NCBI RefSeq assembly: GCF_002879855.1
Contig: NZ_PNYB01000013.1
Span: 62,001 to 126,000 of the forward strand
Source of the DNA: Trinickia soli
Lineage (GTDB): Bacteria > Pseudomonadota > Gammaproteobacteria > Burkholderiales > Burkholderiaceae
DNA: 64,000 nt
Direction of reading: 5' to 3'
Part shown: piece by piece, positions 1 through 64,000 of the stretch
Layout of the letters: each line of letters begins with the position of its first letter
Numbering within the stretch: the stretch's first letter is position 1
Notes under the pieces: model-generated
Database searches by the model: none
What the model was told of the DNA's origin: nothing
What the model saw: the letters and a program-made list of their open reading frames with translations, nothing else
Position numbers and translations under genes: made by a program

Positions 1-609
1 CACGGCGGCTTGCGCGACCTCGCGCAGATTGTGCGAAGGGATCTCGGTCGCGAGGCCAACGGCAATGCCCGATGCGCCGTTGAGCAGCAGGAACGGCAGC
101 CGCGCGGGCAACAGCTTCGGCTCTTGAAACGAGCCGTCGTAGTTCGGCGAGAAATCGACCGTCCCTTCGTCGATCTCATCGAGCAGCAGCTTCGCGATCG
201 GCGTCAGCCTGGCTTCGGTGTAGCGCATGGCCGCCGCGCCGTCGCCGTCGCGCGAGCCGAAGTTGCCCTGGCCGTCGATCAGCGGATAGCGCATCGAAAA
301 ACCCTGCGCGAGACGCACGAGCGCGTCATAGGCCGATTGATCGCCGTGCGGGTGATATTTGCCGAGCACGTCGCCGACGACGCGGGCCGACTTTACCGGC
401 TTGGCCTCGGCGCCGAGCCCCATTTCGTTCATCGCGAACAGAATGCGGCGCTGCACGGGCTTTTGGCCATCGCAGACGTCGGGCAGCGCCCGGCCTTTGA
501 CGACGCTCACGGCGTAGTCGAGATAAGCGCGCTCGGCGTAGTGGCCGAGTGTCAGAGACTCGCCATCGGGCGCGGCGGCCGGTGCGAACAGATCGTCTTG
601 TTGATCCAT
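1..609 (-). CDS. parC: DNA topoisomerase IV subunit A (ParC), N-terminal 203 codons, cut by window edge
   Basis: ParC is the DNA-cleaving subunit of topoisomerase IV, which unlinks daughter chromosomes together with ParE. The visible part starts [10 protein letters not shown] and covers the start of the breakage-reunion domain. The active-site tyrosine is Tyr130 in AAMRYTEAR. The quinolone-resistance region reads [20 protein letters not shown] (residues 83-102), with Gln where E. coli ParC has Ser80 and Asp where it has Glu84. The gene lies downstream of parE on the same strand, 128 bp away, as expected for a parE-parC unit. The C-terminal beta-pinwheel is outside the window. GyrA is unlikely because of the neighbouring parE and the ParC-type N-terminus. 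Confidence 0.95.
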
Positions 610-737
610 CGAAAATGTTGTCCGTATTCAGAAGACCAAAGGAGAAGCGCCTGGTTTAGGGCCGATGCGACCTTCGAACACTGGCATGGCGGCGATGCAC
701 GCCGCTCGCCTCGCGCACGACCCTGGCGGTGCCTGCC

Positions 738-2723
738 TCAAATGTCGGCTTCGACTTCGTTGCCTTTCTCTTCGAGCCAGCTGCGCCGCGCCGCCGCTTC
801 GCCCTTGCCCATCAGCATCGTCATGCGCGAAACCGTGCCGTCGTATTCGAGCTCGCCGAGTGCGATCGGCATGAGCCGCCGCGTGTCGGGGTTCATCGTC
901 GTATCCCACAGTTGCTCGGCACTCATTTCGCCGAGCCCTTTGAAGCGGCTGATCGACCATTGCGTTTCGCGCACGCCGTCCTTGCGCAGCTTGTCGAGCG
1001 TGGCTTCGAGCTCGCCTTCATCCAGCGCGTAGAGCTTTTGCGCGGGCTTCTTGCCGCGCGCAGGCGCATCGACGCGAAACAGCGGCGGCCGCGCGACGTG
1101 GACGTGCCCGCGTTCGATCAACTGCGGGAAATGCTTGAAGAACAACGTCAGCAGCAACACCTGGATATGCGCGCCGTCGACGTCCGCGTCGGACAGGATG
1201 CAGATCTTGCCGTACCGCAGATTCGATAGATCGACATTGTCGTCGGGGTTATGCGGATCGACGCCGATCGCCACCGAGATGTCGTGCACTTCGTTGTTCG
1301 CAAACAGCCGGTCGCGCTCCGTCTCCCACGTGTTGAGGACCTTGCCGCGCAACGGCAGAATCGCCTGGAATTCCTTGTCTCGGCCCATCTTGGCCGAGCC
1401 GCCGGCCGAATCGCCTTCGACGAGAAACAGCTCGTTGCGCGAGATGTCGGTCGATTCGCAATCGGTCAGCTTGCCGGGCAGCACAGCCACGCCCGAACTC
1501 TTGCGCTTTTCGACCTTTTGTCCGGCGCGCGTACGCGCCTGCGCCTGCTTGATGACGAGTTCGGCGAGCTTCTTGCCGTGCTCGACATGCTGATTGAGCC
1601 ACAATTCGAGCGCGGGACGGGCGAACGACGAAACGAGCTTGACCGCGTCGCGGCTGTTCAGGCGCTCCTTGATCTGGCCTTGGAACTGCGGATCGAGCAC
1701 CTTGGCAGACAGCACGAACGACACGCGCGCGAAGACGTCCTCCGCCAGCAGCTTCACGCCTTTGGGCTGCAGGTTGTGCAGCTCGACGAAACTCTTGACC
1801 GCCTGGAACAGCCCGTCGCGCAGACCCGATTCGTGCGTGCCCCCTGCCGGGGTGGGAATGAGGTTCACGTACGACTCGCGCTGCAGCGGGCCTTCCTCGC
1901 TCCAGGCGACGACCCAGGCAGCGCCTTCGCCTTCGGCGAACGCATCTTCGTTCGCACGCGCGCTGTCGGCGTAGCGCTCGCCCTCGAACAGCGGAATCAG
2001 GAGTTCGCTGCCCGCCATGCCTTCCAGCAAATAGCCGCGCAGGCCATCCTCGTATTTCCAGCTTTGGCGCTCGCCCGTCTTCTCGTTGACGAGCACGACC
2101 TCGACGCCCGGCAACAACACGGCTTTCGAGCGCAACAGCCGCTGCAGTTCGCCAAGCGGCAGATTCGCGGAATCGAAGTACTTCGGATCGGGCAGCGCGG
2201 TGACGCGTGTACCCGAGCGCTTCTCGCCGCGTTCGGCCGGCCGCACGGTGAGCGGCGCTTTGACGTCGCCGTGCGCAAAGCCGACGTGCGCGACTTTGCC
2301 CTCACGCCAAACCGTCACATCGAGCCGCGACGACAATGCGTTCGTGACCGATACGCCGACGCCGTGCAGGCCGCCCGAGAACGTATAGGCGCCGCCCGCC
2401 GCCTTGTCGAACTTGCCGCCCGCATGCAGACGCGTGAAGACGATCTCGACGACGGGCACGCCTTCCTCGGGATGCATGCCGAACGGAATCCCGCGCCCGT
2501 CGTCGTCGACGGAGACCGATTGATCGGCATGCAGCGTAACGGTGATCTGCCGGCCGTGGCCGCCGAGCGCTTCATCCGAGGCGTTGTCGATCACTTCCTG
2601 GATGATGTGCAGCGGATTTTCGGTGCGCGTGTACATGCCCGGCCGCTGCTTGACCGGCTCGAGCCCTTTGAGCACCTTGATCGACGCCTCGCTATAGGCG
2701 GTGCTTGGCTTTTTCGTGGACAT
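738..2723 (-). CDS. parE: DNA topoisomerase IV subunit B (ParE)
   Basis: ATPase subunit of topoisomerase IV, partner of ParC encoded just downstream. The 661-residue product has the GHKL ATPase signatures EVIDNASDEAL (about 43-53), DDGRGIPFGMHPEEG (about 74-88) and GGLHGVGVSVTNALS (about 117-131). It then has the transducer region and a TOPRIM domain with VEGDSAGGS (about 435-443) and SDADVDGAH (metal-binding acidic residues). The length is that of proteobacterial ParE and shorter than GyrB, which carries an extra insert. I chose the ATG giving MSTKKPSTAYSEASIK. An in-frame extension of 27 codons upstream is poorly conserved-looking and has no better ribosome site; the chosen start itself has only a weak one. 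Confidence 0.96.
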   Translation of the reverse strand: MSTKKPSTAYSEASIKVLKGLEPVKQRPGMYTRTENPLHIIQEVIDNASDEALGGHGRQITVTLHADQSVSVDDDGRGIPFGMHPEEGVPVVEIVFTRLHAGGKFDKAAGGAYTFSGGLHGVGVSVTNALSSRLDVTVWREGKVAHVGFAHGDVKAPLTVRPAERGEKRSGTRVTALPDPKYFDSANLPLGELQRLLRSKAVLLPGVEVVLVNEKTGERQSWKYEDGLRGYLLEGMAGSELLIPLFEGERYADSARANEDAFAEGEGAAWVVAWSEEGPLQRESYVNLIPTPAGGTHESGLRDGLFQAVKSFVELHNLQPKGVKLLAEDVFARVSFVLSAKVLDPQFQGQIKERLNSRDAVKLVSSFARPALELWLNQHVEHGKKLAELVIKQAQARTRAGQKVEKRKSSGVAVLPGKLTDCESTDISRNELFLVEGDSAGGSAKMGRDKEFQAILPLRGKVLNTWETERDRLFANNEVHDISVAIGVDPHNPDDNVDLSNLRYGKICILSDADVDGAHIQVLLLTLFFKHFPQLIERGHVHVARPPLFRVDAPARGKKPAQKLYALDEGELEATLDKLRKDGVRETQWSISRFKGLGEMSAEQLWDTTMNPDTRRLMPIALGELEYDGTVSRMTMLMGKGEAAARRSWLEEKGNEVEADI

Positions 2724-3083
2724 GGTTGGGGGCGCCTGGCCTCGTGTTGGTCGTTGTCCACAGCGCGTGTGGATATCCGCGTGGACAAAGCGTTGAAAGG
2801 TCAAAAAAAGCGAATCGAAACAATGAAAGCGGCTGGCGTGCCCGCGAAGCGGGCGCGGCCGGCGGCTCTGGATGCTCGTCCGTCCTGGTCGCGGCGTATT
2901 TTACTGGTTTCGTTTGATGCGGCAATTCGGTTGCCCGGCCTATCGGTGAGGCGGCCGATCCTCCGAGCGGCCTATCCTCCCGGTTCGGCGGCCCCTGCGG
3001 CGGCCTCTTTGCCGGGGGCGACCCAACCTCCGGCCGTCCCTCGGGCAGGCCGTCTCATCGGCGGGCCTGCCCGCGCGCTCGCG
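2724..3083. other. Intergenic region between parE and uup
   Basis: About 360 bp between two genes on the minus strand. It should hold the parE promoter (parE-proximal half, moderately A-rich around 2795-2830, no clear -35/-10 that I trust) and the 3' end of the uup transcript, where a strong inverted repeat lies at 3042-3073. I see no gene in it. Confidence 0.6.
3042..3073 (-). terminator. Hairpin downstream of uup (possible terminator)
   Basis: A perfect 10-bp inverted repeat CGGGCAGGCC / GGCCTGCCCG with a 12-nt loop sits 10 bp after the uup stop codon. There is no T tract after the stem, so it may protect the 3' end or act with Rho rather than terminate intrinsically. Confidence 0.45.
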
Positions 3084-5021
3084 TCATTTGCGCTTCGCTT
3101 CAAGCGCCTCCCACCGCTCCAGCGCGGCGAGCAGTTCATCGTCGATCGCGGCAAAGCGCTCGGTCAAACGCGCCCCTTCCTTCGCGTCGCGCGCGAAGAT
3201 CGACCCATCTTCGAGCTGCGCACCGATGGCTTTCTGCTCGGCTTCGAGCGCCGCGATCGCATCGGGCAGCGCCTCCAACTCGCGCTGCTCCTTGAACGAG
3301 AGCTTGACGGTACGCTGGGCATTGCGCCCCGCGGCGCTTTCCTTGGGCGCCGACTCGCGCGGCGCGGCCTTCGGGGCGTTCCTGGCCGCCGCTTCCTGCG
3401 CCAGACGTTCGGCGCGCGCGCTCTGCGTCTGCCAGTCGGTGAAACCGCCGACGTACTCGCGCCATTGTCCGGCACCTTCCGAGGCGATCACGGAGGTCAC
3501 GACGTTGTCGAGAAACGCGCGATCGTGGCTGACGAGGAGCACCGTGCCGTCATACTCGGACAGCAGTTCCTCGAGCAACTCCAGCGTGGGAATGTCGAGG
3601 TCGTTCGTGGGTTCGTCGAGCACAAGCACATTGGCGGGCCGCGCAAACAGACGCGCGAGCAAAAGCCGATTGCGCTCGCCGCCCGAGAGCGACTTCACGG
3701 GCGAGCGCGCACGCTCGGGCGCGAACAGGAAATCGCCGAGATAGCTCATCACGTGCTTGCGCGTGCCGTTGACCTCGATCCAATCGCTGCCGGGACTGAT
3801 CGTATCGGCAAGGCTCTTTTCCGGGTCGAGCTGCGCGCGCATCTGATCGAAGTAGGCCACCTGCAGATTCGTGCCGACGCGGACGGTGCCTTCGTCGGGC
3901 GCGATCTGGCCGAGGATCAGCTTGAGCAAGGTCGTCTTGCCCGCGCCGTTCGGACCGATGAAGCCGATCTTGTCGCCGCGCATGACCGTCGTGGTGAAGC
4001 GATCGACGACCGTGCGCTCGCCAAACCGCTTCGTCACGTCGACGAGTTCGGCGACGATCTTGCCCGAACGCTCGCCCTGCCCCACGTCGAGCTTCACATT
4101 GCCTTGCACGTTGCGGCGCTCCTCGCGCTGACGCCGCATTTCGACGAGCCGCGCGATGCGACCGACACTGCGCGTGCGGCGTGCTTCGACGCCCTTGCGG
4201 ATCCACACTTCCTCTTGCGCGAGCAGTTTGTCGAATTTCTCGTTCTCGACGCGCTCGACTTCGAGCTGTTGCGCCTTCCGGGTCTGATAGGCCGAGAAAT
4301 TGCCGGGATACGAGAGCAGCCGGCCGCGATCGAGTTCGACGATGCGCGTGGCGACGCGATCGAGAAAAGCGCGATCGTGCGTAATGAACAGCAGACCGGC
4401 GCGCGAGCCGACGAGCAGGTCTTCCAGCCAGCGAATGCCGTCGAAATCGAGGTGGTTCGTGGGTTCGTCGAGCAGCAGCACATCGGGATCGACGACGAGC
4501 GCCTGCGCCAATGCGACGCGCTTTTGCATGCCGCCCGACAGCGCGCCAACGCGGGCGTCGCCGTCGAGATTCAATTGCGCGATCGTCGTAGCGACGCGCG
4601 TACGCCAATTCCAGGCGTCGGTTGCGTCGAGCGACGATTGCAGCGTGTTCATGCGCGCGAGCAGCGCGTCGTGCTCGGGTCCTTCCGGTGTGGCCGCGAG
4701 CGCATGGGCCACGGCGTCGTATTCTTCGAGCGAGGCGCGCACGGGTGCGAGACCGCCGGCGACGGCATCGAACACCGAAGCCTGCGCGTCGAACTCCGGT
4801 TCTTGCGGCACGTAGACGGTGGACAAATCCTGCTGACGCGTGACGAGTCCGTCATCGGGCTGCATGAGCGCGGCGACGATCTTGAGCAGGGAAGACTTGC
4901 CCGCCCCGTTACGGCCGATCAGGCCGACGCGTTCGCCGGCTTCGAGCGAAAAGTCGGTGTGATCGAGCAGCGCGACGTGGCCGAACGCGAGCTGCGCGTC
5001 GACGATTGAGTAAAGCGACAT
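3084..5021 (-). CDS. uup: ABC-F family ATPase, Uup-type
   Basis: Soluble ABC-F protein with two ATP-binding cassettes and no membrane domain; the family acts on ribosomes, and Uup has also been linked to transposon excision and to branched DNA. The 645-residue product has Walker A motifs IGRNGAGKSS (about 36-46) and IGPNGAGKTT, signatures LSGGMQKRV and LSGGERNRL, and Walker B plus switch LLLDEPTNHLD and LVLDEPTNDLD. The C-terminal about 90 residues (RTVKLSFKEQRELEAL onward, ending in EALEAKRK) are a charged coiled coil that separates Uup from EttA. The start MSLYSIVDAQLAFG is preferred over an ATG six codons upstream. It is divergent from the rubredoxin gene. Confidence 0.9.
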   Translation of the reverse strand: MSLYSIVDAQLAFGHVALLDHTDFSLEAGERVGLIGRNGAGKSSLLKIVAALMQPDDGLVTRQQDLSTVYVPQEPEFDAQASVFDAVAGGLAPVRASLEEYDAVAHALAATPEGPEHDALLARMNTLQSSLDATDAWNWRTRVATTIAQLNLDGDARVGALSGGMQKRVALAQALVVDPDVLLLDEPTNHLDFDGIRWLEDLLVGSRAGLLFITHDRAFLDRVATRIVELDRGRLLSYPGNFSAYQTRKAQQLEVERVENEKFDKLLAQEEVWIRKGVEARRTRSVGRIARLVEMRRQREERRNVQGNVKLDVGQGERSGKIVAELVDVTKRFGERTVVDRFTTTVMRGDKIGFIGPNGAGKTTLLKLILGQIAPDEGTVRVGTNLQVAYFDQMRAQLDPEKSLADTISPGSDWIEVNGTRKHVMSYLGDFLFAPERARSPVKSLSGGERNRLLLARLFARPANVLVLDEPTNDLDIPTLELLEELLSEYDGTVLLVSHDRAFLDNVVTSVIASEGAGQWREYVGGFTDWQTQSARAERLAQEAAARNAPKAAPRESAPKESAAGRNAQRTVKLSFKEQRELEALPDAIAALEAEQKAIGAQLEDGSIFARDAKEGARLTERFAAIDDELLAALERWEALEAKRK

Positions 5022-5074
5022 GAAAGAGCGCGCCTGCAATAAACGAAACGTCCATTGTACCGGCCGCGCTGCGA

Positions 5075-5105
5075 TTGCCGGCTCACGCCGTCCGTTCGGT
5101 ACAAT
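5075..5105 (+). promoter_or_regulatory. Candidate sigma-70 promoter of the rubredoxin gene
   Basis: TTGCCG and TACAAT are separated by 19 bp, which is longer than ideal, and stand about 50 bp before the rubredoxin start. The -10 is good and the -35 is weak; inference from spacing only. Confidence 0.3.
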
Positions 5106-5153
5106 GCAGCGTTTTTTGGGTTGGAACTTGGTTAGTAAGCGGGGTGGGACGCT

Positions 5154-5336
5154 GTGAGCGAAGTGATCGAATACAAGAGCTGGGTTTGCCTGATTTGCGG
5201 CTGGATCTACAACGAAGAAGAGGGGCTGCCTGACGAAGGCATCGCGCCCGGTACACGCTTCGCCGATATTCCCGACGATTGGCGCTGCCCGCTATGCGAC
5301 GTCGGCAAGGGCGACTTCGCGGTGGTCGAGTTCTGA
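5154..5336 (+). CDS. Rubredoxin
   Basis: Small one-iron electron carrier of 60 residues. The two Cys pairs that bind iron are CLICGWIYNEEEG (Cys-x2-Cys) and CPLCDVGKGDF (Cys-x2-Cys), with the usual GTRFADIPDDWRCP loop between them. The length and layout are those of single-domain bacterial rubredoxins, which pass electrons to oxygenases or oxidative-stress reductases. Translation starts at GTG with a G-rich ribosome site (GGGGTGGGA) 4-11 bases upstream; no ATG gives the full N-terminus. It is monocistronic, divergent from uup and followed by tRNA-Arg. No partner oxygenase or rubredoxin reductase is in the window, so the electron acceptor cannot be named. Confidence 0.95.
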   Translation: MSEVIEYKSWVCLICGWIYNEEEGLPDEGIAPGTRFADIPDDWRCPLCDVGKGDFAVVEF

Positions 5337-5351
5337 ACGGCCGGCTGATCG

Positions 5352-5379
5352 GATCGCTGGGCGCCGATCGCTGAGCGCC
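5352..5379. repeat. 14-bp tandem repeat upstream of tRNA-Arg
   Basis: Two adjacent copies, GATCGCTGGGCGCC and GATCGCTGAGCGCC, differ at one base. They lie just after the rubredoxin stop and upstream of the tRNA promoter region. No function is evident. Confidence 0.5.
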
Positions 5380-5477
5380 GACGCAATTTTGCGCGCATGA
5401 GCGCACCGGTAAGCGCGTCGCCTTTGCTATACTCTGCGCGCGCCGGTGCATTCGGGCTCCTCGCCCGACGAGCCATC

Positions 5478-5552
5478 CTCCCCGTAGTTCAATGGATAGA
5501 ACAAGTGCCTCCTAAGCGCTAGATACAGGTTCGATTCCTGTCGGGGGGACCA
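5478..5552 (+). tRNA. tRNA-Arg, anticodon CCT
   Basis: A 75-nt cloverleaf with CCA encoded. The acceptor stem is CTCCCCG / CGGGGGG with one G-T pair, the D stem GTTC/GAAC, the anticodon stem AGTGC/GCGCT, and the loop CTCCTAA has anticodon CCT at 5511-5513. The T arm is ACAGG-TTCGATT-CCTGT. It decodes AGG, a rare codon in this GC-rich genome. A TATACT -10-like box lies at 5428-5433 with no convincing -35. tRNA 3' ends are common integration sites, but no integrase or repeated 3' end follows. Confidence 0.95.
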
Positions 5553-5873
5553 TCGCAAGCTCGCCTTGCTGGCCGCACAGCCATTCGCGAAGGGGCGTCT
5601 CATCGGCCGCCTCATCGCCCGCCGTTTGATCGAAACGGACGAACAGGCTTCGATTGACCGATTCAGCCAGCCGACGACGAATTTGAAATGGCAGCGCCAC
5701 ACATTTGATTCGCAATACAAACGCAGAGGCGGACAAAGTTCCAGCCGTCGCCGGGTCGGAGCAACGCCGTGTTCCGCGCTTGTATTCGACCATTGCCCAC
5801 CGGACAACGCTGTCCACCTCAAAAACCGGACAAACCGCACCGTGCTAGCATTCCCCAGTCACGAAAGCGCGTT
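5553..5873. other. Intergenic stretch after tRNA-Arg
   Basis: About 320 bp with somewhat lower GC than its surroundings. I see no gene: the reading frames here, including one antisense to the tRNA, look like artefacts. A TAGCAT box about 25 bp before the next start could serve as -10 for the following gene, but no -35 accompanies it. There is no integrase, direct repeat of the tRNA end or other mobile signature. Confidence 0.55.
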
Positions 5874-6254
5874 ATGAACCCGATTACAGCTCATCGATTC
5901 GACGAGGAATTCGCGCCGCACATTGCGCAGGCAGTCAAAGCCGTCGTCGGCCCCAACGCCGATGTGCAACTCCAGCCTTACGGCGGCCCCGGCCGTCCGA
6001 CCACACTGAAAATCACGGCGCCGAGCTCCGAGCGCGTGCGCGGCACGCGCCATCCGCTCAATCTGCATTTGACCTGGGATGAATGCGAAATCGCCTCGCT
6101 GATGGCGCAACACGGCCCGCAGCGATTCGCTCACTATCTGGACGCCCTGCCGCGCAAACTGCGCGCATGGCAGCTCGCACGCGATTTCGACTTGGGCACG
6201 CGCTCGCAAGCCGAACCTGTCGTCTTGCTAGGCAATCTCGATCTGGAAGGCTGA
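5874..6254 (+). CDS. Conserved hypothetical protein, 126 residues (possibly DUF5594)
   Basis: Soluble small protein starting MNPITAHRFDEEFAPHIAQA. It has no signal peptide, membrane segment or cofactor motif; the middle (ITAPSSERVRGTRHPLNLHL) and end (WQLARDFDLGTRSQ) look like a compact alpha/beta fold. From memory it resembles a small family restricted to Burkholderia relatives (I think DUF5594), but I cannot verify this. The ATG was chosen because the 35 codons in frame upstream are Pro/Arg-rich and non-protein-like. It stands alone between tRNA-Arg and a convergent small membrane-protein gene. No function can be assigned. Confidence 0.7.
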   Translation: MNPITAHRFDEEFAPHIAQAVKAVVGPNADVQLQPYGGPGRPTTLKITAPSSERVRGTRHPLNLHLTWDECEIASLMAQHGPQRFAHYLDALPRKLRAWQLARDFDLGTRSQAEPVVLLGNLDLEG

Positions 6255-6328
6255 CACGCCTGCCACCGGCAACCACACGAACGGGACGCGCTCACTGAGC
6301 CGCCGCCGCGGGCGCGGCGACAGCACGG

Positions 6329-6487
6329 CTAGTGTCGGTGATGAACCCGATCGAGCCAATGATGCGCCTGCATCCAGCGCATCAGATCGGCCAGAGGATG
6401 ATCGGTGCGGTAACGCGTCGACAAGGCGAGCGCGGCGCAGGCGAACAGCGCCAGCACAAGTATCAAACCGATCGATGAATCGAACAT
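6329..6487 (-). CDS. Small single-span membrane protein, 52 residues, uncharacterised
   Basis: A short ORF starting MFDSSIGLILVLALFACAAL. The N-terminal about 22 residues form one hydrophobic helix, followed by a charged, His-rich tail (RYRTDHPLADLMRWMQAHHW and ending DRVHHRH). A GGAG ribosome site lies 7 bases before the ATG, which is the main argument that it is real. It converges with the preceding hypothetical gene and diverges from the reductase gene. It resembles no family I know; it could be a small membrane regulator. Confidence 0.6.
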   Translation of the reverse strand: MFDSSIGLILVLALFACAALALSTRYRTDHPLADLMRWMQAHHWLDRVHHRH

Positions 6488-6623
6488 GATGGTCTCCGCG
6501 ATCGTCTCGATAGTCCCATTCTAGGCGCGCTCGCGCCGTTCGCGAATGTGCGCCGCCGCACGAAATGCATCGCGCCTGCGATAATCAGAACCCCCTCCCA
6601 CCGATTCACCACAAGGAGCCGCT

Positions 6624-7541
6624 GTGAGCGCGCCGACTTCCTCTTCCGCCAACGCAATTCGCCGCGTCGCCTTTATCGGCCTCGGCGTCATGGGCTATCC
6701 GATGGCCGGCCATCTGGCCAAAGCCGGGTTCGACGTCACCGTCTACAACCGCACCTCTGCGAAAGCCGAAGCATGGGTCGCCGAGCACGGCGGCCGCGCC
6801 GCCCGCACGCCCCGCGAAGCTGCCGACGGCGCCGAACTCGTGCTCGCGTGCGTGGGCAACGACGACGACCTGCGCAGCATCGCGTTAGGGCCGGACGGTG
6901 CGTTCGCGGGCATGGCGCGCGGCGCGTTATTCGCCGATCACACCACGGCTTCGGCCGGCGTCGCACGGGAGCTGGCCCAGGCTGCCGGCGCCCTAGGCAT
7001 CGCGTTCATCGACGCGCCCGTCTCGGGCGGGCAAGCCGGCGCGCAAAACGGCAAGCTGACGATCATGTGCGGCAGCGACGACGCAGCGGCGTTCGAACGC
7101 GCCGCCACCGTTCTGAACCACTATGCGGTCGCCGTCACGCATCTGGGCCCGGCCGGCGCCGGCCAATTGACGAAGATGGTCAACCAGATCTGCATCGCCG
7201 GCCTCATGCAGGGCCTGTCCGAAGCGATCTACTTCGGCGAGCGCGCCGGACTCGACATGCCGCGCGTGCTCGACGTCATCGGCAAAGGCGCGGCCGCCAG
7301 TTGGCAAATGGACAATCGCGGCCGGACCATGATCGAAGACCGGTACGATTTCGGTTTCGCCGTCGACTGGATGCGCAAGGATCTCGGCTTCTGCCTCGAA
7401 GAAGCCAACCGCAACGGCGCTCCGCTGCCGGTCACGGCGCTGATCGATCAGTACTACAGCGACGTGCAGGCGCTCGGCGGCAATCGCTTCGATACGTCCA
7501 GCCTGATCTGGCGGCTGCGCAAACTGCGCGAACGCCAGTGA
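6624..7541 (+). CDS. NAD(P)-dependent beta-hydroxyacid dehydrogenase family reductase (HIBADH / tartronate semialdehyde reductase type)
   Basis: Cytoplasmic oxidoreductase of 305 residues that should reduce or oxidise a beta-hydroxyacid or its semialdehyde. The Rossmann motif IGLGVMGYPMAGHL is at residues 18-31, and the substrate-binding signature FIDAPVSGGQAGAQNGKL and catalytic lysine in GQLTKMVNQ are both present. The C-terminal all-helical domain is full length. Translation starts at GTG with AAGGAG 7 bases upstream. The substrate cannot be read from sequence: tartronate semialdehyde, 3-hydroxyisobutyrate and succinic semialdehyde reductases share this pattern. A lone GATAAT box at 6580-6585 may be the -10. 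Confidence 0.85.
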   Translation: MSAPTSSSANAIRRVAFIGLGVMGYPMAGHLAKAGFDVTVYNRTSAKAEAWVAEHGGRAARTPREAADGAELVLACVGNDDDLRSIALGPDGAFAGMARGALFADHTTASAGVARELAQAAGALGIAFIDAPVSGGQAGAQNGKLTIMCGSDDAAAFERAATVLNHYAVAVTHLGPAGAGQLTKMVNQICIAGLMQGLSEAIYFGERAGLDMPRVLDVIGKGAAASWQMDNRGRTMIEDRYDFGFAVDWMRKDLGFCLEEANRNGAPLPVTALIDQYYSDVQALGGNRFDTSSLIWRLRKLRERQ

Positions 7542-7661
7542 CGCGACACCCCGCTTTGTGGCGCCGAGACGATCGAACCGCGGTGATACACTCGGCTCGC
7601 ATGCCGCACCGCGGCGCATCGCGCTGCACCGTTGACCCCGTCAAGAACAAGGAGGCATCCG

Positions 7662-8171
7662 ATGGCTGAATTCAGAATCTGGTCAGACGACTTTCCCATC
7701 AACGGCTTCATGCCGAAGGCTCAGGAATGCAACGACAAGGCATTCGGCGTCGACGGCACCGGCGGCAATCAGTCGCCGGCACTGCAATGGGAAGCGCCGC
7801 CCGAGGAAACGAAAAGTCTCGCGCTGACCGTGTACGATCCCGACGCCCCGACCGGCAGCGGTTTTTGGCACTGGGTCGTCGTCAATATTCCGGCCGATAC
7901 GCGCTCGTTGCCGCTCGGCGCGGGCAAGGCCGACGGTAGCCTGCTGCCCGCCGGCGCGATTCAGGTTCGCAACGATTACGGCACGCAGGGATTCGGCGGC
8001 GCAGCGCCGCCGCGCGGTGACAAGCCGCATCGCTATATCTTTCGCTTGCATGCGCTGAAGGTCGATCATCTGCCGATCACGCCCGAGACGACCAATGCGG
8101 TTGCCCGCTTCATGACGCATTTGAACGAGATCGATTCGACCACTTATACGGGCCTCTACGAGCTGAAGTAA
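7662..8171 (+). CDS. YbhB/YbcL family Raf-kinase-inhibitor-like protein (PEBP fold)
   Basis: A 169-residue phosphatidylethanolamine-binding-protein fold, cytoplasmic as judged by absence of a signal peptide. The family motifs are YDPDAPTGSGFWHWVVVNIP (about 57-76) and the HRYIF segment after PPRGDKP, which together form the anion pocket. The start MAEFRIWSDDF follows a strong AAGGAGG ribosome site; ten extra codons upstream are unlikely. It follows the reductase on the same strand but 120 bp away. The cellular role of bacterial PEBPs is mostly unknown. Confidence 0.9.
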   Translation: MAEFRIWSDDFPINGFMPKAQECNDKAFGVDGTGGNQSPALQWEAPPEETKSLALTVYDPDAPTGSGFWHWVVVNIPADTRSLPLGAGKADGSLLPAGAIQVRNDYGTQGFGGAAPPRGDKPHRYIFRLHALKVDHLPITPETTNAVARFMTHLNEIDSTTYTGLYELK

Positions 8172-8356
8172 GCGCATGCCACCGGGCGATGCGGGGCACT
8201 CCCCGCGTCGTCGCCAAGGACCGCCGGGGCCGGCGGTACGCTCGTTGCGCGCACAACGACGCCGGCTCCCCCCGCCGCAGCTCGCCCGCCAGCGCATCGA
8301 GGGATTCGCGCATAGAATGCGAGGGTTTGTCCCCGCTGCCACCCGAGTCGCTCCCG

Positions 8357-9718
8357 ATGGAAGTAGAACAAGGCCTCCCCCTCCCTCAACGCTATTGGGC
8401 GATTGTGGTCATCGCGCTCGGCATCACGCTGGCGGTTCTCGACGGCGCCATTGCCAACGTCGCCCTGCCGACGATCGCGCGCGACCTGCGGGCCAGCCCC
8501 TCCTCGTCGATCTGGATCGTCAACGCCTACCAGCTTTCGATCACGATCTCGTTGTTGCCGCTCGCCTCGCTCGGCGATCGGATCGGCTATCGACGCATTT
8601 ATACGGCGGGGCTCGCTTTATTCACGATCGCCTCGCTCGGCTGTGCGCTCGCGACCTCGTTGCCCGTGCTCGCGGCGGTGCGCGTCGTGCAGGGCTTCGG
8701 CGCAGCCGGCATCATGAGCGTCAACACAGCGTTGGTCCGCACGATCTACCCGCCCACCCAGCTTGGCCGCGGCGTCGCGATCAACGCGATGGTCGTCGCC
8801 GTGTCGTCGGCCGTCGGGCCGACCGTCGCTTCGGCCATCCTGTCGGTCGCGAGCTGGCCGTGGCTCTTCGCGATCAATGTGCCGATCGGCATCGCTGCGG
8901 TCGTCGGCGCGATGCGCGCGCTGCCCACCAATCAAGGACACCAAGCGCCCTACGATTTCTTGAGTGCGGCAATGAACGCGGTCGTATTCGGCCTGCTGAT
9001 CTTTACGATCGACGGGCTGGGCCATGCGGAGGCAGCGGGCTGGCTCGTCGTCCAGGCGCTCGTTCTGTTGGTCGTCGGCTACGTGTTCGTTCGGCGCCAA
9101 CTGACGCAGGCTGCGCCGCTGCTGCCGATCGATCTGCTCAAGATCCCCGTTTTCGCGTTGTCGATCGCGACTTCCGTCTGTTCGTTCTGCGCGCAGATGC
9201 TGGCCTACGTGTCGCTGCCGTTTTTGTTTCAGAACGTCTTCGGCTTCGACCAGGTCCAGACGGGCTTGCTCATCACGCCCTGGCCTTTCGCGATTATCTT
9301 TGCCGCACCGCTCTCGGGCGTGTTGTCGGATCGGTACTCGGCCGGTGCGTTGGGCGGCATCGGGCTGCTCGCCCTGACGCTCGGCCTCGCGCTGCTCGCC
9401 ACGCTGGGGCCGCACCCGAGCGCGTTCGCCATCACCTGGCGGATGGCGCTGTGCGGCGCGGGCTTCGGTATCTTCCAATCGCCCAATAACCGGCAGATGC
9501 TGTCGGCTGCGCCACGCGAGCGCAGCGGCGGTGCGAGCGGGATGCTCGGCACCGCACGGCTGACCGGGCAAACGATCGGCGCAGCGCTCGTCGCGCTGAT
9601 CTTCGGCGTGTCGGCCGAACGCGGCCCCATACTCGCGCTCGTCACCGCGGCGGGTGTCGCCGGCGTCGCGTCGATCGTCAGCCTGATGCGCCTACGCACG
9701 CCCAGTCGCATCGACTGA
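8357..9718 (+). CDS. MFS transporter, drug:H+ antiporter-2 (DHA2) type
   Basis: Inner-membrane proton-driven exporter of 453 residues with about 14 predicted helices. The motif LDGAIANVALPTIARDL in helix 1 is the DHA2 variant of LDxTIVNVALP, and LGDRIGYRRIY after helix 2 is MFS motif A. RVVQGFGAAGIMSVNTALVR in helix 4 carries the antiporter-type basic residue. I start it at the ATG giving MEVEQGLPLPQRYW; the 56 codons in frame upstream are Arg/Ser-rich and not membrane-like. No regulator of the TetR or MarR type is beside it and no membrane-fusion partner is present, so the substrate is unknown. Confidence 0.88.
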   Translation: MEVEQGLPLPQRYWAIVVIALGITLAVLDGAIANVALPTIARDLRASPSSSIWIVNAYQLSITISLLPLASLGDRIGYRRIYTAGLALFTIASLGCALATSLPVLAAVRVVQGFGAAGIMSVNTALVRTIYPPTQLGRGVAINAMVVAVSSAVGPTVASAILSVASWPWLFAINVPIGIAAVVGAMRALPTNQGHQAPYDFLSAAMNAVVFGLLIFTIDGLGHAEAAGWLVVQALVLLVVGYVFVRRQLTQAAPLLPIDLLKIPVFALSIATSVCSFCAQMLAYVSLPFLFQNVFGFDQVQTGLLITPWPFAIIFAAPLSGVLSDRYSAGALGGIGLLALTLGLALLATLGPHPSAFAITWRMALCGAGFGIFQSPNNRQMLSAAPRERSGGASGMLGTARLTGQTIGAALVALIFGVSAERGPILALVTAAGVAGVASIVSLMRLRTPSRID

Positions 9719-9785
9719 TGCTTATCCGCGCGAGATCGGGCGCGGCGCGACAGCTTCGACGCGCCGGCCGTCTCCGCGCAAGGCG

Positions 9786-10148
9786 CTATTCCTTCGTCCC
9801 AGCCGCGCGCACCTTCAGGCGATTCTTCACCTGATGCACGCCGTCGATGCCCTCGACCACCTCCTGAGCACGCGACTTCTCATCGCTGGTCGGTACCGAA
9901 CCGGTCAGCCAGACGGTGCCGCGTCGCGTCTTGACGTGGATACGCGTCGATTTGACGTCCTTGGCCGCCATCAACGCGGCTTTGGCCTTCGTGGTGATCG
10001 TGCCGTCGCTGATGTGCTGGCCGAGCGACTCGGAACTGCCGGACGGCGCCGAGGCCGCCGACGATTCCGTGGTCTGGGCCGTCACGCCACCGGCGAATGC
10101 GAGGGACACAACGATCGTGGCGATTTTGAGAACTGGGAGCGTCTTCAC
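9786..10148 (-). CDS. Periplasmic BON-domain protein
   Basis: A 120-residue exported protein. Residues 1-24 (MKTLPVLKIATIVVSLAFAG onward, cut after VTAQ) are a signal peptide. After a Ser/Ala-rich linker, residues about 47-113 form one BON domain (DGTITTKAKAALMAAKDVKS, then VWLTGSVPT and GVHQVKNRL). BON proteins such as OsmY bind phospholipid or protect against osmotic shock. It is divergent from rpoN and at the edge of the sigma-54 island, but I find no -24/-12 element before it, so its membership of that regulon is doubtful. Confidence 0.88.
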   Translation of the reverse strand: MKTLPVLKIATIVVSLAFAGGVTAQTTESSAASAPSGSSESLGQHISDGTITTKAKAALMAAKDVKSTRIHVKTRRGTVWLTGSVPTSDEKSRAQEVVEGIDGVHQVKNRLKVRAAGTKE

Positions 10149-10390
10149 GATTTCTCCTGCTCAAAGATGGAAGGGATTGCCGAAGCACGGATAGCGGATG
10201 CGCAACGATGCGCAACTGGATCGGAAAGAGATACCTACCGGCCGCAGGCCCGCCCCCGACCCACCGCAATAGTCGTGCCCCCTTTACATCGCCGCGAGAT
10301 GCCCTCGCAGCAAAAGGGTCGGACGCAGGCGCAGCAAAGCGCGCCTCGCTTTTTGCACTGCGCCCTGTAAAAGCTGCCGCCGCCGCGCTC

Positions 10391-10408
10391 GCCAGGCACA
10401 TTCCTGGC
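10391..10408. promoter_or_regulatory. Palindrome upstream of the rpoN promoter, candidate activator site
   Basis: GCCAGG, six bases, CCTGGC: perfect 6-bp arms centred about 73 bp before the predicted rpoN start point. The position suits an enhancer site, but it does not share an obvious consensus with the palindromes near otsA or the 97-residue gene, so the link is inference. Confidence 0.35.
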
Positions 10409-10445
10409 AGGAATGAATCGGGCCAACACCGCGCGGGGCAACGCT

Positions 10446-10461
10446 TGGTACGGCCATTGCT
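10446..10461 (+). promoter_or_regulatory. Sigma-54 (-24/-12) promoter of rpoN
   Basis: TGGTACGGCCATTGCT matches the consensus TGGCACG-N4-TTGCW at all but one position. GG (10447-10448) and GC (10459-10460) are correctly spaced. The predicted start is near 10472, leaving a leader of about 24 nt before the rpoN ATG. Confidence 0.8.
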
Positions 10462-10495
10462 TAAAAGCTAGGACTATTCCACTGGACATTTCGTT

Positions 10496-11995
10496 ATGCC
10501 GCCCACTCTCGAACTGCGCAGCAAACAACACGTCGCGCTGACTCCGCGTCTGCAACAATCGGTGCGTCTGCTGCAGTTGTCGTCGCTCGAGTTTCAGCAC
10601 GAACTGCGTCAGGCGCTCGACAACAACCCATTTCTCGAATACGACGACCCTATCGTCGAGGAAACCGAAACGGGTCCGAACGGCACGCACGAGCGCGATG
10701 GCAGCACATTGGAAGCCGGCGTCGCGACCGACGCAGCGCCGACCGCCGAGTCAGCCGATTCAGCCGACTCGTATGACGGCGTCGGTGTCGATACCGTGAG
10801 CAGTTCGCCCGCGGACGATCCCACCGGCGATTTCGGTCAGGATTGGACGACGCGTAGCGCCTCGCGCAACAACGGCGATTCGGACGACGTCGATCCCGGC
10901 GCCTGGGCACACGCCCAACCTACGATGCACGAGCATCTGCACAGCCTCTTGCATCTGTATCCGCTCAGCGAGCGCGATCGGGCAGCCGCTCAGATCGTTA
11001 TCGAAGCGCTTGACGACGACGGCTACCTGCGCGAACCGCTCGACGAGTTGGCCGCCTCTTTCGAAGCCGATCCGCCGCTCGGCGAAGAGGAATTGCGGGT
11101 CGCACTGCGGCTCGTGCAGACGCTCGACCGTCCCGGCGTCGGCGCACGCTCGCTGTCCGAATGCCTGAAGCTGCAATTGGACGTCATGCCGGCGGAAACG
11201 CCGGCACGCGATATCGCTTGCGAAGTCGTTGAACATCATCTCGAACGACTGGCGCGACGCGAACATGCCGAACTGCAAAGGCAGCTCGGGTGCTCGGCCG
11301 AAGAGTTGCGCAAGGCATGCGCGCTCGTGCGTCGGCTCGATCCGAAACCGGGCCAGTTCTACTCGCGGGCCGACGACAACTACGTGATCCCCGATGTCAT
11401 CGTGCGTCGCGTCAAAGGACGTTGGGTAGCCACAATCAACCCGGCCGTGCTGCCGCGAGCGCGAATTCATCGCGTCTACGCCGAGCTGTTCGCACAGTCG
11501 GGCGGAGCCGGCTCGCCGCTCGGTCAGCAACTGCAAGAAGCGCGTTGGCTGCTGCGCAATGCCGAACAACGCTTCACCACGATCCAACGCGTCGCGCAGT
11601 GCATCGTCTCTTATCAAAAGGCGTTCTTCGACTACGGCGAAATCGCACTGAAGCCGCTCGTGCTCAGCAAGCTTGCCGAAGAACTGGGCCTGCACGAATC
11701 GACGGTGTCGCGCGCATCGAGCAACAAGTACATGGCCACGCCCCGCGGCATCTTCGAGTTCCGCCACTTCTTCCCGCGCGAACTTGCGACCGAGACGGGC
11801 GGGCGCTGTTCTGCGGCGGCCGTGCGGGCGCTGATCAAAGAGATGATCGATCAGGAAGACGCGCGCAATCCGCTGTCCGATGTCGCGTTGGCGAAGATGC
11901 TCTCGCAGGAAGGCATGATCGTCGCGCGTCGCACGGTAGCGAAGTATCGCAATCTGCTGAAGGTGCCGCCCGCGCAACTGCGGCGTCAGGCTTAG
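10496..11995 (+). CDS. rpoN: RNA polymerase sigma-54 factor (RpoN), stand-alone paralogue
   Basis: Alternative sigma factor of 499 residues that directs polymerase to -24/-12 promoters and needs AAA+ activators. Region I (MPPTLELRSKQHVALTPRLQ and the following Gln/Leu-rich stretch) is the activator-responsive part. An acidic region II occupies about 50-135, the core-binding domain includes RPGVGARSLSECLKLQLD, and the C-terminus carries the RpoN box ARRTVAKYRN (usually ARRTVAKYRE) at 477-486. The canonical proteobacterial copy sits in an lptB-rpoN-hpf-ptsN cluster. None of those genes is here, so this is probably the second copy. It has its own sigma-54 promoter and two activators nearby. Confidence 0.95.
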   Translation: MPPTLELRSKQHVALTPRLQQSVRLLQLSSLEFQHELRQALDNNPFLEYDDPIVEETETGPNGTHERDGSTLEAGVATDAAPTAESADSADSYDGVGVDTVSSSPADDPTGDFGQDWTTRSASRNNGDSDDVDPGAWAHAQPTMHEHLHSLLHLYPLSERDRAAAQIVIEALDDDGYLREPLDELAASFEADPPLGEEELRVALRLVQTLDRPGVGARSLSECLKLQLDVMPAETPARDIACEVVEHHLERLARREHAELQRQLGCSAEELRKACALVRRLDPKPGQFYSRADDNYVIPDVIVRRVKGRWVATINPAVLPRARIHRVYAELFAQSGGAGSPLGQQLQEARWLLRNAEQRFTTIQRVAQCIVSYQKAFFDYGEIALKPLVLSKLAEELGLHESTVSRASSNKYMATPRGIFEFRHFFPRELATETGGRCSAAAVRALIKEMIDQEDARNPLSDVALAKMLSQEGMIVARRTVAKYRNLLKVPPAQLRRQA

Positions 11996-12015
11996 CGCAT
12001 CGTGGTGATGGTCCG

Positions 12016-12048
12016 CGAACGGGCGATCGCTGGTTGATCGCCCGTTCG
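12016..12048. terminator. Inverted repeat after rpoN
   Basis: CGAACGGGCGATC / GATCGCCCGTTCG, a perfect 13-bp stem with a 7-nt loop, begins about 20 bp after the rpoN stop. It has no T tract. With the second hairpin at 12059-12093 it forms a tandem end region. Confidence 0.5.
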
Positions 12049-12058
12049 GGAGCGGAAA

Positions 12059-12093
12059 CGAGAAAGGGCCGGCGCTACGCCGGCCCTTTCTCG
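12059..12093. terminator. Bidirectional terminator between rpoN and otsA
   Basis: CGAGAAAGGGCCGGCG / CGCCGGCCCTTTCTCG is a perfect 16-bp inverted repeat with a 3-nt loop between two convergent genes, so it can end both transcripts. T-rich bases are within the stem rather than after it. Confidence 0.7.
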
Positions 12094-12133
12094 TGATGGG
12101 GAGCGCTGCCGCGCAAGCAGCAGCGCTTGCTAC

Positions 12134-13555
12134 TCAGGCCGCGATATCGGCAAGCTTGACGGCCTTGCGCGTGACCGACGCCGCGGTCGTGACATTGCGC
12201 AGATCGGCAAGGAACGCATCGCGCCATGTCGACAGATCGTTCGCGCGCAAACGCGCCATCATGTCGGCATGCCGCGCTTTGCGGTCTTCGAGCGGCATCG
12301 ACAGCGCCCGCTCGAGCGCTTCTGCCATCTGCGTCAGATCGAACGGATTGACGACCAGCGCTCCAGGCAATTGCTCGGCTGCGCCCGCGAACTGCGACAG
12401 CACCAGCACGCCCGGATCTTCAGGGTCCTGCGCGGCAACATACTCTTTCGCTACTAGATTCATCCCATCGCGCAACGGGGTGACGTAGCCCACTTGCGAT
12501 AGACGGAACAGCGCCATCAGGATGTTGCGCTCGTACTTGCGGTTCAGGTACTGAATCGGCGTCCAGTCAAGCTGCGCGAAACGGCCGTTGATGCGACCCG
12601 CCTCGCCTTCGAGCGTTTGCCGAATGCGTTGATAGGTCTGCACGTCGGAGCGCGTCGGCGGAGCGACCTGCACCAGGGACACACGTCCATGCCAATGCGG
12701 CGCGCTGAGCAACAACCGCTCGAACGCCTGGAACCGCTCGACAAGCCCCTTCGAGTAGTCGAGACGATCGACGCTCATGATGAGCCTGCGGCCGCGCATC
12801 GCCTCGCGCAACGTACCCACCTGCTTGCGGTCGCCGAACTGTTGTGCGGCTTTGGCGATGGCATCGGGATAGATGCCGATCGGATAGGCGCCGACCTTCA
12901 GCACGCGCCCGAAGGCGTGGATCATGCCGTCGTCGCTCGCCGTGCCGAACCCGCCGCGTTCGATGTAATCGACGAACGACTGTCGATCGGCCTGGGTTTG
13001 GAAGCCGAGCACGTCGTAACTACACATCGCCTTGACGAGTTCCTCGTGCGGCGGCACGGTGCGCAGCATCTCCGGCACGGGAAACGGGATATGCAGGAAG
13101 AAGCCGATCGGGTTGTGCACGCCGATATCGCGCAACGCCCGCGCGAACGGCAGAAGGTGGTAGTCGTGTACCCAGATGATGTCGTCGGGTTGGAGCATGG
13201 CCTTCAACTGCTTGGCCAACGTTGCGTTCACCCGCAGGTACCCGGCGTACTCCTGGCGATCGTAGCGGGACAGGTCGGTGCGATAGTGAAACGCCGGCCA
13301 CAAGGTCGCGTTCGAAAACCCTCTGTAGTACTGATCGTAATCGCGCCGTGTGAGACCGACGGTCGCGTACGTGACCTTCCCTTGCGTGTCGATCGACGGG
13401 GCCTGCGGCTCACCGACGATTTCTCCGCTCCATCCGAACCAAACGCCTCCCGTTTCCTTCAGGGCGTCCAGCACGCCGATCGCGAGCCCCCCTGCCGCGG
13501 GGCGGCCCTCCTGCGTCGGCGCGACGCGGTTTGACACCACGATTAATCTGCTCAT
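12134..13555 (-). CDS. otsA: Trehalose-6-phosphate synthase (OtsA)
   Basis: GT20 glycosyltransferase joining UDP-glucose and glucose-6-phosphate to trehalose-6-phosphate, the first step of compatible-solute trehalose synthesis. The 473-residue product matches OtsA length. [11 protein letters not shown] is the N-terminal signature; [18 protein letters not shown] and [14 protein letters not shown] carry donor and acceptor contacts. I chose the MSRLIVV start, preceded by GAGG, over ATGs 9 and 25 codons upstream. No otsB phosphatase is adjacent, so the second step must be encoded elsewhere. A very good -24/-12 promoter lies about 70 bp upstream (13626-13641), suggesting RpoN control; it converges with rpoN. 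Confidence 0.95.
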
Positions 13556-13625
13556 TGGCGGCTCCACCTCTTCGGTTGGCATTCTTGCGCGGCGAACCGT
13601 CTCGCCGTCGCTGAAATATCGGGTA

Positions 13626-13641
13626 TGCAAGGTGCGTGCCG
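13626..13641 (-). promoter_or_regulatory. Sigma-54 (-24/-12) promoter of otsA
   Basis: On the minus strand CGGCACGCACCTTGCA fits TGGCACG-N4-TTGCW except for the first base. The predicted start near 13615 leaves a 60-nt leader before the otsA ATG. Confidence 0.75.
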
Positions 13642-13693
13642 TGATATACGTCTGAACAAAGCACTTCGGTGCTGCGGGTCGCTATGCACGGCA

Positions 13694-13708
13694 TTCGACA
13701 ATGTCGAA
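13694..13708. promoter_or_regulatory. 15-bp palindrome upstream of the otsA promoter, candidate enhancer site
   Basis: TTCGACA-A-TGTCGAA is a perfect 7-bp inverted repeat centred about 86 bp before the predicted otsA start, where sigma-54 activators usually bind. Assignment to either nearby activator is inference. Confidence 0.45.
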
Positions 13709-13808
13709 GTCGCGCCTTCGATGAAATGTCAGCGCGCACGCCCTCATCGACCGAAGCCGATGCCTGGATCCGCAGGCGCCAACCGTGCGCCCGTTCGAGG
13801 AACGACGC

Positions 13809-14030
13809 TCAGGCGTCCTGTTCGGAGCCCAGGTCGCGTTGATAGTCGAGCCCTTCTGCGCGAGCGCCGCCCTGGTTATGCTCGCCGTCGGCGGGCGCGT
13901 CGGGCGCGGAGCGATTCTGAGCGGACGGGTCTTGCGACGATGGCGACGACCGGGCGGCAAAAGCGCCGCCGTTCTTCGCTTCGCGCTTGAGCGCATGGCG
14001 CGGCGAACGCCGCAACGCGGGATGTCTCAT
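13809..14030 (-). CDS. Hypothetical hydrophilic small protein, 73 residues
   Basis: Starts MRHPALRRSPRHALKREAKN, with a basic N-terminal third and an acidic, Ala/Asp/Gly-rich remainder ending in YQRDLGSEQDA. Composition suggests a largely disordered protein with no membrane segment or signal. A GGAG ribosome site 8 bases upstream favours this ATG over one 12 codons earlier. It lies between otsA and a proline-rich small gene in the sigma-54 island, but I find no -24/-12 element directly before it. I do not recognise the family. Confidence 0.5.
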   Translation of the reverse strand: MRHPALRRSPRHALKREAKNGGAFAARSSPSSQDPSAQNRSAPDAPADGEHNQGGARAEGLDYQRDLGSEQDA

Positions 14031-14180
14031 GGAACGGTCTCCAGGAGCTGAGCGAATGGCCGACAAGCAATTAAGTCTAGGATGCCGGGCGACCCTTCGC
14101 GCGGTAACAATTGCGTCAGATTTGTAACCGATACACTCGGGTTCTCGTGGAATTCGTCATCGAATTCGTCAGGGGATTGC

Positions 14181-14363
14181 TCAGCGCATTGGGGGCATAT
14201 CGGACGGCGTGGGCGGTGGATCGCCGATCGGAGGTTGAGGTGGTTCGGGAGGATCGCGCTCGGGGATCGGCCCCGGAGTGGGCGGCTCCTCCGGCGGCGG
14301 TACCGACGGCTCCGGCTCGGGCGTATGCAACTGCAACGGCCCGCTCTGCAATGCTGATGTCAC
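14181..14363 (-). CDS. Proline-rich small protein, 60 residues, uncharacterised
   Basis: GTG-initiated ORF, MTSALQSGPLQLHTPEPEPS then repeated PPP/PEPP/DPP runs, about 40% Pro with Glu/Asp, no hydrophobic segment. Short Pro/Glu/Asp-rich proteins of this kind are frequent in Burkholderia genomes as hypotheticals. Two things support it: a GAGG ribosome site 6 bases before the GTG and a sigma-54 promoter (14404-14419) whose predicted start is about 30 nt upstream. It lies directly downstream of the receiver-type activator gene on the same strand. Function unknown. Confidence 0.6.
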   Translation of the reverse strand: MTSALQSGPLQLHTPEPEPSVPPPEEPPTPGPIPERDPPEPPQPPIGDPPPTPSDMPPMR

Positions 14364-14403
14364 GGCGTACCTCGCTGAGCAACCTGGGTCAGGTGTTCAA
14401 GCG

Positions 14404-14419
14404 AGCAAGTCTTCTGCCA
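14404..14419 (-). promoter_or_regulatory. Sigma-54 (-24/-12) promoter of the proline-rich gene
   Basis: On the minus strand TGGCAGAAGACTTGCT has a perfect -12 (TTGCT) and TGGCA at -24, with exact spacing. The predicted start is near 14393. Confidence 0.7.
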
Positions 14420-14568
14420 GAAGGAAAGGGTAAGCGCGCCAGCGTAGCTGCACGCCGATAGCACATGACGTGGGGCGGCGACGAGGGGCCGCCCTTTCGA
14501 GATCTCCGAGGCGGCGTGCAGCGCGGCGCCGGCCCCTGGCCGACGACCGCGGCACGCGGCACGCACGC

Positions 14569-15972
14569 TTACTTGCCGGCGGTAGCCTCGCCGGTTTCTC
14601 CGGCCGCATCGCTTTCGCTGGCCGATTTCGCATCTTCGCCGTACTCGACGAGACGGTTGTAGAGCGTCTTCAGGCTGATGCCGAGGATCTCGGCCGCACG
14701 CGTTTTGACGCCACCGCACTGCTCCAATGTCGCAAGAATGAGTTGGCGATCGGCCGTCGCCAGCGAGGTGCCGAACGGGATCGTCACGGCCGTGCCAGCC
14801 GAAGGCTTCGACAGCGAGATTTGCAACGGCACGGCTGCCGTGCTGTCGGCGTCGGGGCCCGCCATGATGAAAGCGCGCTGCACGTAGTTCTTCAATTCGC
14901 GCACATTGCCGGGCCACGGATACGACAACATCATGTCGCGTACGGCGGGCGGGAACTGCTTGCGCGTGCCGTGACGCTCGTTGAATTCTTCGAGAAACGC
15001 TTGCGCCAGCAGCCACACGTCGTTGCCGCGCTCGCGTAGCGGCGGCAGGCTGATCGGGAACACGTTGAGCCGATGGTAAAGATCGAGGCGCAGCTTGCCT
15101 TCGAGCACCGCTTCTTCAGGGTCGCGGTTCGTCGCCGCGATCACGCGGACATCGGTCTCGATCTCTTTGGTCGTGCCCACGCGCATGAACATGCCGGTTT
15201 CGAGCACGCGCAGAAACTTGACCTGCAACTCGGCCGGCATCTCGGTGATTTCATCGAGAAAGATCGTGCCGCCGCTGGCCCGTTCGAAATACCCTTTGTG
15301 CTGGCGGTCGGCGCCCGTGAACGAGCCACGCTCGTGGCCGAACATTTCCGATTCGATCAGATTCGGCGAAATCGCCCCGCAATTGACGGCGAGGAACGCA
15401 TGCTTGCGACGCAGGCTCAACTCATGAATCGTCTGCGCCGCGACTTCCTTGCCGGTACCCGACTCGCCGACGAGCAGGACCGACGCGGCGGTGGGCGCCA
15501 CCCGGCCGATCTGGTCGTAGACCGATTGCATGGCGGGCGAACTGCCGAGCATGAGGCCGAAGCGCCCCATTCGCCGCAATTCGCCACGCAGCGTGCCGAT
15601 CTGCGCTTTCAGATCCCCGGCGCGCGGCAGGCGATCGAGCACCGCCTTCACGCGCTGCATGTTGATCGGTTTGACGAGGTAGTCAGTGGCGCCCATCTTG
15701 AGCGCCGTGACGGCCGACTCCACCGTCGCATGGCCTGTGATCACGATGATTTCGACGCCCGAACGCGGGTCGAGATCTTCGAACAAATCGACGCCGCTGC
15801 CGTCGGGCAGTTGCAAGTCCGTGAAGACGACATCGGGCGTCTGTCGCCCGAGCTGAATGCGAGCCTCGCGCAAATCGCCGGCAGTCGCTGTCGTCAAGCC
15901 GTCTGCGGCGATGATCGATACGAGGGCTTCGCGGGTTTCGGGGTCGTCGTCGACGATCAGCACATGTGGCAT
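14569..15972 (-). CDS. Sigma-54-dependent response regulator, NtrC family (orphan)
   Basis: Enhancer-binding activator of 467 residues. The receiver domain (1-115) has the acidic pair in VDDD and phospho-acceptor Asp52 in FTDLQLP. The AAA+ domain has Walker A GESGTGKE (169-176), the sigma-54 contact loop GSFTGA (216-221) and a Walker B region at FLDEITEMP. The C-terminal Fis-type helix-turn-helix reads LGISLKTLYNRLVEYGE. No histidine kinase gene is adjacent, so its input is unknown. A TATACA -10 box stands about 25 bp upstream of the start, so its own expression may be sigma-70 driven. Its recognition helix is almost the same as that of the receiver-less paralogue 770 bp away. Confidence 0.93.
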   Translation of the reverse strand: MPHVLIVDDDPETREALVSIIAADGLTTATAGDLREARIQLGRQTPDVVFTDLQLPDGSGVDLFEDLDPRSGVEIIVITGHATVESAVTALKMGATDYLVKPINMQRVKAVLDRLPRAGDLKAQIGTLRGELRRMGRFGLMLGSSPAMQSVYDQIGRVAPTAASVLLVGESGTGKEVAAQTIHELSLRRKHAFLAVNCGAISPNLIESEMFGHERGSFTGADRQHKGYFERASGGTIFLDEITEMPAELQVKFLRVLETGMFMRVGTTKEIETDVRVIAATNRDPEEAVLEGKLRLDLYHRLNVFPISLPPLRERGNDVWLLAQAFLEEFNERHGTRKQFPPAVRDMMLSYPWPGNVRELKNYVQRAFIMAGPDADSTAAVPLQISLSKPSAGTAVTIPFGTSLATADRQLILATLEQCGGVKTRAAEILGISLKTLYNRLVEYGEDAKSASESDAAGETGEATAGK

Positions 15973-16121
15973 ATCGGAGTTAGCTGGATCAGTTTTGTAT
16001 AAAGGTTGAAGAAGAGGGGCCGACGCCCGGCGCGAACGACCCCTGCCCGGATCGCACGTCGCACCTTATTCTGCCTAGACGCGACGATGGAAGCGAGCGA
16101 TTCAGCACACTCGGGTGAAAC

Positions 16122-16146
16122 AAGCGCCGCCTGAACGGCGGCGCTT
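16122..16146 (-). terminator. Hairpin between the 97-residue membrane gene and the response regulator
   Basis: AAGCGCCGCC / GGCGGCGCTT, perfect 10-bp stem with a 5-nt loop, begins about 30 bp after the stop of the upstream gene. On the minus strand it is followed by GTTTC only, so termination strength is uncertain. Confidence 0.5.
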
Positions 16147-16176
16147 TACGCTGCGGCGCTGGCGCGCGCTGCTGGG

Positions 16177-16470
16177 TCAGCCATGCCCGTGCGGGAAAAT
16201 CCACGCGTCGGGCGTGCTGCCTACGTGCCCGAAGGCACCGTGGCCCGCGCCGTTAGGCGCGACATCGCGCCCCTGACCGCCGGCCGACAATTGCGGCGCG
16301 GCACCGGGGGCCGCCCCTTGCGCCACGACCGCGCCGCCTTCGCCTTCCCACCGGCTCAGCTCGGCCGCGAGCCGCGCTCGCGATGCACGGTGCTTTTGCG
16401 CCCAGCGCCACGCGATCATGCCGCCGACCGCGACCAGCGCGCCAAATATGCCGATTCTGGGACGAGCCAT
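16177..16470 (-). CDS. Small membrane-anchored protein, 97 residues, uncharacterised
   Basis: Starts MARPRIGIFGALVAVGGMIA: one N-terminal hydrophobic helix (about 6-22) followed by a basic segment (WAQKHRASRARLAAELSRWE) and a Gly/Ala-rich tail ending STPDAWIFPHGHG. The basic residues after the helix suggest a cytoplasmic C-terminus. A strong GAGGGGG ribosome site precedes the ATG. A sigma-54 promoter lies about 130 bp upstream. The gene diverges from the receiver-less sigma-54 activator, a layout often seen when an activator controls its neighbour. I know no family for it. Confidence 0.65.
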   Translation of the reverse strand: MARPRIGIFGALVAVGGMIAWRWAQKHRASRARLAAELSRWEGEGGAVVAQGAAPGAAPQLSAGGQGRDVAPNGAGHGAFGHVGSTPDAWIFPHGHG

Positions 16471-16597
16471 CGTATCCCCCTCGCATTGCCCGGTTCATTG
16501 ACGAGTGCGGGGCCGAGCAATCGCCCGCGCGCCGCTCGCATCCAGATGGGATCGATCGGACGACGCCAAGTTCCGCTGACCGCCGAGTTCCACATGT

Positions 16598-16613
16598 CGC
16601 ATGTTTCGTGCCA
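16598..16613 (-). promoter_or_regulatory. Sigma-54 (-24/-12) promoter of the 97-residue membrane gene
   Basis: On the minus strand TGGCACGAAACATGCG has a perfect TGGCACG at -24 and TGC at -12 with the right spacing. The predicted start near 16587 gives a leader of about 117 nt. Confidence 0.75.
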
Positions 16614-16635
16614 GCACCACGCATCGCTCGCCGTT

Positions 16636-16650
16636 ACGTAGGGCCTACGT
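16636..16650. promoter_or_regulatory. 15-bp palindrome between divergent sigma-54-linked genes
   Basis: ACGTAGG-G-CCTACGT, perfect 7-bp arms, lies 56 bp before the predicted start of the 97-residue gene and 90 bp before the activator gene. A wider repeat CCACGCA (16617-16623) / TGCGTGG (16651-16657) brackets it off-centre. Possible binding site for the adjacent activator. Confidence 0.4.
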
Positions 16651-16697
16651 TGCGTGGTTAAATAGTTGTTTGGGAACCCGCCACGCGCAGCGGCGCC

Positions 16698-16722
16698 AAA
16701 AGGAGAGCATCACTCTCTTTTT
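16698..16722 (+). terminator. Hairpin with A/T tracts in the leader of the receiver-less activator gene
   Basis: AAAAGGAGAG / CTCTCTTTTT forms a 10-bp stem (one G-T) with a 5-nt loop and continues into T's, ending 18 bp before the ATG. It has the form of an intrinsic terminator or attenuator and contains an AAGGAG motif too far from the start to serve as its ribosome site. Confidence 0.45.
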
Positions 16723-16740
16723 TCGGCGCGCGAGCGCTCT

Positions 16741-17820
16741 ATGGACAGCAATCACATGGCCGAGCTAACCGATATCGAAACTGCGCCTGCCTCGCCGGAG
16801 CAACGTGCGGCAGCGCGGTTCGCCAAAAACCTCGTACGCGATGCGGCGGGGCTCCAATCGTATGGTCTGCTATACGGTTCTTCGCCGTCGATGATCGAGT
16901 TGTATGAGCAAATCGACCGCGTTGCAGCGACGGACGCAACGGTGCTCGTCGTCGGCGAATCGGGCACCGGCAAGGAACTCGTCGCCCGCACGATTCACGA
17001 TCGCAGTTCGCGCAAGGACGGCCCGTTCGTCGCCGTCAACTGCGGCGCGATTCCCGACAGCCTGCTCGAGGCCGAGCTGTTCGGCCATGAGCGCGGCAGC
17101 TTTACCGGCGCCGTGCAAGGCCGTGCAGGCTATTTCGAGCATGCGAACGGCGGCACGCTTTTCCTCGACGAAGTCACCGAGATGATGCCCGTGCGTCAGG
17201 TCAAGCTGCTGCGCGCGCTCGAAACCGGCACGTTCTACCGCGTCGGCGGCACCGAGCTCTTGCACAGCGACGTGCGCGTCATCGCAGCGACGAACCGGGA
17301 TCCACTCGTGGCCGTCAAGGAAAACGGCCTGCGCGAAGACCTGATGTATCGGCTCGCCGTTTTTCCGCTGCGCGCACCGCCTCTACGCGAACGCGAAGGC
17401 GATCGCGAGTTGCTCGCGCAGCACTTTCTGGCCGAGCTGAACGCGCAGGAAGGCACGAACAAGGTCTTCAGCAAACGCGCGAGGGAAACGCTGCGCACCT
17501 ACTCCTGGCCCGGCAACGTACGTGAACTCAAGAACAGCGTCTATCGGGCGTTCATCCTCGCCGAGAAGACTGTCGAGATCGAGCATCCGCGGCTGGCCGC
17601 GCGCTCGAAGAAGGCTGTCACGCAAGGCGACGCGATGAGCATATGGGTCGGCACGCCGCTCGCGGAAGCGCAGCGGCAGATCATCCTCGGAACGCTCAAG
17701 CACTGCGGCGGCGACAAACGTCGCGCGGCGAAGGCGCTCGGCGTCAGCCTGAAGACGCTGTACAACCGGCTCGGCGCTTACGAGGAAGAAGACGACGGCG
17801 CCAGCGCGCCGGAGGCATAA
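16741..17820 (+). CDS. Sigma-54 activator lacking a receiver domain (AAA+ plus Fis-type HTH)
   Basis: A 359-residue enhancer-binding protein. After about 45 residues without recognisable domain it has an AAA+ module with Walker A GESGTGKE (72-79), GSFTGA (119-124), FLDEVTEMM and arginine-finger region, then the Fis-type HTH ALGVSLKTLYNRLGAYEEE. Lacking a receiver, it may be constitutively competent or controlled by a partner protein or by level. The HTH nearly matches that of the response regulator across the small membrane gene. I start it at ATG 16741; MAELTDIE five codons later is an alternative, and neither has a good ribosome site. A leader hairpin precedes it. Confidence 0.88.
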   Translation: MDSNHMAELTDIETAPASPEQRAAARFAKNLVRDAAGLQSYGLLYGSSPSMIELYEQIDRVAATDATVLVVGESGTGKELVARTIHDRSSRKDGPFVAVNCGAIPDSLLEAELFGHERGSFTGAVQGRAGYFEHANGGTLFLDEVTEMMPVRQVKLLRALETGTFYRVGGTELLHSDVRVIAATNRDPLVAVKENGLREDLMYRLAVFPLRAPPLREREGDRELLAQHFLAELNAQEGTNKVFSKRARETLRTYSWPGNVRELKNSVYRAFILAEKTVEIEHPRLAARSKKAVTQGDAMSIWVGTPLAEAQRQIILGTLKHCGGDKRRAAKALGVSLKTLYNRLGAYEEEDDGASAPEA

Positions 17821-17828
17821 CGGCAAAC

Positions 17829-17865
17829 GCGCCGCATCGCGCCCGCCTTCGGCGCGATGCGGCGC
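17829..17865 (+). terminator. Hairpin after the receiver-less activator gene
   Basis: GCGCCGCATCGCGCC / GGCGCGATGCGGCGC, perfect 15-bp stem with a 7-nt loop, starts 8 bp after the stop codon. No T tract follows. Confidence 0.6.
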
Positions 17866-17926
17866 ATTCATCAGATGGCGCGGGTGGTTCGATCGACGCC
17901 CGGCGTACTCAGGCTTAAGACCCGGC

Positions 17927-19276
17927 TCACGACTCGACGTCTTCGAGGCTGAAGATTTCGGTTTGATCGTTGTACGAAAAGATCTCGCCGTAACGGCCCC
18001 AGTTGATGACGGCGTCGAGCGTTTCTTCTGCGGCGCTGTCGGACAGAAAATCCTCGAGCTCCTGCTCGAAGCGCACACGCGGCGCGCGATGGCCGGGACG
18101 CTCGTTGAGCACCTTCTTGATTCGCGCGGCCAGCGGCACGTGCCGCAGGAGGTGTTCGGAGAACATCATCTTGCGCTCTTGCGTACCGAACTCGGCGAAC
18201 ACGCGCGCGGGCGGGGTCAGGAAGATATCGCCCTCGCGCACATCGGCGAAACCGAGGTATTGCAGCACTTCGGCGATCGGAAACAGATCATCCACTTCGA
18301 GGTGCAACGAACGCGCGATTTCCGGCATGTCGGCACGGCCGTGGTACGGCGGCGCAGCCAGCGTCTCGATCAGACCGGCCATCAGGTTCGTCGACACACT
18401 CGGCAACCAGCTGCCGAGTTCAAGGCCCTTCTTGGTAGCCTCGTCGGTGCGGCGAGCCGTCATCTTTGCGTAGATCTCGTCGACGAGCCGCCGGAAGGCC
18501 GGATCGAGCCGGTTGCGCGGATGCGCGAACGGCACCTTGATCTCCGCCAGCACGCGCCCGGGATTGGACGCCAACACGAGGATGCGATCGCACATGAACA
18601 CCGCTTCTTCGATGTTGTGCGTGACGATCAGCACCGACTTGATCGGCATGCGCCGCTGGGTCCACAGATCGAGCAGGTCGGTACGCAGCGTCTCGGCGGT
18701 CAGCACGTCGAGTGCGGAAAACGGCTCGTCCATCAGCAACAAGGTCGGATCGACGACGAGCGCGCGCGCAAAGCCCACGCGCTGACGCATACCGCCCGAA
18801 AGCTCGCGCGGATACGCGTTTTCGAAACCATCGAGGCCGATCAGGTCGATCGCGGCCAACGCACGCTCGCGTCGCTCGCGCGCGGCCACGCCTTGCGCCT
18901 CGAGCCCCGCTTCCACGTTTTGCAACACCGTGAGCCAGGGGAACAGCGCGAACGTCTGAAACACCATCGCCACGCCTTCGGCCGGACCGGAAAGCGGCTC
19001 GCCGAGGTAGCGCACTTCGCCGGCGGTCGGTTCGATCAGACCTGCGATGATGCGCAAGAGTGTGGACTTGCCCGAGCCAGAACGACCGAGCAGGCCGACG
19101 ATTTCGCCTGCACGCAGCGTGAGATTGACGTCGTCGAGCACGAGCAGCTCGCCCTGCGCTTTAGAAAATCCGCGGCGCACGCCTTTGACGTCGAGAACTT
19201 CTTCGCCCAGCCGCGGCGCGGCTGGCGCAGCGTTGGCGAACGGGGCGGCGCTTAGGTCAGCTTTGGGGTTTTGCAT
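17927..19276 (-). CDS. ABC transporter ATP-binding protein with C-terminal AAA-associated domain
   Basis: ATPase of a nitrate/sulfonate/taurine-type importer, 449 residues. The cassette (about 26-280) has Walker A GRSGSGKST (64-72), Q-loop VFQTFALFPWL, signature ELSGGMRQR and Walker B LLLMDEPFSALD with an H-loop in VTHNIEEAV. The remaining about 150 residues (PEIARSLHLEVDDLFPIAE onward) match the AAA-associated domain found on a subset of these ATPases, presumably regulatory. It lies 78 bp downstream of the double permease, same strand, so the two form one transporter. The solute is unknown. Confidence 0.88.
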   Translation of the reverse strand: MQNPKADLSAAPFANAAPAAPRLGEEVLDVKGVRRGFSKAQGELLVLDDVNLTLRAGEIVGLLGRSGSGKSTLLRIIAGLIEPTAGEVRYLGEPLSGPAEGVAMVFQTFALFPWLTVLQNVEAGLEAQGVAARERRERALAAIDLIGLDGFENAYPRELSGGMRQRVGFARALVVDPTLLLMDEPFSALDVLTAETLRTDLLDLWTQRRMPIKSVLIVTHNIEEAVFMCDRILVLASNPGRVLAEIKVPFAHPRNRLDPAFRRLVDEIYAKMTARRTDEATKKGLELGSWLPSVSTNLMAGLIETLAAPPYHGRADMPEIARSLHLEVDDLFPIAEVLQYLGFADVREGDIFLTPPARVFAEFGTQERKMMFSEHLLRHVPLAARIKKVLNERPGHRAPRVRFEQELEDFLSDSAAEETLDAVINWGRYGEIFSYNDQTEIFSLEDVES

Positions 19277-19354
19277 TGCGCTTCACTCTTGAATTGAGCT
19301 TTCGGTAGACGCGCCTGCCCGGCGCGCCTTCAGGCGAGTTCCGATCGATCCCGA

Positions 19355-21109
19355 TCAATCGAGCCGCAGCTTCGCTTCGGCGTACGCATAGAGCGGACGC
19401 CACAGCAGGCGGTTGAACAGCGTCACGAACAACGACATCACCGCGATCCCCAATATGATCTTCGGGAAGTCGCCCGCGGCCGTATATTCGGCGATATATG
19501 CGCCGAGCCCGTGCGCGGCGACCTTCGTATCGCCCCACTGCACGAATTCGGACACGATGCTCGCGTTCCACGCGCCGCCCGACGCCGTGATGGCCCCTGT
19601 CACGTAATACGGAAAAATGCCCGGCAGCATTGCCTGACGCCACCATTGCCAGCCACGGATGCGAAAGTTTGTCGCGGCTTCGCGGTAGTCGTTCGGGTAC
19701 GCCATCGTGCCGGCAATGACGTTGAACAGGATATACCACTGCGTGCCGAGCACGATCAGCGGGGACAGCCACACATCGGCGTTCAGGTGAAAGCGCACGA
19801 TGACGATCACGAATACAGGGAACAGCAGGTTCGCCGGAAAGGCGGCCAGAAACTGCGCGATCGGCTGGGCTTTCTCGGCGAGCGCAGGCTTGAGCCCGAT
19901 CTTCACGCCGACGGGAACCCAGATCAGCGACGAAATCGCGATCAGAATCACGACGCGGGCAAGCGTGATGAACCCGAGCACGAAGACGTGGCCGACTTCC
20001 GCCCCTGTCACACCGGTGCGCACGTAGGCGACGACGCGCCAAACCACGTACACCATCGCGACCAGCACGAGCAGCCCCCAGACGATGTCGCCCACGAGCG
20101 AGCGCTTCTCCAGGCGGGCAAGCCGCGTGAACGGAGCGGCATCGACGCGCGGCAGGCGCAGCGGCAGGCGCGCGAGCTTGGCGAACAACCAACCCGCCGG
20201 CACGAGCAGCAGATGAATCAGCCGGGTGCGGCGCACGAGGTCGAGCAGCCATGATTCGGGCGCGTCGCCGGAGCTCGTCGTTTCCATGCGGAACTTGTCG
20301 GCCCAGGCCACCAGCGGGCGGAACATCAGCTGATCGTAAGCGAGAATGACGACCGACATCGCGACGATCACCCAGCCGATGGCCGCCAGGTTCTTCGCCG
20401 CAATGGCCTGCGCCAGATACGCGCCGATGCCGGGCAGCGTGATCGTATTGTTGCCTACGGTGATCGCTTCGGAGGCGACGACGAAGAACCAGCCGCCCGA
20501 CATCGACATCATCATGTTCCAGATCAGGCCGGGCATCGAGAACGGCACTTCGAGCTTCCAAAAGCGTTGCCAGGCCGTCAGGTGAAAACCGCGGGAAACT
20601 TCATCGAGATCGCGCGGCACCGTACGCAACGACTGGTAGAAGCTGAACGTCATGTTCCAAGCTTGGCTCGTGAAGATGGCGAAGATCGCCGCGAGTTCCG
20701 CGCCGAGGACACGGGCGGGAAAGAGCGCAAGGAAGAACGTGACCGTAAACGAGATGTAGCCCAACACGGGCACCGACTGCAGGATATCGAGGACCGGCAC
20801 GAGCACCATGCCCGCACGGCGGCTCTTGGCCGCCAGGGTGCCGTAGCCGAGCGTGAACGTGAGCGACGCGACCATGGCCGCCAGCATGCGCAACGTCGTG
20901 CGCAGGGCGTACTCGGGCAACATCGCGGGATCGAGCGAGATGACCTGCGTCTTGAGCGTCGAAATGGGCGCCATCGTCTGGTGAAAGCCGATCGCGGCCA
21001 TGGCGATGGCGCAGATGATGAGCGGGAACGCGACGAAATCCCAACGGTTTGGCGCGAGGCGCCATGCCGACGCATTCGCCGTGCGATTCAGGTTGAAGCC
21101 GAATTCCAT
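19355..21109 (-). CDS. ABC transporter permease with two fused transmembrane domains
   Basis: Inner-membrane channel of 584 residues that contains two complete binding-protein-dependent permease domains in one chain. The first (about 30-290) ends with the EAA-type loop around DLDEVSRGFHLTAWQRFWKL, the second (about 330-580) has NDYREAATNFRIRGWQWWRQ. About 12 helices are expected. Fusion means one polypeptide can replace the usual homodimer. I start at MEFGFNLNRTANAS, preceded by a GGGGG ribosome site; 80 upstream codons are not membrane-like. No substrate-binding protein is encoded on either side, so the pair either uses a distant one or works without it. Confidence 0.85.
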   Translation of the reverse strand: MEFGFNLNRTANASAWRLAPNRWDFVAFPLIICAIAMAAIGFHQTMAPISTLKTQVISLDPAMLPEYALRTTLRMLAAMVASLTFTLGYGTLAAKSRRAGMVLVPVLDILQSVPVLGYISFTVTFFLALFPARVLGAELAAIFAIFTSQAWNMTFSFYQSLRTVPRDLDEVSRGFHLTAWQRFWKLEVPFSMPGLIWNMMMSMSGGWFFVVASEAITVGNNTITLPGIGAYLAQAIAAKNLAAIGWVIVAMSVVILAYDQLMFRPLVAWADKFRMETTSSGDAPESWLLDLVRRTRLIHLLLVPAGWLFAKLARLPLRLPRVDAAPFTRLARLEKRSLVGDIVWGLLVLVAMVYVVWRVVAYVRTGVTGAEVGHVFVLGFITLARVVILIAISSLIWVPVGVKIGLKPALAEKAQPIAQFLAAFPANLLFPVFVIVIVRFHLNADVWLSPLIVLGTQWYILFNVIAGTMAYPNDYREAATNFRIRGWQWWRQAMLPGIFPYYVTGAITASGGAWNASIVSEFVQWGDTKVAAHGLGAYIAEYTAAGDFPKIILGIAVMSLFVTLFNRLLWRPLYAYAEAKLRLD

Positions 21110-21702
21110 CAAGCCCCCTTCGCGCCGGGTGGCGAACGGTGAATGGCCGCCACGGGGCCGCCCGTGGCGGCGCTGTGTACGGCCGCTAAACGGGCGCAGC
21201 CGGGCGAGTGCGGGACACTGACACGATCCGTGACACGAAATACGAGCATGACGAGCGTAGGGTTGCGGTGATGCGTTGAGCGCGAATCGTTGGGTTGCCG
21301 AGCCGTCGATCTTACTGGCGGCCTTCGTCGCCTTTCTTTTTGACGGCACGACACTACTACAACCTGTGTTTCAGGCACAACCGCAATAGCCATAAAATGC
21401 CTTCGGGGGCTGGATGGCGCGCCTGGCCGCCGCCCAGCGCGGCGTGTGTGAATGAAATGTGCATGCACGTGGCGTTCTTCCGCCAGGGCCATGCCCTGGC
21501 GCGCGCGTGGACGCAAAAATAACCCGAAAGCAAGCCTGCAAACATGAAATTATGCCGTGAAGCCGGTCCGCGGGGAACCCACGCGGCCGGCAAAGGCAGA
21601 CCGCCGTCCATGCAAAAACGGCGAACAAACGGCACGCCGCCGAGAACGCGTATGATCGGTCTCTCGTGGCGAATGCCCCACCGATCTACCGGGAGATGCC
21701 GA
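21110..21702. other. Intergenic region upstream of the double-permease operon
   Basis: About 590 bp between divergent genes. It holds a perfect 11-bp hairpin (GCCGCCACGGG / CCCGTGGCGGC, 21146-21171) in the permease leader, the palindrome GTGCATGCAC at 21459-21468 and a 9-bp hairpin CGCCAGGGC / GCCCTGGCG at 21481-21501. Reading frames here look random. I cannot place either promoter with confidence; TATGAT about 50 bp before the small gene is a weak -10. Confidence 0.5.
21146..21171 (-). other. Leader hairpin of the double-permease gene
   Basis: Perfect 11-bp stem with a GCCG loop ending 37 bp before the permease start. It would form in the 5' untranslated RNA and could influence translation or termination; no T tract follows. 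Confidence 0.4.
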
Positions 21703-21969
21703 ATGAAAGGAAATCTGGTCATCGTTTGTCGCGACCAGGACGCGACCGCCTTCGACGAACTCATGGCCGAATACGGCGCGTTTCAAACGAGGCTGTCCTC
21801 CACCGCGTGGTACGTGAAGCTCGACAGCGCGCCCGAGGACATCCAGGACGAGATTCTGGCGCGGCTGGGCAAATACACCACGCATTACATCTTCGAAGCG
21901 AACAGCGTGACCTACAACACGGTCGACGGCGAGGCCGCCGCCGCGCTCGATTCGCTCTTCGCCGAATGA
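21703..21969 (+). CDS. Small conserved protein, 88 residues, possible SinR/Cas2-like fold
   Basis: Starts MKGNLVIVCRDQDATAFDEL. The order beta strand, helix, then STAWYVKLDS, another helix EDIQDEILARLGKY and a final strand THYIFEANS looks like the ferredoxin-like fold of the short proteins annotated SinR family, where a first-strand residue set and a central Trp recur. There is no cas gene or repeat array nearby, so a CRISPR role is not implied. GGGAG stands 10 bases before the ATG. It is monocistronic. Fold assignment is by pattern only; function unknown. Confidence 0.65.
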   Translation: MKGNLVIVCRDQDATAFDELMAEYGAFQTRLSSTAWYVKLDSAPEDIQDEILARLGKYTTHYIFEANSVTYNTVDGEAAAALDSLFAE

Positions 21970-22054
21970 CGGTTCGGTGACGGCCGCATAGCAGCCGAAT
22001 CGCAGCCGGATAGTAGGAGCGCAACAGCGATCGGCCGCCCCGGGGCGGCCGGCT

Positions 22055-23371
22055 TTACCAGGCGCTCTCGGAATGCGGCGCTGCGCGCGTCGCGGTCGTG
22101 AACGGGAACGTCATGGCCACGCGCAGGCCGCGATCTTGCGCGTTACCGATTTCGCAAACGCCGCCCAGCCGTCGCACGAGCCGCTCGACGATGGCGAGGC
22201 CCAGGCCGCTGTGGCCGTTGCCGCCGCGCGCGGGATCGAGCCGCACGAACGGCCGGCTCGCATTGACCAGATCTTGCGGCGAGATGCCGCGACCATGATC
22301 GCTGACCGACAGTTCCCAGCCCGTGGTCCTGCGCGCCGTCGCCACGATCACGGGCGGTGCGCCGTACGCATGTGCGTTGTCGAGCAGATTGGAGATAATG
22401 CGCTCGAGCGTGGCGGCCGGCAGGCGAAAGTCTGGCCCGGCGGCGAGTTCTGTGCGCACCGCGGGGCTGCCTGGAGCCACCGCGCGATAACTGCGCGCGA
22501 TGCGCTCGCACTGTTCGTCGACCACGACGGGTTCGCTACGGTCCGTTGCGTCGTGGGCGAATACGAGGAATTGATCGACGATGTGGGCCAGCGAATCGAC
22601 GTCGCGCACCACGCCATCGCGCAGCTTGGCCTCCTCCATCATCTCGGCACGCAGCCGCAGCCGCGCAAGCGGCGTCTTCAAATCGTGCGCCACACCGGCG
22701 AGCATGACCGCGCGATCCTGCTCTGTGCGTGACACTTCCCGCACCATTTGGTTGAAGCCGCGCGTGAGTTCGCGCAACTCGCGGGGACCGCGTTCGGCGA
22801 GCGGCGGCACGCTTTGACCGCGGCCGAAACGCACGACCGCGCCGGCAAGCGCAGCCAGCGGTTGCTGCAAGCGCCACGCGACGAACAGCGCACACATCAC
22901 CGCCACCGAAAAAATGGTGCCGAGCCACGCGAGCATCTTGTCGCGCGGGCGCGGCGGGTGCAGCGCCAGCATCGGCACGACGATCCAATCACGGTCGGCC
23001 GCCTCGTGAACCCAGAGGATCGGCGGACGCCCCGGCGCACCGACGCGCACGAGCGAGCCCGGCGGCAAGCGCTCGCGCACATCCTCGACGAAACGTTTCA
23101 GCGCGGGCGGTAGCTCCTGATCGGCCGCAGGCACTTCGGGGCTGGCCGGATCGACGAGCCGCACACGCGAGGGCAGCGGCACCGACGGCGTGCGGGCCAC
23201 GTGCTGCCGCACGGCGTCGATCAGAAAGGCGGCTTCCTCGACCGCGTACCGCGCCTGCGACTGGCTGCGCTCGACGCGTATCAGCACGAACCAGGCGAAG
23301 TGCGAGATCAGCAGGACAGCGACGACAAGTAGCGCAAGCCTACCGAACAGCGAATCAATTGGGCGCCGCAT
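22055..23371 (-). CDS. Sensor histidine kinase, EnvZ-like
   Basis: Inner-membrane kinase of 438 residues, partner of the OmpR-like regulator encoded just upstream (the genes overlap by 17 bp). TM1 is about 8-30 (LFGRLALLVVAVLLISHFAW), a periplasmic domain of about 125 residues follows, TM2 is around 160-180, then HAMP (WRLQQPLAALAGAVVRFGRG). The phospho-acceptor histidine is in AGVAHDLKTPLARLRLRAEM, the EnvZ-type H box, and the ATPase has NLLDNAHAYG and SGLGLAIVERL. The start MRRPIDSLFG was chosen because the longer frame is only the antiparallel end of the regulator gene. Probable input: envelope or osmotic state. Confidence 0.88.
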   Translation of the reverse strand: MRRPIDSLFGRLALLVVAVLLISHFAWFVLIRVERSQSQARYAVEEAAFLIDAVRQHVARTPSVPLPSRVRLVDPASPEVPAADQELPPALKRFVEDVRERLPPGSLVRVGAPGRPPILWVHEAADRDWIVVPMLALHPPRPRDKMLAWLGTIFSVAVMCALFVAWRLQQPLAALAGAVVRFGRGQSVPPLAERGPRELRELTRGFNQMVREVSRTEQDRAVMLAGVAHDLKTPLARLRLRAEMMEEAKLRDGVVRDVDSLAHIVDQFLVFAHDATDRSEPVVVDEQCERIARSYRAVAPGSPAVRTELAAGPDFRLPAATLERIISNLLDNAHAYGAPPVIVATARRTTGWELSVSDHGRGISPQDLVNASRPFVRLDPARGGNGHSGLGLAIVERLVRRLGGVCEIGNAQDRGLRVAMTFPFTTATRAAPHSESAW

Positions 23372-24077
23372 CGGAGTCGCCGTTGGGGACGAAGACGTAA
23401 CCGCGGCCTCGCACGGTTTGGATGAACCGGGGGGCCGACGGGTCCGTTTCGAGGATGCGCCGCAGACGCCAGACCTGCACATCGATACCGCGGTCGGTTC
23501 CGTCGTATTCCGGCCCGTGCAGAAGTTCGAGCAGCCGCTCGCGCGTGAGCGTGCGCATCGGGTGATTGACAAAAATCTTCAGGAGCGCGAACTCGCTACC
23601 CGACAAGGTCAGCGGCCGGCCTTCCTGGTTCAGCGTACGCGACTGGAAGTCGAGCTGGAAACGGCCGAACGCAAAGGGCTCGCGCTGCTCGGGCGCCGCC
23701 GACGGAATCGTGCGGCGCCGGCGCAGTACGGCTTGCACGCGTGCGAGCAGTTCGCGCGGATTGAACGGCTTGCCCAGGTAATCGTCGGCGCCCAACTCGA
23801 GGCCGACGATGCGGTCGACGTCGTCGGCGCGCGCCGTGAGCATGATGACCGGGATGTCGTCGCCCGTCGCGCGCAGCTTGCGCAGGGCCGTGAGCCCATC
23901 GACGCCCGGCATCATGAGGTCGAGCACGATGAGATCGGGCCGCTCGCGTTCGAGCCGGCGTTCCAGCGAGGCGGCATCGTGCAGCACCGACACCTCGATG
24001 CCTTGACGGACGAGATAGTCGCGCAGGAGGTCGCGCAGTTCGGCGTCGTCGTCGACGACCAGGATTTGTGTAGCCAT
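23355..24077 (-). CDS. ompR: Response regulator, OmpR-like
   Basis: DNA-binding regulator of 240 residues. Receiver domain: DDD near the N-terminus, phospho-Asp in IVLDLMMPG, switch Thr in MLTARADD and Lys in LGKPFNPREL. Winged-helix output domain: EFALLKIFVNHPMRTLTRER, then DVQVWRLRRILETDP and the C-terminal hairpin QTVRGRGYVFVPNG, all close to E. coli OmpR. It is first in a two-gene operon with the kinase. Paired GTAAC half-sites with 10-bp period lie 56-70 bp before its start on the coding strand, suggesting autoregulation. CpxR-type function is an alternative given the divergent Spy/CpxP-like gene. Confidence 0.85.
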   Translation of the reverse strand: MATQILVVDDDAELRDLLRDYLVRQGIEVSVLHDAASLERRLERERPDLIVLDLMMPGVDGLTALRKLRATGDDIPVIMLTARADDVDRIVGLELGADDYLGKPFNPRELLARVQAVLRRRRTIPSAAPEQREPFAFGRFQLDFQSRTLNQEGRPLTLSGSEFALLKIFVNHPMRTLTRERLLELLHGPEYDGTDRGIDVQVWRLRRILETDPSAPRFIQTVRGRGYVFVPNGDSDAAPN

Positions 24078-24132
24078 GGAGCGAAGTTTAACGCCTGCCG
24101 CCGGCGAGACGATGCCCAGGGTTGCCCGAAGG

Positions 24133-24197
24133 GTTACCAGACGTTACGGCGAAAGCAATCCGTAATGCGCCGTAATTGCGCGCACCGGGCGCGTAAC
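24133..24197. promoter_or_regulatory. Tandem OmpR/CpxR-type half-sites between ompR-like and spy-like genes
   Basis: Facing the regulator gene: GTTAC at 24133-24137 and 24143-24147 (GTAAC on the minus strand, 5-bp spacer). Facing the Spy-like gene: GTAAT at 24162-24166 and 24172-24176 (5-bp spacer) and GTAAC at 24193-24197, about two turns further. Direct repeats of such pentamers at one-turn spacing are the binding pattern of OmpR-family dimers. Confidence 0.6.
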
Positions 24198-24289
24198 ACG
24201 GCCGATCGGCACGGCGACTACCTTGGTCGAACCGACAAAGAGCGCATCCACGCCGCTCACCGTCGATTTCGAACCACGGAGTCAATTCG

Positions 24290-24859
24290 ATGAATGCCCT
24301 CTCTCCCACCACTCGCAGCCCTTTACGCTTCGTCACGGCAGCCGCTGCGGCGCTGGCCCTCTCGCTGGGCGCCTACGCGGCCGGCACGCAGAGCGGGCCA
24401 GGCCCGGACGCCGGCCCCGCCGCGGGTTGGCATCACCATGGCGGCTTCATGATGGAAAAGCAGCTTGCCGATCTGCACACGCGCCTGAAGCTCACGCGCG
24501 ACCAGGACAAACTCTGGCAAAGCGCCCTCGATACGATGAAACGCGACCGTGCCGCCGCGCGGGTCGACCGCGAGAAAATCCAAGCGCAGCTCAAAACGAT
24601 GATGCAGCAGCCGATCCTCGACATGAACGCGCTGCACGCGGCCCATATGCAGACCCAGCAAGACGGCGCGCGCCTGCGCGAGGAGACGGCGACGGCTTGG
24701 CTGGCCGCCTACAACGCGCTCGACGACCAACAAAAGACGATGGTCAGCGATATGTTCAAGCAACGTTTCTCGAGGATGGAATCGATACGGGAACATATGC
24801 ACAAGCGCTGGGAGCAGCGGCAGGGCGCTGCGTCGGAGGCTGCGCCGGCGAATCAATAA
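24290..24859 (+). CDS. Periplasmic Spy/CpxP-like protein (LTxxQ family)
   Basis: Exported, all-helical protein of 189 residues. Residues 1-31 form a signal peptide ending AYA. A His-rich patch (WHHHGGFMMEKQL) follows, then long amphipathic helices with the LTxxQ-like element LKLTRDQDKLW and a second near ALDDQQKTM. Spy and CpxP are periplasmic chaperones or stress modulators that damp or report envelope stress; the His patch may bind metal. It is divergent from an OmpR/EnvZ-like operon with paired operator-like half-sites between, so it is a probable target. Confidence 0.85.
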   Translation: MNALSPTTRSPLRFVTAAAAALALSLGAYAAGTQSGPGPDAGPAAGWHHHGGFMMEKQLADLHTRLKLTRDQDKLWQSALDTMKRDRAAARVDREKIQAQLKTMMQQPILDMNALHAAHMQTQQDGARLREETATAWLAAYNALDDQQKTMVSDMFKQRFSRMESIREHMHKRWEQRQGAASEAAPANQ

Positions 24860-25432
24860 CCGCCTGCGCCTAAGCCGGATGATCGCCTCGCCCGCATGGG
24901 CGGGGCGCGCCAGGCACCACAGACGCCGCGCGCCTCTCGGCCGCGGCGTTCGTCGTTTACGTCTTTTACGTCGGCGATGTGGCTGGTGACCGGATGACTG
25001 TGTGACCGTGTGGCGCTTGATGCCCGCTGCAGGGGCGTGCGGTACGCGCTCAAGGCACGCGCGGCGTAGCAGGTTCGCCCCTGGAACCGCCCCGCCCGCG
25101 CACGGTTCCGGCACGGCCGATCGCACCGGCCGGTGGCACTCCTCGGGTTCACCGCACTGGCACCGACCGCGCGTTCGGTTAAAATACCGCGCTTTTTGCC
25201 CTCGGACGGCCTCGACCGGGCGCGGGCAACCGGTAAGACGGCGCCGCCCGGGCGCGACGAGAGGGATGTGGCCCGTGAGTTGACGGCCCCGCCCGCTTCT
25301 GTTGCGCTCGCAGCCAGCCGCAGGCGGATTCGCCGGCGGCGGGTTCACTGACATCAGGGCACGCTTTTTTTGTCCGCCTAGAATTTCGCGGCGCGCACCA
25401 TGCGCGCGCCGTCAAGGACCGCACTTCCTACC
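24860..25432. other. Long region upstream of hisQ with a structured leader
   Basis: About 570 bp with no gene. The hisQ-proximal 250 bp follow a good promoter (25158-25186) and can fold: CCGGGCG / CGCCCGG near 25216-25252 inside a CCTC / GAGG stem, CCCGCC / GGCGGG further on, and TGCCCT near 25198 with AGGGCA just before a T7 run at about 25365-25371. It may be a regulatory leader or an independent small RNA of about 175 nt. No known riboswitch signature was recognised. Confidence 0.45.
25158..25186 (+). promoter_or_regulatory. Candidate promoter of hisQMP
   Basis: CTGGCA, 17 bp, TAAAAT is a fair sigma-70 promoter. The same bases include TGGCAC with a GC at -12 spacing (25159-25173), but the TT of a real -12 element is missing, so sigma-54 use is less likely. 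Confidence 0.45.
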
Positions 25433-26122
25433 ATGCTTCTACAAGGCTACGGCCCGCTGATCCTCGCCGGCACCTGGCAGACCGTCAAGCTGTCGCTGCT
25501 CTCGCTTGCGCTCGCCTTCGTGCTGGGCCTCATCGGCGCAGCGGCGAAACTCTCGAAGAACGGACTGGCGCGCGGCGCCGGCACGGTCTACACGACGCTC
25601 GTGCGCGGCGTGCCCGACCTCGTGCTGATGCTGCTGCTGTTTTACAGCATCCAGATCTGGCTGAACAATTTCACCGACTTCGTCGGCTGGGACGAGATCG
25701 ATATCGACCCGTTCATCGCCGGCGTCATCGTGCTGGGCTTCATCTACGGGGCCTACTTCACGGAAACATTCCGCGGCGCGTTTCTTTCGGTGCCGCGCGG
25801 GCAGCTCGAAGCGGGCGCGGCGTACGGCATGACAAGCTGGCAGACGTTCTCGCGCATCATGTTTCCGCAGATGATGCGTTTCGCGCTGCCCGGCATCGGC
25901 AACAACTGGCAGGTGATGGTCAAGGCGACCGCGCTGGTGTCGATCATCGGGCTGGCCGATGTCGTCAAGGCGACGCAAGACGCCGGGAAAGGCACGTTGC
26001 GGTTTTTCTTCTTCACGCTGATCGCGGGTGCGATCTATCTCGCGATCACGACGATATCGAATCTCGTGCTGTTGTGGCTCGAGAAGCGTTACTCGATCGG
26101 CGTACGCAAGGCCGAGCTATAA
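25433..26122 (+). CDS. hisQ: Histidine/basic amino acid ABC transporter permease HisQ
   Basis: Inner-membrane permease of 229 residues that pairs with HisM. It follows E. coli HisQ closely along its whole length: TLVRGVPDLVLMLLLFYSIQ-like segment near 55-75, GFIYGAYFTETFRGAFLSVP (about 101-120), the EAA loop region GAAYGMTSWQTFSRIMFPQM and ALPGIGNNWQVMVKATALVS. Five helices are expected. I start at the ATG giving MLLQGYGPLILAGTWQ; an ATG 11 codons earlier lacks a ribosome site. First gene of hisQMP; the periplasmic binding protein (hisJ/argT) is not in the window. Confidence 0.92.
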   Translation: MLLQGYGPLILAGTWQTVKLSLLSLALAFVLGLIGAAAKLSKNGLARGAGTVYTTLVRGVPDLVLMLLLFYSIQIWLNNFTDFVGWDEIDIDPFIAGVIVLGFIYGAYFTETFRGAFLSVPRGQLEAGAAYGMTSWQTFSRIMFPQMMRFALPGIGNNWQVMVKATALVSIIGLADVVKATQDAGKGTLRFFFFTLIAGAIYLAITTISNLVLLWLEKRYSIGVRKAEL

Positions 26123-26140
26123 GGTCTGTCACACAACACC

Positions 26141-26854
26141 ATGATCGAGCTGATTCACGACTACTGGCGCAACTACCTGTTCACCGACGGCTATCGCATC
26201 ACGGGCCTCGCCATCACGATGTGGCTGCTCGTCGTCTCGATCGGCATCGGCTTTTGTTTGTCGGTGCCGCTGGCGGTGGCGCGCGTCTCGCGCAATAAGG
26301 TGCTGTCGAGCGCTGTTTGGCTGTACACGTACATCTTTCGCGGCACGCCGCTTTATGTGCAGCTGCTGCTTTGCTATACGGGGCTTTACAGCCTTGAAGT
26401 CGTACGCAACCATGAATTGCTGAACGCGTTCTTTCGCGACGGCATGAACTGCACGCTTCTGGCGTTCACGCTGAACACATGTGCCTATACGACGGAGATC
26501 TTCGCCGGCTCGATCAAGGCGACGGCCTACGGCGAGATCGAAGCGGCGCGCGCGTACGGCATGTCGACGTTCACGCTTTATCGGCGCGTGATTCTGCCTT
26601 CGGCATTGCGGCGTGCGTTGCCGCTTTACAGTAACGAAGTGATTCTGATGTTGCATGCGACGACGGTCGCATTCACGGCCACCGTGCCCGATATTCTGAA
26701 GATCGCGCGCGACGCGAATTCGGCCACCTATATGTCGTTCCAGGCGTTCGGTATCGCGGCGCTGCTCTATCTGGGCATCTCGTTCGCGCTCGTCGCGCTG
26801 TTTCGCCGCGCCGAAAGGCGCTGGCTCGCCTATCTGCGCCCGCAAGGCAAGTAA
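26141..26854 (+). CDS. hisM: Histidine/basic amino acid ABC transporter permease HisM
   Basis: Second permease half, 237 residues, near the length of E. coli HisM (238). Diagnostic segments are YIFRGTPLYVQLLLCYTGLY, NCTLLAFTLNTCAYTTEIFA, the EAA loop GEIEAARAYGMSTFTLYRRV and LPLYSNEVILMLHATTVAFT. The start follows the hisQ stop by 18 bp, and hisP begins 3 bp after its own stop, so the three genes are one operon. Confidence 0.92.
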   Translation: MIELIHDYWRNYLFTDGYRITGLAITMWLLVVSIGIGFCLSVPLAVARVSRNKVLSSAVWLYTYIFRGTPLYVQLLLCYTGLYSLEVVRNHELLNAFFRDGMNCTLLAFTLNTCAYTTEIFAGSIKATAYGEIEAARAYGMSTFTLYRRVILPSALRRALPLYSNEVILMLHATTVAFTATVPDILKIARDANSATYMSFQAFGIAALLYLGISFALVALFRRAERRWLAYLRPQGK

Positions 26855-26857
26855 CTC

Positions 26858-27625
26858 ATGCATAAGCTTTTCATCGACGATCTGCACAAGCACTACGGCA
26901 ACAACGAAGTCCTCAAGGGCGTCTCCCTCAAAGCGAATGCCGGTGATGTGATCAGCGTCATCGGCTCATCGGGCTCAGGCAAGAGCACGATGCTTCGCTG
27001 CATCAACTTCCTCGAACAGCCTAGCGCTGGGCGGATTTACGTCGATGGGGAAGAGGTGCGGACGAACAAGGATAAGACCGGTGCGCTACGCGTGTCCGAT
27101 CAGAAACAGTTGCAGCGCATTCGCACCAAGCTGTCGATGGTGTTTCAACACTTCAATCTGTGGGCGCATATGGATGTGCTCGAGAATGTGATCGAAGCGC
27201 CGATGCATGTGTTGGGGCTCGCGCGGCGCGAAGCCGAAGAGCGTGGGCGGATGTATCTGGAGAAGGTCGGGCTCGCGCCGCGGCTTGAGAAGCAGTATCC
27301 GTCGCACTTGTCCGGTGGGCAGCAGCAGCGCGTGGCGATCGCGCGGGCGTTGGCGATGAACCCCGATGTGATGTTGTTCGATGAGCCTACTTCGGCGCTG
27401 GATCCCGAACTGGTGGGCGAAGTGCTGAAGGTGATGCAGAAGTTGGCCGAGGAAGGCCGTACGATGATTGTCGTGACGCACGAGATGGGTTTCGCGCGCA
27501 ACGTTTCGAATCACGTGATGTTTTTGCATCAGGGGCGCGTCGAGGAAGAAGGCAAGCCTGATGAGGTTTTTGCCAATACGAAGAGCGAGCGGCTGAAGCA
27601 GTTTTTGGCGGGGAGTTTGAAGTAG
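26858..27625 (+). CDS. hisP: Histidine/basic amino acid ABC transporter ATPase HisP
   Basis: ATPase of the HisQMP importer, 255 residues. Walker [10 protein letters not shown] is at about 36-44, Q-loop [11 protein letters not shown], signature LSGGQQQRV, Walker [15 protein letters not shown] and the switch His in VVTHEMGFA. The insert [20 protein letters not shown] before the Q-loop is typical of HisP. It ends the operon; a weak hairpin GTCAC/GTGAC follows within 30 bp, without a T run. The bases after it mark the change to lower GC. Confidence 0.93.
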
Positions 27626-27693
27626 GGCGCGACAGTCACTGCGAGTGACCGCGTCCGCGGTTGGCGGGGTCCCTTGTTGCCGGCTATAGTTTG

Positions 27694-28140
27694 TCAATTC
27701 CGGCTCATGTTGAGATCCGCGGCCTTTAGCGAAACATTTTCGCAAAATAATTTAAATACGTTTTCAACGAGTTTGCGAGGAAACGCTTCACTCTTCATCA
27801 TGTCTTTCAACGAGACATCGTTGAACTGTTGCATTCCGCTGTTGCCGGTCGAAACGTAAGAGGCGACCGGTTGATCACAGTAAATTTTGACAACCCCTGT
27901 AAATCCACCCTCTTTTCCATCCTCGAACAGCGCTAAAATCATCTCTTCAGGCTTCTGATTGGTCATGTCGATTCGTTCCACTCGAAGTGGGTAGACAGTC
28001 CAATCGGTCGTGTAAACGCCACCATCGTCAATGTGCAAGACTGCGACTGCTTTATGGAACGGCGGCGCGCTGAAAGCGTGGCACGGAATCAATGCCAGGA
28101 CACACGTGATTGTTGCAAAGGCGCGCCGAAATGCTCTCAT
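27694..28140 (-). CDS. Exported hypothetical protein, 148 residues
   Basis: Signal peptide at residues 1-24 (MRAFRRAFATITCVLALIPC, cut after FSA), then a mature domain of about 124 residues with two Cys (IYCDQPVAS and KLFCENVSL) that may form a disulfide in the periplasm. I recognise no family. GC is lower than the flanking genes. It is the last gene of the T6SS cargo region on the same strand, 230 bp after a DUF3304 gene, so it might be an accessory immunity or cargo protein, but only position suggests that. Confidence 0.6.
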   Translation of the reverse strand: MRAFRRAFATITCVLALIPCHAFSAPPFHKAVAVLHIDDGGVYTTDWTVYPLRVERIDMTNQKPEEMILALFEDGKEGGFTGVVKIYCDQPVASYVSTGNSGMQQFNDVSLKDMMKSEAFPRKLVENVFKLFCENVSLKAADLNMSRN

Positions 28141-28171
28141 GGTTTATCGTCACAAAGAATGGCGAGATAAA

Positions 28172-28273
28172 TTAAACACCCCCAACCGCATCGACGTCTG
28201 ACGCATAAGCGGCGCAATTCATCCCCAAGTAAATACTCAACGTCAGAAGCATGTGAAATGCTGATTTCATCAT
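28172..28273 (-). CDS. Tiny ORF encoding a signal peptide plus nine residues (33 residues), possibly a gene remnant
   Basis: Reads MMKSAFHMLLTLSIYLGMNC, AAYA (cleavage site), then SDVDAVGGV and stop. AAGAGA precedes the double ATG. Either a secreted microprotein or the 5' remnant of an exported-protein gene, since a signal peptide with almost no mature part is odd. It fills the gap between the second DUF3304 gene and the exported 148-residue protein, all on one strand. Confidence 0.35.
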   Translation of the reverse strand: MMKSAFHMLLTLSIYLGMNCAAYASDVDAVGGV

Positions 28274-28370
28274 TTTCTCTTAATTTTTTTCACTTCGCTT
28301 ATCAAATCAATGAGCCGCTAGCGTCACAATCTGTGCCGCAGACGGCTTCCAAAGCGAATTGCAAGGTCAC

Positions 28371-28853
28371 TTATGACGTTGGCCTCCGGTCCTTGGGCAA
28401 CAAAATGCGTGGCGGCGAGGACCAGTGGGTCACCGCAGCCTCCACGTGACCGTCCGGATAAAAATGAATCTCGAAATTTCGAGGATCGCTGGGGTAAGGT
28501 GGATTAACCGTTACCCACGCCGCTTTTTTTACTGCCGCTGCGATCGTATGCCCATTCACATCATCTACCCGATCGAACATCCAGGCGACACGAAGGCGAA
28601 CCGGCCTTTTGTTATTTGGATCAAGCATTACGCAGCAAGCATCTTTCCCCCCGCCTGCAGTGGGCGTGCTGAGTAGCACGTCTCCACCCCAAGCACTATT
28701 ACCGCTTTCATCTGTAACTGTGAGATCGACAATGAACCGGTTCGTGTAGTTATAACCCTCGATGGACAGCCCGATTGGCTTGGCTCGCGAGCATCCAATC
28801 AGCGCAGTCATCAAAGAGGCAACAAAAACAATACGAATAGGTGTTCTCACAGC
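28371..28853 (-). CDS. DUF3304 lipoprotein, copy 1 (probable Tle1 immunity)
   Basis: Lipoprotein of 160 residues. The signal peptide ends in lipobox LIGC with Ser at +2, which directs lipoproteins to the outer membrane, facing the periplasm. The mature part KPIGLSIEGYNYTNRFIVDL, GGGKDACCVMLDP and IHFYPDGHVEAAVTHW is the DUF3304 pattern that accompanies T6SS phospholipase effectors. I chose a GTG start because it aligns exactly with the ATG of the second copy (MRTP versus MRTL); ATG 12 bases earlier is possible. It is 138 bp downstream of the effector gene. The duplicate differs by about a third of residues, so it may protect against a different effector variant. Confidence 0.75.
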   Translation of the reverse strand, partial: AVRTPIRIVFVASLMTALIGCSRAKPIGLSIEGYNYTNRFIVDLTVTDESGNSAWGGDVLLSTPTAGGGKDACCVMLDPNNKRPVRLRVAWMFDRVDDVNGHTIAAAVKKAAWVTVNPPYPSDPRNFEIHFYPDGHVEAAVTHWSSPPRILLPKDRRPTS

Positions 28854-28991
28854 GAGGCCAGACATCAAATACAATTCTCATTGGGCGGTCGCACACAAGG
28901 TTGGACTCCAGTTCGTGCTCCGACGCGCAGGGGGTGTCAGAATTTTTGTGTTGCCGGTTACCTCAATGGTCGTCGATCGGCCTTCGTCACC

Positions 28992-30692
28992 CTAAAGGTT
29001 TGTGTCCGACGCGGCGAAAACCGCCTCCTTCGGGCCAAAGAAGAGCGTGCGCGGTCGTAAATATTTGACCGTGCCGGCTCTATTCTCGTCCTCGACCTCT
29101 GCACAGTATTTCGCCGCGATCACGTTGAAGTAGCGACCGCAGGTTTGCGCAGCGCCGACTTGATTTAACGCGACTGCCGCTGCGTCCGTTGCATGATTCC
29201 ACGCGGCCTGGCTGTCGTGAATGTAATTGTCGAAGAACGCAGCGACTGCCTGAGGCAAAGGACGTGGATCGTTCCATGCCTCCCAGACGGCTTTCTCCCA
29301 GACCGATGCGCGGCCGCCCGCCACGATGCGGTCAAGTGCGCGCGCTTCGCCTTGCAGGGTGCGGTCGGATTCCTCCGCTTGCGCGGTGTCGGTTCCGAAC
29401 TGGTTGTTCGTTGATATTGCTTTGCCGAGTGCAGCCTCTTGCGTAGCGTTGCTCCTCAGCTGCGCGGATTGGTTTTTGGTAAGGATGCCGCCCTGAGCTT
29501 TGAACAAGAGGAATCGCGTATCGTCGTCCCGTAGCAACCTCAATCGCTGGAACAGCGATTTGTTTTCCTGCTTCGCCTGCTGCGAGAGCGTTTCGAGTCG
29601 CTGGGGGATGGGCGCGTTTTCGTCATTCAAGCGAAGTTTGCGCCAACGCCAATAGAGTTTCAGATGGCCGAAGGCCTGCTCTTCGAGGGATTCGCCGCTG
29701 GTTTCCAGGGCAGTCATGTAGGCGCGGAAGGCCACGGGCAGGTCATCGGAAACCGTGAATTGCTTTTGGACATGTGGCTGCCACCTCTCTGCTGGATTGA
29801 GCGGCACCCCCGCCATATACGCCTGCCGATACATCATGTGCAGGGGCAGCCTTGCATACGCGTTAGACCGCCCCTGTTCGTTTACCGCATAACCGCCTCC
29901 AACGTCGGAATGGACTCCCGGGTATACGTACTCAACAGTATTCGTCGGATACCGACCATCACGCCGCACCGAATCAAGTGGGAACGCAAATCTGAGTTCA
30001 TGCCCGGCGACCATATGTACGCACCGTTCAACCATTGGCGGTATGCCAAGCTCCTTGGCGTACGTATTGTGATCGCGGGGCAATCCGACCGACGCCACAG
30101 TATCGAAAATTCCAACAAAGTAGATGCGGAACCGGGCACCATCGCGTACCCAATGTGCCCCTTGCCGCTTAGACTGGTTAGCGAGCCGGTTGACAAACGA
30201 GCGCGCCAAAGTAGCACCGCGAGAGAAGCCGAACACCGCCACATGCACCGTGTCGATCTTGAAACCGCGCGACTTCTGGGTGTTGACAGCGATTCCGAGA
30301 CGCTTTTCGGCAAAGTCGATCCGCTCCATTCCCATGAAGCCTGTGGCTGCTCCTTGGACACCACCTCCATCCCCTATTTCGGGGAACTTCGTCCCGACTC
30401 CTTGCAGGTATTGCGCATATATTCCTTTTGAATCGTCTTGCGACTCATGCGCCAAGAACAACCTCGCGACATTGGTATAAGCCTGCTGTTCCGGCGGACG
30501 CGAATCCTCGTCGTACATGCTGTTGCTGGTCCCGTCAAAGAAGGCGGTGAACCATACGTCGGCGATACAGGATGCTGTTGTATGAGGGCGGTCGATCGCG
30601 GCCGACGCCATTTGTGCTGCTCGCCGCACCACGTTTGTCGGGGACGGTCTGGCGATCAGTTCCGCATCAGGAAGAAGCGCGGCATCACTCAT
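28992..30692 (-). CDS. T6SS phospholipase effector, Tle1 family (DUF2235)
   Basis: Antibacterial lipase of 566 residues delivered by the VgrG encoded upstream, expected to attack phospholipids from the periplasm. The alpha/beta-hydrolase core has the N-terminal FFDGTSNSM (about 51-59), nucleophile Ser157 in GFSRG, acid Asp197 in GIFDTVAS and His261 in YPGVHSDVGGGY, all hallmarks of DUF2235/Tle1. The C-terminal about 200 residues carry long charged helices of unknown role. There is no signal peptide, as expected of a T6SS cargo. The start overlaps the stop of the upstream DUF3304 gene by 4 bp (ATGA), so effector and cognate immunity protein are translationally coupled. Confidence 0.88.
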   Translation of the reverse strand: MSDAALLPDAELIARPSPTNVVRRAAQMASAAIDRPHTTASCIADVWFTAFFDGTSNSMYDEDSRPPEQQAYTNVARLFLAHESQDDSKGIYAQYLQGVGTKFPEIGDGGGVQGAATGFMGMERIDFAEKRLGIAVNTQKSRGFKIDTVHVAVFGFSRGATLARSFVNRLANQSKRQGAHWVRDGARFRIYFVGIFDTVASVGLPRDHNTYAKELGIPPMVERCVHMVAGHELRFAFPLDSVRRDGRYPTNTVEYVYPGVHSDVGGGYAVNEQGRSNAYARLPLHMMYRQAYMAGVPLNPAERWQPHVQKQFTVSDDLPVAFRAYMTALETSGESLEEQAFGHLKLYWRWRKLRLNDENAPIPQRLETLSQQAKQENKSLFQRLRLLRDDDTRFLLFKAQGGILTKNQSAQLRSNATQEAALGKAISTNNQFGTDTAQAEESDRTLQGEARALDRIVAGGRASVWEKAVWEAWNDPRPLPQAVAAFFDNYIHDSQAAWNHATDAAAVALNQVGAAQTCGRYFNVIAAKYCAEVEDENRAGTVKYLRPRTLFFGPKEAVFAASDTNL

Positions 30693-31168
30693 GGTGTCGG
30701 CCTCCGTCCTTCCGGCAGCAAAATGCGAGGCGGCGACGACCAGTGCGTCACAACAGCTTCTACGTGACCATCGGGATAAAAATGTACTTCGAGATTTTGA
30801 GGATCACTGGGAAAGGGAGGATCTACTGTCACCCATGCCTGCCTCTTCATTTCAGGCGCAATTACATGTCCCATCGCATCGTCTACCTCGTCCAACGTCC
30901 AGTCGACGCGCAGTCGAACGGGCCGACTGACATTCGGATCAAGCATTACACAGCAGGTGGACTTACCCCCCCCAGCCGTCGGTGTGCTCAGTTCGACGTT
31001 CCCGCCCCATGCCCCGTTTCCGCTTTCGTCCGTCACCGTGAAACTCGCGACGTACCGGTTCGTGTAGTTGTACCCTTCCACGGCGAGTCCAATCGGCTTC
31101 GCACGCGAGCATCCATTAAGTGCACACAGCAACGCTGACGCGAGCGCAATTCGGTCTAAGGTTCGCAT
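30689..31168 (-). CDS. DUF3304 lipoprotein, copy 2 (probable cognate Tle1 immunity)
   Basis: Lipoprotein of 159 residues with signal MRTLDRIALASALLCALNGC (lipobox LNGC, Ser at +2). The mature domain is GYNYTNRYVASFTVTDESGN, GGGKSTCCVMLDP and VHFYPDGHVEAVVTHW. Anchored in the periplasm it would neutralise the lipase. It precedes the effector with an ATGA overlap and is the closer partner of the two DUF3304 copies. I place the start at MRTL; an 18-codon extension upstream would overlap the small ORF and has no lipoprotein-like N-terminus. Confidence 0.8.
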   Translation of the reverse strand: MRTLDRIALASALLCALNGCSRAKPIGLAVEGYNYTNRYVASFTVTDESGNGAWGGNVELSTPTAGGGKSTCCVMLDPNVSRPVRLRVDWTLDEVDDAMGHVIAPEMKRQAWVTVDPPFPSDPQNLEVHFYPDGHVEAVVTHWSSPPRILLPEGRRPTP

Positions 31169-31175
31169 AACGAAT

Positions 31176-31313
31176 TTATGTTGCCAGCGGAATTGATTGT
31201 TTATCGATGTTGTTAGCGTCATTCACCAACGTCAGCGCCCAATAACGGCACAGCCACGGCACCCGACGCCAAACGAACCGCAGTTCCCATAGGGCACTCG
31301 CGATCACGATCAC
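31176..31313 (-). CDS. Unannotated small ORF coupled to the DUF4123 gene (45 residues)
   Basis: Begins with GTG overlapping the DUF4123 stop (GTGA) and ends 7 bp before the DUF3304 start, so it exactly fills the only gap in an otherwise tightly packed operon. The peptide starts MIVIASALWELRFVWRRVPW and is hydrophobic and Trp/Arg-rich in its first 30 residues, ending NIDKQSIPLAT. It could be a small membrane-interacting protein. A GGAAC motif precedes it as a weak ribosome site. No homologue is known to me; a non-coding spacer is the alternative. Confidence 0.45.
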   Translation of the reverse strand: MIVIASALWELRFVWRRVPWLCRYWALTLVNDANNIDKQSIPLAT

Positions 31314-32203
31314 GATCGCTGTTCCAACCGGTGGCTGATCTCCGTCGCCACCATTGCCAGCGACGTCGAGCCAGAAGAGACAGACCGCACCAACGGTGCA
31401 ATCGCGTCTTCGTCGATCCATTCAGCCCCGTAAGCGCCGGACAGCGCCGCAACGATCAACAAATCTCCCATCGATTCAACGTTCAGCCGGTTGCCGATTT
31501 CGATTTGCAGCGCACTGAACGCTTTCCGCTGAGTGGGCGTCAAGGGCGTCATGATCGACGGCGCGTGTGTCTCGACGTATGTTTGGAGCGCAATCCGACT
31601 TGCCAGCGCCTCGAACCGTCGTTGCTCGTCCTCGTCAAGCACTAGCGGTGTGACAACCCGTGACGCCGGCTGCACCCGCGAACGCGACAATTGCTTCAGC
31701 ACACCGTCCTCATCGACATACGCCCAAGCGCAAATCGGCCCCCACAAGGCCGCCTGCCTTCCCGGATCAAAACACGCAATGATGTCTTCCATCACGCGCG
31801 GATCGTATGGTCGAAGCATCGCAGCGGCATCTCCGAATTTCGCACGAATGAATGCAGCCAGATGACGAGCAAGCTCATTGGACGGCAGCGGCGACCAGAT
31901 CCAACTCGTCAGATGGTATTCGCGCGCCAGCGTTGCGATCCTGGCGGCGAGTCCACCATTCAGATCACTAAGCGACACGAGCAACGGCGACGCGTCTGTG
32001 CGCTCGTCGTCGAACGCATAGACAAAAAGCGACTCCAGCTGCGCGTCGACCAGCACCGATGCAAGGTTGCCGAACTTCTTGCCCGTCTCATCCATCGTCG
32101 CGCCGGCATAGATTGCGCTATCGAGCAACGCGTAGAGGGTAAGCCCCTCGCCTTGCACGGCGCCAACCGATCGCAACCCGTTAAGCAATTCTTCGTCGTT
32201 CAT
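31310..32203 (-). CDS. DUF4123 T6SS adaptor/chaperone
   Basis: DUF4123 proteins (Tap/TEC) hold an effector and load it on its VgrG. The 297-residue product starts MNDEELLNGLRSVGAVQGEG; the DUF4123 core runs to about residue 140 with LYALLDSAIYAG near the start and YHLTSWIWSPLP in the middle. The ORF continues with a helical region of unknown role. The start lies 2 bp after the vgrG stop, preferred over an upstream ATG inside vgrG. Its position between vgrG and the Tle1 gene fits an adaptor for that lipase. Confidence 0.83.
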   Translation of the reverse strand: MNDEELLNGLRSVGAVQGEGLTLYALLDSAIYAGATMDETGKKFGNLASVLVDAQLESLFVYAFDDERTDASPLLVSLSDLNGGLAARIATLAREYHLTSWIWSPLPSNELARHLAAFIRAKFGDAAAMLRPYDPRVMEDIIACFDPGRQAALWGPICAWAYVDEDGVLKQLSRSRVQPASRVVTPLVLDEDEQRRFEALASRIALQTYVETHAPSIMTPLTPTQRKAFSALQIEIGNRLNVESMGDLLIVAALSGAYGAEWIDEDAIAPLVRSVSSGSTSLAMVATEISHRLEQRS

Positions 32204-32205
32204 CT

Positions 32206-34746
32206 TCAGTTGCTGATCGCGAAAGGCATCTTGGTTTGTGCCGCCCGAATCATGCACTCCACGCAGATTTGCTGCGGTAGTTGAGGCATGGGATACGGCA
32301 TCTCCGTGGGCCCGGCAAACACGCGCTTCGCGCCCTTCACATCGATGGACCCCGGGGCGTGTACTTCGATGTTGCCGTCTTTGATGCGGATATATGCGCC
32401 GCCTGAAGTCAGCAGGACCTCGCGCTTACCGGCCATTTCAATGACATCGGTGATCGAAATCACCTTCACACCTTTATGCGCGCTCAGGTCGATTCCGTCA
32501 GAGTGCGCCTGAACCTCGATCTTCCCTTTCCCCGCAAACAACTTCATCCCCGCGTTCTGCACGAAAAGGCTCAGCTTCTCGCCTATCGAAGCGATGAGCG
32601 ACTTCCCGCTAGCGATATGAGTGCTCGCGCCGCTGACGACGCTCACGTGCTTGTCCGCAGCGATATTCGTCGATTGCTGGGTCGACAGCCCGATACCCGA
32701 TGGACTCGCCATCAGCATGATCGGCTCTGCGAAGCCATTCGCGTTGCCGGTCCCTCCACCCGCTGTCCTGCCGCCGCTCGATGCATCGCCGGACACGCTG
32801 CTCTGTGTCGCATCCGTGAACGCCTTCAGCGAGTCGTGCCCGTCCTTCAGACTCTCCGCCTGATGCCCCGCGCTCGCATCCGACAACGCCTCAACCACGC
32901 TCTCAGCATTGACGAGCTGCTTACTGGCCGGCCCCACATCCATCGGTTGCTTGACCGAAGCCGGATGGCTGGACACATACAACCCCTGCCCCGCCCGAAT
33001 CGCACCATACGCATTCGACTTCAGATCAAAGCCCGAGCCGAGATACCCGCCCCGCGTGTTGCCGTTGTGATCGATCAGGTAGCCGAGATGCAGATGCGAA
33101 TCCGCGCTCGTCGAATATAGATGGACGCGGTTCTGCCCCGTCGCATCATCCATAACGAGTTGATTGAATCCGCTGCCGCCATACTCCTTCGACCGATACC
33201 CCGACAGCAACCCGTTCGTGTGCCAAACCGGCGGCGTCGGCCCACCATGCATACGGCCGACAATCACTGGCCGATCGCAATCACCGCCCATAAAGCCGAC
33301 GACCACCTCATCGCCCTTGCGCAGCGGAAAATGCCCCCCGCGCTGATGCCCGGCATCGGCAAACGCAGCCCGCACCCATACCGACGCCTTTTCATCGCCT
33401 TCATTGCGCCGATTCCACGGAAACCACACCTTCACCCGGTTGAGCGAATCGGTATAAATCTCCTCGCTATCGGGCCCGGCAACGATCCCGGTCTGCAATT
33501 CGAGAACGGGCTTGCGATGCTCGAACCGACTGCGAAACGGCAAGCGCCGCCGTTGCGCTTCAATTTCGACTTGAAAATAGCCTTCGCTGCCATCGGGATG
33601 ACGAACCTTCACCCCGCCCGCATTCGCCCGCGCGGCCGCTGACACTTCCGATTGCAAACTGTCCGCGAAATCGGCCACGCCATCCATACCGGGCAGGTTG
33701 TTGCGAATGGTCCAGGTCGTCTCCAAGATCGCGAACTCGCGATCTTCCTCAGGCTCCTTTTCGTGGATCGGATGCCCTTCCAACGTGAACCAATACCCGG
33801 GCCGCGCCGAGCGCAAGCTGCCGATCCCATGAAACCGCTTCATCAGCGATTCCCACGCCTCCACACACATGGCGTTTTGATGCTCGCCTCGATCGCGCAC
33901 ACCCCACGAATACGCGCCCGTATAGTCGTACACCTCGCCTTGCGCCGGGATATCGTCACGCGGGCTGATCGCGCTGCGCACCTCTTTATGCAGATCAGGC
34001 CGCTTGTAATCGAAGGTTCGCGTCGTCAGCTTCGCGCTTTGGATCAGCTGTTGCTCTTTCCACTGCGTAAATCCCTCGCTTTCTTCGCGTAGACCCGTGC
34101 GGACAAACCGCACTGTCTTATCCGCGAGCCGCGGCACGAAATACAAATCGTCCATCAACACCAGCGCATGCGACTTGCCATCCTCAGCCTGCTCGAAGCG
34201 ACCGAATACGCCGGCCTCTTCCAAACTGCGATGCACGAAATTCCAGTCGTCTTCCCATTGCACGCGGTTCGAATACTGCGGCATGGCTTGCCGAAGATCG
34301 AAGCGATATGCGCCCTGCGCCTGCGGATGTTGGTCGAACACATCGGCAACAATCTGCTCGCCCGTTTGCTCCTGCCAATCGCGCATATCGCGGCGCAGCG
34401 GCAAAAAGCACATCCAGGAGGAAAAGCGCAACTGATAGAACGTCAGATAGCCATCGCTGCCTAGCCTGCAGAACGATTTGACATACCCGTGATGTGGCAA
34501 ATACGAGCGATCGGCTTGCTGCAGCCACAAGGTTACCGGCTGCCCAATCAAAGCCTTCAATTCGATTTCACGACCTTTCGTCGATGCGGCGTCGACGACG
34601 AACTCGTAATCCCGGCCCAACCTGGATGTGCCCTTAGCATGCAATGGCAGCAACCAATCCGCGCCCAATGGCGTGTCGAGTCGAAGCAAACGACCGGCTT
34701 GCCCGCCTCCCGCGAATGCGGTGTCGGACAGCAATTGAGATCCCAT
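32206..34746 (-). CDS. vgrG: T6SS spike protein VgrG
   Basis: Trimeric tip of the T6SS needle, 846 residues. The gp27-like region (about 15-330) includes DWNFVHRSLEEAGVFGRFEQ and RTFDYKRPDL; the gp5-like OB fold follows (VKVWFPWNRRNEG, SVWVRAAFADAGHQRGGHFP, GDEVVVGFMGGDCDRP); the C-terminus is a DUF2345 beta-helix extension (about 640-830, with GIDLSAHKGVKVISITD). The final 25 residues hold two Cys (ICVECMIRAAQ) and may form the cargo contact. First gene of a cargo operon; structural T6SS genes are not here, so it is an orphan vgrG island. No PAAR gene was found. Confidence 0.93.
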   Translation of the reverse strand: MGSQLLSDTAFAGGGQAGRLLRLDTPLGADWLLPLHAKGTSRLGRDYEFVVDAASTKGREIELKALIGQPVTLWLQQADRSYLPHHGYVKSFCRLGSDGYLTFYQLRFSSWMCFLPLRRDMRDWQEQTGEQIVADVFDQHPQAQGAYRFDLRQAMPQYSNRVQWEDDWNFVHRSLEEAGVFGRFEQAEDGKSHALVLMDDLYFVPRLADKTVRFVRTGLREESEGFTQWKEQQLIQSAKLTTRTFDYKRPDLHKEVRSAISPRDDIPAQGEVYDYTGAYSWGVRDRGEHQNAMCVEAWESLMKRFHGIGSLRSARPGYWFTLEGHPIHEKEPEEDREFAILETTWTIRNNLPGMDGVADFADSLQSEVSAAARANAGGVKVRHPDGSEGYFQVEIEAQRRRLPFRSRFEHRKPVLELQTGIVAGPDSEEIYTDSLNRVKVWFPWNRRNEGDEKASVWVRAAFADAGHQRGGHFPLRKGDEVVVGFMGGDCDRPVIVGRMHGGPTPPVWHTNGLLSGYRSKEYGGSGFNQLVMDDATGQNRVHLYSTSADSHLHLGYLIDHNGNTRGGYLGSGFDLKSNAYGAIRAGQGLYVSSHPASVKQPMDVGPASKQLVNAESVVEALSDASAGHQAESLKDGHDSLKAFTDATQSSVSGDASSGGRTAGGGTGNANGFAEPIMLMASPSGIGLSTQQSTNIAADKHVSVVSGASTHIASGKSLIASIGEKLSLFVQNAGMKLFAGKGKIEVQAHSDGIDLSAHKGVKVISITDVIEMAGKREVLLTSGGAYIRIKDGNIEVHAPGSIDVKGAKRVFAGPTEMPYPMPQLPQQICVECMIRAAQTKMPFAISN

Positions 34747-35492
34747 GGAGATCGGCCCTCTCAGACATCTTTGCGTTTTTATTGGGCGTTGATTTTAATC
34801 GATGCGGCCACGAATACGCGAGAGGACGCACGATCAATGCGTTATCGGCCAATTCGGAAGATTTCGAGGGTGGGCGCCCGCACTCGCTTGGTTCCGGCCG
34901 GGCACGATCGACGCAGGAAGGGAAAGAGACCCTCTCAAGGCTGAGGAAACCGCGGTAAGGCGTCGGGCGGCGCGGATACACGGCGCTTGTCAACGGCCTG
35001 CACTACCGCTCGCACAATCGACGAACAAAGACGCTCACACCGGATAAATTCGACTACCCCAACCAATATTTGACGTCAATACCGAAAATCCTCGACCACA
35101 GTCCTGCACAACATGTGAGTGTATTGCTGCACTACATCCCGCAAGGCGCGGCGGGGCGCCCCGACTCGATATCCCACCATCTGAATATGGCAATTTAGAG
35201 ACACCGGCTAGCAAGACTACGATTTGCTTGGCGACCGGGATGTATTTTTGCTAAATTAGTAACCAAAGTAGCAAAACAAAGTTCTACAAATGTAGTTTTA
35301 CTTCAAACGAGGAGACACCGCCCCCACGAGCGGTCTCGAACCCGAGCGCAGCGCGAACGGCTCACCAGGCCCGCGGCTGACCCTCGCGCGTTCCGATGGA
35401 TCTCCCTAGAAAAATTCCCGCTCGGGCGATGCTCTCGCCCGAGCGCTATTCGCAGTAGTGGCTTCACTTTTGACAGGGTAATGGAGGAGAAG
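34747..35492. other. A/T-rich intergenic region between vgrG and the porin gene
   Basis: About 745 bp between divergent genes, with a distinctly A/T-rich part at 35200-35310. It should contain the porin promoter and the vgrG promoter, but I find no strong -35/-10 pair. GTAAC at 35259-35263 followed by GTAGC at 35268-35272 resembles an OmpR-type site. A GG-N10-GC element with good TTTGCT lies at 35238-35252, but its -24 half is poor. No gene is visible. Confidence 0.5.
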
Positions 35493-36608
35493 ATGAAGAA
35501 AGCTTTGCTCGCCGCAGCGCTCATGTCGGCTGGCGTCATCGCCCACGCTCAAAGCAGCGTGACGCTGTACGGTCGCGTCGACGCAGGTATCGAGTACATG
35601 ACGGGCATCCCCAATGCAGCTGGCGGCGGTTCGAGCTCGCGTTTCCGCGCAGAGAGCGGTGACTGGGGCACGAGCCTGTGGGGTTTGAAGGGTGTTGAGG
35701 ACCTGGGCGGCGGCAATCAGGCTGTGTTCAAGTTGGAGAACGGCTTCAACCTGATGAACGGCCAGCTCCAAAGCAGTCTCTTCAATCGTTGGGCGACGGT
35801 CGGCCTGTCCAATGCCAACTACGGTACGTTGACGATGGGCCGCATGCTCTACATCGCGAACGGCGTGTGGGACTTCGATCCGTTCGGTCAATCGAGCTGG
35901 TCGTCGGCATCGCTCGTGCGTGGCCGCAACTGGCCGCAGTCGAGCAACAACATCGCGTACCAATCGCCGAAGTGGAACGGTTTCGACATCTACGGCCAAT
36001 ACGCGCTGTCGAATGCGACGAACTGGAACGGCAATAACGCGAACGGCCAAGGCCGCGAAGCCGGTCTGCAACTGACGTACACGAACTCGCTGTTCCAGGT
36101 GCGAGGCATCTATGACGAAATCCGCGACCCGGCAAATGGCCAGCTCAACGGCACCGTCGCTGCCGGCGGGAACCCGGCGAACACTGGCGCGTACAACTAC
36201 TCGCGCGAGTACACGGCTGCAGTGAACGTGTTCCTTGGCCAGTTCAAACTTCAAGGTGCTTACCAGGCTATCCGCACCTCGGGTATCAACGCGCAAGTCG
36301 CTGGCGTGCCCTCGACGCTTGATCACGAATGGGGTGGTGTGACGTGGCAAGCCACGCCGGCCGCAGCCGCTATCGCCGCCGTTTATCACGTGAACGGCAA
36401 CAACGGTGCGGGCAATGCGACGATTTACACGATCGGCGGCACGTACAACCTGTCCAAGCGCACGCTGCTCGACATCCAGATCGCAACGGTACGCAACAGC
36501 AAGAATGCCAACTTCAGCCTGGAAGCGAACGGCGTCGGCAATGCGGACAACCCTCTGCCCGGCCACAGCCAATCGGGCGTCTACGCTGGCATTCAGCACT
36601 CGTTCTAA
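35493..36608 (+). CDS. General diffusion porin (Burkholderia/Neisseria type)
   Basis: Outer-membrane trimeric beta-barrel of 371 residues for passive uptake of small solutes. The signal peptide is residues 1-20 (MKKALLAAALMSAGVIAHAQ). The mature start SSVTLYGRVDAGIEYMTG and end SQSGVYAGIQHSF with terminal Phe are characteristic of the family. A GGAGGAG ribosome site 6 bases upstream fixes the start, four codons inside a longer frame. It uses the preferred codons of highly expressed genes. Possible OmpR-type half-sites lie about 230 bp upstream. Two hairpins follow, the second a strong terminator. Confidence 0.93.
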   Translation: MKKALLAAALMSAGVIAHAQSSVTLYGRVDAGIEYMTGIPNAAGGGSSSRFRAESGDWGTSLWGLKGVEDLGGGNQAVFKLENGFNLMNGQLQSSLFNRWATVGLSNANYGTLTMGRMLYIANGVWDFDPFGQSSWSSASLVRGRNWPQSSNNIAYQSPKWNGFDIYGQYALSNATNWNGNNANGQGREAGLQLTYTNSLFQVRGIYDEIRDPANGQLNGTVAAGGNPANTGAYNYSREYTAAVNVFLGQFKLQGAYQAIRTSGINAQVAGVPSTLDHEWGGVTWQATPAAAAIAAVYHVNGNNGAGNATIYTIGGTYNLSKRTLLDIQIATVRNSKNANFSLEANGVGNADNPLPGHSQSGVYAGIQHSF

Positions 36609-36648
36609 ACGAACGGCGTAGCCTACAAAAAAAGTCTTAATCGGGTTT

Positions 36649-36669
36649 CACCCGGGCTTTGCCCGGGTG
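36649..36669 (+). terminator. First hairpin after the porin gene
   Basis: CACCCGGGC-TTT-GCCCGGGTG, a 9-bp perfect stem 40 bp after the stop, followed by mixed T-rich bases. Confidence 0.6.
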
Positions 36670-36724
36670 TTCCACGAGTTTTATACGAGTTTTAAGTTTC
36701 ACGCTGCTGCGAGAGGCGCGTATC

Positions 36725-36762
36725 GGTGCGGTGTCCCGTCAGGGCATCGCACCTTTTTTTTT
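36725..36762 (+). terminator. Rho-independent terminator downstream of the porin gene
   Basis: GGTGCGGTGTCC / GGGCATCGCACC (12 bp, two G-T pairs, 5-nt loop) followed by nine T's. The best intrinsic terminator in this part of the window. Confidence 0.85.
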
Positions 36763-36921
36763 GTGTGTTCAGATCGGCGCTATCCGTGCAAGGGCGATGG
36801 CTCGCGCTCGCATCCGCAGACCGAAAGAAGCGAAAAGACCGAACAAACTGAACAAACCAATGCGCCCGTGCCCGTTGCAACGGCGAGCGCCCCGGCCGAT
36901 CATTTCGTCGATCGAAGCGAA

Positions 36922-37368
<447 letters not shown>

Positions 37369-39072
37369 CTATGACTGGATCGGCTCGGTATAACGCGAGG
37401 TGATCGGATAGCGCCAGTCGCGCCCAAATGCACGATGAGTCACGCGGATGCCGATCGGCGCCTGCCGGCGCTTGTATTCGTTGAGCTTGATGAGGCGCGT
37501 CACGCGGGCGACATCCGCGCGCGCATAGCCGGCCGCGACGATGTCGGCGAGCGACTTGTCCTCTTCCATGTACATGCGCATGATCGCGTCGAGCACGTCG
37601 TACGGTGGCAAGCTGTCCTGATCCGTTTGGTGCTCGCGCAGTTCTGCCGACGGCGCGCGCGTGAGAATCCGCTCGGGGATCACGTCGCGGCTCGCGAACC
37701 GCGTCGCGCTGTTGCGATAGCGGCAGAGACGGTAGACGAGCGTTTTCGCGATGTCCTTGATCACGGCGAAACCACCGGCCATGTCGCCATACAGCGTGCA
37801 GTAGCCAACGGCCATTTCGCTTTTGTTGCCTGTGGTCAGCACGAGCGAGCCGAACTTGTTCGACAACGCCATCAGCAAGGTGCCGCGAATGCGCGCCTGG
37901 ATGTTCTCTTCCGTCGCATCCTCGGGTAGGCCTTCGAATTCGGGCGCGAGCGCGCCGCGGAACGCTTCCATCATCGGCGCAATCGCGATTTCGTCGTAGC
38001 GCACCCCGACGCGCCGCGCCATTTCGGCCGCATCGGAGGTCGAGATGTCGGCCGTGTAGCGCGAAGGCATCATCACGGCTCGCACACGATCGGCACCCAG
38101 CGCGTCGCACGCAACCGCGAGCACGAGCGCCGAATCGACCCCGCCCGAAAGGCCGATGATCGCGCCCGGGAAGCCATTCTTGCCGATGTAATCACGCACG
38201 CCGAGTACGAGCGCCGCATACGCCTGCGCTTCGAGCGACTCCGCGGCGGCGATTTCACCGCCCAGCGGCCGTGCGCCTTCGAATTCGACGATCGCGTGGC
38301 CCTCGACGAATTGAGCCATGCGCGCGACCATCTCGCCTTGCCCATCGAGCACGAACGAACCACCGTCGAAGATCAGTTCGTCCTGTCCGCCGACGAGATT
38401 GACATAGACGACGGGCAGGCCCGTTTCGACCACTCGCGCGCGGACAATGTCGACGCGCGTCGCGTCCTTGTTCAGGTGGAACGGCGAGCCGTTCGGAATC
38501 AACAGCACCTGCGCACCCGCCGCCTTCGCGAGTTGCGCCGCCGATGCGTGCCATGCGTCTTCGCAAATGATGACGCCGTATTTGACGCCATCGAGCTCGA
38601 ACACGAACGGAGTCGTGTCGGAGGCGAAGTAGCGCTTCTCGTCGAAAACTTCCGTGTTGGGCAGATCCTGCTTCAGGTAGGTGCCGACAATCCGGCCGTC
38701 GACGATCAACGACGCCGCGTTGTAGGTGTCGACGGGAGCTGCGCCGCGCTGGATCGGCGCGTTTGCATTACCATGACCGCTCGCCGCCGCAGCATCGGCA
38801 GCACGGTGCGGATGGCCGACGATGACGTGCAGCCCGGCAAGCGGCGCCAGTTTCGCGGCCAGCTCGCGCAAGGCCGCGGCGCACGCGGCATAGAACGCCG
38901 GGCGCAGCAGCAGATCCTCCGGCGGATAACCGGACAGCGAAAGCTCCGGCGTAATGACCAGTTTCACGCCGTCGCGATGCGCCGCCTGCGCGACGTCGAC
39001 GATTTTGGCGATATTGCCGGCGAAATCGCCGACGGTAGCGTTGATTTGTGCTAGAGCAATACGGGTTTTCAT
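37369..39072 (-). CDS. nadE: Glutamine-dependent NAD+ synthetase
   Basis: Makes NAD+ from deamido-NAD+, ATP and glutamine; 567 residues with an N-terminal nitrilase-type glutaminase and a C-terminal synthetase. The glutaminase triad is visible: Glu in PELSLSGYPPEDLL, Lys in YLKQDLPNTEVF and Cys in YGVIICEDAWH. The synthetase P-loop is GLSGGVDSALVLAVA. The start MKTRIALAQINATVGDF is the conserved N-terminus; the 74 in-frame codons upstream are not. It forms a probable operon with glnB and diverges from the acyltransferase gene. Confidence 0.94.
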   Translation of the reverse strand: MKTRIALAQINATVGDFAGNIAKIVDVAQAAHRDGVKLVITPELSLSGYPPEDLLLRPAFYAACAAALRELAAKLAPLAGLHVIVGHPHRAADAAAASGHGNANAPIQRGAAPVDTYNAASLIVDGRIVGTYLKQDLPNTEVFDEKRYFASDTTPFVFELDGVKYGVIICEDAWHASAAQLAKAAGAQVLLIPNGSPFHLNKDATRVDIVRARVVETGLPVVYVNLVGGQDELIFDGGSFVLDGQGEMVARMAQFVEGHAIVEFEGARPLGGEIAAAESLEAQAYAALVLGVRDYIGKNGFPGAIIGLSGGVDSALVLAVACDALGADRVRAVMMPSRYTADISTSDAAEMARRVGVRYDEIAIAPMMEAFRGALAPEFEGLPEDATEENIQARIRGTLLMALSNKFGSLVLTTGNKSEMAVGYCTLYGDMAGGFAVIKDIAKTLVYRLCRYRNSATRFASRDVIPERILTRAPSAELREHQTDQDSLPPYDVLDAIMRMYMEEDKSLADIVAAGYARADVARVTRLIKLNEYKRRQAPIGIRVTHRAFGRDWRYPITSRYTEPIQS

Positions 39073-39212
39073 GGCAGTGAGCGGCAAGCGGCCGTTGCGG
39101 CCGGACGACTCGGCGAAATAAACGACGGGCGCGGTGTGCGACGCACAGGCATCGCACCGTCCCGAAGAACACGGTCGGACGACAGTTGAAACAGGAACGC
39201 ATCGATTATCGC

Positions 39213-40361
39213 ATGGGGCTTCTAGACTCGCCGCTCGAGGTGGACGCGCGCGAGTGGAACGCGCTCGTTGCACGCCAGCCGCAGCCGACGCCATTTTTGC
39301 GGCATGAATTTCTGAGCGCGTTGACGACCACGAATTGCGCCACCGGGCAAACGGGCTGGGCGCCGCGCTTCGTCACGCTCGTCGATGCGCAAACGGGCGC
39401 GCTCACGGCCGCGGCGCCGCTCTACGTCAAGCAGCATTCGTATGGCGAGTACGTGTTCGATTGGGCCTGGGCCGACGCCTATCAGCGCAACGGGCTCGCC
39501 TACTACCCGAAGCTCGTCTGCGCCGTGCCGTTCACGCCCGTGCAGGGCACACGGCTCATCGCCACCGACGAGCACGCGCGCAGCCGGCTTGCCGCTACGC
39601 TCGTGGCGCTGGCCGAGCAATCGGACGTGTCATCGCTGCACGTGCTGTTTCCCACGGAGTACGAGGCGGACACGCTCGAAGCACTGGGCATGATGCGGCG
39701 CGAGGGCATCCAGTTTCACTGGATCAACGACGGCTATCGGGATTTCGAAGATTTCCTGTCGACGCTCGAACAGAAGAAGCGCAAGAACATTCGCGCCGAG
39801 CGCCGCAAGGTGCGTGAGGCGGGCGTCACCTTCAGGCGCGTGCGCGGCGAGGATGCGTCCGATGCCGACTGGCGGTTTTTCAATCGATGTTATCGGCAGA
39901 CGTATCGCGAGCATTTCTCGTCGCCGTATTTGAATCTGGAATTCTTTCGCATGATCGGGCAGAGCATGCCCGAGAATCTGCTGCTCGTGATCGCCGAGCG
40001 CGAAGGCCGGCCCATTGCGAGTTCGCTGATCGTTTATCAGCGAGATGCGCAAACAGGAGGGGCGTTATACGGGCGCTATTGGGGCGCCGTTGAGCATGTC
40101 CCGTGCTTGCACTTTGAGACGGCTTATTACCAGCCGCTCGAGTTTTGCATCGAGGAAAAGCTGGGCGTGTTCGAAGGCGGTGCGCAAGGGGAGCATAAGA
40201 TGGCGCGCGGCTTTATGCCGACCGTCACGCATTCGGCGCATTGGCTCGCGCATCCGGCTTATTCGGACGCCGTCGCGCGTTTCTTGGAAAACGAATCGAA
40301 CCTCATTCACGCGCACTTCGACGAACTGCGCGAACATGATCCGTTCAAGAAGCACGGATAG
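39213..40361 (+). CDS. FemAB/GNAT-like acyltransferase (PF04339-type)
   Basis: Protein of 382 residues with PTPFLRHEFLSALTTTNCAT near the N-terminus, EYVFDWAWADAYQRNGLAYY, FEDFLSTLEQKKRKNIRAER and EHVPCLHFETAYYQPLEFCI, the pattern of the tandem-GNAT family annotated as peptidoglycan biosynthesis or recognition FemAB-like proteins. Substrate unproven. I prefer ATG 39213 (MGLLDSPLEV); a TTG nine codons upstream is possible. It is followed 27 bp later by a GIY-YIG gene on the same strand. Confidence 0.78.
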   Translation: MGLLDSPLEVDAREWNALVARQPQPTPFLRHEFLSALTTTNCATGQTGWAPRFVTLVDAQTGALTAAAPLYVKQHSYGEYVFDWAWADAYQRNGLAYYPKLVCAVPFTPVQGTRLIATDEHARSRLAATLVALAEQSDVSSLHVLFPTEYEADTLEALGMMRREGIQFHWINDGYRDFEDFLSTLEQKKRKNIRAERRKVREAGVTFRRVRGEDASDADWRFFNRCYRQTYREHFSSPYLNLEFFRMIGQSMPENLLLVIAEREGRPIASSLIVYQRDAQTGGALYGRYWGAVEHVPCLHFETAYYQPLEFCIEEKLGVFEGGAQGEHKMARGFMPTVTHSAHWLAHPAYSDAVARFLENESNLIHAHFDELREHDPFKKHG

Positions 40362-40388
40362 CCCGGCACACCCACGGATCACGCGACG

Positions 40389-40673
40389 ATGGCTTGGTTT
40401 CTCTACCTGATCGAATGCGCGGACGGCAGCGTCTATACCGGCATCGCCACGGATGTACAAGCGCGCTACGACAAGCATGCGGCCGGAAAGGGAGCCCGCT
40501 ATACGCGTGCGCGCAAACCTGTCGCGCTGCTGGCTTCGTTCGAGTTGGCCGACCGTTCGAGCGCGTTGCGCGCCGAATACCGCGTCAAGCAGCTTTGCGC
40601 TGCCGATAAGCGTGCGCTCGCGGCCGGCGAGCGCACGTTGGAGTCGGTCATGCCCGAACTCGTTACTTCTTGA
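40389..40673 (+). CDS. GIY-YIG nuclease-domain protein (YhbQ/UPF0213 type)
   Basis: Single-domain protein of 94 residues. [20 protein letters not shown] carries the two-strand GIY-YIG core (here YLI and YTG), followed by [20 protein letters not shown] with the catalytic-type Arg/His. Such stand-alone domains have been associated with DNA damage response. Its 3' end overlaps the ppa 3' end by 11 bp on the opposite strand. Confidence 0.88.
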
Positions 40674-41190
40674 AGTTCGCGACGCCTTCGCTGATTTCCT
40701 TGTGCGCGGCGTCGATGCCGGCCCAGCCTTCCACCTTGACCCACTTGCCCTTTTCGAGCGCCTTGTATTGCTCGAAGAAGTGTTTGATCTGGTCCTTCAG
40801 GTAGCCGGGAACGTCGTCGATCGACTTCATGTGCGCCGTCATCGGGCACAGCTTGTCGTGCGGCACGGCGACGAGCTTCGCGTCGACACCCGATTCGTCG
40901 GTCATCTGCAACATGCCGAGGGCGCGCGAGCGCACGACGCAGCCCGGGATCAGCGGGAACGGCGTGATGACGAGCACGTCGACGGGATCGCCGTCGCCCG
41001 ACAGCGTTTGCGGAATGTAGCCGTAGTTGACCGGGTAGCGCATGCCCGTGCCGATGAAGCGGTCGACGACGAGCAGGCCCAGTTCCTTGTCCGCCTCGTA
41101 CTTGACCGGATCGCTTTGCGCCGGGATTTCGATGACGACGTTGAAGTCTTGCGGCAGATCCTTACCAGCGGGGACGTGATTGAAGCTCAT
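40663..41190 (-). CDS. ppa: Inorganic pyrophosphatase
   Basis: Family I soluble pyrophosphatase, 175 residues, which drives biosynthesis by hydrolysing PPi. Signature [20 protein letters not shown], the metal-binding motif DGDPVDVLV (D-x-D-P-x-D) and YGYIPQT are present; C-terminal [10 protein letters not shown] closes the active site. A ribosome site GAAGAG precedes the ATG. A perfect TATAAT at 41313-41318 on the minus strand, about 120 bp upstream, is the likely -10. Confidence 0.95.
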
Positions 41191-41312
41191 GGCGTTCTCT
41201 TCAGGAAATGGAAATGGGAAAACGTAGGGCTCGCGCCGCCAGACACGGCAGCGGCGGCTGATGCAGGCGCGCCCCGAAGGCGCGCCGGAGCGCGCGACGG
41301 GCGTTGCGCGCC

Positions 41313-41318
41313 ATTATA
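41313..41318 (-). promoter_or_regulatory. -10 box of ppa
   Basis: TATAAT on the minus strand; the 17-bp upstream hexamer is a poor -35. Inference from position. Confidence 0.35.
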
Positions 41319-41425
41319 GCCGAGCAGGCATGCGCACTTTGCGCGCGGATCGGGCCATAATGCCCTCCGAGTGACGTTTCGACTGACAGTTCTGATCCGA
41401 TCCGTGCGACCACGAGGAGCTTTGG

Positions 41426-42868
41426 ATGATGGAAGAAGCGAAACACTTCATCGGCGGTCGCGCCACGGCCCCCGCGAGCGGCGAGTCGATCGACGTGATC
41501 GATCCGTCCGACGGCGAGGTCTTCGCCCGCATCGCGCGTGGCGATGCCGCCGACGTGGATGCGGCGGTGCGCGCGGCTCGTGCGGCCTACGACGATGCCT
41601 GGGGGCAAACGAGCGCCGCCGAGCGCGGCCGCATTCTGTCGCGGCTTTCGCTGCTGATCGCTGCCTGCGGCGACGAACTCGCGCGCCTCGAAGCGCGCGA
41701 TACGGGCAAGCCGCTGCGCGAAGCGCGCGCCGACGCCGCCGCGCTCGCCCGCTACTTCGAGTTCTATGCGGGCGCGTGCGACAAGCTCCACGGCGAAACG
41801 CTCCCCTATCAGGCGGGCTACACGGTCATGACCGTACGCGAGCCGCATGGCGTGACGGGCCATATCGTGCCGTGGAACTATCCGTTGCAGATCTTCGGGC
41901 GAAGCGTCGGCGCAGCACTGGCCGCCGGAAACGCCTGCGTCGTCAAACCCTCCGAAGACGCGTGTCTTTCGCTGCTGCGCGTGGCGGCGCTCGCAGCCGA
42001 GGCCGGGCTGCCCGACGGCGCATTGAACATCGTGACGGGCTACGGCACGCAGGCCGGCGCGGCGCTCGCACGCCACCCGGGCGTCGATCATATTTCGTTC
42101 ACGGGATCGCCCGGCGTCGGCACGCTCGTCGCGCAGTTGGCCGCCGAGCACCATGCGCCCGTCACGCTGGAACTGGGCGGCAAATCGCCGCAGATCGTCT
42201 TCGCCGATGCCGACCTCGACGCCGCATTGCCCACGCTCCTGGCGGCGATCGTCCAAAACGCCGGGCAAACCTGCTCGGCCGGCAGCCGCGTGCTGATCGA
42301 GCGCGCGATCTACGCCCCCCTCGTCGAGCGTCTCTCGGCCGCGTTCGACGCGCTGCGCGTCGGGCCGAGCGCGCTCGATCCCGACTGCGGCCCGCTCATC
42401 AATGCCCGGCAGCATCGGCGCGTCGCGCAATTTATCGCGGATGCCGAGCGCGACGGCGTGCGGCTCGCGGCCCAAGGCAAAATCGTCGCCGAAGCGCCCC
42501 GCGGCGGCTTCTACCAGGCGCCGACGCTCTTCATCGACGTCGCCCCCCAACACCGCATTGCCCAGGAAGAGATCTTCGGGCCTGTGCTCGCGGCCATGCC
42601 GTTCGACGACGAAGCGCAAGCGTTGGCGCTCGCCAACGGCACGCGCTACGGGCTGGTCGCAGGCGTCTGGACGCGCGACGGCGCGCGCCAGCTGCGGCTC
42701 GCCAGACGGATTCGCGCAGGGCAGGTGTTCGTCAACAACTACGGTGCCGGCGGCGGCGTCGAATTGCCATTCGGCGGCACGGGCCAATCGGGGCACGGGC
42801 GCGAGAAAGGATTCGAAGCGCTTTACGGTTTCACGACGCTCAAGACGATTGCCATTCGGCACGGTTAG
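41426..42868 (+). CDS. NAD(P)-dependent aldehyde dehydrogenase (betaine-aldehyde-dehydrogenase-like)
   Basis: Class I/II ALDH of 480 residues oxidising an aldehyde to the acid. The cofactor loop VPWNYPLQIF, catalytic Glu in TLELGGKSPQ, nucleophile Cys in GQTCSAGSR and the late motif EEIFGPVLAAM are all intact. GAGGAG precedes the start; either of two consecutive ATGs may be used. It is first in a three-gene cassette with an SDR dehydrogenase and an ACS-type transporter, suggesting uptake and stepwise oxidation of a carboxylated or alcohol substrate that cannot be named. Confidence 0.9.
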   Translation: MMEEAKHFIGGRATAPASGESIDVIDPSDGEVFARIARGDAADVDAAVRAARAAYDDAWGQTSAAERGRILSRLSLLIAACGDELARLEARDTGKPLREARADAAALARYFEFYAGACDKLHGETLPYQAGYTVMTVREPHGVTGHIVPWNYPLQIFGRSVGAALAAGNACVVKPSEDACLSLLRVAALAAEAGLPDGALNIVTGYGTQAGAALARHPGVDHISFTGSPGVGTLVAQLAAEHHAPVTLELGGKSPQIVFADADLDAALPTLLAAIVQNAGQTCSAGSRVLIERAIYAPLVERLSAAFDALRVGPSALDPDCGPLINARQHRRVAQFIADAERDGVRLAAQGKIVAEAPRGGFYQAPTLFIDVAPQHRIAQEEIFGPVLAAMPFDDEAQALALANGTRYGLVAGVWTRDGARQLRLARRIRAGQVFVNNYGAGGGVELPFGGTGQSGHGREKGFEALYGFTTLKTIAIRHG

Positions 42869-43008
42869 CGCGTCGGGCGCGGTCGCTGCGGTGGACCGCA
42901 GCGGTCCATTCACGCAGGTGCGACCGGACGCGTACGGTCGGGCTGCAGGCGCTCGCCGGGACGAGATACAACAATGGGCAGGGCCGATCAGGCCAGGAGG
43001 AAGACATC

Positions 43009-43767
43009 ATGCGATTGCAGGGCAAGACGGCCGTCGTCACAGGCGCGGGTTCCGGATTCGGTGAAGGCATCGCGAAGACGTTCGCCCGCGAGGGCGCCAA
43101 CGTCGTCGTCAACGACTTGAACGGCTCGGCTGCGCAGCGCGTCGCAAGCGAGATCGCACTCGCAGGCGGGCGCGCGATTTTCGCCGAAGGCGACGTCACC
43201 CGGATCGACGACTGGCATGCGCTGCGCACCGCGGCGATCGACGATTTCGGCAGCGTGCAGATCGTCGTCAACAACGCCGGCACAACGCACCGAAACAAGC
43301 CTGTCATGGAAGTGACCGAAGCGGAATTCGATCGCGTCTATGCCGTCAACGTCAAAAGCATCTACTGGAGCGTGCAGGCCTTCGTGCCGTATTTCCGCGA
43401 GCAAGGCGCCGGCGTGTTCGTCAACATCGCGTCGACGGCCGCCGTGCGTCCGCGTCCGGGGCTCGTCTGGTACAACGGCAGCAAGGGCGCCGTGATCGTC
43501 GCCAGCAAGGCGCTCGCCGCCGAACTCGGCCCCGACCGCATTCGCGTGAATTGCGTGAACCCCGTCATCGGCGAAACGGGCCTGCTGGCGCAGTTCATGG
43601 GCTGCGAGGACACGCCCGAGAACCGTCAGCGCTTTCTGGCCGGCATCCCGCTCGGCCGATTTTCAACGCCGCAGGATGTGGCCAACGCCGCGCTCTATCT
43701 GGCGTCCGACGAGGCGGCGTTCATTACGGGCGTCAGCCTCGAAGTCGACGGCGGGCGCTGCGTGTAG
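43009..43767 (+). CDS. Short-chain dehydrogenase/reductase (FabG-like, catabolic cassette)
   Basis: Classical SDR of 252 residues. Cofactor motif TGAGSGFGEG (11-20), NNAG (about 87-90), and the catalytic Ser-Tyr-Lys set with YNGSKG (Tyr and Lys) preceded by NIASTAA. The usual fourth-element Asn is in AVNVKSIYWS. A GGAGG ribosome site precedes the ATG. The frame stays open far upstream across the aldehyde dehydrogenase gene, but that extension is an overlap artefact. Likely oxidises the alcohol or hydroxy-acid form of the substrate imported by the next gene. Confidence 0.9.
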   Translation: MRLQGKTAVVTGAGSGFGEGIAKTFAREGANVVVNDLNGSAAQRVASEIALAGGRAIFAEGDVTRIDDWHALRTAAIDDFGSVQIVVNNAGTTHRNKPVMEVTEAEFDRVYAVNVKSIYWSVQAFVPYFREQGAGVFVNIASTAAVRPRPGLVWYNGSKGAVIVASKALAAELGPDRIRVNCVNPVIGETGLLAQFMGCEDTPENRQRFLAGIPLGRFSTPQDVANAALYLASDEAAFITGVSLEVDGGRCV

Positions 43768-43849
43768 CCGCTTTACCTGAGTTGCCGGATTTCACCGATG
43801 TACCGTTTCACCTCACGACCGATCACATAACGAAGAGGAGACAGTCCGT

Positions 43850-45175
43850 ATGGCCAGCCCCAACCCCGTCGACCCGCTCGCGATGCCCGGTGCCGGCGCA
43901 CCGTCGTCGAGCTTCGAAGAAGCCACCTACCGCAAGGTCTCGTGGCGGCTTTTGCCGTTGCTGCTCGTCTGCTATCTCGTCGCCTATCTCGACCGTGTCA
44001 ATGTCGGTTTCGCCAAGTTGCAGATGGCGTCCGCCCTGCACCTGAGCGACGCCGTCTACGGCCTCGGCGCCGGCATCTTCTTCCTCGGCTACTTTCTCTT
44101 CGAGATTCCGAGCAACCTGATCCTGCATCGCGTCGGCGCGCGGCTCTGGATCGCCCGCATCATGGTTTCGTGGGGCATCATTTCAGCGCTTACGATGTTC
44201 GTCACGACGCCCGCGATGTTCTACGCGATGCGCTTTCTGCTCGGGCTCGCCGAAGCCGGTTTCTTCCCCGGCATCATTCTTTATCTGACCTACTGGTATC
44301 CCGCTCATCGGCGCGGGCGCATGACGACATGGTTCATGACGGCCGTCGCGCTCTCGGGCGTCATCGGCGGCCCCGTCTCCGGCTACATCCTCAAGACGTT
44401 CGACGGCGCGCACGGGTGGCAGGGCTGGCAGTGGCTGTTCCTGCTCGAAGGGCTGCCGTCGGTGATCGCCGGCGTGTTCGTCTTCTTCCTGCTCGACGAC
44501 CGCATCGCCGATGCAGGCTGGCTTGACCCGCAAGAGAAGCAACTGCTCGAACGCAACATCGGCGCCGAAGATGCGGGCAAGGAGGAGATGCCGCTCATGG
44601 CCGTGCTGGCAAGCGGCCGCGTCTGGCTCATGAGCCTCATCTACCTGTCGTTCGTGATGGGCCTTTACGGCGTCAGCTTCTGGCTGCCGACGATCATCAA
44701 GGCGACGGGCGTAACCGACGCATTCATGATCGGCTCGCTCTCTGCGATTCCGTTCGCCGTGGCCGTCGTTGCCATGATTTTCGTCGCGCGCAGCGCCGAC
44801 AAGCGTCGCGAGCGCCGCTGGCACGTCGCGTTGCCGGGCATCGCGGGCGCGCTCGGGCTCGTGCTATCGGTGGTATGGGCGCATGACACGACGCTGGCGA
44901 TGGCCGCGCTCACGCTCGCCACCGCCGGCATCATCACGTCGCTGCCGCTGTTCTGGAGCCTGCCAACGGCGTTTCTGGCCGGCACGGGCGCCGCAGCCGG
45001 CATCGCCATGGTCAACTCGATCGGCAATCTCGCCGGCTTTTTGAGTCCTTATGCCGTGGGCTGGCTCAAGCAGGCCACCGGAGCGAACGACTCAGGGATG
45101 TACATGCTGGCCGCGTTCATGGTGCTTGGCGCGCTGCTCGCACTCAGCGTGCCGGCGCGGCTCGTCAACAAGTAA
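43850..45175 (+). CDS. MFS transporter, anion:cation symporter (ACS) family
   Basis: Inner-membrane importer of 441 residues with 12 helices. YLDRVNVGFAKLQM in helix 1, GYFLFEIPSNLILHRVGARL (motif A region) and RFLLGLAEAGFFPGIILYLT (helix 4) are the ACS pattern of tartrate, phthalate and galactonate transporters. AGAGGAG lies 10 bases before the ATG. It is 82 bp after the SDR gene and probably supplies the substrate of the two dehydrogenases; exact substrate unknown. No regulator gene is adjacent. Confidence 0.9.
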   Translation: MASPNPVDPLAMPGAGAPSSSFEEATYRKVSWRLLPLLLVCYLVAYLDRVNVGFAKLQMASALHLSDAVYGLGAGIFFLGYFLFEIPSNLILHRVGARLWIARIMVSWGIISALTMFVTTPAMFYAMRFLLGLAEAGFFPGIILYLTYWYPAHRRGRMTTWFMTAVALSGVIGGPVSGYILKTFDGAHGWQGWQWLFLLEGLPSVIAGVFVFFLLDDRIADAGWLDPQEKQLLERNIGAEDAGKEEMPLMAVLASGRVWLMSLIYLSFVMGLYGVSFWLPTIIKATGVTDAFMIGSLSAIPFAVAVVAMIFVARSADKRRERRWHVALPGIAGALGLVLSVVWAHDTTLAMAALTLATAGIITSLPLFWSLPTAFLAGTGAAAGIAMVNSIGNLAGFLSPYAVGWLKQATGANDSGMYMLAAFMVLGALLALSVPARLVNK

Positions 45176-45263
45176 GGGAACCACCCGCCGGACGTCGAAT
45201 CGGCCGAACCGGCCGCTTCGATCGATGGGGCGCCGATGTTGTCGCGATCGTTGCCGGCTTCGC

Positions 45264-46460
45264 TTAGACGATCTTCATCGCCAACGAACTGGCGCGGTAG
45301 TGTTCGCTCGCACGCGCGGTATCGCCAAGCTGCTCGAACAGTCGCGCAAGCGAGCGATGCGTGCGGATCACGAGCGCGTCGTTGTCGTCGGCGAGCCTGA
45401 GCGCCGATTCGAGGAACGACTGCGCCTTGCCCCACAGCTGCTGGTGCAGGCACAACCGACCCAGCGCGAACAGCAGATCGGGATCCTCGGGACGCTCCTT
45501 GCGCCACGCTTCCGCCTTTTGAATCAGCGGCAGCGCGTCGTCGGGTTGCGCTGTTTCGGGGTAGCGACGCAACAGGCGCGCATCCCAGTTGTGCGCGAGC
45601 GCCTCTTCGACGATCTTGCGCGCCTCCGGGTGCCGGTTCAGGGCGATCAGCAGCTCGGCGGCCAGATCGGCAAGCCGCGGCGATTGCCGCTCGACCGGCG
45701 CAAGCGAATGCCAGAGCGCGAGCAGTGCCTCGGGGTCATGGCGTCGATCGCGCAGCAGATTCTCGGCCGCCTGCTGACGCAACCGCACGGCAACGGCCGG
45801 ATGCAGCGCCTCGCGCTTTTCGAGCGTCTTGACGAGCTTGAGCACTTCGGCCCAATTCTTCAATTGCTGCTGCGCGCGCAGCGCGATTTGCTGCGCATGG
45901 ATGCGGCGCGTGCCTTGCGCCTGCATTTCCGTCAGCGCCGCAAGCGCGCCGTCGGGGTCGCGGCCGTCGGCGCGCATATCGGCGCTGGCCATCAGACGGG
46001 CATCCTGCCAATCGGGGGCATCGATCGCCGCAAGCCATTCGTCGCGGCGCACGTACTCGCGCATGCGATGCGCAGCCACGGCGGCGATCAGCCCGGCCGC
46101 GCCTTTATTCGCCGGCGACGAAAGCGCTTCGCGAGCCGCCTTTTCCGCGCGTGAAAAACGCCCGGCGTAGAGGTTGCCGATCGCCTCGCGCAACGCCGCA
46201 TGGGCCTTCGCTTCCTTGGCGCGCACGCGGTAGGCGGCCACGCGCTGCGGCATCGTCCAGACGTTACGGCCGATGCGGATCAGCGCATAGAGCACGATGA
46301 ACAGCGCGATCACGCCGACGACGACGAGATTGAGCGACACGTCGATGCGATACGGCGGATAGACGAGCAGCACCTGCCCGGCGTCGAAATGGCCGACCGT
46401 GGCCAGCACGACGGCGAGCACGAACAACAAGGCGAGCCACACGAGTCCTCTGAGCGCCAT
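45264..46460 (-). CDS. hemY: HemY protein (TPR, haem biosynthesis-associated)
   Basis: Inner-membrane protein of 398 residues: TM1 about 3-25 (LVWLALLFVLAVVLATVGHF), TM2 about 42-62, then a large alpha-helical TPR-like periplasmic or cytoplasmic domain. Proteobacterial HemY (unlike the Gram-positive oxidase of the same name) has been linked to the haem pathway, exact role unclear. It starts 2 bp after the hemDX stop, so it is translationally coupled to the hemC-hemDX operon. Confidence 0.9.
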   Translation of the reverse strand: MALRGLVWLALLFVLAVVLATVGHFDAGQVLLVYPPYRIDVSLNLVVVGVIALFIVLYALIRIGRNVWTMPQRVAAYRVRAKEAKAHAALREAIGNLYAGRFSRAEKAAREALSSPANKGAAGLIAAVAAHRMREYVRRDEWLAAIDAPDWQDARLMASADMRADGRDPDGALAALTEMQAQGTRRIHAQQIALRAQQQLKNWAEVLKLVKTLEKREALHPAVAVRLRQQAAENLLRDRRHDPEALLALWHSLAPVERQSPRLADLAAELLIALNRHPEARKIVEEALAHNWDARLLRRYPETAQPDDALPLIQKAEAWRKERPEDPDLLFALGRLCLHQQLWGKAQSFLESALRLADDNDALVIRTHRSLARLFEQLGDTARASEHYRASSLAMKIV

Positions 46461-46462
46461 CG

Positions 46463-48625
46463 TCAGCCTCGGCTCTTATAGTTGTGAACCGCCTGCAGGC
46501 TCGAGTTCAGGTTCGGCACTTCAACCGTCGCCGCGCCCTGGGCGACGTCCTGGACCAGCGCGCGGACCGTTTGCGTGCGTTTCGAGGCACCGTCGAAGTA
46601 GCGTGCGAGCGCGGCATCGGCGGCTTGCAGATCGGACTTCAGCGTCGCCTCGTTGCGGGAAAGCAGCCCGAGGCGCGCCGAGAGCAAACGCAGCTTCACG
46701 TTCTCGCGGATGAATTCGCCCTGCTCCGGCGTGTTGAGCATCGCATCGGCGTTATCGAGCCGGCGCACTTGGACAAGGTTTTTGAGTTCGTCGCCGGCCG
46801 CTTGCGAGAACACGCGCCACCAATGGGCCACGCGCGACTCGCCGGGGGCGGCGCCGCTCGCCGCAACCGGAGCCGACGCAGCCGATGCCGATGCGGTGTG
46901 CGGGGCCGGTGCTTCGCCCAGCAACGGCAGCGCGTCGATCTGCCCGATCGCATCGTCGAGCTTGATCGCGAGCCCTGTCAGATCGGTAGACGGCGCGGCC
47001 TTCAACTTGTCGATGTCTGCGGCGATCGCGCGACGCACGACGAGGGCCTGCGGGCTCGCCGAGGCAGCGAGCCGCGTATCGGCGCTTTGCAGCGCGAACA
47101 ACGCGAGCTGCGTATTGCCCGTGAGTTGCAACTGCTCGCTGGCGCTGGACAGCATCTGCTCGACTTCGGCGAGCGTCCAATCGTCACGGTTCCGCGCGAG
47201 GTCCTGGTACTGCTGCTGCAGCGCCTGCTGGGCCGTCTGCGCGTCGGAGAGCTTGCCTTGCAACTGCGAAAGCGCGGCGTCGGCCTGATGCGCCGTCGCC
47301 ACGGCTTGATCGGTTTTGGCGCGCAGCTCCGCGGTTTGAGCGTCGAGCGCCTGCTGGCGCGCGGCGAGCCGCGCATCGAGCCGGTCGAGCTTACGGTTGA
47401 AGGCGAACGCGGCGACGCCCGTCGCGATCGCGAGCAGGAGCACGACGAGCCAGACGAGGCCGTTGCGGCGCCGGGGCGGCGCCTCGTAGACAGGCGGCGT
47501 CAAAGGCGGAAAAGGCGGCGGCGCAGCCGGCGGAAACGACGCGGGAGACGGTTCTTGGTTCGTATCAGTCATGCGCGAATGGGTCGAGGAGAAGGCCTGA
47601 GCCGGTTGTTCGAGGAAGGCGCGAGACGATGCGGATAAGGCGCGCAACGCCCCGAGGATGCGAGCATCGCCGGGGCCGGATGCCGTAATCGTATCAAAAC
47701 CCAACGCCCTCGCCGTTTCGGCGATGCGCGGGTGCGGCGCGACGAGCGGAGCATGCAGCAGCGCCTCGTGTTCGGCATCGGTGAGCGCCGTGCGCGCCAT
47801 CGCGTCGAGATTGCGCACTGCCTCCGAACTCGTGAGCAGCCAGGCATGCGGCGCGCCACCCAAAAGGGCGCGCACGCGCGTCCAGGTCGCGTCGGAGACA
47901 GCGGGGACGACACGCCGGTAGGCGCACACGGCTTGCACATGCGCGCCCGCCTCGCGCAGTCGCTCGGCCAGCCACTCGCGGCCGCCGTCGCCGCGCACGA
48001 TCAGCACGGAATGGGCGTCGAGAGAGGACAGCCCCAAGCGCTGCGACAGCGCGGCCAGCAGCGCCTCGGAATCGAAACGGGCGCCGGAGTCGGCGTCGCC
48101 GTTGCTTTCGTCATTCGCGCAAGCCACGGCGGACGGGGCTTGCGCCTGGCCCGGTGCACCCGGTGCATCAGCATAGCCGTGCGTGGCGCCCGCACGAAAT
48201 GTGACGCCCTCATCGGGCGCCTGCGCCCCCGCCGGTGCGATGACTTCGTAGGCCGGCGCGACGATGCCGTGCCGGGCCAACGCGGCGACGCTGCCGGGCC
48301 CGACGACGCCGATGGGGACGGAGCGCGGCCAAACAAAGCCGGGCGTGAGCCGGGTCGCAAGCTCCAACGCACGCTCGATCGCGTTCGGCGAGACGAAGAC
48401 CACGAGCGCGAACCGTTCCAGCGAAGCCAATCGTTCGCGCAACGGCGCCAGGTCTTCGGCAGGCGCGATCTCGATCAATGGGAAATCGAAGGCGGCGATG
48501 CCCTCGCGTTCGAGCGCGGCGGCAAGCGCGGCCGATTGCCCGGCTGGGCGCGTCAGCACAACGGTGAAGCGCGCAGCGCCAGCGTTCACGCTGGACTCGC
48601 CGCGGCCGGGCTCGACGCTCGTCAC
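46463..48625 (-). CDS. Fused uroporphyrinogen-III synthase and HemX protein
   Basis: One chain of 720 residues. Residues about 18-345 are HemD, which closes hydroxymethylbilane to uroporphyrinogen III (FTVVLTRPAGQSAALAAALE, VFVSPNAIERAL, WLLTSSEAVRNL). They contain an Ala/Gly-rich insert at about 145-185 that breaks the second half. After a Pro-rich linker (PPAAPPPFPPLTPP) a single TM helix (about 394-412) and a HemX-type coiled coil follow. HemD-HemX fusion is a recurring form in Burkholderia. It is 15 bp after hemC and 2 bp before hemY. Confidence 0.9.
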   Translation of the reverse strand: MTSVEPGRGESSVNAGAARFTVVLTRPAGQSAALAAALEREGIAAFDFPLIEIAPAEDLAPLRERLASLERFALVVFVSPNAIERALELATRLTPGFVWPRSVPIGVVGPGSVAALARHGIVAPAYEVIAPAGAQAPDEGVTFRAGATHGYADAPGAPGQAQAPSAVACANDESNGDADSGARFDSEALLAALSQRLGLSSLDAHSVLIVRGDGGREWLAERLREAGAHVQAVCAYRRVVPAVSDATWTRVRALLGGAPHAWLLTSSEAVRNLDAMARTALTDAEHEALLHAPLVAPHPRIAETARALGFDTITASGPGDARILGALRALSASSRAFLEQPAQAFSSTHSRMTDTNQEPSPASFPPAAPPPFPPLTPPVYEAPPRRRNGLVWLVVLLLAIATGVAAFAFNRKLDRLDARLAARQQALDAQTAELRAKTDQAVATAHQADAALSQLQGKLSDAQTAQQALQQQYQDLARNRDDWTLAEVEQMLSSASEQLQLTGNTQLALFALQSADTRLAASASPQALVVRRAIAADIDKLKAAPSTDLTGLAIKLDDAIGQIDALPLLGEAPAPHTASASAASAPVAASGAAPGESRVAHWWRVFSQAAGDELKNLVQVRRLDNADAMLNTPEQGEFIRENVKLRLLSARLGLLSRNEATLKSDLQAADAALARYFDGASKRTQTVRALVQDVAQGAATVEVPNLNSSLQAVHNYKSRG

Positions 48626-48640
48626 GATCGGTGCAGCGCC

Positions 48641-49624
48641 CTAGGCGGCCGGCTCGGCGCCGCGCGCGGCCGCGAGCTCGTCGACGACGGCGCGCGCCCC
48701 TTGCGCCACGAGCGAACGCGCAACGGCGTCGCCCAGCGCAAGCGCATCGACGTCGCTGGCCACCGGCGCCGACGCTTGCGCGAACGCCGCGCGACTGCCG
48801 TCAGGCATCGAGACGCTACTTGCCAGATGCATGCGCTCGCCCTGCCAGCTTGCATGGGCGGCCAACGGCACATCGCAACTGCCGCCGAGCGCGCGTGAGA
48901 CGGCCCGCTCCGCTTCGACGGCCAACCGCGTCGGCTCGTGCTTCAGCGGGGCAAGCCAAGCCTGCAGATCGGGGCGCCCGGCGAGGATTTCGATGCCGAG
49001 CGCACCTTGTCCGGCAGCCGGCAGGCTGTCTTCGACATCGAGCGAGGCACGAATTCGCGCCGCCAGCCCGAGCCGTATCAGCCCGGCGCTCGCCAGAATG
49101 ATGGCCGCGAAATCGCCGCGATCGAGCTTGGACAGACGCGTATCGAGATTGCCGCGCAGCGGCGCGACGACGAGGTCGGGGTAGCGCGCGCGCAACATCG
49201 CCTCGCGGCGCAAACTGGCCGTGCCGACGACGCTGCCGGCCGGCAAGGCGTCGAGCGAGTCGAAATCGTTCGAGACGAACGCGTCGCGCGGATCTTCGCG
49301 CTCCATCACGGCCGCCAGCAGGAAGCCTTCGGGCAGCGCCATCGGCACATCCTTGAGCGAATGCACGGCCAGATCGGCCCTGCCGTCGGCCAACGCGTTT
49401 TCCAACTCTTTGACGAACAGGCCCTTACCACCGACCTTCGACAGGGTGCGATCGAGAATCTGATCGCCGCGTGTCGTCATTCCCAGAATTTGCACGTCGC
49501 AAGATGGATATAATTTCCGCAGCGCATCGCGGACGAACTCGGCCTGCCACATCGCGAGACGACTCTCTCGCGAAGCAATCACGAGTTTGGCAGGCGGTGC
49601 GGCTGAAAGCGTCTCGGAATTCAT
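48641..49624 (-). CDS. hemC: Hydroxymethylbilane synthase (porphobilinogen deaminase)
   Basis: Condenses four porphobilinogens; 327 residues. Start ...[19 protein letters not shown], catalytic-region [32 protein letters not shown] (active-site Asp), [13 protein letters not shown] and the dipyrromethane-cofactor Cys in [13 protein letters not shown]. First gene of the haem operon, divergent from ppc. The two start 257 bp apart. Confidence 0.95.
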
Positions 49625-49881
49625 GAGTCAACACTTCGAATGACGGGATCGAACATCGGGAAATGGTAGCACGCACGCCCTGCCCCATTTTTCGCGCTTG
49701 CCGGTGAACAGGCGCGCTCTATCAGCGCGCCGCCGGCGTCCGGGTGCGTCGCCACGAACGCCGCGCCGTGAGGAACGGAAACAGGACCTGAGCGCCCATC
49801 CGCAGTTTGCAGTCGTTTCGTCAGTTTTGCGTATCTGCCTGTTGTAGCCCCTTTCACCCTGGCTTCACTGAGGAATTCACC

Positions 49882-52851
49882 GTGACGTCTTCCGGATCGG
49901 CGCGCACCGCCCGCCGCAACGATGCATCGCCCCGTTCATCCGCAAAGGCCGCCGCGTCAGCCGCTGTGCGCGCCGCCGCACCCGCTGCCACCGGCGCCCG
50001 CACCAACGGCGCGGCCCGCCCTGCTCCCTCCAAACCGGCCGGTCGCGGCCGCGAAGACAAAGATCAGCCGCTGTTCCAGGACATCCGCTATCTCGGCCGC
50101 CTGCTCGGCGACGTGGTGCGCGAGCAGGAAGGCGACGCCGTGTTCGACGTCGTCGAAACGATTCGGCAAAGCGCCGTCAAATTCCGGCGCGAGGAGGACA
50201 TCAGCGCCGCGCAGTCGCTCGAAAAGCAACTGCGCGCGCTCGAACCCGGGCAGACAGTCAGCGTCGTGCGCGCGTTCAGCTTCTTCTCGCATCTGGCCAA
50301 TATCGCCGAAGACCGCCACCACAACCGGCGTCGCCGCATTCACGCGCTCGCGGGCTCGGCTCCGCAAGCGGGCACGATCGCGTACGCGCTCGGCCACCTC
50401 GCGCTGAACGGCAATCCCGACGCCGCTGCGCTGGCCCGGTTCTTCGATGACGCACTGATCGTGCCCGTGCTGACGGCCCACCCCACCGAAGTGCAGCGCA
50501 AGAGCATTCTCGACGCGCAGCACGACATCGCGCGCCTGCTGGCCGAGCGCGACCAGCCGCTGACCGAGCGCGAGCGCGCGGGCAACGAAGCGATGCTGCG
50601 CGCACGCGTGACGACGCTCTGGCAAACGCGCATGTTGCGCGACTCGCGCCTGACCGTCGCCGATGAAATCGAAAACGCGCTGTCGTACTACCGCACCACG
50701 TTCCTCAACGAGATTCCCGCGCTTTACGACGATATCGAAACGGCGCTCGCCGAACACACGGGCACGCCGGCGCATGTCCCCGCGTTCTTTCAAATGGGCA
50801 GCTGGATCGGCGGCGACCGCGACGGCAATCCGAACGTGACGGCAGACACGCTCGAGCATGCGATCACGCGCCAAGCCACCGTCATCCTCGAACACTATCT
50901 CGAAGAGGTCCACGCACTCGGCGCCGAACTGTCGGTTTCGAATCTGCTCGCCGGTTCGAGCGAAGCGTTGAAAGCACTCGCCGCCGCGTCGCCCGACCAA
51001 TCGCCGCACCGCGTCGACGAGCCGTATCGGCGCGCGCTGATCGGCGTGTACGCGCGTCTGGCCGCAACGGCGCGCGCGCTGCTTGGCGAAGGTGTCGTGC
51101 ATACGCGCAGCGGGGTTGCCCCCGACGCGGCGCCCTACGCCGACGCGCAAGCCTTCGCGGCCGATCTGACAGTGCTCGTCGATTCGCTCGCTGCGCATCA
51201 CGGCGCCTCGCTGGCCACGCCGCGGCTGGCGCCGCTCGCGCGCGCCGCGCAGGTGTTCGGCTTTCACCTCGCATCGATCGATCTGCGCCAGAGTTCCGAC
51301 GTGCATGAGGCCGTGATCGCCGAACTGCTCGCGCGCGCCGGCGTCGAGGACGATTACGCGTCGCTGTCCGAAGCCGACAAACTGCGCGTGCTGCTGGCCG
51401 AACTCGAACAGCCGCGGTTGCTGCGCTCGCCGTATCTCGCCTATTCGCCGCTCGTGCAAAGCGAAATGCGCGTGCTCGAAACGGCGCGCGCCACGCGCGA
51501 ACGGTTCGGTGCGCGTTCCGTTCGCAACTACATCATTTCGCATACGGAAACCGTCAGCGACCTCGTCGAAGTCCTGCTGCTGCAAAAGGAAGCGGGCTTG
51601 CTCGAAGGCACGCTGGGCAGCAACGCACGCGGCGCCGGGGCGAAGAATGCGCTGATGGTGATCCCGTTGTTCGAGACGATTGCCGACTTGCGCAACGCGC
51701 CCGTCATCATGCGCGAGTTCTTCGCGCTGCCGGGCGTCGACGCTTTGGTCGCGCATCAGGGCGGCGAGCAGGAGGTCATGCTCGGCTACTCCGACAGCAA
51801 CAAGGACGGCGGCTTCCTGACGTCGAACTGGGAGCTCTATCGCGCCGAACTCGCCCTCGTCGCGCTGTTTCGCGAGCGCGACATCACGCTGCGGCTCTTC
51901 CACGGCCGCGGCGGCACGGTCGGTCGCGGCGGCGGCCCGACCTACCAGGCCATCTTGTCGCAGCCGCCGGGCACGGTCCAGGGTCAAATCCGTCTGACCG
52001 AGCAAGGCGAAGTCATCGCGAGCAAGTTCGGCAACCCCGAGATCGGGCGGCGCAACCTGGAAACCGTCATCGCGGCCACGCTCGAAGCGACGTTGCTGCC
52101 GCAAGGCAATGCACCGGCCAATCTGTCGGCGTTCGAGGAGACGATGCAGTCGCTCTCGGACGCCGCAATGGCCGCCTATCGCGCGCTTGTGTACGAAACG
52201 CCGGGCTTCACCGATTATTTCTTTGAATCGACGCCGATTTCCGAAATCGCCGAGCTCAATATCGGCAGCCGGCCGGCTTCGCGCAAGCTGCAGGACCCGA
52301 AGCATCGCCGCATCGAAGACTTGCGCGCCATTCCGTGGGGCTTCTCGTGGGGGCAATGCCGCCTTTTGCTGACGGGCTGGTACGGTTTCGGCAGCGCCGT
52401 GGCTGCGCATCTGGAAGGCGCCGCCAGCGAAGCCGAACGCGCGCGCCGGCTTTCGACGTTGCGCAAGATGTACAAGAGCTGGCCGTTCTTCACGACGCTG
52501 CTGTCGAACATGGACATGGTGCTGGCCAAGACCGATCTGGCTGTGGCATCGCGCTACGCGCAACTCGTGCAAGACAAAAAGCTGCGCAAGCTCGTGTTCG
52601 AACGCATCGTCGCCGAATGGGAACGCACCTCGCACGCATTGTCGGAAATCACCGGTAAGAACGAGCGGCTGGCCGACAATCCGTTGCTCGCGCGCTCGAT
52701 CAAAAACCGCTTCCCGTATCTCGACCCGCTTAACCACCTGCAGGTCGAATTGCTCAAGCGCCACCGCGCCGGCAATACGCACGCGCGGTTGCGGCGCGGC
52801 ATTCATTTGACGATCAACGGTATCGCCGCCGGCCTGCGCAATACGGGCTAA
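49882..52851 (+). CDS. ppc: Phosphoenolpyruvate carboxylase
   Basis: Carboxylates PEP to oxaloacetate to refill the TCA cycle; 989 residues. Catalytic His is in [39 protein letters not shown] (PEP loop) and [10 protein letters not shown] are intact; the C-terminus ends GLRNTG as usual. I use the GTG giving [14 protein letters not shown], with TGAGGA 8 bases upstream, rather than 25 extra codons. The first 65 residues are Ala/Arg-rich and probably disordered. A strong terminator follows. Confidence 0.94.
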
Positions 52852-52879
52852 GGCGCACCGCCGCGCGGCGGTGCGGTAA

Positions 52880-52912
52880 AAAAGGGCTGTTCGCGAATGC
52901 GACAGCCCTTTT
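52880..52912 (+). terminator. Rho-independent terminator of ppc
   Basis: AAAAGGGCTGT / ACAGCCCTTTT with an 11-nt loop and further T's, 28 bp after the stop. Confidence 0.85.
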
Positions 52913-52974
52913 TATTTGCTTATTCGTCTTCGGGGGTGGGATAAGCATTAAGCGTTTACACCGATCTGCCCGGC

Positions 52975-53002
52975 TCAAGTTTTAGCTCGTTTTGGTCGAT
53001 AA
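52975..53002 (+). promoter_or_regulatory. Candidate FliA (sigma-28) promoter upstream of the signalling operon
   Basis: TCAAGTTT and GTCGATAA resemble the flagellar consensus TAAAGTTT and GCCGATAA, one mismatch each. The distance is one base longer than ideal (12 instead of 11 between the octamers). It lies about 145 bp before the hybrid kinase start. Confidence 0.35.
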
Positions 53003-53146
53003 AAAACCTGAAGAATCCGGTTTCCTGATTTTCGATATGTCGCTTTTTTCGCTATTCGATGAAGGTCGAGGCGAGTGAAATCCCCGCGGGCGCGTGCAAC
53101 CGCGCGAAAAACCAGGGACATGAACCGGTAAAAACGCTTGCAGCAG

Positions 53147-56893
<3,747 letters not shown>

Positions 56894-56918
56894 TTAGGAC
56901 TCCTTCGGATCAATCGTC

Positions 56919-57911
56919 ATGATGGAAGATATCGATCTGACTCCCAAGCGCGCAGCGGTGCTCGTTGCGAGCGAATCGGTGGCCGATGCCGAACTCGTGG
57001 GCAAGCTGTTGCAGGACGAATTCCACAACGTGAAGCTGTCGACCCGGCCTGAATTCGCCGTCGAGGACTTCGAAGCCCAGCGCCCCACCGTGCTCGTGCT
57101 CGCCTTCGATTCGCTCGAAGCCGCGCAGCGTTACTACATCGGGCTGTATCGGCTGAGCTCGGTCGTGCATGAGACGCGCCACCGCGTCGTCGTGCTTTGC
57201 AACAAGCACGACGTCTGGAACGTCTACGACCTCTGCAGCAAAGGGCACTTCGACGACTACGTGTTGTTTTGGCCGGCGACCAACGACGCGCCGCGCATCC
57301 GCATGTCCGTGCATCAGGCGCTGCGGATCATGGCGGCCAAGGCCGAAGCCGGCGATGTGGCCCCGCGCGCGGCGCCGGCCGGCGTGAGCGCGCCGAGGCC
57401 CGCGCCCGCCGCGCGTGTCGAAGCCGATACGGACACGGTCGTGCTCGGCGCGACGGCAAAAGATGCGCAGGCAGCGGCACTCTCCGCCGCCCGTGCGCAG
57501 CAAGCCGGCGCCCAACAAACGACCGTGCCGCAGCGATTGGCGGTGCTGATCGTGGAGGACGACGAGTTTCAGCAGAAGCTGATCGGTCGCTTGATGAATG
57601 GCCTCGACATCGACGTGCTGTTCGCCGGCAGCGGCGCGCAAGCGCTCGACCAGATGTGGGAACACAAGCCGGACCTCGTGCTGATGGATGTCGGCCTGCC
57701 CGATACGAGCGGCGTCGAAGCGACGCGCAAGATCAAATCGATCGGGCAGTTCGGGCACGTGCCGATTCTGATGGTGACGGGCCACAGCGAGCGCAACATC
57801 GTCGTCGACAGCCTGAAAGCCGGCGCCGCCGATTTCCTGGTCAAGCCATTCGACAAGAACACGCTGCATGAAAAGCTGCGTCAATTCCTGCCGGCATTGG
57901 CCGTTTCGTAA
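56919..57911 (+). CDS. Double-receiver response regulator with degenerate N-terminal domain
   Basis: Protein of 330 residues. The C-terminal domain (about 205-325) is a complete receiver: VEDDE, phospho-Asp257 in LVLMDVGLP, Thr in LMVTGHSE and Lys in LVKPFDKN. The N-terminal 1-135 looks like a second receiver fold (AAVLVASESVADAELVGKLL) but lacks the acidic pair, so it is probably a pseudo-receiver. An Ala/Pro/Gln linker (about 145-203) joins them. No output domain exists; it likely works as a phosphate relay or protein-binding module for its neighbours, 25 bp after the kinase gene. Confidence 0.82.
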   Translation: MMEDIDLTPKRAAVLVASESVADAELVGKLLQDEFHNVKLSTRPEFAVEDFEAQRPTVLVLAFDSLEAAQRYYIGLYRLSSVVHETRHRVVVLCNKHDVWNVYDLCSKGHFDDYVLFWPATNDAPRIRMSVHQALRIMAAKAEAGDVAPRAAPAGVSAPRPAPAARVEADTDTVVLGATAKDAQAAALSAARAQQAGAQQTTVPQRLAVLIVEDDEFQQKLIGRLMNGLDIDVLFAGSGAQALDQMWEHKPDLVLMDVGLPDTSGVEATRKIKSIGQFGHVPILMVTGHSERNIVVDSLKAGAADFLVKPFDKNTLHEKLRQFLPALAVS

Positions 57912-57972
57912 GCGCGTTTCGCCATGGAACCGGCACGCAGCACGCTCAACCCGCACCAAGTGATGTAAGAAG

Positions 57973-59181
57973 ATGGAGCAGCCAACCCGCCCTCGTCGAA
58001 TCCTCGTCGTCGACGACGAGCCTTTCGTCCTCAAAGTCCTCGTGCGTCAGCTGAGCCAGTTGGGCTACCAGGAAGTGCTCTCCTACGAGCACGCGCAGGA
58101 TGCGCTCGAAGTATTGCAGCGCGACGATCATCAGGTTGATGTCGTCTTCACCGATTTGCAAATGCCCGGCATGGACGGCGTGGAATTCCTGCGCCAACTC
58201 GTGCAGCGCGGCTACGACGGAGAAGTCGTGCTCGTCAGCGGCGAGGATGCGCGCATTTTGAAAAGCGCGGAGAAGCTGGCCTATTCGCGCGGGCTGCGCG
58301 TGCTTGGCTCGCTCGCAAAGCCCGCGACGCGCGAGCAGTTACAACAGAGCTTGCGCGGCGACGCACTGGCGGAGCCCGACGGCGAGCAACCGGGCAGCTA
58401 CCCGCCTGACGCGCTGCGCACGGCGATCGCGGCCGGACAACTCATCACGTGCTATCAACCTCAGGTGGCGTTCGCCACCGGCGAAGTGACGGGCGTGGAA
58501 GCGAAGATCGGCTGGATGCATCCTCGCGACGGGCTCGTAACGGTCGAACCGATGCTCGGCGGCGTCGAATATTACGGAGTCCTGAACGATTTGACCCGCA
58601 CGTTGCTGCCGACTGCACTGGAGCAGGCCGCGCAATGGCAGCATCTGGGCGACGATTTTCGCGTCGGCGTCAATCTTTCGATGGATGACCTGGCCGCGCT
58701 CGACTTCCCGGACTTCATCGTCGATGCGGCCGCACGCGCCCGCTTTCCCCTGTCGCGGCTCGTGCTCGAAATCAACGAAACGCGCATGACGCGCGATCGC
58801 CTCATCTCGCTCGATGTGCTCACACGGCTGCGGCTCAAGCGCATCAGCCTCCTGATCGACGATTTCGGCACCGGACAATCGTCGCTCGCCCATCTGCGCG
58901 ATATACCGTTCGACGAATTGAAGCTCGACGGCGGCTTCGTCCACGGCGCGAGCCGCGACGCGTCGCTCAATGCGATCGTGAAAGCGAGCCTTCTATTGGC
59001 GCGCCAATTGAACATGCGCACGATTGCGCAAGGCATCGACGATCCAGAGGATTGGAACGTGCTGCGCGCGATGTCGTGCGAGGTGGCGCAAGGCAACTTC
59101 GTCGGGCCGCCGATGCTTGGCGATGCGCTCCCGCAATGGGCGCGAACATGGGCCGCCAAATACGCAGCCATGGCGCGCTAA
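57973..59181 (+). CDS. Response regulator with receiver and degenerate EAL domain
   Basis: Protein of 402 residues. Receiver 8-125: VDDE, phospho-Asp61 in FTDLQMP, Lys in SLAKPAT. EAL domain about 145-395. Compared with active phosphodiesterases such as RocR, metal ligands are mostly kept (Glu176, Asn234, Glu266, Asp296, Asp297, Lys317, Gln373), but EAL reads EAK and the AEGVE motif reads AQGID, so the presumed general-base Glu is Gln353. Loop DDFGTGYSS reads DDFGTGQSS. It is probably a c-di-GMP-binding or protein-interaction output rather than an enzyme. Third gene of the signalling operon. Confidence 0.85.
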   Translation: MEQPTRPRRILVVDDEPFVLKVLVRQLSQLGYQEVLSYEHAQDALEVLQRDDHQVDVVFTDLQMPGMDGVEFLRQLVQRGYDGEVVLVSGEDARILKSAEKLAYSRGLRVLGSLAKPATREQLQQSLRGDALAEPDGEQPGSYPPDALRTAIAAGQLITCYQPQVAFATGEVTGVEAKIGWMHPRDGLVTVEPMLGGVEYYGVLNDLTRTLLPTALEQAAQWQHLGDDFRVGVNLSMDDLAALDFPDFIVDAAARARFPLSRLVLEINETRMTRDRLISLDVLTRLRLKRISLLIDDFGTGQSSLAHLRDIPFDELKLDGGFVHGASRDASLNAIVKASLLLARQLNMRTIAQGIDDPEDWNVLRAMSCEVAQGNFVGPPMLGDALPQWARTWAAKYAAMAR

Positions 59182-59269
59182 TGGTGCTCTAAAGGCCTGC
59201 TAACGGCTCGCCTTGGCCGTGCGCGCCTGCAAAATGGCGCGCACGGCTTTGCCCCGCCTCGGGCGCCTT

Positions 59270-60022
59270 TCAGCCCGCCTCGATCATCAACACGTCGAGC
59301 ATGAACGAACCGTCGTCTTTGACGCCGTAATACTGGCGGACCTCGTCGGGCGCATTGCTCCACAGCGAGCGAATCGCCTGCGCCCGATCGTCGGGCGTGC
59401 GCATGCGTGCAATCCACGATTTGAATTCGAGCGGCAAACGCCACCGCTCGCGCACGCTCGCCTCGAATCCGGCCTTCGCAAAGAAGGCCACCCATTCGTC
59501 GGCGCGGTAGTTGCGAACGTGCGAACCGTCGCGCAACACCTCGATCGCCTGCAAATGCGTATCGAGCAGCGGATGATCGGGGCCGGCGCCATCGATGAAC
59601 AACACGCGGCCACCGGGCTTGAGCACGCGGCGCACCTCTACGAGCGCGTCCGGCAGATCGTGCCAATGGTGGGCGCTGAAGCGGCTCACGACCCAGTCGA
59701 ACGATGCATCGGCGAACGGCAGCCGCTCGGCCGCTCCCTGCTCGGTGCGGACGTTGTCGAGGCCCCGCTCGCGCGCCGCCGCGGCCACGACCGCCAGCAT
59801 CGGCTCGGCAATGTCGTAGGCGACGACAGAGCGGGCATGGCGCGCGGCCGCAAAACTCGCGTGGCCGGCGCCGCAGCCGAGATCGAGCACGTCGGCGTTC
59901 GGCGTCGAGGCGATCTCGGCCGCCAGCGTTTCCAGGTCCGCGCCGCTCGCGTGGCTGGGGCTTGTCAGATAAGCGGCGGCGGTCGAGCCGAACGCGTCGG
60001 CGACTTGATCGTGATGTTTCAT
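59270..60022 (-). CDS. Class I SAM-dependent methyltransferase
   Basis: Methyltransferase of 250 residues, UbiE/Methyltransf_11-like. SAM motif I is VLDLGCGAGHASF (45-57), followed by an acidic residue in VVAYDIAEPML, motif LPFADASFDWVVSRFSAHHW and VLKPGGRVLFID. Substrate unknown. AAGGAAC lies just before the ATG. It is divergent from an XRE-family regulator with a 183-bp shared control region, so it is a likely target of that regulator. Confidence 0.85.
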   Translation of the reverse strand: MKHHDQVADAFGSTAAAYLTSPSHASGADLETLAAEIASTPNADVLDLGCGAGHASFAAARHARSVVAYDIAEPMLAVVAAAARERGLDNVRTEQGAAERLPFADASFDWVVSRFSAHHWHDLPDALVEVRRVLKPGGRVLFIDGAGPDHPLLDTHLQAIEVLRDGSHVRNYRADEWVAFFAKAGFEASVRERWRLPLEFKSWIARMRTPDDRAQAIRSLWSNAPDEVRQYYGVKDDGSFMLDVLMIEAG

Positions 60023-60146
60023 CGGTGCGTTCCTTGGGTAGCAAGTAGACAAAGGGGCGGGCCGGAAAAATTTGTGCCCGTGGCCCGCGTGGCGGTCGCG
60101 TCGAGCACGCGTGCCGCTACAATATGGCCACCCGGGTACCGGTACA

Positions 60147-60173
60147 AGCCAACCGGTTATTCCGGTATTGGCT
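60147..60173. promoter_or_regulatory. Imperfect inverted repeat between methyltransferase and XRE regulator
   Basis: AGCCAACCGG ... CCGGTATTGGCT (arms match except for a TA insertion) lies 24 bp downstream of a TACAAT box (60118-60123) and 33 bp before the regulator ATG. The position suits an autoregulatory operator. Confidence 0.4.
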
Positions 60174-60205
60174 CTACCCGGCTTGTCGCTGCAACAGCAT
60201 CTACC

Positions 60206-61087
60206 ATGACCACCGCCGAATCGTCCCGTCCGCGCGCGAGCGCGCCTTCTTCGACTGCTGCCGAGCCGGGCTCCCCGGCCGCAAGCGCGGGAATGCCGCT
60301 CGAAGCGAGCCCCGCCCGCGCGCTCGGCGAGTTCGTCCGAGCCCATCGCGAGCGTCTGTCGCCGCAGGCGGTAGGGTTGCCACCCGGCCCGCGGCGCCGC
60401 ACACCGGGGCTGCGTCGTGAGGAGGTGGCTCAGCTTTGCGGCGTGAGTCCGACCTGGTACACCTGGATCGAGCAGGGCCGGCCGGTGTCCGCGTCGGCCG
60501 ACGCGTTGGCGCGGATCGCCGTGGCCCTGCAGCTTTCACGGGCCGAACGTGCCTATCTGTTCGAACTGGCGGGCGAGCGCGATCCTGCCGAACCGACACC
60601 GACCTCGAGCGATGCGCCTGCCGCCCTCCTCGCGACGGTCGGTCTCGTCGATGCGCCCGCCTACGTGCTCGATCGCCAGTGGAACGCGCTGGCGTGGAAC
60701 ACGCATGCGGCCGAACTGTTCGTGGGCTGGCTCGACGGGCCGGCCGACCCCATGCGCGAGCGCAACCTGCTGCGCTTCACGTTCACCGAACCGGCGGCCC
60801 GAACGCTGATCGTCGATTGGGAGACACGCGCCCGCCGTCTCGTCGCGGAATTTCGCGCGAATTCGATTCGTCATCTGAATGACGGCCCCACCCGCGCGCT
60901 CATCGATGCGCTCGGCGCCGAAAGCGAAGCGTTCGGCCGATTCTGGGCGTCGCAAGACGTCGGCGAGCGCGAAGGCGGTGCCCGCGCATTCGAACATCCG
61001 CGGCTCGGACGCGTGATTTACGACCAGATCACGCTGCGGCCAGCCCATCGCGAAGACCTGTTGCTGGTCGTGCTCGTGCGCGTTTGA
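60206..61087 (+). CDS. XRE-family regulator with MmyB-like ligand domain
   Basis: Regulator of 293 residues. After a Ser/Ala-rich N-terminus, HTH region RRTPGLRREEVAQLCGVSPTWYTWIEQGRP (about 67-96), where GLRREEVA and WYTWIEQGR are diagnostic for this family. The C-terminal half (LLATVGLVDAPAYVLDRQWN, LAWNTHAAELF, RLGRVIYDQITLRP) is the MmyB-like ligand-binding domain. ATG 60206 was chosen; the open frame upstream is non-coding. Probably controls itself and the divergent methyltransferase. Confidence 0.88.
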   Translation: MTTAESSRPRASAPSSTAAEPGSPAASAGMPLEASPARALGEFVRAHRERLSPQAVGLPPGPRRRTPGLRREEVAQLCGVSPTWYTWIEQGRPVSASADALARIAVALQLSRAERAYLFELAGERDPAEPTPTSSDAPAALLATVGLVDAPAYVLDRQWNALAWNTHAAELFVGWLDGPADPMRERNLLRFTFTEPAARTLIVDWETRARRLVAEFRANSIRHLNDGPTRALIDALGAESEAFGRFWASQDVGEREGGARAFEHPRLGRVIYDQITLRPAHREDLLLVVLVRV

Positions 61088-61214
61088 GCGCTTGCCTCGC
61101 AGAAGAACGCGCTCGTTTCTGCGCAACCGGCATCGCTTCGCGAACACCCGCCAGGAAGCGCGCGAGGCGGTAAGATAGCGCCCAACGCGAACGACGGCCC
61201 CCATAAGCCGCCCC

Positions 61215-61805
61215 ATGACCACAATGCCGACCGAACCCACGCCGCCCGTCTTGGCGGCCCTGCTTGCGCGAGTCGCGGCCGAAGATGCCAATGCGCTGCG
61301 CACGCTGTACGACCTCACGAGCGCGAAACTGTTTGGCGTTGCGCTGCGTATATTGGTGAAGCGCGAGTGGGCGGAGGAAGCCTTGCAAGAATCGTTCGTC
61401 AACATCTGGCGCTACGCGGGCGACTACCGCGAGGCGCTGGCGGCCCCGTTTACCTGGATGGCCGCGATCGTGCGCAACCGCGCGCTGGACTGCCTGCGGC
61501 GGCAAAAAGCCGCCGTTGCCGACGGCTCTGGGCTGACCACCGAATGGAGCGAGACGCTCGACGAAGTCATTGCCGGCGACGAGCGCGACCCGGCCGATTC
61601 GGCGCTGGTGTCCGAGCAGGCAAAACAACTGGCGATCTGCCTGGCGCGGCTCGAAGCGAGCCAGCGCCAAGCGGTCGCGCTGGCCTATTTGCGCGACCAG
61701 AGCCACAGCGAGATCGCTGAGCAACTGTCGGTGCCGCTTGGCACCGTCAAGTCCTGGGTGCGACGCGGGCTCGAAAAGCTGAAGATTTGCATGGGGGGCG
61801 TATGA
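61215..61805 (+). CDS. ECF-type RNA polymerase sigma factor
   Basis: Sigma-70-family extracytoplasmic factor of 196 residues. Region 2 contains ALRTLYDLTSAKLFGVALRI and AEEALQESFVNIWRYAGDYR with -10 recognition near TWMAAIVRNRALDCLRRQ; region 4 is RQAVALAYLRDQSHSEIAEQ followed by PLGTVKSWVRRGLEKLK. It precedes an RskA-like anti-sigma gene by 78 bp, the usual sigma/anti-sigma pair. The pair resembles sigma-K/RskA-type systems. Confidence 0.92.
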   Translation: MTTMPTEPTPPVLAALLARVAAEDANALRTLYDLTSAKLFGVALRILVKREWAEEALQESFVNIWRYAGDYREALAAPFTWMAAIVRNRALDCLRRQKAAVADGSGLTTEWSETLDEVIAGDERDPADSALVSEQAKQLAICLARLEASQRQAVALAYLRDQSHSEIAEQLSVPLGTVKSWVRRGLEKLKICMGGV

Positions 61806-61883
61806 CGATCCCCACGTTTACTGCGCTCACCGGCCCCGAGCGGGCTTCGGACCGCCTTCCGGCGGCCGCGCAGGGAGACTGAG

Positions 61884-62723
61884 ATGAACCTACACCGCTA
61901 CCCCGATCTCGTCGATCGCCTGGCTGGCGAATACGCGCTCGGCGTACTGCGCGGCGGCGCGCGCAAGCGCTTGGAACAGCTTGCACGCGAAGACCAGCGC
62001 GTGCGCGAGGCGATCGAAGGCTGGCAGGCCCGCATCGGTGCGATGGCCGAACTCGCGCCAAGCGTCGCACCGCCGCAGACCGCTTGGGCAGGCGTCGAGC
62101 GCAGGCTCGGCTTTGCCGCGGCACACGCGCGGACCGGCGCGACGGCGCAGCCGTTCAACGCGCGCAAGACGCTCGGTGAGGTGCGCGCGCGCTGGTTCGA
62201 ATCGCTCGCGTTCTGGCGCAACTGGTCGTTCGCCGCAACGGGGGTCGCGCTGGCCGCGGCCGTCGCGTTGGCGGTGACACTGCGCCCGTTCGCACCCGAA
62301 AGCGGTGCGCCGGCCGGGCAAACGATACAAACGGCACAAACGACACAAACGGCGCGGCCGGGCGCCGGGAAAATCGAGCGTGTCGCCTATGTCGCTGCAC
62401 TGGTCCCGCCTGATCAGCCCAAGAGCCCGACGATGGCATTCGTGATGTGGGACGACAAGAATGCAATGGCGAGCGTGCACCGCATGAGCGGGGGCGACGC
62501 GCCGCCGCCGGGCAAGAGCGAGCAGCTGTGGGGCGTGATGCGCGACGGGCGGATGGTCTCCCTCGGCATGCTGCCCGCCGGTGCGGTGGTCGACATGAAG
62601 CTGCATGGCATGAACGTCTACGCGAAGCTCGCCATTTCCGTCGAGCCGATGGGCGGCTCGACGCGCGCGGACGGCCCGAGCGGCCCGGTCGTCTGCGAAG
62701 GTTCGTTGATGGCGACGGCCTGA
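61884..62723 (+). CDS. Anti-sigma factor, RskA-like
   Basis: Single-span membrane protein of 279 residues that should hold the ECF sigma inactive. Residues 1-95 are the cytoplasmic sigma-binding part (YPDLVDRLAGEYALGVLRGG), a TM helix lies at about 112-132 (WSFAATGVALAAAVALAVTL), and the periplasmic RskA_C domain includes FVMWDDKNAMASVHRM, LWGVMRDGRMVSLG and the terminal PMGGSTRADGPSGPVV. No zinc-finger His-Cys motif is seen, which is normal for RskA. Signal release is probably by regulated proteolysis. Confidence 0.87.
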   Translation: MNLHRYPDLVDRLAGEYALGVLRGGARKRLEQLAREDQRVREAIEGWQARIGAMAELAPSVAPPQTAWAGVERRLGFAAAHARTGATAQPFNARKTLGEVRARWFESLAFWRNWSFAATGVALAAAVALAVTLRPFAPESGAPAGQTIQTAQTTQTARPGAGKIERVAYVAALVPPDQPKSPTMAFVMWDDKNAMASVHRMSGGDAPPPGKSEQLWGVMRDGRMVSLGMLPAGAVVDMKLHGMNVYAKLAISVEPMGGSTRADGPSGPVVCEGSLMATA

Positions 62724-62903
62724 CCCCGCAAGCAGCGGCCAATGCCCGCTTTATTTCGACGGCACCCTACCACCCGAGGCCGGGGCTGCCCGAACGCGAC
62801 CCGCGCCGGCGCGCTTTGCCCGCCGTACCGGAGCGCACGGAGAGCAGTGATAAAATCCACGGCTTCCCGCCGCATCGGCGCCCCCCTCTTTTAGCTGATC
62901 ATC

Positions 62904-64000
62904 ATGACGTCTCAACTGCACAAAAAAGGCGAAGCCTGGTCGGCTCGCTTCTCGGAGCCGATGTCGGAGCTCGTCAAGCGCTACACGTCGTCGGTGTTCT
63001 TCGACAAGCGTATGGCGTTCGTCGATATCGAGGGCTCGCTCGCGCACGCAAAGATGCTGGCCGCACAAAAGATCATCAGCGCCGATGACCTGGCTGCGAT
63101 CGAACGCGGCATGGCGCAAATCAAGGGCGAGATCGAGCGGGGCGAATTCGAGTGGCAGCTCGACCTCGAAGATGTCCACCTCAATATCGAAGCGCGCCTG
63201 ACGGCGCTGATCGGCGACGCCGGCAAGCGTCTGCATACGGGCCGCTCGCGCAACGACCAGGTTGCCACCGATATCCGCCTTTGGCTGCGCGGCGAAATCG
63301 ACCGCATCGGCGGGCTCATCAAGGATCTGCGTACCGCGCTCGTCGATATGGCCGAGCAACATGCCGAAACGATCATGCCCGGTTTCACGCACCTGCAGGT
63401 CGCGCAGCCGGTCACGTTCGGCCATCATCTGCTCGCCTACGTCGAGATGTTCGGTCGCGATGCCGAGCGCATGCGCGACTGCCGTGCGCGCGTGAACCGT
63501 TTGCCGCTCGGTGCGGCCGCGCTCGCAGGCACGACTTATCCGATCGACCGCCACGCGGTGGCGAAAACGCTGGGTTTCGACGGCATCTGCGCGAACTCGC
63601 TCGACGCCGTGTCAGACCGCGATTTCGCGATCGAATTTACGGCCGCTGCGGCGCTCGTGATGACGCACGTGTCGCGTCTCTCGGAAGAACTCGTGCTGTG
63701 GATGAGCCCGCGCGTCGGTTTCATCGATTTGGCCGATCGCTTCTGCACGGGCTCGTCGATCATGCCGCAGAAGAAAAACCCGGACGTGCCCGAACTCGCG
63801 CGCGGCAAGACGGGTCGCGTCAATGGCCATCTGATGGCGCTGCTGACGCTGATGAAAGGCCAGCCGCTCGCCTACAACAAGGACAATCAGGAAGATAAAG
63901 AGCCGCTGTTCGACACGGTCGATACGGTGGCCGACACGCTGCGCATCTTCGCCGAAATGGTGGCCGGCATCACGGTGAAACCCGAGGCGATGCGCGCCGC
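62904..64000 (+). CDS. argH: Argininosuccinate lyase, N-terminal 365 codons, cut by window edge
   Basis: Last enzyme of arginine synthesis, splitting argininosuccinate to arginine and fumarate. Visible: [20 protein letters not shown], the conserved [33 protein letters not shown] with catalytic-region His, [14 protein letters not shown] and the fumarase/aspartase signature [15 protein letters not shown]. The C-terminal part is outside the window. An extended -10 (TGATAAAAT, 62848-62856) lies about 48 bp upstream of the ATG. Confidence 0.95.

Follow-up and report, generated by a model that had tools for sequence, protein, structure and literature searches.

A second sigma-54 factor (RpoN2) of Trinickia soli is encoded together with a pair of sigma-54 activators (EBP1 and EBP2) and local genes of protective type in an island that recurs across the family, and on balance we take it to be a conserved regulatory island working as proposed below. 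The island spans positions 9786 to 17820 of the window, that is, of the whole 64,000-nt stretch analyzed (Burkholderiaceae; assembly GCF_002879855.1, contig NZ_PNYB01000013.1, positions 62,001 to 126,000), and its features are listed in Table 1. All genus labels except Trinickia (Ralstonia-like, Cupriavidus-like, and Burkholderia-type) are inferred.

Table 1. Genes, promoter-like sites, and candidate operator of the island (window positions).
Feature	Position	Strand	Remarks
BON-domain protein gene	9786..10148	-	Pfam BON, E=1.3e-18
-24/-12 promoter of BON gene, GGGCACGACTATTGCG	10265..10280	-	score 11.6; 116 bp before BON; weaker; absent from the preliminary description
Putative enhancer/operator, TTTTGCAC-N6-CTGTAAAA	10351..10372	+	between divergent BON and rpoN2 promoters; conserved in family
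-24/-12 promoter of rpoN2, TGGTACGGCCATTGCT	10446..10461	+	best matrix match in window
rpoN2, second sigma-54	10496..11995	+	499 aa; three sigma-54 Pfam domains; grouped apart from RpoN1
otsA, trehalose-6-phosphate synthase (GT20)	12134..13555	-	Pfam E=8.7e-129; start corrected to ATG 13555
-24/-12 promoter of otsA, CGGCACGCACCTTGCA	13626..13641	-	matrix rank 2 in window
Small conserved gene	13809..14030	-	no Pfam match; longest ORF to 14066, ATG 14030 likely; beside otsA in many relatives (tblastn)
60-aa proline-rich protein gene	14181..14363	-	HTPEP...PPIGDPPP common to relatives; no Pfam match
-24/-12 promoter of proline-rich gene, TGGCAGAAGACTTGCT	14404..14419	-	matrix rank 3 in window; counterparts in relatives
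EBP1, response-regulator-type sigma-54 activator	14569..15972	-	receiver, AAA+ with GSFTGA, HTH_8 (Pfam)
97-aa small membrane protein gene	16177..16470	-	N-terminal hydrophobic stretch by eye; no Pfam match; in genus and some relatives
-24/-12 promoter of membrane gene, TGGCACGAAACATGCG	16598..16613	-	matrix rank 5 in window; conserved block in genus alignment
EBP2, receiver-less sigma-54 activator	16666..17820	+	AAA+ with GSFTGA, HTH_8 (Pfam); ATG 16741 likely

Two sigma-54 genes in one genome

The product of rpoN2 contains the AID, core-binding, and DNA-binding domains (Pfam) and the RpoN box ARRTVAKYR, which place it among the sigma-54 factors. Inspection of its neighbors bore out the preliminary description in that lptB, hpf, and ptsN are absent beside it, so that it is not the canonical RpoN1 gene. 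That position is held by the other rpoN of the genome (G000:C48, L106), which lies in an lptB-rpoN-hpf-ptsN locus with lptA-lptB upstream and hpf-ptsN-hprK downstream (names assigned from ORF translations). The second rpoN gene that the same description had proposed to look for is thus present, and its fatal case, a sole rpoN lacking local promoter enrichment, does not apply. In a tree built by a quick method, with long branches flagged, RpoN2 forms a group of its own relative to RpoN1 and clusters with second rpoN copies, including a named sequence of B. multivorans. A search of a plasmid collection returned mostly RpoN types other than the wanted one, and one locus (L122) was without annotation.

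Promoter-like sites around rpoN2

Both strands of the 64-kb window were scanned with a sigma-54 matrix that was not fitted to the window. The GG-N10-GC spacing reported earlier for the rpoN2, otsA, proline-rich, and membrane-gene sites is exact in all four, and the otsA site lies outside the gene, since otsA starts at ATG 13555. The expectation that these sites would be among the top matches held within the window (ranks 1, 2, 3, and 5), but not for genome-wide consensus counts, which fall below the reversed control. In the genome, TGGYACGN4TTGCW has 5 exact matches, including the rpoN2 site; with at most one mismatch allowed there are 78, the otsA site among them, against 161 for the reversed pattern. 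The proline-rich and membrane-gene sites, having two mismatches, fall outside that list. Plain consensus counting in the window likewise gave no excess (122 matches with at most three mismatches; 123.7 expected). It is in rank, clustering, and conservation that the promoter signal lies.

Across the family, sigma-54-like promoters are enriched near rpoN2 and the island is conserved. In 20 loci and same-genome control stretches (320 kb each), 105 strong matches (score at least 12.5) were found around rpoN2 and 12 in the controls; for scores of at least 15 the counts were 41 and 1, and at both cut-offs 19 of the 20 loci exceeded their own control, with one tie. A sigma-54 promoter scoring at least 12.5 precedes rpoN2 in 38/40 loci and otsA in 20/21 rows with an adjoining otsA, where one lies 321 bp away. 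The membrane-gene site reached that score in only 6/18 rows, and the best site upstream of BON scored at least 11 in 16/24 rows and at least 12.5 in 10/24. Chance matching in GC-rich DNA is hardly credible as the source of the four promoters: the window consensus counts equal to those of shuffles, the genome-wide counts not above the reversed pattern, and the 12/18 rows in which the membrane-gene site falls below 12.5 would agree with it, but the matrix rank and clustering of the sites in the window, the control stretches, and the conservation across the family, which speaks for the rpoN2 and otsA sites, argue against it.

The BON-domain protein, which we take to be OsmY-like, is encoded divergently from rpoN2 in 23/39 fetched rpoN2 loci. 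Recognizable families behind strong promoters are otsA, BON, DJ-1/PfpI, CBS, and PRC, besides many genes without a known family; in related genera, promoter-bearing genes include DJ-1/PfpI, DUF2383, CBS, PRC, and DUF883. Families were scanned in 20 pieces out of 70 downstream clusters: the ten picked as recognizable gave a family in 10/10, and among the ten others 4/10 passed the Pfam cut-off, with 0 stress-specific. Several downstream genes appear to be of types associated with stress, a judgment that follows our choice of families.

The activator pair

EBP1 and EBP2 are 51% identical, and both have an AAA+ domain with a GAFTGA-type loop, in the variant GSFTGA, and a C-terminal HTH, as expected of bacterial sigma-54 activators. 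EBP1 also has an NtrC-type receiver (Response_reg, E=3.1e-26), with the phospho-acceptor Asp in FTDLQLPDG (by eye). The near-identity of the two recognition helices that had been noticed in the preliminary description is confirmed, and SLKTLYNRL is common to both proteins and found in no other of the 16 HTH_8 matches of the genome (150/226 candidates scored). Exceptions to this helix are few in either activator throughout the family, with the L074 and L075 rows of EBP2 counted neither way. An EBP1 match (E<=1e-130) was present in 78/78 sampled RpoN2 genomes versus 21/41 sigma-54 genomes without RpoN2, and EBP2 partners EBP1 in 18/20 further loci. EBP1, EBP2, and the otsA promoter are also kept in genomes without RpoN2, most of which lack the element close to a promoter.

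The loop of EBP2 is GGFTGA in Cupriavidus-like loci. GSFTGA was considered as a mark of RpoN2-specific activators and rejected, because other activators of the genome carry it and EBP1 has GAFTGA in L129, L130, L137, and L138, of which L137 and L138 come from RpoN2-bearing genomes. The ten proteins scanned from 9.8 to 21.3 kb include no histidine kinase. By eye, a kinase-like gene and an OmpR-like one form a pair at 22.1–24.1 kb, where the kinase has its own regulator.

A candidate operator between rpoN2 and BON

The 22-bp element has a single match in the window at up to three mismatches, and literature searches found no published description of it. Its TGTAAAA part with a promoter at 58–87 bp occurs at rpoN2 in 11/11 genomes of the genus and elsewhere once (G008); TGTAAAA lies upstream of the rpoN2 promoter in 33/41 loci, at -78 to -81 (20 loci), -66 to -72 (6), -91/-92 (6), or -113 (1), in steps of about 11–12 bp. 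These distances are roughly helically phased (vector length 0.58–0.70 for periods of 10.5–12; 11 distinct distances), which is suggestive only. In four Ralstonia-like loci, which were left out of matrix training, TGTAAAA is missing at rpoN2 and precedes a sigma-54 promoter that serves EBP1, where the same two distances recur. At rpoN2 the element is missing from three of the 41 loci, and L097 has a weak copy next to a glgA-like gene instead. Weaker matrix matches are not rare: EBP1 loci (304 kb) yielded 17 at 13.1–18.7 bits, and the controls (320 kb) 1.

A search for the element at the otsA, proline-rich, and membrane-gene promoters gave nothing convincing, and within ~200 bp before otsA the promoter was the sole conserved block seen in the genus alignment. 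As no copy of the element is found there, EBP1 and EBP2 are no more than candidate activators of these three genes. Perfect 7-1-7 palindromes before otsA and the membrane gene (8-1-8 at rpoN2) were rejected as enhancers, none being kept in relatives.

Proposed mechanism and alternatives

Given their identical recognition helices, EBP1 and EBP2 probably bind sites of one kind, and they may assemble as mixed hexamers, as HrpR and HrpS do. Bound at 10351–10372, the activators would loop onto sigma-54 polymerase at the divergent rpoN2 and BON promoters, with RpoN1 used first and newly made RpoN2 added afterwards, giving amplification; in Ralstonia, rpoN1 is required for rpoN2 expression (PMC4371752). 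More sigma-54, together with activators made active by a putative signal, would then turn on otsA (trehalose) and the two small proteins, proline-rich and membrane; related genera would add DJ-1/PfpI, DUF2383, CBS, PRC, DUF883, and other proteins. The overall output would be a programme against stress from osmolarity, desiccation, or stationary phase. In B. thailandensis, stationary phase brings no increase in RpoS, and RpoE and RpoN have been named as candidates (PMC12322963). A bolder and doubtful reading would have sigma-54 drive a general stress response in Burkholderiaceae, either replacing RpoS or acting next to it: RpoN1 would feed forward to RpoN2 via a phased enhancer, to which receiver-bearing and receiver-less activators with the same helix bind, and RpoN2 would control nearby trehalose, envelope, and DNA-protection genes.

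The second sigma-54 dedicated to a local stress programme, as earlier suggested, is supported as to the two rpoN genes, the separate group, the conserved island, the promoter enrichment, and several stress-type genes, and the dedication is putative. We give a little less than even weight to a real local regulon with an unspecific RpoN2, both factors reading the same promoters and RpoN2 merely adding sigma-54 dosage under stress. The RpoN box is identical in the two types, and otsA keeps its -24/-12 promoter in two genomes without rpoN2 (L129 and L130), in each of which the single sigma-54 match scores like RpoN1, so that otsA is only a candidate for dedication to RpoN2; moreover, Ralstonia RpoN2 restores function to an rpoN mutant of E. 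coli and, as far as C4-dicarboxylates are concerned, to a Ralstonia rpoN1 mutant (PMC4676750). Against such equivalence stand the 23 positions that distinguish RpoN1 from RpoN2 (each at least 90% within its own set), several of them in region I and the DNA-binding domain, the maintenance of RpoN2 as a separate group, and the report in the same source that RpoN1 and RpoN2 are not interchangeable (PMC4676750).

The binder of the rpoN2 element may also be another activator such as NtrC, making rpoN2 starvation-responsive and leaving EBP1/EBP2 to act elsewhere, which we regard as rather unlikely. The NtrC site is TGCAC-N7-GTGCA, to which the dyad TTGCAC-N6-GTGTAA is similar, and genomes with EBP1/EBP2 and without RpoN2 mostly lack the element; yet the spacing is off by one base, most genera have the form TTGCC...TTGTAAAAA, the element precedes EBP1 in the Ralstonia-like loci, and in the T. 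soli genome the pairing of element and -24/-12 promoter is found at rpoN2/BON only, as opposed to the many targets of NtrC. The Ralstonia authors, who saw no phenotype of rpoN2 mutants in the tests done and no role in metabolism or virulence, proposed that RpoN2 acts as an antagonist or that NtrC controls rpoN2 (PMC4676750). Their antagonist reading, in which RpoN2 would dampen other sigma-54 genes by competing with RpoN1 and the local promoters would be side targets, seems improbable in view of the dense conserved promoter-like sites near rpoN2 and the positive requirement of RpoN2 for katE in B. pseudomallei (PMC4745423).

Relation to known systems

With RpoN2, its activators, and its targets clustered, a broad protective programme would, if true, be an unusual case for sigma-54, whose usual ties are to nitrogen, flagella, or envelope functions. 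Trehalose, OsmY-like, DJ-1-like, and YciF-like genes, as in the island or its relatives, belong to the stress responses of RpoS, sigma-B, and EcfG; sigma-54 requires ATP-driven activators, and hence control here would lie with the activator and not with sigma release alone, unlike those systems. HrpR/HrpS and PspF-type activators are likewise a closely related pair or lack a receiver in one or both members, whereas EBP1 retains one.

The preliminary description knew of no account of such a system, which is right only in part: papers on R. solanacearum already cover rpoN2, its sigma-54 promoter, and two neighboring activators (PMC4371752; PMC4676750), and RpoN2-dependent katE has been reported for B. 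pseudomallei (PMC4745423). What is new here is the conserved local regulon, the candidate operator, and the proposed stress role of RpoN2. The second sigma-54 of Ralstonia was termed enigmatic in 2015 (PMC4371752), and the island offers a concrete hypothesis for it, with protective genes, a named activator pair, and a mapped candidate operator. R. solanacearum GMI1000 resembles the island in its second sigma-54 (probably of the same group), the sigma-54 promoter of rpoN2, and two adjoining GSFTGA activators, Rsp1667 and Rsp1668, before one of which an RpoN promoter was reported; the accessible parts of those papers assign no role to RpoN2 and mention no common element (PMC4371752, PMC4676750), and the four Ralstonia-like loci examined here contained no otsA or small-gene island. 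In B. pseudomallei, the target differs from those of the island and the activators are not discussed in the accessible text, but a second sigma-54 (BPSS2218) positively controls a nearby stress gene, the RpoN2-dependent katE (BPSS2214), the two being close by locus tag (PMC4745423, PMC13192269).

Two sigma-54 genes and a conserved island

The 6.1-Mb genome of Trinickia soli contains two rpoN genes, in agreement with the second sigma-54 predicted in the preliminary description: rpoN2 and rpoN1, the latter in the order lptA-lptB-rpoN-hpf-ptsN-hprK (neighbours named from ORF translations). Two matches, one per type, were found in all 11 genus genomes searched, and eight of the ten named loci returned for RpoN2 were close (78–91% identity; six Trinickia and two Paraburkholderia records). 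A tree of 101 sigma-54 sequences (quick method, midpoint root) places the second copies, including those of B. multivorans and the Ralstonia-like genomes, on one side of a branch, opposite RpoN1 and most of the order's sequences. Sequences L144, L146, and L147, from another family of the order, group with the second copies, and L145, on a long branch, is placed basally on the RpoN1 side. At 23 positions, 31 RpoN1-type sequences, assigned to type by ourselves, are distinguished from 49 RpoN2-type sequences (at least 90% agreement within each set); the RpoN box is identical in both.

As separate observations, L144, L146, and L147 represent three genomes in which the RpoN2-type sigma, clustering with that of L097, is the sole match at E ≤ 1e-100, and five small genomes of one genus (g12; G066, G075, G107, G121, and G149) each gave two distant sigma-54 matches, the best at about 1e-84 to 1e-90.

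The order rpoN2, otsA, small gene, EBP1, membrane gene, and EBP2 is kept in ten genus relatives and three close ones (L072–L084), the BON gene not being found in six of these 13 loci, and recurs with longer gaps in four more (L085 and L102–L104). In several other loci rpoN2 is separated from the otsA-EBP1-EBP2 block, and in four Ralstonia-like loci EBP1, EBP2, and rpoN2 are adjacent without otsA.

Features of the rpoN2 island and its surroundings
Feature	Coordinates	Strand	Remarks
Candidate operator element	10351-10372		22 bp
rpoN2	10496-11995		flanked by BON gene and otsA
Proline-rich gene	14181-14363		60-aa protein; HTPEP...PPIGDPPP motif common to copies near EBP1 in several genera; no known family
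EBP1	14569-15972	-	sigma-54 activator
Membrane gene leader (-12 element to start)	16470-16600		GGAACT and GATCGATC blocks conserved in genus alignment; possibly an ECF-type second promoter or RNA element
Block before EBP2	16650-16670		TTAAATA, conserved in genus alignment; looks like the -10 of a vegetative promoter
EBP2	16666-17820	+	sigma-54 activator
ABC transporter ATPase (AAA_assoc_C domain) and permease	17927-21349		conserved neighbours, downstream of EBP2 in many loci

The two activators are 51% identical, with a receiver present in EBP1 and absent from EBP2. Scoring of 150 of the genome's 226 candidates yielded 16 HTH_8 matches, among which the helix SLKTLYNRL is confined to these two activators; it is unchanged across the family, two incomplete EBP2 rows left out, save for one change each in EBP1 of L098, L131, L141, and L142. 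Among 150 family genomes, 78 contain an RpoN2-type match (E ≤ 1e-150) and 99 an EBP1 match (E ≤ 1e-130); 78 contain both. EBP1 is present in 21 of the 41 sigma-54 genomes lacking RpoN2, and three Burkholderia-type genomes lack both.

Enrichment and conservation of -24/-12 promoters

With a literature-based sigma-54 matrix, not fitted to the present data, the promoters reported before rpoN2, otsA, the proline-rich gene, and the membrane gene rank 1, 2, 3, and 5 within the window. Many equally good hits at random positions had been named as an objection; simple consensus counts showed no excess in the window or the genome (78 matches versus 161 with the reversed pattern). The case therefore rests on rank, clustering, and conservation.

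Strong hits occur at 3.1 per 10 kb in 40 fetched rpoN2 loci, compared with 0.18 in the remainder of the window (one hit) and, for ten rpoN1 loci, 0.53 (three hits). When 20 of the 40 loci were each paired with a control stretch of their own genome, local enrichment was confirmed, with 105 versus 12 hits at a cut-off of 12.5, 57 versus 3 at 14, 41 versus 1 at 15, and 24 versus 1 at 16. The locus exceeded its control in 19 of 20 pairs, with one tie, at the three lower cut-offs, and in 15, with four ties, at 16.

Counting the best site within 400 bp upstream of each gene, the rpoN2 promoter scores at least 12.5 in 38 of 40 loci, the exceptions being L090 and L098 (321 bp distant in L096), and that of otsA in 20 of 21, the exception being L085 (321 bp distant in L089). 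The BON promoter reaches this score in 10 of 24 loci (16 at a cut-off of 11) and the membrane gene promoter in 6 of 18, its block being nonetheless seen in the genus alignment.

Genes directly downstream of strong promoters formed 70 clusters, 48 of them single-member and part of them surely spurious; four strong sites had no ORF downstream. Besides the rpoN2, otsA, BON, EBP1, membrane, and proline-rich clusters, 20 pieces were scanned for families. Ten, selected because already recognisable, comprised DJ-1/PfpI, DUF2383, CBS, uracil-DNA glycosylase, DUF1328, DUF883, DUF4142, starch synthase, PRC, and topoisomerase IB; the other ten gave DUF3175, MarR, DUF2188, and HATPase_c above the family cut-off, and nothing above it for six. 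In B. multivorans (L123), rpoN2 neighbours Ku, LigD, DUF892, CBS, PRC, and DUF1328 genes; strong sites precede rpoN2, UdgX, CBS, DUF3175, DJ-1-type, and some unknown genes there, and none was found before the Ku, LigD, or DUF892 genes themselves.

A candidate operator upstream of rpoN2

In the aligned upstream regions of the genus, the stretch that separates the divergent BON and rpoN2 promoters contains a conserved block, TTTTGCAC...CTGTAAAA. Of 41 loci, 33 have TGTAAAA upstream of the rpoN2 promoter: 20 at -78 to -81, six at -66 to -72, six at -91/-92, and one at -113. For the 11 distinct distances, the phasing vector length is 0.58–0.70 for periods of 10.5–12 and 0.40 for 10. When trained on 20 of these 33 loci, a matrix also matched ahead of the sigma-54 promoter of EBP1 in each of the four Ralstonia-like loci (-68/-69 and -80/-81; 16–22 bits), and weakly (13.8) between a glgA-like gene and its neighbour in L097; it found no element at rpoN2 in L087, L089, and L096. 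Controls gave one hit in 320 kb, but the 20 EBP1 loci gave 17 weaker hits (13.1–18.7 bits) in 304 kb, mostly distant from promoters. Motif and promoter occur together at rpoN2 in all 11 genus genomes and once elsewhere (G008), against three hits with the reversed pattern. TTRCA-N8-TGYAA dyads number 13 in the genome, compared with 8 for the reversed pattern, and the element's alone lies within 220 bp of -24/-12 sites, with at least one on either side. The loci are non-independent owing to phylogeny; more weight therefore falls on the separate distances and on the Ralstonia-like case. The element was not found at the other island promoters.

Comparison with published RpoN2 systems

A local sigma-54 programme, as first suggested, is favoured by the island and its promoter enrichment, but the otsA promoter is kept in two genomes without RpoN2, which argues against exclusivity, as does the lack of the element at the other promoters. 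Evidence against a stress role comes from the many downstream genes without a known family, and from Ralstonia rpoN2 mutants, which behaved normally in the assays reported (PMC4676750). The claim of novelty does not hold for RpoN2 itself, which is in print; neither the conserved island nor the element was found described in the titles, abstracts, and passages covered, few of them from subscription journals. In published work, rpoN2 of R. solanacearum requires rpoN1 and is induced in minimal medium (PMC4371752), RpoN2 of B. pseudomallei is required for katE (PMC4745423), and RpoN2 and KatE drop together in a trigger-factor mutant (PMC13192269). A self-amplifying sigma-54 island serving stress protection would account for these published facts, together with the gene content and the autoregulatory layout.
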